A stretch of DNA of 21,402 nucleotides from a virus. The stretch covers positions 1 to 21,402 of the IMG/VR virus record IMGVR_UViG_3300027649_000017. One strand, written 5' to 3'. The number at the start of each line of letters is the position of its first letter. Within the stretch, counting starts at the first letter, position 1. The translations under genes and the position numbers were made by a program. The notes beneath the pieces were generated by a model. That model was not told the DNA's origin, did no database searches, and saw only the letters and a program-made list of their open reading frames with translations. This document shows, one piece after another, positions 1-21,402 of this stretch.

Positions 1-1
1 A

Positions 2-118
2 GAGTGGATCGTCTACATCGAGTCTTCTGCACGCTTTGGCTCTCCCATTTCCACTGGGGGTCTTGAGGACCTCCGAGACCTTCTACGAGAGATCCAAGAC
101 ACTATCTTTACTAAATAG
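2..118 (+). CDS. C-terminal end of an unknown gene (partial)
   Basis: An open frame enters from the left edge and ends at TAG 116-118, giving 38 residues that end in LRDLLREIQDTIFTK. The tail looks like a normal amphipathic helix and the frame has the same orientation as the genes that follow. The neighbouring gene begins about 30 bases later. Too little is present to assign a family. Its position beside virion-associated genes makes a structural or assembly protein possible, but that is only inference. Confidence 0.55.
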   Translation, partial: EWIVYIESSARFGSPISTGGLEDLRDLLREIQDTIFTK

Positions 119-147
119 AGTGTAGAAATTCTTGCTATAGAGGCATG

Positions 148-1992
148 ATGGCATCAAAAACTGAGCGCACATTTATTCTGGCATATGGTCGGTTCCAACC
201 GCCCTCTTTGGGGCATGAACTGCTCGTTAAGACCGTCCTCGCGACGGCAAAGACACACTCGGCCGACCAGGCCATTTATCTCTCGCACTCTCAGGATGCC
301 AAGAAAAACCCCCTCTCTGTTCAGGATCGACTGACGTTCCTGAAGGCGGCCTTTCCTGCGGCCACCTTTCGTGCGGGATCCAAGACTCTCTTCTCCATCA
401 TCCCCATCGTAAAAGCTGTTAACAAGGGGTATGATCACCTGATTATGGTCGGCGGGTCTGACCGGCTGTCTGATTTTCAAACCCTTCTTGATAGATATAA
501 TGGCCAGGAATATTCCTTCAAGAGTATTAAGGTCATCTCATCGGGTGTCCGTGACCCCGATGCGCCACGTGCGGCGGGTATGTCGGGAACAAAATTGCGA
601 TTAGCGGCCGCGAAAAATGACCTGCCCCTATTTTCTCAGGGGGTGCCATCCAGCTTGTCTAAATCTGATACCAAAAAGATGTTTCAGGCCGTCCGTGATG
701 GGCTGGGTCTTAAGAAAGGTCAAATCGTCGAATCGCTGACCCTTCTTGAGGGAGTTCATGATGCGGGACTCTTTAAGGCCGTATTTTTAGCCGGGGGTCC
801 TGGGTCTGGAAAAGACTATATTCTCAAGCACACACTCGATGGCCATGGGCTCGTGGAAATCAACTCTGACATCGCCCTTGAATTTCTGATGGATAAGGCT
901 GGGCTCGATAAAAAGATGCCCGAGTCTGAACGGGCAGCGCGTAACCCCGTCAGGTCTCGCGCCAAGTCCATCACTGAACTTCGCCAGCGCCTGGCCCTCC
1001 AAGGTCGGAATGGACTCATCATTAATGGCACGGGTGATGACCCCAAGAAGATTCAGAAGATCAAAGAGTTACTCTCCGATAAGGGATATGAGTCTTCAAT
1101 GATATTTGTTCATGCCTCCAATGAGGTGTCCAAGCAACGAAACATTGACCGTGGCAAGAATGGAAAACGAGAAGTCCCCGAGGCGGTTCGACAGGAGAAG
1201 TGGACCGCGTCTCAGGCGGCCCAGCCCGCCTATGAAACGTTGTTTGGAGCCGCGTATCATCGTGTCAACAATGACCTTGATACCAAGGCTGGCAATCCTG
1301 AACTCGTCAAGCAATTTCATGCCGATCTCTCGATGCTCTGGAAGCATGTCTCGATCTTCACGCATCAAGAACCCACCGCCCCCGTGGCCAATGATTGGAT
1401 TAAGACCGAACTCGGTCAGCTCGCAACTCACCCCAAGCTTAGCAAACATCTGAAAGTTGGTCAAAAGAAGGAAGACCAAGAAGTGGTGGACTCCCATTCA
1501 CAGGCGCATCAAGAGGCCCTGGCGTTGGGGTTGACCTACTATCAATTTGGTCGCTATGGCAAAGGTGGGGTGACGACACATTTTGTGGGACCCGATGGTC
1601 ATCTGATTCTGAAACCCAAGACCCGTATTCCTGTTGCAGGAGGATCCTCCATGTCTCTACCCCCGAAATCACCCATGACCGCTGAATCGTTGGAACAACG
1701 CATTCTTAATTTTTTGGCAACATCTCGTGTTCGAAAGGATACCCCCCATGCGAGTACTCACGGCCCTCTGCGATTGGTTGAGAAGCTTCAACGACCCGAT
1801 TCAACTACCGCCCCGCACGCCGCGCAAGACGCGAGCACAACTGTCACAGGAACAGTGGACGAAAATTTTGAGCGACTTAGCGGACAAACAGAAGCGACGG
1901 GCGGCGAAGACTCCCTCAAAAAAGTCGAAAAAAAGACCTTCCAAGACCTGAGCCGTTCCTTGAATAGTCGCACTGATAAGGATATATCCTAA
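148..1992 (+). CDS. Nucleotidyltransferase fused to a P-loop kinase-like domain
   Basis: A 614-residue multi-domain protein. Residues about 8-190 look like a HIGH-type cytidylyl/adenylyltransferase: GRFQPPSLGH near residue 14 matches the GxFxPxHxGH nucleotide-binding motif, and SGTKLR (146-151) matches the ISSTxxR motif. Residues about 212-390 form a second NTP-binding domain, with Walker A GGPGSGKD at 216-223 and a later arginine-rich segment (SKQRNIDRGKNGKR) as in zeta-toxin or polynucleotide-kinase-like P-loop enzymes. The remaining C-terminus has no motif I recognise. ATG 148 is preferred over ATG 145 because AGAGG (139-143) is then 4 bases away. The stop overlaps the next start (TAATG). 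T4-like environmental phages carry related nucleotidyltransferases near virion genes. NAD or RNA-end metabolism, or DNA/RNA repair, are possible roles, but the substrate is unknown. Confidence 0.75.
   Translation: MASKTERTFILAYGRFQPPSLGHELLVKTVLATAKTHSADQAIYLSHSQDAKKNPLSVQDRLTFLKAAFPAATFRAGSKTLFSIIPIVKAVNKGYDHLIMVGGSDRLSDFQTLLDRYNGQEYSFKSIKVISSGVRDPDAPRAAGMSGTKLRLAAAKNDLPLFSQGVPSSLSKSDTKKMFQAVRDGLGLKKGQIVESLTLLEGVHDAGLFKAVFLAGGPGSGKDYILKHTLDGHGLVEINSDIALEFLMDKAGLDKKMPESERAARNPVRSRAKSITELRQRLALQGRNGLIINGTGDDPKKIQKIKELLSDKGYESSMIFVHASNEVSKQRNIDRGKNGKREVPEAVRQEKWTASQAAQPAYETLFGAAYHRVNNDLDTKAGNPELVKQFHADLSMLWKHVSIFTHQEPTAPVANDWIKTELGQLATHPKLSKHLKVGQKKEDQEVVDSHSQAHQEALALGLTYYQFGRYGKGGVTTHFVGPDGHLILKPKTRIPVAGGSSMSLPPKSPMTAESLEQRILNFLATSRVRKDTPHASTHGPLRLVEKLQRPDSTTAPHAAQDASTTVTGTVDENFERLSGQTEATGGEDSLKKVEKKTFQDLSRSLNSRTDKDIS
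1748..1951 (+). CDS. Candidate overlapping gene, 67 aa basic protein
   Basis: A second frame inside the 3' end of the nucleotidyltransferase-kinase gene encodes 67 residues. The N-terminal part (MRVLTALCDWLRSF) is amphipathic, and the tail is strongly basic (KSKKRPSKT). AAGGA at 1735-1739 lies 8 bases before the ATG. The composition looks at least as protein-like as the main frame here, whose C-terminal 80 residues are low in hydrophobics and rich in Thr, Ser and Asp. It could be a true overprinted gene, the original frame of a separate small gene, or a chance ORF. No family recognised. Confidence 0.3.
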   Translation: MRVLTALCDWLRSFNDPIQLPPRTPRKTRAQLSQEQWTKILSDLADKQKRRAAKTPSKKSKKRPSKT

Positions 1993-3176
1993 TGTCGATT
2001 CCAGAGAAAATTCCTCTGAAGATCCTGCGAAAGAAGTTGGCACAGTCTTTACTGGGTAATTCGAAAACGCCCAAGACGATCAATGGGTTGGCCGTGACGA
2101 GCCTAGAAGATTTTGTGACAGAAAGTCTGGTCCTCGAAGGAGTCCCATTCTTGGGCGCGACGATGCGGCCCTTTCCTGCCGATGAGCTGCAAGCGTACCT
2201 GGGTCGCATTCAGGGCGGAGAGAAAGAAAAAGCCGAGAAGTATAAGCTGCCCTATATTCATCGTGGCAACATTACGATTCAAGATGGATCGAAAGCGTTT
2301 GATCTGGATACGCTGCGAAAACAGATTATGACCCGTCCCACGACCTTGTTGAAGCAAAATGAGAAGATGACTCATTCGGATGGCAGTTCCAGCGTCTTCT
2401 TCAATGTGGGACTTCCGGCGCTCAAGGGATTGGCGGTGAACGAAACGACCGGAGAATTTGTCATTGTCGATACGTGTCCAGGCGCGGGGCAATGTAAAGT
2501 ATTCTGCTATGCGATGAAGGGTGGCTATGTGCAATGGAAAGCCTCCTCAATGGCACAAACCAAGGTGCTGAACTTCTTGCTCAATGATCCTGAAGGATTT
2601 AAGGCGGCGCTCAAGAAAGAACTTCAGAAGGCGTCAGAGAAATTTGCGCTCAAGGGCACGCAAGTCGTGCTTCGCTGGCATGACGCGGGAGACTTCTTTA
2701 GTCCTGACTATCTCGACTTGGCCTTTGAGGTGGCTCGCGCCTTTCCAAAGATTGACTTTTATGCCTACACGAAGATGGCCTCGGCCGCCCAGGCCAGTCG
2801 CCCAGATAATTTTAAGATGAACTTTTCTCAGGGCGCACAACCCTCGCAGGAGAAACAGATTGAATTTGCCCGCACCAAACACTCGAAAGTCGTGCAGCGC
2901 GACCTCTTCTGGGACCTCATCGCCAAGAAGGGGGTTTCATTGCTAAAGGATGCCAAAGGGCGCATGCAATTTACCAACGGTCAAGCTCTAGAGACGTTTA
3001 AGTCTCGCTTGGCCAAGCACTACGCCCTGCAGGTGGCGTCGATCTTGACGTATGATGAGATGATGGAGACTCCCAAGAGTCCGCCCAATACCTGGAATGT
3101 GATTGTGATGCCTGGCGATGGGGATGATTCAGCGAATCGGTCTGATGTGCTGGGCACCTATTTACTATTTCATTAA
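1992..3176 (+). CDS. GP88-like cysteine-cluster phage protein
   Basis: A 394-residue protein resembling the phage 'gene product 88' family. The core has a cysteine cluster CPGAGQCKVFCYA (Cys162, Cys168, Cys172), followed about 55 residues later by RWHDAGDFF (from Arg228) and then FYAYTK, an order I associate with this family. The three close cysteines suggest a metal or iron-sulfur site, as in radical-SAM-like proteins, but the spacing (CX5CX3C) is not the classical CX3CX2C and no activity should be assumed. The start is translationally coupled to the previous gene by TAATG, with AAGGA 9 bases upstream. The next gene starts 10 bases after the stop. Confidence 0.65.
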   Translation: MSIPEKIPLKILRKKLAQSLLGNSKTPKTINGLAVTSLEDFVTESLVLEGVPFLGATMRPFPADELQAYLGRIQGGEKEKAEKYKLPYIHRGNITIQDGSKAFDLDTLRKQIMTRPTTLLKQNEKMTHSDGSSSVFFNVGLPALKGLAVNETTGEFVIVDTCPGAGQCKVFCYAMKGGYVQWKASSMAQTKVLNFLLNDPEGFKAALKKELQKASEKFALKGTQVVLRWHDAGDFFSPDYLDLAFEVARAFPKIDFYAYTKMASAAQASRPDNFKMNFSQGAQPSQEKQIEFARTKHSKVVQRDLFWDLIAKKGVSLLKDAKGRMQFTNGQALETFKSRLAKHYALQVASILTYDEMMETPKSPPNTWNVIVMPGDGDDSANRSDVLGTYLLFH

Positions 3177-3186
3177 GGAGTGACTG

Positions 3187-4008
3187 ATGTTCAATTACGC
3201 AGAGCTGATCAAACGTCTTGAAGAAAGCGCCTTCTCACAGGCGACCAAGGGTCCTGATAGTTTCATGAAAAAAACTTCAAGGGTCGTGAAGTCTGATATT
3301 CCTGGTATGAAGCCACAGGGCAAACATCTGGACACACTCAAGGTGATTCGACCCGCCTCAAAGATACAGATGCATGCCGAGTTGATGAATGCTCTGCATC
3401 CCAAGAATCATGGACCCGTGAAGGCCTTTGCCAAGGGTGACCTGGATTGGTCAGAACTGTCTAATGAGCTGCAGAAGACGCTCTATGATTATTGGATGGA
3501 TCATGGAATGCCCTATGGAATTGCCAAGGCGCGAACGGGCGATCCGGATCAGTGGATTGCGGATAAGATGCATGAGTTGTTTGAGGAACTCCGTCCTCGC
3601 ACACGAATGCAGTCCATTGTCCATGAGGCCAAGAGCGCGGCGCAAGAGAAAGGGCTTGATGAAGTAAACGATTACTTCAAACGTCGTCAACGCGAACGTG
3701 ATGAGGACGCAGGAAAGCCTGTCAAGCCACTGCCAAAAAATCCACAGAATGATTACTTTGCTCGTCGTAAGAAAGAGAAGGCAAATGAAGAAGTTGAAAC
3801 TCAGGTTGATTCAGTCGCAAAACCCGAATTGAAAAAACAGGATGCCATCCCAGAAAAGGATGACAAACCCGACGACAAGACTGATAAGAAGACCGACAAG
3901 AAGACTGATAAGAAGAAAGAGGGAAAAGATTCCACTGGCAAGAAGGACGCCTTTGACGCGAACCCCACGATGGTGCCGCTGGCGTTCCGTGGAGTCTTGC
4001 CTCTATGA
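3187..4008 (+). CDS. Hypothetical Lys/Asp-rich protein
   Basis: A 273-residue protein of unknown function. Residues 1-150 look folded and helical, with a WMDHGMPYGIAKARTGDPDQW segment. The C-terminal half is charged and probably disordered. NDYFKRRQRER and NDYFARRKKEK are two copies of one short motif, followed by a TDKK repeat tract (DNA 3880-3915). The last residues (VPLAFRGVLPL) are hydrophobic. A strong AAGGAG lies just before the ATG. The stop overlaps the next start by ATGA. The charged tail would suit a nucleic-acid-binding or prohead-internal protein, but this is inference only. Confidence 0.7.
   Translation: MFNYAELIKRLEESAFSQATKGPDSFMKKTSRVVKSDIPGMKPQGKHLDTLKVIRPASKIQMHAELMNALHPKNHGPVKAFAKGDLDWSELSNELQKTLYDYWMDHGMPYGIAKARTGDPDQWIADKMHELFEELRPRTRMQSIVHEAKSAAQEKGLDEVNDYFKRRQRERDEDAGKPVKPLPKNPQNDYFARRKKEKANEEVETQVDSVAKPELKKQDAIPEKDDKPDDKTDKKTDKKTDKKKEGKDSTGKKDAFDANPTMVPLAFRGVLPL
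3880..3915 (+). repeat. Three tandem 12-base repeats encoding TDKK
   Basis: Three consecutive 12-base units (ACTGATAAGAAG, ACCGACAAGAAG, ACTGATAAGAAG) lie in the charged C-terminus of the 3187-4008 gene and encode TDKK three times. The middle unit differs only at two synonymous third positions. This is a low-complexity coding repeat that could change length by slippage without breaking the frame. Confidence 0.85.
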
Positions 4009-4508
4009 TTCTGTATACCGATATGGACGGCGTGCTCAGTAACTTTGAGGAACGTGCCACCCAAGTGATTGGTAAGCCTCTTGGTCAGGTTGCTGGACAT
4101 GGCGAGGGGAACAAGACAGAGGCCAAAGAAGTTCAGTATCAATTGATTCGTCAGACTCCACAGTTCTGGGAAGAGTTGCCGTTGATGCCTGGTGCGATGA
4201 CCTATTGGCGGTATATTATGAAATTTGACCCACACTTTCTCACCGCCTATGCCTCCTGGGATGAGAAAGCGTGTAAGAAAGGAAAGTTGTTTTGGATTCG
4301 CAAATACTTTGGATCGATTCCACTCTCTCGTATTCATATCGTGCGGCGAGATGAGAAACAAGACTATGCGACTTCTCAATCTGAGAAGAATGTATTAGTC
4401 GATGATTATGTGAAAAACATTCGTCAGTTTATTGTGGCCGGCGGTTATGGAATTGTCCATACCGACGTACAGACGACGATTCGGCAACTGCACACCATTG
4501 GGTTTTAA
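4005..4508 (+). CDS. HAD-family 5'(3')-deoxyribonucleotidase-like protein
   Basis: A 167-residue protein beginning MILYTDMDGVLSNF. DMDGV (Asp6, Asp8) is HAD motif I with nucleophile and acid/base aspartates. VLVDDYVKNIRQFIVAGG (about residues 129-146) fits the C-terminal DD motif of the family, and LTAYASWDEKACKKGKLFW fits the motif II/III region. Enzymes of this subgroup remove 5' phosphates from deoxynucleotides, which would suit phage nucleotide-pool control. The substrate is inferred from family resemblance only. It overlaps the previous gene by ATGA, so it is translationally coupled. Confidence 0.75.
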   Translation: MILYTDMDGVLSNFEERATQVIGKPLGQVAGHGEGNKTEAKEVQYQLIRQTPQFWEELPLMPGAMTYWRYIMKFDPHFLTAYASWDEKACKKGKLFWIRKYFGSIPLSRIHIVRRDEKQDYATSQSEKNVLVDDYVKNIRQFIVAGGYGIVHTDVQTTIRQLHTIGF

Positions 4509-4526
4509 ACAAAAGGAGATTCTATC

Positions 4527-4859
4527 ATGTCGCTTTGGGGAAAATCAGACTTAGCCAATAATGCACCAAAATTTGCCGTAGCCTCGGGCATCGGCGTATC
4601 ATCGAATGGCAGCGTTTTATATGCCAATACCACAGCTAATGTCTTTCATGCGGGCATCACGCTCGGCGTCTTTGGGGTCTCGACGGCCGAGAAGGCGAAT
4701 ACCTCTGGTGAAGCCGCAAAGGTGGGGCATGCGGGATGGGTCCTCCGTACCGAGGGTCAAGGCGGCCGCGCGAATCGTGTTACCTATGAAACCATTGTCG
4801 CGGGCAGCTCGGTGACGGGTTCGGGCAACGATGAGTCCATTCTGCCTGCCGCAGAGTAG
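4527..4859 (+). CDS. Small conserved phage structural-type protein
   Basis: A 110-residue Gly/Ala/Thr-rich protein beginning MSLWGKSDLANNAPKF, with GHAGWVLRTEGQGGRANRVTYET near the middle. This layout is one I recognise from small proteins of T4-like cyanophages, usually listed as hypothetical or structural. The composition (low charge, many small residues, no signal peptide) fits a beta-rich virion decoration or tail protein. AAAGGAG lies 8-10 bases before the ATG, a strong ribosome binding site, as expected for an abundant protein. The function is not established. Confidence 0.7.
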   Translation: MSLWGKSDLANNAPKFAVASGIGVSSNGSVLYANTTANVFHAGITLGVFGVSTAEKANTSGEAAKVGHAGWVLRTEGQGGRANRVTYETIVAGSSVTGSGNDESILPAAE

Positions 4860-4892
4860 GATTTTCTGGCCTTTTAGAAAATGGAGTATGCC

Positions 4893-5312
4893 ATGACTGA
4901 TGTCCTTACGCAGTTGCTCGACTGTTTTGGGATTGAGATTCAGGAAGCTGAGGGCCCAACTGAGGGGTCTGAGTTGCTTCCTGAATCTCTTGACCATATG
5001 CAGATCGACCTAGATGACGCAATGGAGCTACCTCTGGCAACGCCCGAACAGGGCTATGCTCGAGTGCTACTCGTTTTGTTACAGTATGGATTTGTGGCCC
5101 CAGTTCATCTGACGCTGGATCCCCTGGAAGGGGAAGAAGTGATTGCCCTGACGACCACGTCCATCGAGACCAACTTTGTCTATCTCAATTATGGATTGCT
5201 CGAAGATGGCACCATTGAGATGGGCGCAGAAGTGGTCAATGAATCTGGATTGATTGAGATTTTATCAGATGATGATGAGGACCCTGAGATACTTATGCCC
5301 GATGAGGAATAA
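4893..5312 (+). CDS. Hypothetical acidic protein
   Basis: A 139-residue acidic protein of unknown function. ATG 4893 is chosen over ATG 4881 because GGAG (4883-4886) lies 6 bases before it. The middle (YARVLLVLLQYGFVAPVHLTL) is a hydrophobic core. The end is almost entirely acidic (SDDDEDPEILMPDEE). The stop overlaps the next ATG by one base (TAATG). The acidic tail recalls internal prohead or DNA-mimic proteins, but I see no motif that decides this. Confidence 0.65.
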   Translation: MTDVLTQLLDCFGIEIQEAEGPTEGSELLPESLDHMQIDLDDAMELPLATPEQGYARVLLVLLQYGFVAPVHLTLDPLEGEEVIALTTTSIETNFVYLNYGLLEDGTIEMGAEVVNESGLIEILSDDDEDPEILMPDEE

Positions 5313-5701
5313 TGTTGATTTCATTATGGCCCAGCAATGTGCTGCTCTATGCGGCAAAAGCCTATGAGCAGCCGAATTGTCTGCAATCAGAATTTCGTGA
5401 GGACTTTAAGCGGATTCAATATCTGAACCGACTCTTGATGCGGTATCAGGATGACGGAGAACTCCGTGAACGCTTGATTCTCAATCATCTGATTGTTTTG
5501 TATAATGTGTTTGGGCTGCAGGCCGCGACACGGTTGTTGTTTTATTATATTAAGCCGCAGTTTTACGCGACTCTGAAGACGTTTCTGATGTTCTTAAATT
5601 ATTGTCCTGATGAAGTGTGCGGGATTCGAGATACGGATATTATGATTTCAACGATGGGAGTCGATCTCCATGCCGTCACCGTGCTCAGACAAATTAAGTA
5701 G
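5312..5701 (+). CDS. DUF7207-like conserved phage protein
   Basis: A 129-residue mostly helical protein. The segment from YLNRLLMRYQDDGELRER through LILNHLIVLYNVFGLQAATRL to LKTFLMFLNYCP matches a small family common in T4-like phages (I associate it with DUF7207). No catalytic motif or true membrane helix is apparent, although the hydrophobic helices are long. It is coupled to the previous acidic protein by TAATG, and the next gene's ribosome binding site follows directly. Function unknown. Its conserved company with virion genes suggests an assembly or structural role. Confidence 0.65.
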   Translation: MLISLWPSNVLLYAAKAYEQPNCLQSEFREDFKRIQYLNRLLMRYQDDGELRERLILNHLIVLYNVFGLQAATRLLFYYIKPQFYATLKTFLMFLNYCPDEVCGIRDTDIMISTMGVDLHAVTVLRQIK

Positions 5702-5711
5702 GAGACTAGCC

Positions 5712-7232
5712 ATGGATCCATTGATACAGGAAGATGCGCCGGCCAATGCCGCTGGAGGCGGTAGCGTCGCGGGAGTGGGCGTAGGCGCACAGGGAGAACC
5801 TGGTGTTCCAGGTCCAATGATCACTCGCAAGAAGTTTGCGGGCCATGACGTGTTCGAAGTACCCACCGAGTGGTTCTTAAAAGCTCGATTAGGTAAAAGA
5901 AAGCATGCGAATTATAAGACCTACGTGGGCGAAGACCAGATTGGTCAAGACATTCGGGCCTATGGGAATGCCGATTATGCGCGTCCCATCATTGTCCAGG
6001 ATGCGGCCACCGGCTGCATGCAATACTTGCGGTATGGCACGGTGGCTCGTCGTACACTAAAAGAAGATATCGCTCTCACAGAAACTGCAGATGCGGGTCT
6101 TGCGGCGAAAGCAGAAAAATCTGGTGTTGCCATTGGCACACTACGAAAAGTTTATAATCGTGGTGTTGCTGCATGGAACTCCGGTCATCGCCCAGGAACT
6201 ACGCCACAGCAATGGGGCATGGCTCGTGTTAACTCTTACATAACAAAAGGTAAGGGTACATATCATGGGGCCGATAAAGATCTTCATGAAGAAGATGTTC
6301 AGCAGATATTCGGCGCGCTAGAAGAAGTAGTAAAAGCAATTGATCGTGGTGAGTATGACTTTGAGGGTCAAATGGCTCGTACTCAATTACAAACTATATA
6401 CCGCAACTCAAAAGATTTGATTGACATGGTATCTGATGAAGATAACATGCCAGAGTGGGTTCAATCTAAAATTACATTAGCGCAAGATTATCTCAGTTCT
6501 GTCAGAGATTATTTACAATCAAAAGAAGAACTGGGAGAGGCGGTCATAAAAGATAAAGAGTCTGGTCTTCCCAAGAAATATGTTGCGGGACTATCTGCTA
6601 CCACTGCTAAAGCAAGAGCAGCACATTGGGATAAGATGGATAAGAAAAGCGATAGCGATCCATCAGCATATGAACCCGCACCTGGAGATGCAACGGCTGA
6701 AACAAAACCCAGCAAACATACACTAAAGTATCATGCGATGTTTGGCGAAAATATGGACGAAGAGGTATACGAAGCATGCTGGGACACTCACAAGCAAGTT
6801 GGTGTGAAGAAAAAGGGCGATAAGATGGTACCAAATTGTGTACCCAAAAATGAAGACGTTGAAGCGCAGTTCGATTTGATCGAGGAAGTTATTGAAGATC
6901 TTGCATTGTTACATAACCTAGACTCAGACTATATCTGGGAAAGCCTTGAGCACTGTACTGATCAAGAATTGTTAGAGTACGCAGTAGATGCCAAGGGACA
7001 TAAATCGTCCACTGGTGGTCTGACGCAAAAAGGTCGTGACGCATACAACGCGAAAGGTGCTAATCTAAAAGCACCCGTCACTACGCCGCCTTCTAAGTTA
7101 AAAGCGGGGAGCAAAGCGGCAAATCGCCGCAAGTCTTTCTGTGCTCGTATGGGTGGCATGGAAGGGCCAATGAAGAAACCGAATGGCGAACCAACTCGTA
7201 AAGCACTTGCGCTAAGGAAATGGAATTGTTAA
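5712..7232 (+). CDS. Mosaic multi-domain phage protein of unknown function
   Basis: A 506-residue protein. ATG 5712 follows GGAG at 5701-5704, so the longer start at 5670 is rejected. Residues 1-115 begin Gly-rich with a collagen-like GAQGEPGVPGP and continue with a structural-looking segment (VPTEWFLKARLGKRK). Several known phage modules follow: GTLRKVYNRGVAAWNSGHRP, then GLPKKYVAGLSATTAKARAAHW with DPSAYEPAPGDA, then a MVPNCVPKNE motif, and finally a C-terminal RRKSFCARMGGMEG / RKALALRKWNC module that I associate with DUF6321. Such modules recur in different orders in T4-like phage proteins near the prohead genes. From about 6060 the DNA is visibly richer in A and T and uses different codons from the first 350 bases, which suggests the modules were gained by recombination. 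Function unknown. Confidence 0.7.
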   Translation: MDPLIQEDAPANAAGGGSVAGVGVGAQGEPGVPGPMITRKKFAGHDVFEVPTEWFLKARLGKRKHANYKTYVGEDQIGQDIRAYGNADYARPIIVQDAATGCMQYLRYGTVARRTLKEDIALTETADAGLAAKAEKSGVAIGTLRKVYNRGVAAWNSGHRPGTTPQQWGMARVNSYITKGKGTYHGADKDLHEEDVQQIFGALEEVVKAIDRGEYDFEGQMARTQLQTIYRNSKDLIDMVSDEDNMPEWVQSKITLAQDYLSSVRDYLQSKEELGEAVIKDKESGLPKKYVAGLSATTAKARAAHWDKMDKKSDSDPSAYEPAPGDATAETKPSKHTLKYHAMFGENMDEEVYEACWDTHKQVGVKKKGDKMVPNCVPKNEDVEAQFDLIEEVIEDLALLHNLDSDYIWESLEHCTDQELLEYAVDAKGHKSSTGGLTQKGRDAYNAKGANLKAPVTTPPSKLKAGSKAANRRKSFCARMGGMEGPMKKPNGEPTRKALALRKWNC

Positions 7233-7244
7233 AGGGTACGCACG

Positions 7245-7769
7245 ATGAGTGAATACGGTAAACAAGTCAGGTCAGATCTTCGACTCGACGTAGGTCTGCT
7301 CAAGAAGGATGTGGAGACTGTGACGACTCTTTGTCATACAGTCTCCTCGACCCTCGATAAAACAGAATCGATTCTCGATGGAGTGGTAAAAATTATTACG
7401 ATGCACGAATCCCAACATGCGCAACATGTTAAAGCTGAAGATGAAGTCAAATCCGACATTCGTGATTTGCACTCACGGATCACTACGGTCAATCGCGAAC
7501 TCTTAGCAAAGATGGATGAGATGGAACTCCAGCTGTCCAATAAGCTCAATGACCTGCATGATGCGGTCTTGGCTCTGCGAGTGACACAGGACACTGCACC
7601 CAACTGTGAAATTGAACAACGCAAGGACATTGAACACGAATTGGCCGCGCTTAAACAGTCCATGCAAGACATTGACCGCTGGAAGTGGACGATTATGGGA
7701 GCGATTGCGTTCTTGGCCTGGCTCATCGGACATGTTGATCTTCTGGCGTTTTTAAAACTCTTTAAATAA
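7245..7769 (+). CDS. Coiled-coil protein with C-terminal membrane anchor
   Basis: A 174-residue protein. Residues about 5-145 are helical with heptad-like Leu/Ile/Val spacing (for example LLAKMDEMELQLSNKLNDL), indicating a long coiled coil. Residues about 148-168 (WTIMGAIAFLAWLIGHVDLL) form one transmembrane helix near the C-terminus. The topology is that of a tail-anchored protein with its coiled coil in the cytoplasm. This resembles hypothetical membrane proteins of many phages and could be a holin/spanin accessory or a superinfection-exclusion factor; nothing here decides. The ribosome binding site is weak (AAAGGGT). It is the last gene before the promoter region 7773-7879. Confidence 0.65.
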   Translation: MSEYGKQVRSDLRLDVGLLKKDVETVTTLCHTVSSTLDKTESILDGVVKIITMHESQHAQHVKAEDEVKSDIRDLHSRITTVNRELLAKMDEMELQLSNKLNDLHDAVLALRVTQDTAPNCEIEQRKDIEHELAALKQSMQDIDRWKWTIMGAIAFLAWLIGHVDLLAFLKLFK

Positions 7770-7772
7770 GTC

Positions 7773-7801
7773 TTGACTTTGGCCTCTCATTCTAGTATAC
7801 T
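7773..7801 (+). promoter_or_regulatory. Sigma-70 promoter, upstream copy
   Basis: TTGACT at 7773-7778 and TATACT at 7796-7801 are separated by exactly 17 bases. This is close to the bacterial sigma-70 consensus and lies directly after the stop of the coiled-coil gene. The transcript would cross the inverted repeat at 7816-7838. Confidence 0.8.
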
Positions 7802-7815
7802 AATGCATTGAGTGT

Positions 7816-7838
7816 GATACTCTTTTATAGAGAGTATC
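7816..7838. promoter_or_regulatory. Inverted repeat between tandem promoters
   Basis: GATACTCT (7816-7823) and AGAGTATC (7831-7838) form a perfect 8-base palindrome around a 7-base AT-rich spacer. It sits about 15 bases after the first promoter and 12 bases before the second. It could be an operator for a dimeric repressor or a hairpin in the upstream transcript. There is no T-run after it, so it is not a typical terminator. Confidence 0.55.
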
Positions 7839-7850
7839 CTACGTTTCCCC

Positions 7851-7879
7851 TTGACTTTTCTTCCTTCTAACGGTATACT
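7851..7879 (+). promoter_or_regulatory. Sigma-70 promoter directly upstream of primase
   Basis: TTGACT at 7851-7856 and TATACT at 7874-7879 are 17 bases apart. The primase ATG at 7885 comes only 5 bases after the -10 box, where transcription would be expected to start. There is no Shine-Dalgarno sequence before that ATG. Confidence 0.8.
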
Positions 7880-7884
7880 AGTGT

Positions 7885-8955
7885 ATGCTCTACATCGACT
7901 TAAAATATGCCATGTTGGTGCAACCGCTGCTCAAGGGGGCGACTCGCAAATCTGATTATCTCTTTAACTTTCGGTGTCCTCTTTGTGGAGACTCAGAAAA
8001 GTCGAAGTCAAAAACCCGAGGCTATCTCTATCGCAAGCAAAATGCGCTCTTCTTTCGGTGTCATAATTGTCAGGTGGGTACGACCTTGGGAAAGTTTCTC
8101 AAGATGTTGGACCAGCGACTCTATCAAGAATATCTGCTTGAACGGTATCGACCCGATCATCAGGGACACCCCCCTCGTAAAGGAAAAGCGGTTCCCACGG
8201 TCTTATTTGAACCATTACCGCGCCCCAGTTGGACCCATGCCGAATCCTGTGACCGACTTGAGTGGGCGCATCCCTGCCTCAATTATCTTCGTGCCCGACA
8301 GATTCCCCAGGCGGCCTGGTCTCGTCTCTGGTATGCGAAAGATTATAAGACGTTTGTCCAAGAAGTCTGCCCACAGAATACTTTGACCGTTCGTGCTGAA
8401 CCTCGCTTGGTGATTCCCTATTTTTCACCTGATCATGAAGTGTTGGCGATTTCTGGTCGGTCGTTTTCCAAAAACGCCGGCACCCTGCGCTATGTCACCT
8501 TTCGAGTCACTCCAGATGACTCAGTCGTGCTCATGTTTGGGCGAGAATTGGTCAATCCCACAAAACCAGTCTGGATTGTCGAGGGTCCCCTCGATTCACT
8601 GTTTTTGCCGAATGCGGTAGCCTCAGGGAACGCGAATCTATTGGGGTGCGCCAGAGCCTTAGATGCGCCCACGATGACCTTGGTGTTTGATCATGAACGG
8701 CGCAATCGTGAAATTGTTCAGGCGATGGAAACCGCTGTCCGTGAAGGGTATTCTCTGGTGATTTGGCCCGAGACCACGAAAGGAAAAGATCTGAATGAGA
8801 TGATTCTATCTGGACAAACGTCTGAGGGGATTCTTCAGATTCTTCTCTCGCATACCTATCAAGGCCTCGTTGCACGAACCACGTTGGCATTTTGGAAGAA
8901 GATTCGACCATTAGCTCGACTACATAATATGTTCTCCCCCACCCCAGTATCCTAG
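7885..8955 (+). CDS. 61: DNA primase, T4 gp61-like
   Basis: A 356-residue protein, close to the length of T4 gp61. It makes RNA primers for lagging-strand synthesis, acting with a replicative helicase (T4 gp41 type). An N-terminal zinc-binding domain has CPLC at 31-34 and CHNC at 59-62, embedded in FNFRCPLCGDS and RGYLYR as in gp61 relatives. A Toprim-like catalytic region follows, with VWIVEGPLDS (Glu233, Asp237) and LVFDHE (Asp269). The start MLYIDLKY fits the N-terminus I recall for the family, so ATG 7885 is supported even though it lacks a ribosome binding site and lies 5 bases from the -10 box. ThyX follows 12 bases downstream. Confidence 0.85.
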   Translation: MLYIDLKYAMLVQPLLKGATRKSDYLFNFRCPLCGDSEKSKSKTRGYLYRKQNALFFRCHNCQVGTTLGKFLKMLDQRLYQEYLLERYRPDHQGHPPRKGKAVPTVLFEPLPRPSWTHAESCDRLEWAHPCLNYLRARQIPQAAWSRLWYAKDYKTFVQEVCPQNTLTVRAEPRLVIPYFSPDHEVLAISGRSFSKNAGTLRYVTFRVTPDDSVVLMFGRELVNPTKPVWIVEGPLDSLFLPNAVASGNANLLGCARALDAPTMTLVFDHERRNREIVQAMETAVREGYSLVIWPETTKGKDLNEMILSGQTSEGILQILLSHTYQGLVARTTLAFWKKIRPLARLHNMFSPTPVS

Positions 8956-8967
8956 AAGGGTCATCTC

Positions 8968-9633
8968 ATGAATGTCACGTTAGTCAGTTATTCCCGTGCG
9001 GCCGATCATGGCGAAACCCATCTAACAGACTTGCAACAATTAGTGGCCTATTGCGCGAGAGTCTCGAATCCCGATAATCAGGCCAATACTCTGACCTCAG
9101 AGAAATTGATTCAATATCTCATAGACCATCAACATTGGAGTCCCCTAGAGATGGCCTCAGCGTGTCTGGAAATTGAAACGACCAGAGATATTGCACGACA
9201 GATACTCAGGCATCGGTCCTTTGCCTTTCAAGAATTTTCTCAACGCTATGCCGATCCAACCAAGGCCTTAGACTTTGAAGTTCGCGAAGCCCGTCTGCAA
9301 GATACCAAAAATCGACAGAACTCCCTGAAGAATGAGGACCCCCTCTTAGAACTGATGTGGACAGAGCATCAACATCGAGTTAAGGAAGAATCCTTGAAAG
9401 CCTATACCTGGGCCGTGGATCGAGGCGTGGCGAAAGAACAAGCCCGTGCGGTGCTTCCAGAAGGTCTTATGGGTACTCGCCTCTACATGGCTGGGTCGAT
9501 TCGGTCTTGGATTCACTATATACAAGTTCGTACCAAACCTGATGTGCAGAAGGAACATCGTGACGTTGCGCAAGCGTGCGCTGACACCTTGACGACCATC
9601 TTTCCGATGATACAACAATTTGTGGCTAAATGA
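8968..9633 (+). CDS. thyX: Flavin-dependent thymidylate synthase ThyX
   Basis: A 221-residue enzyme that makes dTMP from dUMP using methylenetetrahydrofolate, FAD and NADPH. The signature RHRX7S is present as RHRSFAFQEFS (81-91), followed by QRY. HWSPLEMAS near 56-64 and VRTKPDVQKEHRD near the C-terminus match conserved substrate and flavin-binding regions. Length is normal for the family. It lies between primase and ribonucleotide reductase, forming a replication and deoxynucleotide-supply group. A ThyX rather than a ThyA-type enzyme matters for the later modification locus: no ThyA-type dUMP hydroxymethylase is seen in the window. Confidence 0.95.
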   Translation: MNVTLVSYSRAADHGETHLTDLQQLVAYCARVSNPDNQANTLTSEKLIQYLIDHQHWSPLEMASACLEIETTRDIARQILRHRSFAFQEFSQRYADPTKALDFEVREARLQDTKNRQNSLKNEDPLLELMWTEHQHRVKEESLKAYTWAVDRGVAKEQARAVLPEGLMGTRLYMAGSIRSWIHYIQVRTKPDVQKEHRDVAQACADTLTTIFPMIQQFVAK

Positions 9634-9690
9634 CATTGTGTGGTTCTTATAAACCTTTTTCACCTTTTATGCATCGATGGAGCAATCATT

Positions 9691-11622
9691 ATGTCGCTTG
9701 GCACCACGCACCTCGGATTTCCTACGGACTATCAGGCCTTCATCTATATGTCTCGGTATTCCCGATATCTCTGGAATGAGGGGCGTCGAGAATATTGGGG
9801 AGAAACGGTCAAACGGTATCTCGACTTCTTTCAGGTTCATCTGGGAGAGACCTGCGGCTATAGTCTGACCAAAGATCTTCGAAGTGAAATCGAAGAGGCC
9901 ATTCTTCATCTCCAGGTGATGCCCTCGATGCGATGCTTGATGACGGCGGGAGACGCACTCGAACGCGAACCTCTGGCCGGATATAATTGTTCCTATACAG
10001 AAATCTCTCGCCCACAAGCGTTTGATGAAATCCTTTATGTCTTGCTCAGCGGCACGGGCGCGGGGTTTAGTGTGGAGCGCGATAAAATTTCTAACCTTCC
10101 CACGGTGGCCGAAGAGTTTCATCAGTCTGATACGGTCATTGTGGTGGGGGATTCCAAACTTGGGTGGGCCAAGGCCTTCAAGGAATTGATTGGCATGCTC
10201 TATCAGGGACAGATTCCTCGCTGGGACTTGACGAAGATTCGTCCCGCCGGTGCGCCGCTGAAGACCTTTGGCGGTCGTGCGTCGGGTCCAGGTCCGCTGC
10301 AAAGTCTCTTTCACTTTGCCGTCGTGACCTTCAAGAATGCGGCGGGACGTAAGTTGAATTCCTTGGAGTGCCATGACCTGGTGTGTAAGACGGGGGAAGT
10401 GGTGATTGTGGGCGGCGTGCGGCGCAGCGCCTTGATCTCGCTGTCCAATGTGTCGGATGACCGCATGCGCCATGCCAAGTCTGGACAATGGTGGATCGAA
10501 CACCCTGAACGAACCCTCTCGAATAATTCTGCGGCCTATACTGAACGCCCTGATGTGGGAGTATTCATGGATGAGTGGCATGCTCTCTATGCGTCAAAAT
10601 CTGGTGAGCGAGGGATCTTTAATCGTGTCGCGGCTCAGAATCAGGTGGCCAAGTATGGTCGCCGTGATACGTCCCATGCCATGGGTACGAATCCATGTGG
10701 TGAAATCCTTCTCAGGGATCGTGGACTCTGTAATCTCTCTGAGGCCATTGTTCGAGTCGATGATACGCTGGAGACCCTCGAAAAGAAAGTTCGCCTGGCG
10801 TCGATTCTGGGTACGTTTCAGTCCACCCTCACGAACTTCAAGTATATGTCAGCCAAGTGGAATCACAATTCTGAAGAAGAACGATTGCTGGGCGTGTCGC
10901 TGACGGGTATTATGGATTCGACGTTACTCAATGGGAATGATATCAAGAAGACACAATCCATTCTCACGTCTCTTCGCGAGTTGGCCGTCGCCACAAATAT
11001 AGAGTTCGCCAAGAAGTTAAAAATTAATCCGTCGGTCGCGGTGACCTGTGTAAAACCGAGCGGAACCGTGTCGCAAATGACCGATTCCGCATCAGGGATT
11101 CATGCGCGGCATTCACAGTATTACATTCGCACGGTTCGCATGGATAAAAAAGACCCGCTGAATACCTTGATGATTGCGCAGGGGGTGCCCCATGAAGATG
11201 ATGTCACGAATCCCTCGAACATCACGGTCTTTTCGTTTCCCATGCAATCTCCCAAGGGGGCCATCCTGCGCACCGACCGCTCAGCCGTGGAACAATTAGA
11301 ATTCTGGCAACTCTACCATGACTACTGGTGTGAACATAATCCGTCGATTACCGTGTCGGTCAAGGAGCATGAGTGGCTCGATGTGGGGGCCTGGGTCTAT
11401 AAGCATTTTGATAAGGTCTGTGGAGTGGCCTTTCTCCCCTACTCCGAACATATCTACAAGCAGGCGCCCTATCAGGAATGTACCCAGGAACAATATCAAG
11501 CGGCCGCCACCGCTTTTCCAGAGACCTTGGATTGGGATAAACTTATTGAGTATGATGGTGGAGTGGATATGACCACGGGGTCGCAGGAACTTGCTTGCTC
11601 AGCGGGGAAGTGCGATCTCTAG
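9691..11622 (+). CDS. nrdJ: Adenosylcobalamin-dependent (class II) ribonucleotide reductase
   Basis: A 643-residue enzyme that reduces ribonucleotides to deoxyribonucleotides using coenzyme B12. It resembles the monomeric Lactobacillus RTPR type (739 residues) and keeps its key residues: Cys336 and Glu338 in NPCGEI match thiyl Cys408 and Glu410, Cys347 matches Cys419 with the same spacing of 11, Cys100 in GYNCSY matches Cys119, and the C-terminal pair Cys636/Cys641 in ACSAGKCDL matches the shuttle cysteines 731/736. ALEREPLAGYNCSY and GTGAGFSVERDKIS are further family segments. ATG 9691 is preferred over GTG 9640 because GGAG lies 8 bases before it. The enzyme needs B12, so the host must make or import it. 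Confidence 0.93.
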   Translation: MSLGTTHLGFPTDYQAFIYMSRYSRYLWNEGRREYWGETVKRYLDFFQVHLGETCGYSLTKDLRSEIEEAILHLQVMPSMRCLMTAGDALEREPLAGYNCSYTEISRPQAFDEILYVLLSGTGAGFSVERDKISNLPTVAEEFHQSDTVIVVGDSKLGWAKAFKELIGMLYQGQIPRWDLTKIRPAGAPLKTFGGRASGPGPLQSLFHFAVVTFKNAAGRKLNSLECHDLVCKTGEVVIVGGVRRSALISLSNVSDDRMRHAKSGQWWIEHPERTLSNNSAAYTERPDVGVFMDEWHALYASKSGERGIFNRVAAQNQVAKYGRRDTSHAMGTNPCGEILLRDRGLCNLSEAIVRVDDTLETLEKKVRLASILGTFQSTLTNFKYMSAKWNHNSEEERLLGVSLTGIMDSTLLNGNDIKKTQSILTSLRELAVATNIEFAKKLKINPSVAVTCVKPSGTVSQMTDSASGIHARHSQYYIRTVRMDKKDPLNTLMIAQGVPHEDDVTNPSNITVFSFPMQSPKGAILRTDRSAVEQLEFWQLYHDYWCEHNPSITVSVKEHEWLDVGAWVYKHFDKVCGVAFLPYSEHIYKQAPYQECTQEQYQAAATAFPETLDWDKLIEYDGGVDMTTGSQELACSAGKCDL

Positions 11623-11626
11623 AACG

Positions 11627-11634
11627 TATAAATA
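11627..11634 (+). promoter_or_regulatory. T4-type late promoter box TATAAATA
   Basis: A perfect TATAAATA lies in the 17-base gap between the reductase stop and the next gene. This is the exact T4 late-promoter consensus, read by a gp55-type sigma. ATG 11640 begins 5 bases after it. The box predicts late expression of the secreted protein and the genes after it. Confidence 0.65.
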
Positions 11635-11639
11635 GTCTG

Positions 11640-12095
11640 ATGAGTTCTATATGGTCAACAAGAACGCTCCTGGTCCTAGGACTCCTGTGGGTGATGGTGA
11701 GTCCGGCGCACGGTCACGTGCCTCCATCACTTCGGGACTGTCCGCAGTTTGCCGCCGTGCCCTTTCAGCTAGCTCCACCCAATATTCTCCAGACACGCCT
11801 GCTCCCCAATGGACTCTGGGCAGAACTGTATGATGCGAATCTAGATGGGAAACCAGACGTTGCGACGTATTCAGTCACGAAGACTTTCGAACTGGGCAAT
11901 CTTGAGCGCGAATTCGAGTCCTATCCTCACGCGGAGTTTCCGATCCTCTATGAAATTGATACGGATGGTGATGCGATTCCCAATGAAGTCTTTATTGATA
12001 TCTATGGGAAGGGTCTTTGTAAAGACTTGCTGCCCTACAAGACGATGGGTCATGAATCCGTCGCCAGCAAAGTCTATTGGTTGATTGAACCGTAA
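11640..12095 (+). CDS. Secreted protein with EF-hand-like calcium loops
   Basis: A 151-residue protein. Residues 1-25 form a signal peptide: short N-region with Arg8, hydrophobic core LLVLGLLWVMV, and a likely cleavage after AHG. The mature part has two Asp-rich loops, DANLDGKPD (65-73) and DTDGDAIPNE (107-116), of the DxDxDG calcium-binding type. Cys34 and Cys127 could form a disulfide after export. ATG 11640 is chosen because it places the signal peptide at the N-terminus; the longer frame from 11595 runs back into the reductase gene. A late box sits just upstream. Export to the periplasm or cell surface is inferred; the function is unknown. Confidence 0.7.
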   Translation: MSSIWSTRTLLVLGLLWVMVSPAHGHVPPSLRDCPQFAAVPFQLAPPNILQTRLLPNGLWAELYDANLDGKPDVATYSVTKTFELGNLEREFESYPHAEFPILYEIDTDGDAIPNEVFIDIYGKGLCKDLLPYKTMGHESVASKVYWLIEP

Positions 12096-12110
12096 TTTAT
12101 AGAGGTAGAA

Positions 12111-12284
12111 ATGATTCAGTCGTTTGACTGCGAGGAATGCACCGGATCATTTCAGGTGGACTATGATGACGTGCTTCATGATCTAACGCCCATTCACTGC
12201 GTGTTCTGTGGCGAATTTCTTCTCCATGATGATGAGGTAATTCGTGGCCGATCCCTCGATGATGGTGAATCCGTGGACGTATAA
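12111..12284 (+). CDS. Small zinc-finger-like protein, 57 aa
   Basis: A 57-residue protein with two cysteine pairs, CEEC (7-10) and CVFC (30-33), spaced like a small zinc ribbon, and an acidic C-terminal half. AGAGG lies 5 bases before the ATG. The 3' end overlaps the start of the next gene by about 40 bases, which is common in phages. Small zinc-ribbon proteins often bind nucleic acid or RNA polymerase, but no specific family is recognised. Confidence 0.65.
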   Translation: MIQSFDCEECTGSFQVDYDDVLHDLTPIHCVFCGEFLLHDDEVIRGRSLDDGESVDV

Positions 12285-12711
12285 CGGTCGACTCTTCACC
12301 GATCCCGCACACTATTGCGGATTTGTCTACCTCATTACGCACCAGCCCACTGGCAAGCGTTATGTGGGTCGTAAACTCTTTACCAAATCCAAGACCAGAC
12401 AAGTCAAGGGTAAAAAGAAGCGGTCTCGCGTCTCCTCTGAATGGGAAACGTATTGGGGATCGTCCTCGCTGTTGCAGGCGGACCTCATCACCTTTGGCCA
12501 CCAATACTTTACTCGCACCATTCTTCATCTGTGTGTGTCCAAATCTGAATGTGGCTATTTTGAGACGATGGAAATCTTTGCTCGTCATGCCCTCATTCGC
12601 CCCGACTATTATAATGATTGGGTGTCCTGCCGCATTCGCAAGGCACACGTGATGAAAACCCTTCATCCATTACTGGATCGTCTCCTGTATCCCACGTCCA
12701 TTCTTGACTAA
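12244..12711 (+). CDS. GIY-YIG-like putative endonuclease
   Basis: A 155-residue protein. CGFVYLITHQPTGKRYVGRK near residues 25-44 matches the two halves of the GIY-YIG nuclease core (FVY and YVG with a lysine/arginine-rich turn). ETYWGSSSLLQADL and ECGYFETMEIF (the Glu that binds metal in this fold) follow in the expected order. GTG 12244 is favoured by GAGG (12234-12237) 6 bases upstream; ATG 12259 is an alternative. No intron is seen in the neighbouring genes, so this is more like the free-standing GIY-YIG-type proteins of T4-like phages than a proven homing enzyme. The activity is inferred. Confidence 0.65.
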   Translation: MADPSMMVNPWTYNGRLFTDPAHYCGFVYLITHQPTGKRYVGRKLFTKSKTRQVKGKKKRSRVSSEWETYWGSSSLLQADLITFGHQYFTRTILHLCVSKSECGYFETMEIFARHALIRPDYYNDWVSCRIRKAHVMKTLHPLLDRLLYPTSILD

Positions 12712-12725
12712 GCCCCTAACCCCTT

Positions 12726-12749
12726 GTTTTCATTGAGAAAACTATTTTT
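12726..12749 (+). terminator. Weak hairpin with T-rich tail
   Basis: GTTTTC (12726-12731) and GAAAAC (12737-12742) form a 6-base stem with a 5-base loop, followed by TATTTTT. The shape is that of a rho-independent terminator but the stem is short and AT-rich. It lies just after the stop of the GIY-YIG-like gene and before the promoter at 12816, where a terminator would make sense. Confidence 0.4.
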
Positions 12750-12815
12750 CCTTATCTTTTCAACAGGATAGGGAATTGCTCTGCATTATCAACGACTTAG
12801 ATACGATAATAGTTC

Positions 12816-12844
12816 TTGCCTTCTGCATCTGAAAATAGTAGAAT
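12816..12844 (+). promoter_or_regulatory. Sigma-70-like promoter before the sigma region 4-like gene
   Basis: TTGCCT (12816-12821) and TAGAAT (12839-12844) are 17 bases apart. This lies in the gap at 12712-12883, one of the largest in the window. An ATG at 12851 follows 6 bases after the -10 box, but a better ribosome binding site serves ATG 12884. Confidence 0.6.
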
Positions 12845-12883
12845 AGAGGCATGAGAGTAGAGAGAATCACTGGAGCAGGTACG

Positions 12884-13285
12884 ATGAAATATTTGCATTA
12901 TGCAACCACCACGAATATCACGAATCGACGCAAACTCTTAAACCCTGACCGACTGACGACTCGCTATCGTTTAGAACCTCTCGTGAAGAGTCCACTCATG
13001 AACGAGGTACCCGTTGAGTCAGTGGATCCAAGGCCCGCATTGGAACTGAAACAGCGTGTCCGGCGGGCCATGGTCTTCTTGACAGACCGTCAACGATTGA
13101 TTGTGACGCTTCGATTTGGGCTGAATGGGCATGACGTCATGAGCCGCGAAGAAATCGCTCAACGTCTCGGTCTTTCTAAAGGCGTCGAACAACGCGAGTA
13201 TGGCATTGCACTCAATGCAGTAGGCCATCAGCTTTACACGTTGAGAAGACGGGATTTCGCATTGGCGCAGTACGTGAATCAATAG
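12884..13285 (+). CDS. Free-standing sigma factor region 4-like protein
   Basis: A 133-residue protein. Residues 66-80 (LTDRQRLIVTLRFGL) and 87-112 (MSREEIAQRLGLSKGVEQREYGIAL) match sigma-70 region 4, the helix-turn-helix that contacts the -35 element and the RNA polymerase beta flap. Residues 1-60 are basic and lack the aromatic-rich region 2 needed for -10 recognition, so it cannot act as a complete sigma alone. Start 12884 has GGAG 8 bases upstream; ATG 12851 would add 11 residues. It has its own promoter and heads a run of small genes and the DNA ligase. A role as a transcription co-activator or appropriator of host polymerase, like T4 gp33 or AsiA, is an inference from the domain. Confidence 0.72.
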   Translation: MKYLHYATTTNITNRRKLLNPDRLTTRYRLEPLVKSPLMNEVPVESVDPRPALELKQRVRRAMVFLTDRQRLIVTLRFGLNGHDVMSREEIAQRLGLSKGVEQREYGIALNAVGHQLYTLRRRDFALAQYVNQ

Positions 13286-13298
13286 GAGGAATAGAATC

Positions 13299-13679
13299 AT
13301 GGCATGGATGAATCAAGAGAGAAAGAAGACATTGGCGATGGCGTTGGCCCCGCTCAAAAAGCAGGGATATCGCTACACACTTGGGGTGCGAAACAATTCA
13401 ACGATTGTGCTCGCGTTGGCAAGTGGACCAGCGGATTTTATGACGTCATATATTGAGTCGACAGGACGCGAATTTGACTGGCATCCATTTCGCATAAACC
13501 CCTATCATTATCGGGACCACTTTTCGGGACCGTCCAGAGAGGTCTTGGATCAGATTATAGTAGCACTGAATACGGGGAATCACGACAACTCCCATTATGA
13601 GTCGGATTATTATGACGTGGGGTGGTACGTCGATGTGTCGATCGGTACCAGTAAGAAACCCTATCAAGTGACCGTGTAA
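13299..13679 (+). CDS. Conserved hypothetical phage/plasmid protein
   Basis: A 126-residue protein beginning MAWMNQERKK. It contains LGVRNNSTIVLALASGPADF, NPYHYRDHF and GNHDNSHYESDYYDVGWYVDV. This pattern matches a family of about 130 residues that I recall from many phages, plasmids and bacteria, always without known function. A very strong AGGAGGAA lies before the ATG, suggesting high expression. It is 13 bases after the sigma-like gene and probably cotranscribed with it. Confidence 0.7.
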   Translation: MAWMNQERKKTLAMALAPLKKQGYRYTLGVRNNSTIVLALASGPADFMTSYIESTGREFDWHPFRINPYHYRDHFSGPSREVLDQIIVALNTGNHDNSHYESDYYDVGWYVDVSIGTSKKPYQVTV

Positions 13680-13692
13680 CAAGGAGTATTGT

Positions 13693-14154
13693 ATGTCGAT
13701 GAGTCTTGATCCAGAAAATGCCTTGAATGAAGCCCATGACCTTCAAGATGTGCAAGAGTATCGATTGGTTGAAGCGATTTTCAAAAATGCCGTGGATGAA
13801 ATTGGTGAGCAACCCATGCTCCATCCCACACGGCCCAAACAATCGATCAAACGAATAGAAGACTGGCTCCAAACCTGGGACTGGTTTACTGAGGCTGAGG
13901 TCAAAGGAACTCAGAGTGGACTCTTTACCTTAGATTTTTGTTGCGAGGTCCTGGACAAGGATGCTCGGAATGTTCGTCTGTGGATCTGGTCCACCTATGA
14001 GACCCAGATGCGGTGGTGCGAGACACAACTCGCCAAACTCATTAACAAGAAAGCGCAAGAGTCTATTCTTAAGCAAGCCCGATGGAAGGCGTCGCGTCAG
14101 GCCCGCCTTCAAATCGCGAAGAAATCTACAACCAAGAAAGCGACCAAACGGTAA
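13693..14154 (+). CDS. Hypothetical protein with basic C-terminal tail
   Basis: A 153-residue protein of unknown function. The central part (IEDWLQTWDWFTEAEVKG, NVRLWIWSTYETQMRW) is rich in Trp and looks helical. The last 35 residues are strongly basic (KKSTTKKATKR at the end), suggesting nucleic-acid binding. AAGGAG lies before ATG 13693. No family recognised. Confidence 0.65.
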   Translation: MSMSLDPENALNEAHDLQDVQEYRLVEAIFKNAVDEIGEQPMLHPTRPKQSIKRIEDWLQTWDWFTEAEVKGTQSGLFTLDFCCEVLDKDARNVRLWIWSTYETQMRWCETQLAKLINKKAQESILKQARWKASRQARLQIAKKSTTKKATKR

Positions 14155-14161
14155 ATGGATT

Positions 14162-14371
14162 ATGTCTAAGGTACGCAAACATCGCAATCCGATTGCTGAA
14201 TCGCTTGCGGATGATCAATACCGTCAGCGCATCGTTCAAGAAGCGGTGAGACCGTCACGGGCGAAGATGCGCTCTATTGAACGACTGGTCGAACGAGAAT
14301 GGATCGGGTCCTCTATTACAGAGTATCATGATGAGGAGGAAGATGATGATAACGTTTCCACCACTCTATGA
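14162..14371 (+). CDS. Small hypothetical protein, basic head and acidic tail
   Basis: A 69-residue protein beginning MSKVRKHRNPIAESLADDQY. The first 50 residues are basic (VRPSRAKMRSIERLVERE) and the end is acidic (EYHDEEEDDDN). The start is 7 bases after the previous stop; no strong Shine-Dalgarno is visible, but translational coupling is likely. The 3' end overlaps the ligase gene by 26 bases. The 'KHRNPIA' opening resembles short basic phage proteins of unknown role. Confidence 0.55.
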   Translation: MSKVRKHRNPIAESLADDQYRQRIVQEAVRPSRAKMRSIERLVEREWIGSSITEYHDEEEDDDNVSTTL

Positions 14372-15455
14372 TGTCGCGTCGACGGGGAAGGTGAAGCTCT
14401 GGACGATTGCCGTCCAGGACGTGTCACCGACCCTCTCGACGATTACCATTGCCCATGGCCTCGAGCATGGGAAGATGCAAACCACCGTGCGTAAGGTGAC
14501 CGCCGGAAAGAATGTCGGTCGGTCGAATGCGACGACCATCTTTGAACAGGCCCAAGCGGAAGCCGAATCGTTTTGGACGAAGAAGCAGGATAAGGGATAT
14601 GCGCCTACGAAGACTCCGACCAAGAAGAAAGCGGTCACGGCGGTCGAACATCTTCCCATGCTTGCGCTCAAGTTTGATGACCGCAAGCATGATGTGGTCT
14701 GGCCGGCCTACATTCAACCCAAACTGAATGGTGTTCGATGTCTAGTCGAACGGCTCGGAAACACGATTACATTTCGTTCACGGGGGAATAAGACCTTTAC
14801 GACCCTGGACCATCTCGTCCCAGACTGTCTAAGAGTTTTGAAAAATGGAGAACTCATGGACGGGGAACTCTATTCTCATGGTGGTGTGACGTTTCAGGAA
14901 TTGATTGCGCTGATTAAGCGAGAAAAGAATGCTGATATCGACGGCCTGAAGAAGTACGTCTACTTTTGGAATTATGATTGGTGTCTGCCTGAACCCTTTC
15001 ATCAGCGGCAACGACGATTAAAGGATGAGGGATACATTAAAGCCGTTCCCACGTACCAAGTGCAGAATGAACAGGATGCGAGGGCCTACCATGCGCAGTT
15101 CACTCAAGAAGGGTATGAGGGATCGATGATTCGGTCGGGTGGAGATGAACCCTATCGGTCGAAGTATCGGTCACCCTCACTCCTCAAACTCAAAGACTTT
15201 CAGGATGACGATTTTGTCATTATTGGGGCCAAGGACAGCGTGGGAAAGGCCGAGGGACAGTGCGTTTTTCGGTGTCAGACCACCGCGAAGGACGAGTTTG
15301 ATGTGCGCATGAAAGGCACAGATGAGACACGTTTAGAGCAGTGGAAGAACCGAGATAAATACATGGGGAAGTTGTTGACCTGTCGATTTCAGAACCTTAG
15401 CGACGAAGGGATTCCCATTTTTCCTGTGGGAATCGCGATTCGGGATTATGAATAA
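14346..15455 (+). CDS. ATP-dependent DNA ligase with N-terminal WGR-like domain
   Basis: A 369-residue ligase that seals DNA nicks through a lysine-AMP intermediate. Motif I is PKLNGVR, with nucleophile Lys126; most family members have KxDG, and KxNG is an unusual variant. Further motifs are FRSRG, LMDGELYSHG, YVYFWNYD, GYEGSMIRS and SLLKLKDF in the expected order, ending with an OB-fold-like C-terminus. Residues 1-85 (VKLWTIAVQD, HGLEHGKMQTTVRKVTAGKN) resemble a WGR domain, which in PARP proteins binds DNA ends and occurs fused to some phage ligases. ATG 14346 is chosen because AGGAGG (14334-14339) is 6 bases away; ATG 14343 is also possible. Confidence 0.88.
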   Translation: MITFPPLYDVASTGKVKLWTIAVQDVSPTLSTITIAHGLEHGKMQTTVRKVTAGKNVGRSNATTIFEQAQAEAESFWTKKQDKGYAPTKTPTKKKAVTAVEHLPMLALKFDDRKHDVVWPAYIQPKLNGVRCLVERLGNTITFRSRGNKTFTTLDHLVPDCLRVLKNGELMDGELYSHGGVTFQELIALIKREKNADIDGLKKYVYFWNYDWCLPEPFHQRQRRLKDEGYIKAVPTYQVQNEQDARAYHAQFTQEGYEGSMIRSGGDEPYRSKYRSPSLLKLKDFQDDDFVIIGAKDSVGKAEGQCVFRCQTTAKDEFDVRMKGTDETRLEQWKNRDKYMGKLLTCRFQNLSDEGIPIFPVGIAIRDYE

Positions 15456-15460
15456 GGAAC

Positions 15461-15535
15461 GCCCCCCAAGCTTTGGCAGCGAAGCACTGGTTTTGTAAAC
15501 CAGCGAGGTCGGCGCACTTCCGTCGGGGGGCTCCA
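15461..15535 (+). tRNA. tRNA-Thr (anticodon UGU), unusual T-arm
   Basis: 75 bases folding as a cloverleaf. The acceptor stem GCCCCCC/GGGGGGC is perfect and followed by TCCA (encoded CCA). The D-stem is GCTT/AAGC. The anticodon stem CTGGT/ACCAG encloses loop TTTGTAA, so the anticodon is TGT (Thr, reads ACA). The T-stem GTCGG/CCGTC has a T-T mismatch and its loop, CGCACTT, lacks the normal TTC. It could be a functional but divergent tRNA or one in decay. Confidence 0.8.
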
Positions 15536-15538
15536 TGT

Positions 15539-15614
15539 GCCGCTGTAGCTCAGTTGGTAGAGCACGTCCTTGGTAAGGACGAGGTCAGTGGTTCAATTCC
15601 ACTCAGTGGCTCCA
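15539..15614 (+). tRNA. tRNA-Thr (anticodon GGU)
   Basis: 76 bases with a standard cloverleaf: acceptor GCCGCTG/CAGTGGC with one G-T pair, D-stem GCTC/GAGC, anticodon stem CGTCC/GGACG with loop TTGGTAA (anticodon GGT, Thr, reads ACC and ACT), T-stem AGTGG/CCACT with loop TTCAATT, discriminator T and encoded CCA. It is only 3 bases after the first tRNA-Thr. Confidence 0.95.
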
Positions 15615-15633
15615 ATATTGAAAAGAATATCTG

Positions 15634-15810
15634 ATGCCGATTTATGAATATCAGTGTGCGTCTTGTGGTTATGAACACGCCATCACGCAGAGCATTCGGG
15701 AACCTGCAATAGACCTCTGTCCGCATTGTCAGGGTCCATGGGTACGACTCATTTCTCAGTCGAGTTTTCGTCTCAAGGGAACCGGCTGGTATCAGAAAGG
15801 AACCGTGTAA
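15634..15810 (+). CDS. FmdB-family zinc-ribbon protein
   Basis: A 58-residue protein starting MPIYEYQCASCGYEHAITQS, the hallmark of FmdB-type putative regulators, with CASC (8-11) and CPHC (29-32) forming one zinc ribbon. It ends SSFRLKGTGWYQKGTV, also typical (FxLKGxGWY). FmdB-like proteins occur in bacteria and T4-like phages; binding to nucleic acid or RNA polymerase is suspected but not proven. It lies 19 bases after a tRNA and its stop overlaps the next start (TAATG). Confidence 0.82.
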   Translation: MPIYEYQCASCGYEHAITQSIREPAIDLCPHCQGPWVRLISQSSFRLKGTGWYQKGTV

Positions 15811-16319
15811 TGCGTTTTCACTCAACGAACATCTTTCTGGGTCTCGAACGGGTCACTATTGATACCGCTGGATCGGGCGAGATTATCAATATGCCGCTCA
15901 TTCGTCAATTTGTAGAAACGATTCGTGAGGAAGATTCTGATAACACGAATCTCTTCTTTCATCTTTTTTCGTTGGCCATCATCACAAATGAAGACCGCAT
16001 TCTTTTGATGGAACAACGAGTCCCGCAGATCGAAGAGGCCTTGGGTTATGAAATTACCACCATTCCTACGCTCGATGAAATGTGTCAGGTCGGACGGTGG
16101 CAAAAAGAAGACCTGATATTATATGGTCGGCAAACGATTATTGATCTCTGGTGTCGCACGTTCTACGAGGGATCACGGAATATATTAGTAGATGACTTTA
16201 TTCCCAATCGCCAGATTGTGGATTACGATCATGGCATGGTAATCGACCTCATCAATATTCGGTCACTTCAGAAAATAGCGAACACCGCGCATACACGAGT
16301 TTCAGAGGAACATCTATGA
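15810..16319 (+). CDS. Hypothetical protein, 169 aa
   Basis: A 169-residue protein with no motif I recognise. It begins MRFHSTNIFLGLERV and contains NLFFHLFSLAIITNEDRILLM, a hydrophobic segment too charged at the edges to be a clear membrane helix. The ATG overlaps the FmdB stop by one base, and its own stop overlaps the next gene's start (ATGA), so three genes form a tightly coupled set. This start is preferred to an upstream in-frame one at 15726, which would overlap the FmdB gene extensively. Confidence 0.6.
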   Translation: MRFHSTNIFLGLERVTIDTAGSGEIINMPLIRQFVETIREEDSDNTNLFFHLFSLAIITNEDRILLMEQRVPQIEEALGYEITTIPTLDEMCQVGRWQKEDLILYGRQTIIDLWCRTFYEGSRNILVDDFIPNRQIVDYDHGMVIDLINIRSLQKIANTAHTRVSEEHL

Positions 16320-16801
16320 AACTCACCATTCGAGGGTGTACGAGTGTACAACGGCCAATCCTGAGAAATTGTACTCTCTGGCTTGCCAAGAAGTTTTTTC
16401 GGTCTGACTTATCAAATAACTTGACATTGCAGATTACGATTAAACGTCAATTAGATTGTCCCGAAGAATGTGGAGAATGTGAGTGGGTGGAAGAGAATGT
16501 TCGACCACGTAAGTTTCACATTGCCATCAAACGAGGTCAATCATTTCGAGAGGTTCTTCTGACGTTGGTGCATGAAATGGTGCATCTTCGTCAATTTGTC
16601 AGAAATGAACTCTTTGATTATACGGCAACTGCCGATCTCACTCGCTGGCACACAAAAGTGGTGGACACGTCACGGTTAGCCTATCGCAAACTTCCCTGGG
16701 AACAAGAAGCCTTTGGAGAACAACGGACGCTGCTCTATGAGTGGGCCCAGGACACTGACCAGATGAAGTATATCAAAGTGAGGAAAAAACCAGCAAAATA
16801 G
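16316..16801 (+). CDS. SprT-like zinc metalloprotein
   Basis: A 161-residue protein with the HExxH zinc motif in LVHEMVHLRQF (HEMVH at 86-90), followed by a helix and LPWEQEAFGEQ near 128-138, where a Glu or His would complete the site. CPEECGEC (48-55) may bind a second metal. The layout fits the small SprT-like or phage metallopeptidase group, whose host relatives (SprT, Spartan) act on proteins bound to DNA. The protease role is inferred. It is coupled to the preceding gene by ATGA and is the last gene before the promoter at 16836. Confidence 0.7.
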   Translation: MKLTIRGCTSVQRPILRNCTLWLAKKFFRSDLSNNLTLQITIKRQLDCPEECGECEWVEENVRPRKFHIAIKRGQSFREVLLTLVHEMVHLRQFVRNELFDYTATADLTRWHTKVVDTSRLAYRKLPWEQEAFGEQRTLLYEWAQDTDQMKYIKVRKKPAK

Positions 16802-16835
16802 GAGACGTGGTGGGCCATATATCTCTAAAACCCAC

Positions 16836-16864
16836 TTGACTAAATTTTCTAATTCTAGTATAAT
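16836..16864 (+). promoter_or_regulatory. Near-consensus sigma-70 promoter for the dioxygenase
   Basis: TTGACT (16836-16841) and a perfect TATAAT (16859-16864) are 17 bases apart. This is the strongest-looking promoter in the window and lies about 25 bases before the ribosome binding site AGGAGA (16885-16890) of the dioxygenase gene. It would give a normal leader. Confidence 0.88.
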
Positions 16865-16896
16865 TGATATCGTGATACTTGTATAGGAGATTTATT

Positions 16897-18258
16897 ATGA
16901 CGCAAATAATTGTAGCGCCCACGCTGCACCCCTCAGAACATCTCCTGGGACAGTTTCTCGACGAACAACATTACGATACGCTTATTGAAACTGATACCGA
17001 CTTCTATCTTCCCGCAGCCGGTCACGTGACGGCTGCGTCAAGCGATTCGAACCCAAAGGATTGCGAGACCCGCGACCTGGAGTCCCAGGAAGACCGCGTG
17101 GCCTTTAAGTTTCGTAAGAACTATTTTACCAAAGCGGAACAGGATCAGGCTTACGCTGGATTGCGGGATTGTGCGCTCATGACCTCTGAGAATCGTGGGA
17201 TGGCGGCTGGGCCGATGGCTGGACAATTGGGCAATCGGATAACTGTGGATAATTGCCAGCTGGAAATTCTTAATTATTTCTTATCGCCCAAGAAACTTTT
17301 AGATTTTGGGACAGGGATCGACCCCATTCAGGGTATCCGCGATTCCTTTCTGAGTGGAACAAAAGTGATTCGAGGGACACGCTGTCCCGTCTGGCTTTCC
17401 ATTCCGGTGAACCGTGACCAGTTCAAGTTTGACGCATGGGTGAAACAGACTCAACGATTGTCAAGCCTGGAAATGATCAGCGAAGCCCATAGGATTATGG
17501 ACACGTATATATCTGATACATCCTATGCCAATCAAGTCAATTCAAGCATTGCGGGTTGGTTTGATCGCTATCCACGCATTCCCTATGGTCGAGCGACTTC
17601 CTACACCAGAGATCACCCAGCGCAATTTCAGCTGTCCTTTCCCTTTCTTCAACATCTCTCGAAAGGGTTCCATGACTTGATGCCCCAACGATATCGGGCG
17701 CAACAGGCTGCGGCCTCGCAGATCGATTCTCGTTTTCTCGTTCCAGGAACACCCCTGACGACCATTACTGTCAATAAAACATTCCGAACCGCCGCACACC
17801 GTGATGCCGGAGATCTGAATACTGGTCTGTCCAATCTGCTCGTTCTCTCAAATACTGGAAATTTTACAGGTGGATATCTCATTCTACCGCAGGTGCGTGT
17901 CGCCATTAATGTGCGTCCAGGCGATCTTCTGTTGATCAATAATCATGAGTGCATTCATGCCAATACGCCAATTGTGTTATTAGACGAAGACGCTGAACGG
18001 GTGTCTCTGGTCTGCTATTTTCGCGCCGCCATGTTGGAATTAGGATCCTATGAGTATGAGGACTGCCGATTTCAGTTTGTGGAATCCCGTCGATTGAACT
18101 CCCAGCACCCCAATCAGCGGGAACGATGGAATGGAGTCAGTGAAGGCATGTTCGAGTCACCTGAGTGGTATGAGTTTCTTCGAGAGAAACTCGGAGAAGA
18201 GGTCGTGCAACACTATCATCCGACTAAGAATCCCGAACTCGATCGGTTCTTTAACTAA
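16897..18258 (+). CDS. TET/JBP-type 2-oxoglutarate/Fe(II) dioxygenase
   Basis: A 453-residue protein. The C-terminal half carries a double-stranded beta-helix: TVNKTFRTAAHRDAGDL supplies the HxD iron ligands (His301, Asp303), GGYLILPQVRVAINVRPGDLL forms the core strands, HECIHANTP supplies the distal His (350 or 354), and ERVSLVCYFR supplies the 2-oxoglutarate-binding Arg368. The 'FRTAAHRDAGD' pattern with RxGDLL is that of the TET/JBP superfamily, which oxidises methyl groups of 5-methylcytosine or thymine in DNA, and related phage proteins. Residues 1-280 (GWFDRYPRIPYGRATSY and others) have no motif I can name. ATG 16897 follows AGGAGA. Together with the kinase and transferase downstream it suggests DNA base hypermodification. 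Substrate base unproven. Confidence 0.78.
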   Translation: MTQIIVAPTLHPSEHLLGQFLDEQHYDTLIETDTDFYLPAAGHVTAASSDSNPKDCETRDLESQEDRVAFKFRKNYFTKAEQDQAYAGLRDCALMTSENRGMAAGPMAGQLGNRITVDNCQLEILNYFLSPKKLLDFGTGIDPIQGIRDSFLSGTKVIRGTRCPVWLSIPVNRDQFKFDAWVKQTQRLSSLEMISEAHRIMDTYISDTSYANQVNSSIAGWFDRYPRIPYGRATSYTRDHPAQFQLSFPFLQHLSKGFHDLMPQRYRAQQAAASQIDSRFLVPGTPLTTITVNKTFRTAAHRDAGDLNTGLSNLLVLSNTGNFTGGYLILPQVRVAINVRPGDLLLINNHECIHANTPIVLLDEDAERVSLVCYFRAAMLELGSYEYEDCRFQFVESRRLNSQHPNQRERWNGVSEGMFESPEWYEFLREKLGEEVVQHYHPTKNPELDRFFN

Positions 18259-18277
18259 TGTTGGTTAAATACTAACA
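18259..18277 (+). other. Small hairpin just after the dioxygenase stop
   Basis: TGTTGGT (18259-18265) pairs with ACTAACA (18271-18277) around a 5-base loop, with one G-U pair. There is no T-run, so it is at best a weak terminator or mRNA-end stabiliser. Confidence 0.3.
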
Positions 18278-18287
18278 TAAAATCAAC

Positions 18288-18365
18288 CACTTCGAATGGG
18301 CTCATACGGATTGGAATTTGTCCTTGACTTCTTCGCTCCAATCAGGTAGACTAAGAATATGGGTA
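18288..18365 (+). repeat. 78-base direct repeat, copy 1, carrying a promoter
   Basis: This segment recurs at 21212-21289 with 6 mismatches in 78 bases and no gaps. It includes the -35 and -10 boxes and the ATGGGTA that follows. The two copies bracket the small ORF, methyltransferase-like gene, transferase, kinase and tRNA-Ala. Confidence 0.92.
18324..18352 (+). promoter_or_regulatory. Sigma-70 promoter in repeat copy 1
   Basis: TTGACT (18324-18329) and TAGACT (18347-18352) are 17 bases apart. An ATG follows 6 bases after the -10 box (18359). The promoter would drive the small ORF and the modification genes behind it. Confidence 0.78.
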
Positions 18366-18400
18366 GTGTTTATCGTTTTCAATCTAACAAAAGGGGTGTC

Positions 18401-18640
18401 ATGATGAGAGGATCGAGTAATGTGCGAAAATATCTAGCGCAGGTAGAGGCCCAACCGAAGGAAGCGAGTGATTATTCATGCGACTATCGCCAGGCCGTGA
18501 TTAATACACTGAATTGGATGCTGGTCAATAGCCCAGAGCGTCCAATGTCGGCGGCACCGGCGAGTCGCCCAGCGGCGTTGAAGAAGCCGAAGCCTGTTCG
18601 GGCCATGGCGTTTCCGAAAGCGCAGCAGGTAGTAGGATAA
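18401..18640 (+). CDS. Small hypothetical protein at head of modification operon
   Basis: A 79-residue protein. AAAAGGGG just upstream supports ATG 18401. A longer form from ATG 18359 (MGSVYRFQSNKRG added) would be leaderless and adds 14 residues. The N-terminal half (NVRKYLAQVEAQPKEASDY) is helical; the C-terminal half is rich in Ala, Pro and Lys (PAALKKPKPVRAMAFPK) and probably disordered. No family recognised. It lies 3 bases before the methyltransferase-like gene and so belongs to the same transcript. Confidence 0.55.
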   Translation: MMRGSSNVRKYLAQVEAQPKEASDYSCDYRQAVINTLNWMLVNSPERPMSAAPASRPAALKKPKPVRAMAFPKAQQVVG

Positions 18641-18643
18641 TTG

Positions 18644-19390
18644 ATGGTTGCTCAAGCGGTCGCGCGAATCTGCGGAAAATGGGATCTCCCATTCTACATC
18701 CCTCTCGTGAGCGAGGGGGAAATCGCGAAGGAACGACGCTCGTATGTGCACTATGTCGCGGCCCATCAACCTCTCGTTTCGGCGAAGTGCCTCGCCACGG
18801 AATGGCTCGTGTCAGGACTAACTCCTGGCATGAGCATTCGGGAGTATTTTGGTGGGGTCGGCGTGGTCAGCACAATATTGAAAGGTGTGCTGTCTCCGAG
18901 CACGCTTATCGCCACCGACATCGATGCGCGATGCGTGGAGCAACTGCAGGGGTTGCTGGGGGCAGACTGTGCCTGGCAAGCGAATGCCAAGGGCGACATA
19001 CTCTTGAACTGTGCGACCGAGTGTACCGATATGCAGGTACTGGACTTCCCCAGCTTTACCGCCCCAAGAATCTATACGACCTGGAAGGCACCGTGGGCCG
19101 CCATATTTGCAAAGAATCCGACGGTGGTGATCTTCACGGACACGGCCTGTTCGTATCTTTCGGTACATCGGGGCGTGTACAGCGAGTTCTTCGGGCGTCC
19201 TATTACGGATAAGCACAGCTACACGTGTGCATTTTCAGATTTCCTATTCGCCACGTATGGCTATTCCATACGGCGGGCCGCGTACCGTGCGCGCAATGCC
19301 GCGTATTATCTCTGCCTCAAGGGAGACAGCGAACTAAAGGAGGCGGAGTTTCCGCAGAGAGGTCTCAATGATGGATTTGAGTTCCGGTAG
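18644..19390 (+). CDS. Methyltransferase-like Rossmann protein of the modification locus
   Basis: A 248-residue protein. SIREYFGGVGVVSTIL looks like motif I of class I SAM-dependent methyltransferases and LIATDIDARCVEQL like the acidic motif II. At the expected catalytic position it has LDFPSFTA instead of a standard DPPY or PC motif, so either the substrate is unusual or methyl transfer has been lost. FTDTACSYLSVHRG follows. ATG 18644 is preferred (AGGA 6 bases before) to TTG 18641. The gene overlaps the next one by 23 bases, tying it to the transferase. A role in base modification is inferred from position. Confidence 0.6.
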   Translation: MVAQAVARICGKWDLPFYIPLVSEGEIAKERRSYVHYVAAHQPLVSAKCLATEWLVSGLTPGMSIREYFGGVGVVSTILKGVLSPSTLIATDIDARCVEQLQGLLGADCAWQANAKGDILLNCATECTDMQVLDFPSFTAPRIYTTWKAPWAAIFAKNPTVVIFTDTACSYLSVHRGVYSEFFGRPITDKHSYTCAFSDFLFATYGYSIRRAAYRARNAAYYLCLKGDSELKEAEFPQRGLNDGFEFR

Positions 19391-20536
19391 CGCAGGGAGC
19401 GCGGGGAGATATTGCGCCCTGCGCGGGATCACCGAGTTGACCCCTGAGCAGCTGACGGCTGGTCTGGACTTTAGACTTCCGCAGCACAGGAGAGCCGTCT
19501 TTTTGCGTGCATACGAGTTTCACCTCCAATACGGGACGATGCCTGGGTGCGTGTACTTTCTGTTCCCGTGGCTGACGACCCACTACGGCTGGACGCAGGA
19601 GCAGAAGCTGTGGTTTGCCTTTCTGAATGGCAATACGCAGAATCCCGTGACCAGCTGGCTGATTTTTCGTCAGTTCCCTGCCGTGGACGGGCTGGACGAG
19701 TTCGAGCTGGGCCGGTGGTTCGAGGCGCAGTACGCTCGCCTAGAGTTTGACACGGATCGCCGGTACCACAAGAAGAATTTTCTGCGGGCCGTGGCAGGCT
19801 ACCGTCTCATGATCGGTCGTGGGACGCAACAGACTCTATTTGATGGAATCACCCAGAGCAGCGATGAGAAAGAGAATTATCGGCTGCTCTGGGTAAGGAT
19901 GAAGTCTTTCTATTCGTTCGGCCGACTCAGCATGTTCTCATATAGCGAATATCTACGCATTATGGGACTGCCTATTGAGTGCGACCAGCTATTCTTGGAT
20001 GATCTAGAGGGGAGCAAATCTCATCGCAACGGGCTGTGTAAAGTTCTGGGGGGGACGACTTGGATTGGCATGATTCCAACCCCGCATTTACAGGATATTC
20101 TCAAGACGTGCTACAGTGGCTCCGTGAGGAAGGCGCACTCTTGCTACAGGAGGCACGAGAGCGGTTTGCTGGGCAACCGTATGCAGCTAACGTCAGTTAC
20201 GAAACGCTGGAAAGTCAGCTGTGTAATTACAAGAGCTGGTATCGACCGAATCGTCGGTATCCTAATGTATATACCGATATGCTGTACGGGCGGATTCGCA
20301 GGGCTGAGAAGTTGTGGGGCGAGTCGCTGGATCTGTTTTGGCAGGCGCGTCGCGAATCGCTCCCCCAGCATTTGCGCCTAGAGGATACTCCGAGTGATCC
20401 AGGGGTGCATCCGATCAAGCAGAATCATTACCGACTCACGGGGGAGGTGATTATGATGGACCGTGATTGGCCGTGCTTCACCAATCGGTACAACCAAGCA
20501 GTGCCGTCTTCAGGATTAGACCACTTCTCTCTTTAA
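19368..20536 (+). CDS. Thymine hypermodification transferase (aGPT pyrophosphorylase/AADT-like), frameshifted
   Basis: Two frames join to give about 389 residues. Part 1 (19368-20054, 229 residues) contains RAVFLRAYEFHLQYGTMPGC, FLFPWLTTHYGWTQEQKLWF and AFLNGNTQNPVTSWLIFRQF. Part 2 (to 20536) contains DDLDWHDSNPAFTGYS, SWYRPNRRYPNVYTDMLYGR, HPIKQNHYRLTGEVIMMDRD and WPCFTNRYN. These resemble the alpha-glutamyl/putrescinyl-thymine pyrophosphorylase family, whose members include amino-acid:DNA transferases acting on phosphorylated 5-hydroxymethyluracil. The frames meet at GGGGGGG (20048-20054), where a -1 shift joins them; without it the 0-frame product is 337 residues ending in about 108 Cys/Arg-rich, unrelated residues. 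GAGAGG lies 5 bases before ATG 19368. Assembly error, mutation or programmed slippage are all possible. Confidence 0.72.
20048..20054 (+). other. Run of seven G: -1 frameshift site
   Basis: Codons CTG GGG GGG ACG cover the run, forming G GGG GGG, a perfect X XXY YYZ slippery heptamer. A -1 slip gives GGG GGG GAC GAC and continues into the conserved second half of the transferase. One extra G would give the same protein without slippage. Confidence 0.85.
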
Positions 20537-20548
20537 TAGGAGTCTCTC

Positions 20549-21088
20549 ATGCGAACGGTCATTGCGATTGGCGGGTCACCAGGAACGGGGAAGACCACGC
20601 TCATGCGGGCGTTTATGCAGGACAAAGTCTGGGAAACGGTCGAACCTAAGAAAACACTATCTGCACTCTATTGTCGAGACCTTGATCTGTACATTCTGGG
20701 GAAGTATGCCGAGGGAGAGGTCTTTGCTGGCACGGACCGACTTAGCATGGCCGTCCAGCCGGTGCTCGAAGCCTGGATGACGACCCATCAGTCTCACGTG
20801 TTATTTGAGGGTGATCGCGTCTTCAATCAATCCTTTCTCGAATTTCTCCTCACTCTTTCGGACACGGAAGTGCATATCGATTTTTTGAGAGTTCCCCAAT
20901 CCATTCTCCTCCAGCGGTATCGGGACCGTGGATCCAATCAATCTGAGCAATTCCTCAAGGGTCGAGCCACAAAGTATCAGAATTTGATGGGAAACTTTGC
21001 ATTGCGCCCGCACATTACGGAGTATGCGCATGTCACGCCGGCCGATCAGGCCCTCGTTCTCCACCATCTACATACGACCCTCCTCTAA
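20549..21088 (+). CDS. P-loop kinase, 5-hydroxymethyluracil DNA kinase-like
   Basis: A 179-residue protein. The Walker A motif is GGSPGTGKTT (8-17); VLFEGDRVFN (84-93) is the Walker B-like segment; YILGKYAEGEVFAGTDRLSMAVQP lies between them; QRYRDRGSNQSEQFLKGRATK (from about 129) has the lid arginines. ILGKY, FAGTDRLSM and LFEGDR are segments I associate with the P-loop kinase family of phage hypermodification loci (HMUDK), which phosphorylate 5-hydroxymethyluracil in DNA. ATAGGAG lies before ATG 20549. It is 12 bases after the transferase and clearly in the same operon. The name rests on motif recognition; a general nucleotide kinase is the alternative. Confidence 0.75.
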   Translation: MRTVIAIGGSPGTGKTTLMRAFMQDKVWETVEPKKTLSALYCRDLDLYILGKYAEGEVFAGTDRLSMAVQPVLEAWMTTHQSHVLFEGDRVFNQSFLEFLLTLSDTEVHIDFLRVPQSILLQRYRDRGSNQSEQFLKGRATKYQNLMGNFALRPHITEYAHVTPADQALVLHHLHTTLL

Positions 21089-21127
21089 CGGCGACCGAAT
21101 AGAAGGAGATTCGCAGGTACGACATAT

Positions 21128-21203
21128 GGGGCTGTAGCTCAGTTGGGAGAGCATCTGCCTTGCAAGTAGAGGGTCGCTGGTTCGATTCCAGTCAGCTCCA
21201 CCA
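21128..21203 (+). tRNA. tRNA-Ala (anticodon UGC)
   Basis: 76 bases: acceptor GGGGCTG/CAGCTCC with the G3-U70 pair that marks alanine tRNAs, D-stem GCTC/GAGC, anticodon stem TCTGC/GTAGA with loop CTTGCAA (anticodon TGC), T-stem GCTGG/CCAGT with loop TTCGATT, then ACCA. CCA is encoded. It lies between the kinase gene and repeat copy 2. Confidence 0.96.
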
Positions 21204-21211
21204 AATCGGTA

Positions 21212-21289
21212 CACTTCGAATAGGCTTATACGGATTGGAATTTGTCCTTGACTTATTCGCTCCACTCAGGTAGACTTAGAGTATGGGTA
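21212..21289 (+). repeat. 78-base direct repeat, copy 2, carrying a promoter
   Basis: Matches 18288-18365 at 72 of 78 positions without gaps. It begins 8 bases after the tRNA-Ala 3' end. Like copy 1 it ends in an ATGGGTA start. Confidence 0.92.
21248..21276 (+). promoter_or_regulatory. Sigma-70 promoter in repeat copy 2
   Basis: TTGACT (21248-21253) and TAGACT (21271-21276) are 17 bases apart, with the same boxes and spacing as copy 1. The ATG of the last gene comes 6 bases after the -10 box. Confidence 0.78.
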
Positions 21290-21402
21290 CAGAAATTCTC
21301 GTTACTATTATTTTGAATGCCGCCGTGTGGTTGGGTGGGTGTGACCACTCAAGTCTTCAATATCCACAGGTGGGACTCCAAAGTGAACGTCATGGACGGT
21401 AT
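21283..21402 (+). CDS. Start of a gene, N-terminal 40 residues (partial)
   Basis: An open frame from ATG 21283 runs off the right edge: MGTEILVTIILNAAVWLGGC and 20 more residues. The beginning is hydrophobic and ends at LGGC, loosely like a lipoprotein signal, but it lacks the usual positive N-terminus. No ribosome binding site precedes the ATG, which is 6 bases after the -10 box, so translation would be leaderless. No family can be assigned. Confidence 0.45.
   Translation, partial: MGTEILVTIILNAAVWLGGCDHSSLQYPQVGLQSERHGRY

Follow-up and report, generated by a model that had tools for sequence, protein, structure and literature searches.

The window, by which we mean the whole stretch of DNA analysed (a 21 kb viral genome fragment of 21,402 nt), harbors a cassette of four genes at positions 16897-21088. 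According to the list of open reading frames, all four lie on the + strand in the order TET-MT-ADDT-kinase, in agreement with the preliminary description of a locus running in one direction. The features of the window discussed here are the following.

8968..9633, + strand: ThyX, FAD-dependent thymidylate synthase (PF02511 1.8e-41; TIGR02170 144 bits vs 87.9)
16897..18258, + strand: TET, TET/JBP-family 2OG/Fe(II) dioxygenase, 453 aa (PF12851 3.5e-23; phrog_24024 2.4e-146)
17797-17799 (H301), D303, 17956-17958 (H354) and 17998-18000 (R368), + strand: active-site residues of TET
18288..18365, + strand: repeated element, copy 1 of the pair, upstream of the MT-ADDT-kinase genes
18359..18640, + strand: 93-aa ORF between TET and MT, from the ORF list, which may not be a gene
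18641..19390, + strand: MT, 249 aa, TTG start, class-I SAM methyltransferase fold according to its predicted structure
19368..20381, + strand: ADDT (amino acid:DNA transferase), N-terminal part (PF18724 2e-19; phrog_3271 residues 23-233)
20042..20536, + strand: ADDT, C-terminal part, in the -1 frame (phrog_3271 residues 248-383)
20048..20054, + strand: G7 run, site of the -1 frame shift in ADDT
20549..21088, + strand: P-loop nucleotide kinase, Ploopntkinase3, 179 aa (PF18751 1.5e-9)
21212..21289, + strand: repeated element, copy 2 of the pair, downstream of the kinase and a tRNA-Ala gene

The two copies of the repeated element are 78 nt long each and share 92% identity; copy 1 holds a TTGACT-17-TAGACT core, which may be promoter-like. 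The 93-aa ORF gave no family match in Pfam and PHROG profile searches. The TET/JBP dioxygenase with HxD...H and Arg, the methyltransferase-like protein and the ThyX-type thymidylate synthase named in the preliminary description are all borne out by the matches and the predicted structure given here. The transferase assigned there does match the ADDT family, but its reading frame is split at the G7 run, and the kinase, taken there as HMUDK-like, belongs to PF18751 instead.

TET scores 82.1 bits against Tet_JBP PF12851 in a Pfam profile search (cut-off 34.9). Searched with the family profile, the PDB yields human TET2 at 1.2e-5, in an alignment that matches both the HxD motif and the distal His. 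H301, D303 and H354 are invariant in all 55 aligned phage TETs, and R368 is kept in 54 of the 55. The residue at position +3 after HxD (D306 in the window TET) presumably contacts the base in TET2 and NgTet1; as it is Asp in both TET clades, base specificity could not be read from it. About half of the TET loci of the window group show no ADDT, and in some of the long contigs and complete genomes with such a TET the gene is missing altogether; TET therefore probably serves other end products too. The TET of Caulobacter phage Cr30 is deposited as 'putative SNF2 DNA repair protein'.

MT has no sequence-family match in Pfam, PHROG, NCBIfam or the PDB. Its predicted structure (pLDDT 87) resembles RNA and small-molecule methyltransferases among known structures with Z of 12-15, the best being 14.9 with an rmsd of 3.6 over 192 residues, and the Gly-rich motif I E-Y-(F/L)-x-G-x-G is conserved in its relatives (L025-L027, L085, L111 and L112). 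MT is accordingly modelled as a class-I SAM methyltransferase fold with a Gly-rich motif I and, judging by the relatives, is a conserved cassette member. A C5-cytosine methylase was suggested by a first model of low confidence (pLDDT 55), whose top Foldseek match was M.HhaI. This candidate was not upheld: no C5-DNA-methylase is among the matches listed for the better model, the hhalign probability against the C5-methylase profile is 0.4%, and the Pfam search gave no match to PF00145. Where motif IV of C5-methylases aligns, MT and its relatives carry S, Y, N or K after DFP and lack a conserved Cys.

The N-terminal part of ADDT alone reaches 70.7 bits against PF18724 (cut-off 26.2), and the halves, which are in different frames, align one after the other to ADDT (phrog_3271). 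The window contig holds no intact ADDT reading frame owing to a one-base shift at 20048-20054. In relatives the gene reads straight through ('CKVLGRDDLDW' in L027 and L085), and therefore the window ADDT is either broken or mis-assembled. ADDT is interrupted in L076 and L094 too, at other positions of the gene; this difference in position indicates scattered sequencing or assembly errors. A programmed -1 frameshift was rejected as the main reading, since the relatives are uninterrupted and the two other breaks lie elsewhere.

The kinase scores 38.1 bits against PF18751 Ploopntkinase3 (cut-off 27) and has GSPGTGKTT as its Walker A motif. When aligned with the kinases of Cr30, L012, L003, Melnitz and Harvey, the Gly, Pro, Gly and Lys of Walker A as well as the GTD motif are invariant in six relatives. 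The HMUDK profile (PF18748) matched neither the window nor any of the TET records tested; the ViI control reached 386 bits. The best PHROG of the kinase carries the label 'terminase small subunit', apparently taken over from mycobacteriophage gene 1, which adjoins the terminase and is itself annotated 'adenylate kinase'.

The gene order of the window is found also in L027, L085 and L111, and Cr30 has TET, ADDT and kinase, with insertions. In dozens of contigs these three genes are neighbours that run in one direction: TET and ADDT share the strand in 53/53 loci, as do ADDT and kinase in 41/41, the latter two lying within 60 nt of each other in 28 of them. The linkage of the cassette is not a matter of chance. 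The MT-ADDT-kinase block is associated with at least three TET lineages. GATase is present in none of the seven MT loci and in 46 of the 47 other TET+ADDT loci, i.e. MT and GATase are mutually exclusive.

It is reasonably probable that the locus belongs to a T4-like phage and serves to hypermodify thymine after replication; TET is most readily understood as the enzyme that oxidises thymine in the DNA and so feeds the kinase and ADDT. Gene content, protein families, conserved linkage and the lack of both rival 5-hydroxymethyl sources in related complete or long genomes are observed; from them we infer thymine as the base, every reaction, the order of steps, the product and the purpose. ThyX would make thymidylate normally, and as the normal dTMP supply it implies ordinary dTTP as the polymerase substrate with which the DNA would be synthesised. 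TET/JBP would then hydroxylate the 5-methyl group of thymines in DNA to 5-hydroxymethyluracil (5hmU), the Ploopntkinase3 kinase would phosphorylate the hydroxymethyl group of 5hmU in DNA, and ADDT would swap the phosphate for an amino acid. MT may tailor the attached group, most likely by SAM-dependent methylation, in the slot which a class-II glutamine amidotransferase and an amidoligase would take in most relatives. The modification may protect from restriction or Cas nucleases. That the kinase would act before ADDT is borrowed by analogy from the ViI/M6 pathway. The route from TET-made 5hmU through kinase to transferase, proposed in the preliminary description, survived the gene-content tests; the kinase family had to be corrected, and Ploopntkinase3 is not diagnostic of thymine because the same family adjoins pairs of C5-methylase and TET.

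The one-base shift at the G7 run might mean that the cassette is decaying, with ADDT dead by frameshift and DNA carrying 5hmU or phospho-5hmU only, or with the genes as mere remnants. We regard this as quite improbable: the conserved residues are kept in both ADDT halves, beyond the shift the frame runs on without interruption to its natural end, the genes for TET, MT and kinase are whole, and the breaks of L076 and L094 elsewhere in the gene point to sequencing or assembly errors. It could also be supposed that 5hmdUMP is premade by a hydroxymethylase encoded beyond the fragment, as in the known route of ViI, M6 and phiW-14 (PMC6449724), with TET acting on another base or on tRNA. The window, in which the PF00303 search found no ThyA-type hydroxymethylase, is only part of the genome, and being a 21 kb fragment it cannot by itself prove the absence of this enzyme. 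A search beyond the window, as suggested in the preliminary description, found hydroxymethylase-type PF00303 in none of the related genomes checked. It is absent from all 52 TET-bearing records of the window group, which include four complete genomes (Cr30, DLP6, C48C1 and S-CBWM1) and three contigs of 168, 171 and 197 kb. The PF00303 protein of Cr30 was rejected as a hydroxymethylase: this single-copy protein is a canonical ThyA with 373 bits against 40-66 in the controls, it is over the thymidylate synthase cut-off and it carries the LPPCH, QRSGD and YNIA motifs. Among the TET records tested for both, HMUDK occurs in 0/13 and ThyX in 10/13. The hydroxymethylase-route controls (ViI, M6, phiW-14, Vibrio 1.244.A, Cygsa01 and phiA8-29) have PF00303 in 6/6 cases at 40-66 bits, HMUDK in 5/6 and TET in 0/6. 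The TET set and the hydroxymethylase set are thus mutually exclusive in the records compared, and Cr30 as well as the 168 and 171 kb cassette contigs have neither HMUDK nor hydroxymethylase-type PF00303 (a result for the PF00303 fold only), which makes a premade 5hmdUMP highly improbable.

A cytosine route, in which TET converts 5mC to 5hmC for elaboration by the kinase and ADDT, would need MT, the host or a methylase gene beyond the fragment as its source of 5mC. There are phage TETs with a linked C5-methylase: in the Melnitz clade, which is separate from the window group, a C5-methylase adjoins TET in 67/72 loci, and they have a kinase of this family beside them as well (a match in 28/72 Melnitz-type loci). 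The characterised phage TETs are those reported to act on 5mC (Burke et al. 2021, cited in PMC12730594), and M.HhaI was the top match of the first, low-confidence MT model. Nevertheless, this route appears unlikely. C5-cytosine methylase PF00145 is absent from the window and from 51 related records, four complete genomes included, and a C5-methylase is found in 0/97 TET neighbourhoods of the window group. MT itself lacks both a C5-methylase profile match and the Cys after DFP, and RNA methyltransferases and other class-I enzymes are the structures closest to its better model. Besides, the window ADDT has homologues in Ackermannviridae and similar phages, and Ackermannviridae carry thymidine hypermodifications (PMC11721090). 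Restriction resistance of DLP6 was set aside as evidence, as the published sentence on its digest with 18 enzymes gives no outcome.

Under the thymine reading, it is possible, and is proposed here tentatively, that T4-like phages swapped the pathway entry, so that 5hmU arises in completed DNA and 5hmdUMP is no longer premade, through a thymine-specific TET/JBP and a kinase family of its own, the product of the window-type cassette being an aminoacyl-substituted methyluracil methylated by MT where relatives amidate. Phages would then have their own equivalent of base J, by different chemistry. If TET feeds the kinase and ADDT, thymine hypermodification could be installed selectively on existing DNA and not via the nucleotide pool; this would account for a phage being able to confine the modification to certain sites or stages. 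Thymine-specific TETs, the kinase family and the amino acid transferases might then be usable for DNA labelling and sequencing. As the TETs linked to C5-methylases and those linked to ADDT fall cleanly into different clades, whether a phage TET acts on 5mC or on T can be tested directly, and matched enzyme pairs together with the cultured phage Cr30 provide the means.

The scheme itself is not new, as TET-ADDT-kinase operons of actinophages have been described following Iyer et al. 2013, reportedly the basis for the predicted ParB-TET/JBP-ADDT-kinase operons. To our knowledge, disguise against bacterial defences by an amino acid on oxidised thymine was predicted in other phages and never shown biochemically. 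Novelty seems to lie in the occurrence of the set across T4-like phages, in the variant with MT and in the reciprocal pattern of genes. The actinophages compared here are those of Gordonia cluster DR (CaiB, MossRose) and Rhodococcus phage Tonitrus; the papers on CaiB and Tonitrus suggest modification of bases or of thymidine (PMC9302106, PMC11955845). Their operons share TET/JBP, ADDT and Ploopntkinase3 in one direction with the window; in MossRose these are genes 2-4 (TET/JBP weak at 5.7e-4, ADDT 4.6e-26, Ploopntkinase3 9.1e-59). However, the operon there belongs to a phage of ~61 kb and has a ParB gene in front, a divergent short TET and no MT, whereas the window has T4-like relatives, MT and no ParB-like gene within the fragment.

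ViI, M6, phiW-14 and other Ackermannviridae have in common with the window an ADDT homologue and a P-loop kinase. In these 5hmdU-route phages a ThyA-type hydroxymethylase premakes 5hmdU, HMUDK PF18748 phosphorylates it and TET is lacking; according to Lee et al. 2018, 2022, the phosphate and then the amino acid are reportedly placed on 5hmU. The Methylophilales phage Melnitz, of the type of Burke et al. 2021, whose TETs are said to act on 5mC, shares TET/JBP and a Ploopntkinase3-related kinase with the window, but the C5-methylase beside TET in its clade has no counterpart in the window group. In kinetoplastids, base J synthesis begins with the hydroxylation of thymine in DNA by JBP, and the same entry is proposed for the window. 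The second step of base J (JBP1/2 and glucosyltransferase) is glucosylation, in contrast to the phosphorylation and amino acid transfer suggested here. The window cassette has no glycosyltransferase; a TAGT-like glycosyltransferase is present in Cr30.

The window is a genome fragment, one IMG/VR record with a length of 21,402 bases. The four genes reported for it in the preliminary description are all present and co-directional, and the observation is confirmed with two corrections, which concern the family of the kinase and the broken reading frame of the transferase.

Genes of the cassette, all in one direction
16897–18258, gene 1, TET/JBP dioxygenase (PF12851, 3.5e-23; full-length phrog_24024, 2.4e-146)
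18641–19390, MT, methyltransferase-like protein (class-I SAM methyltransferase fold in the predicted model)
19368–20381, amino acid:DNA transferase (ADDT), matching ADDT and phrog_3271 to about residue 230; the rest of phrog_3271 is matched by 20042–20536 in the −1 frame
20549–21088, gene 4, P-loop kinase (Pfam Ploopntkinase3)

The assignment of gene 1 to the TET/JBP dioxygenases holds. Across an alignment of 55 dereplicated phage TETs the metal triad H301/D303/H354 does not vary, and 54 of the sequences keep R368. A TET profile made from 12 sequences retrieves human TET2 from the PDB (1.2e-5) with the HxD motif and the second His aligned. Relatives occur in the complete phages Stenotrophomonas DLP6 (T4-like), Caulobacter Cr30, C48C1 and Synechococcus S-CBWM1, where they are annotated as hypothetical or, misleadingly, as 'SNF2 DNA repair protein' (KF301602/NC_025422 for Cr30, KU682439 for DLP6). 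The kinase also carries a misleading database name, 'terminase small subunit' (PHROG 800). Its earlier label as HMUDK-like has to be replaced by Ploopntkinase3: PF18748, the 5hmdU kinase family, has no match in the window or in any TET phage examined (ViI scores 386 bits).

The gene of the transferase is broken in the window contig. The frame switch is located at a seven-G run (20048–20054), at the site where the intact relatives on contigs L027 and L085 have CKVLGRDDLDW; the window matches this motif only across frames, with ...KVLG in one and GDDLDW in the other. Since ADDT breaks at different places in two other contigs, programmed shifting is a less likely cause than a mistake in sequencing or assembly or a random mutation.

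A 5-hydroxymethylpyrimidine can come from three known sources: a ThyA-type hydroxymethylase that makes the nucleotide in advance, the oxidation of 5mC left by a C5-methylase, or the oxidation of T. The ThyA-type profile PF00303 was searched in the window, in 17 records and then in 36 more (two repeated), giving 52 records, mostly fragments, with the weight on four complete genomes and three contigs of 168–197 kb. The sole match, in Cr30 (373 bits), was rejected as a hydroxymethylase, being above the NCBIfam thymidylate synthase cut-off and having canonical motifs, which leaves no hydroxymethylase-type PF00303 protein in the 52 records. Such proteins are detectable by this search, since those of control phages score 40–66 bits. 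The C5-methylase profile PF00145 has no match in the same records and is detected in Methylophilales phage Melnitz; most of the relatives tested, like the window, carry ThyX. The six controls (ViI, M6, phiW-14, Vibrio 1.244.A, Cygsa01 and phiA8-29) all have a hydroxymethylase-type protein, five have HMUDK and none has TET, whereas the window group of related TETs has TET without a hydroxymethylase-type protein. C5-methylase is found in 67 of the 72 loci of a separate TET clade represented by Melnitz, and in none of the 97 window-group TET neighbourhoods. With the other two sources missing from the gene content, thymine is likely the substrate of the window-group TET; this elimination would overlook a non-homologous hydroxymethylase or a methylase of the host. 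The earlier interpretation is partly supported: given the gene content of the relatives, the thymine route is the best explanation of the cassette, and a fairly probable one. The kinase itself is not diagnostic of the base, as a member of its family occurs in Melnitz too.

Melnitz-3 (L024, 4010–8090) encodes in a row a C5-methylase, TET/JBP, a ParB-like-cassette protein and a Ploopntkinase3-related kinase. This row is probably the cytosine counterpart of the window cassette, and its kinase would act on 5hmC. Passages retrieved from the Melnitz genome paper mention the methylase and, as a distinct protein, a 2OG oxygenase (gene 12), and not this TET.

Searching viral contigs with a profile yielded 80 loci with TET. 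The 97 window-group neighbourhoods contain ADDT (49), the kinase (37), a class-II GATase (61) and an amidoligase-like gene (36). TET and ADDT share a strand in 53/53 loci, as do ADDT and the kinase in 41/41, 28 of them with the two genes no more than 60 nt apart. One type of cassette has the order TET-GATase-amidoligase-(ParB-like)-ADDT-kinase. The other, TET-MT-ADDT-kinase, is found in the window, L027, L085 and L111, and in L112 up to the contig end before the kinase; in L025 and L026 the order is ADDT-MT-kinase, and L026 has a TET 3.4 kb farther downstream, while the L025 fragment has none. MT and GATase are mutually exclusive: GATase occurs in 0/7 MT loci versus 46/47 other loci with TET and ADDT, the exception being Cr30, which has ADDT, a TAGT-like glycosyltransferase and the kinase besides TET. 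On a tree of the TETs, MT-type cassettes are spread over at least three lineages: the window and L085 lie within a large group, L027 and L111 group with Pelagibacter phage HTVC112P, and L026, on a long branch, with S-CBWM1. That the pairing recurs with separate TET lineages speaks for genes that function as a unit, more than for common ancestry alone. An element of 78 nt with the promoter-like core TTGACT-17-TAGACT occurs twice, at 92% identity: one copy precedes MT-ADDT-kinase (18288–18365) and the other follows tRNA-Ala (21212–21289). Both are probably phage promoters.

MT matched no family in sequence-family searches, and its relatives are all located in the same cassette; the earlier description as methyltransferase-like agrees with the fold of the model. 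The latter, built from a six-sequence alignment (pLDDT 87, pTM 0.87), is closest to RNA methyltransferases of the RlmK/RsmD/RumA/TYW2/Trm1 kinds (Z 12–15, sequence identity 7–16%). An earlier three-sequence model (pLDDT 55) ranked M.HhaI top, raising the possibility of a C5-cytosine methylase. As MT shows no match to C5-methylases when profiles are compared, and the aligned motif IV has no conserved catalytic Cys (after DFP comes S, Y, N or K), MT is treated as a putative tailoring methyltransferase.

In the proposed mechanism TET would convert T in DNA to 5hmU, and the kinase, by analogy with HMUDK, would give 5-phosphomethyl-U. ADDT would then attach an amino acid at the 5-methylene, as suggested by its family and by the ViI pathway, whose product is 5-NeOmdU (PMC6449724, PMC11721090). 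The mutual exclusion points to a last step of tailoring by MT or, in most relatives, by GATase and amidoligase. By analogy with other hypermodified phages, the modification likely provides resistance to restriction and other nucleases.

To our knowledge, activity on thymine has yet to be demonstrated for any phage TET. The TET-ADDT-kinase thymine idea is already published and is not new: genes 1–5 of Gordonia DR-cluster phages include ParB, TET/JBP, a pyrophosphorylase-type protein and an 'adenylate kinase', ascribed to nucleotide modification with reference to Iyer et al. 2013 (PMC9302106), and for Rhodococcus phage Tonitrus a thymidine hypermodification system of five genes is described, which include a TET-like protein and a 5-hmU kinase (PMC11955845). 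In the DR-cluster phage MossRose, the TET/JBP, pyrophosphorylase-type and 'adenylate kinase' proteins match PF12851 (weakly), PF18724 and PF18751. What looks new here is the reciprocal gene pattern, the division of TET clades by partner, the MT-type cassette, and the spread among T4-like phages.

TET seems to serve as the base for several end products. Its partners are UDP-galactopyranose mutase-like in C48C1 (L016, 7938–11385), TAGT-like and nucleotidyltransferase in S-CBWM1 (L017, 3729–7921), glucosyltransferase and methyltransferase in Nonlabens P12024L (L191, 5734–7999), and ParB and FkbM methyltransferase in HTVC112P (L190, 5045–7267).

Elsewhere in the window, the 615-aa product of 145–1992 combines a nucleotidyltransferase-like domain at its N-terminus (CTP_transf_like) with a P-loop kinase domain of the zeta-toxin/AAA_33 kind. 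Beside ThyX, the ribonucleotide reductase encoded at 9640–11622 is similar to the adenosylcobalamin-dependent triphosphate reductase (RTPR), with a score of 286 bits that lies under the cut-off. A SegE-type GIY-YIG endonuclease, possibly a homing enzyme, is encoded at 12244–12711.
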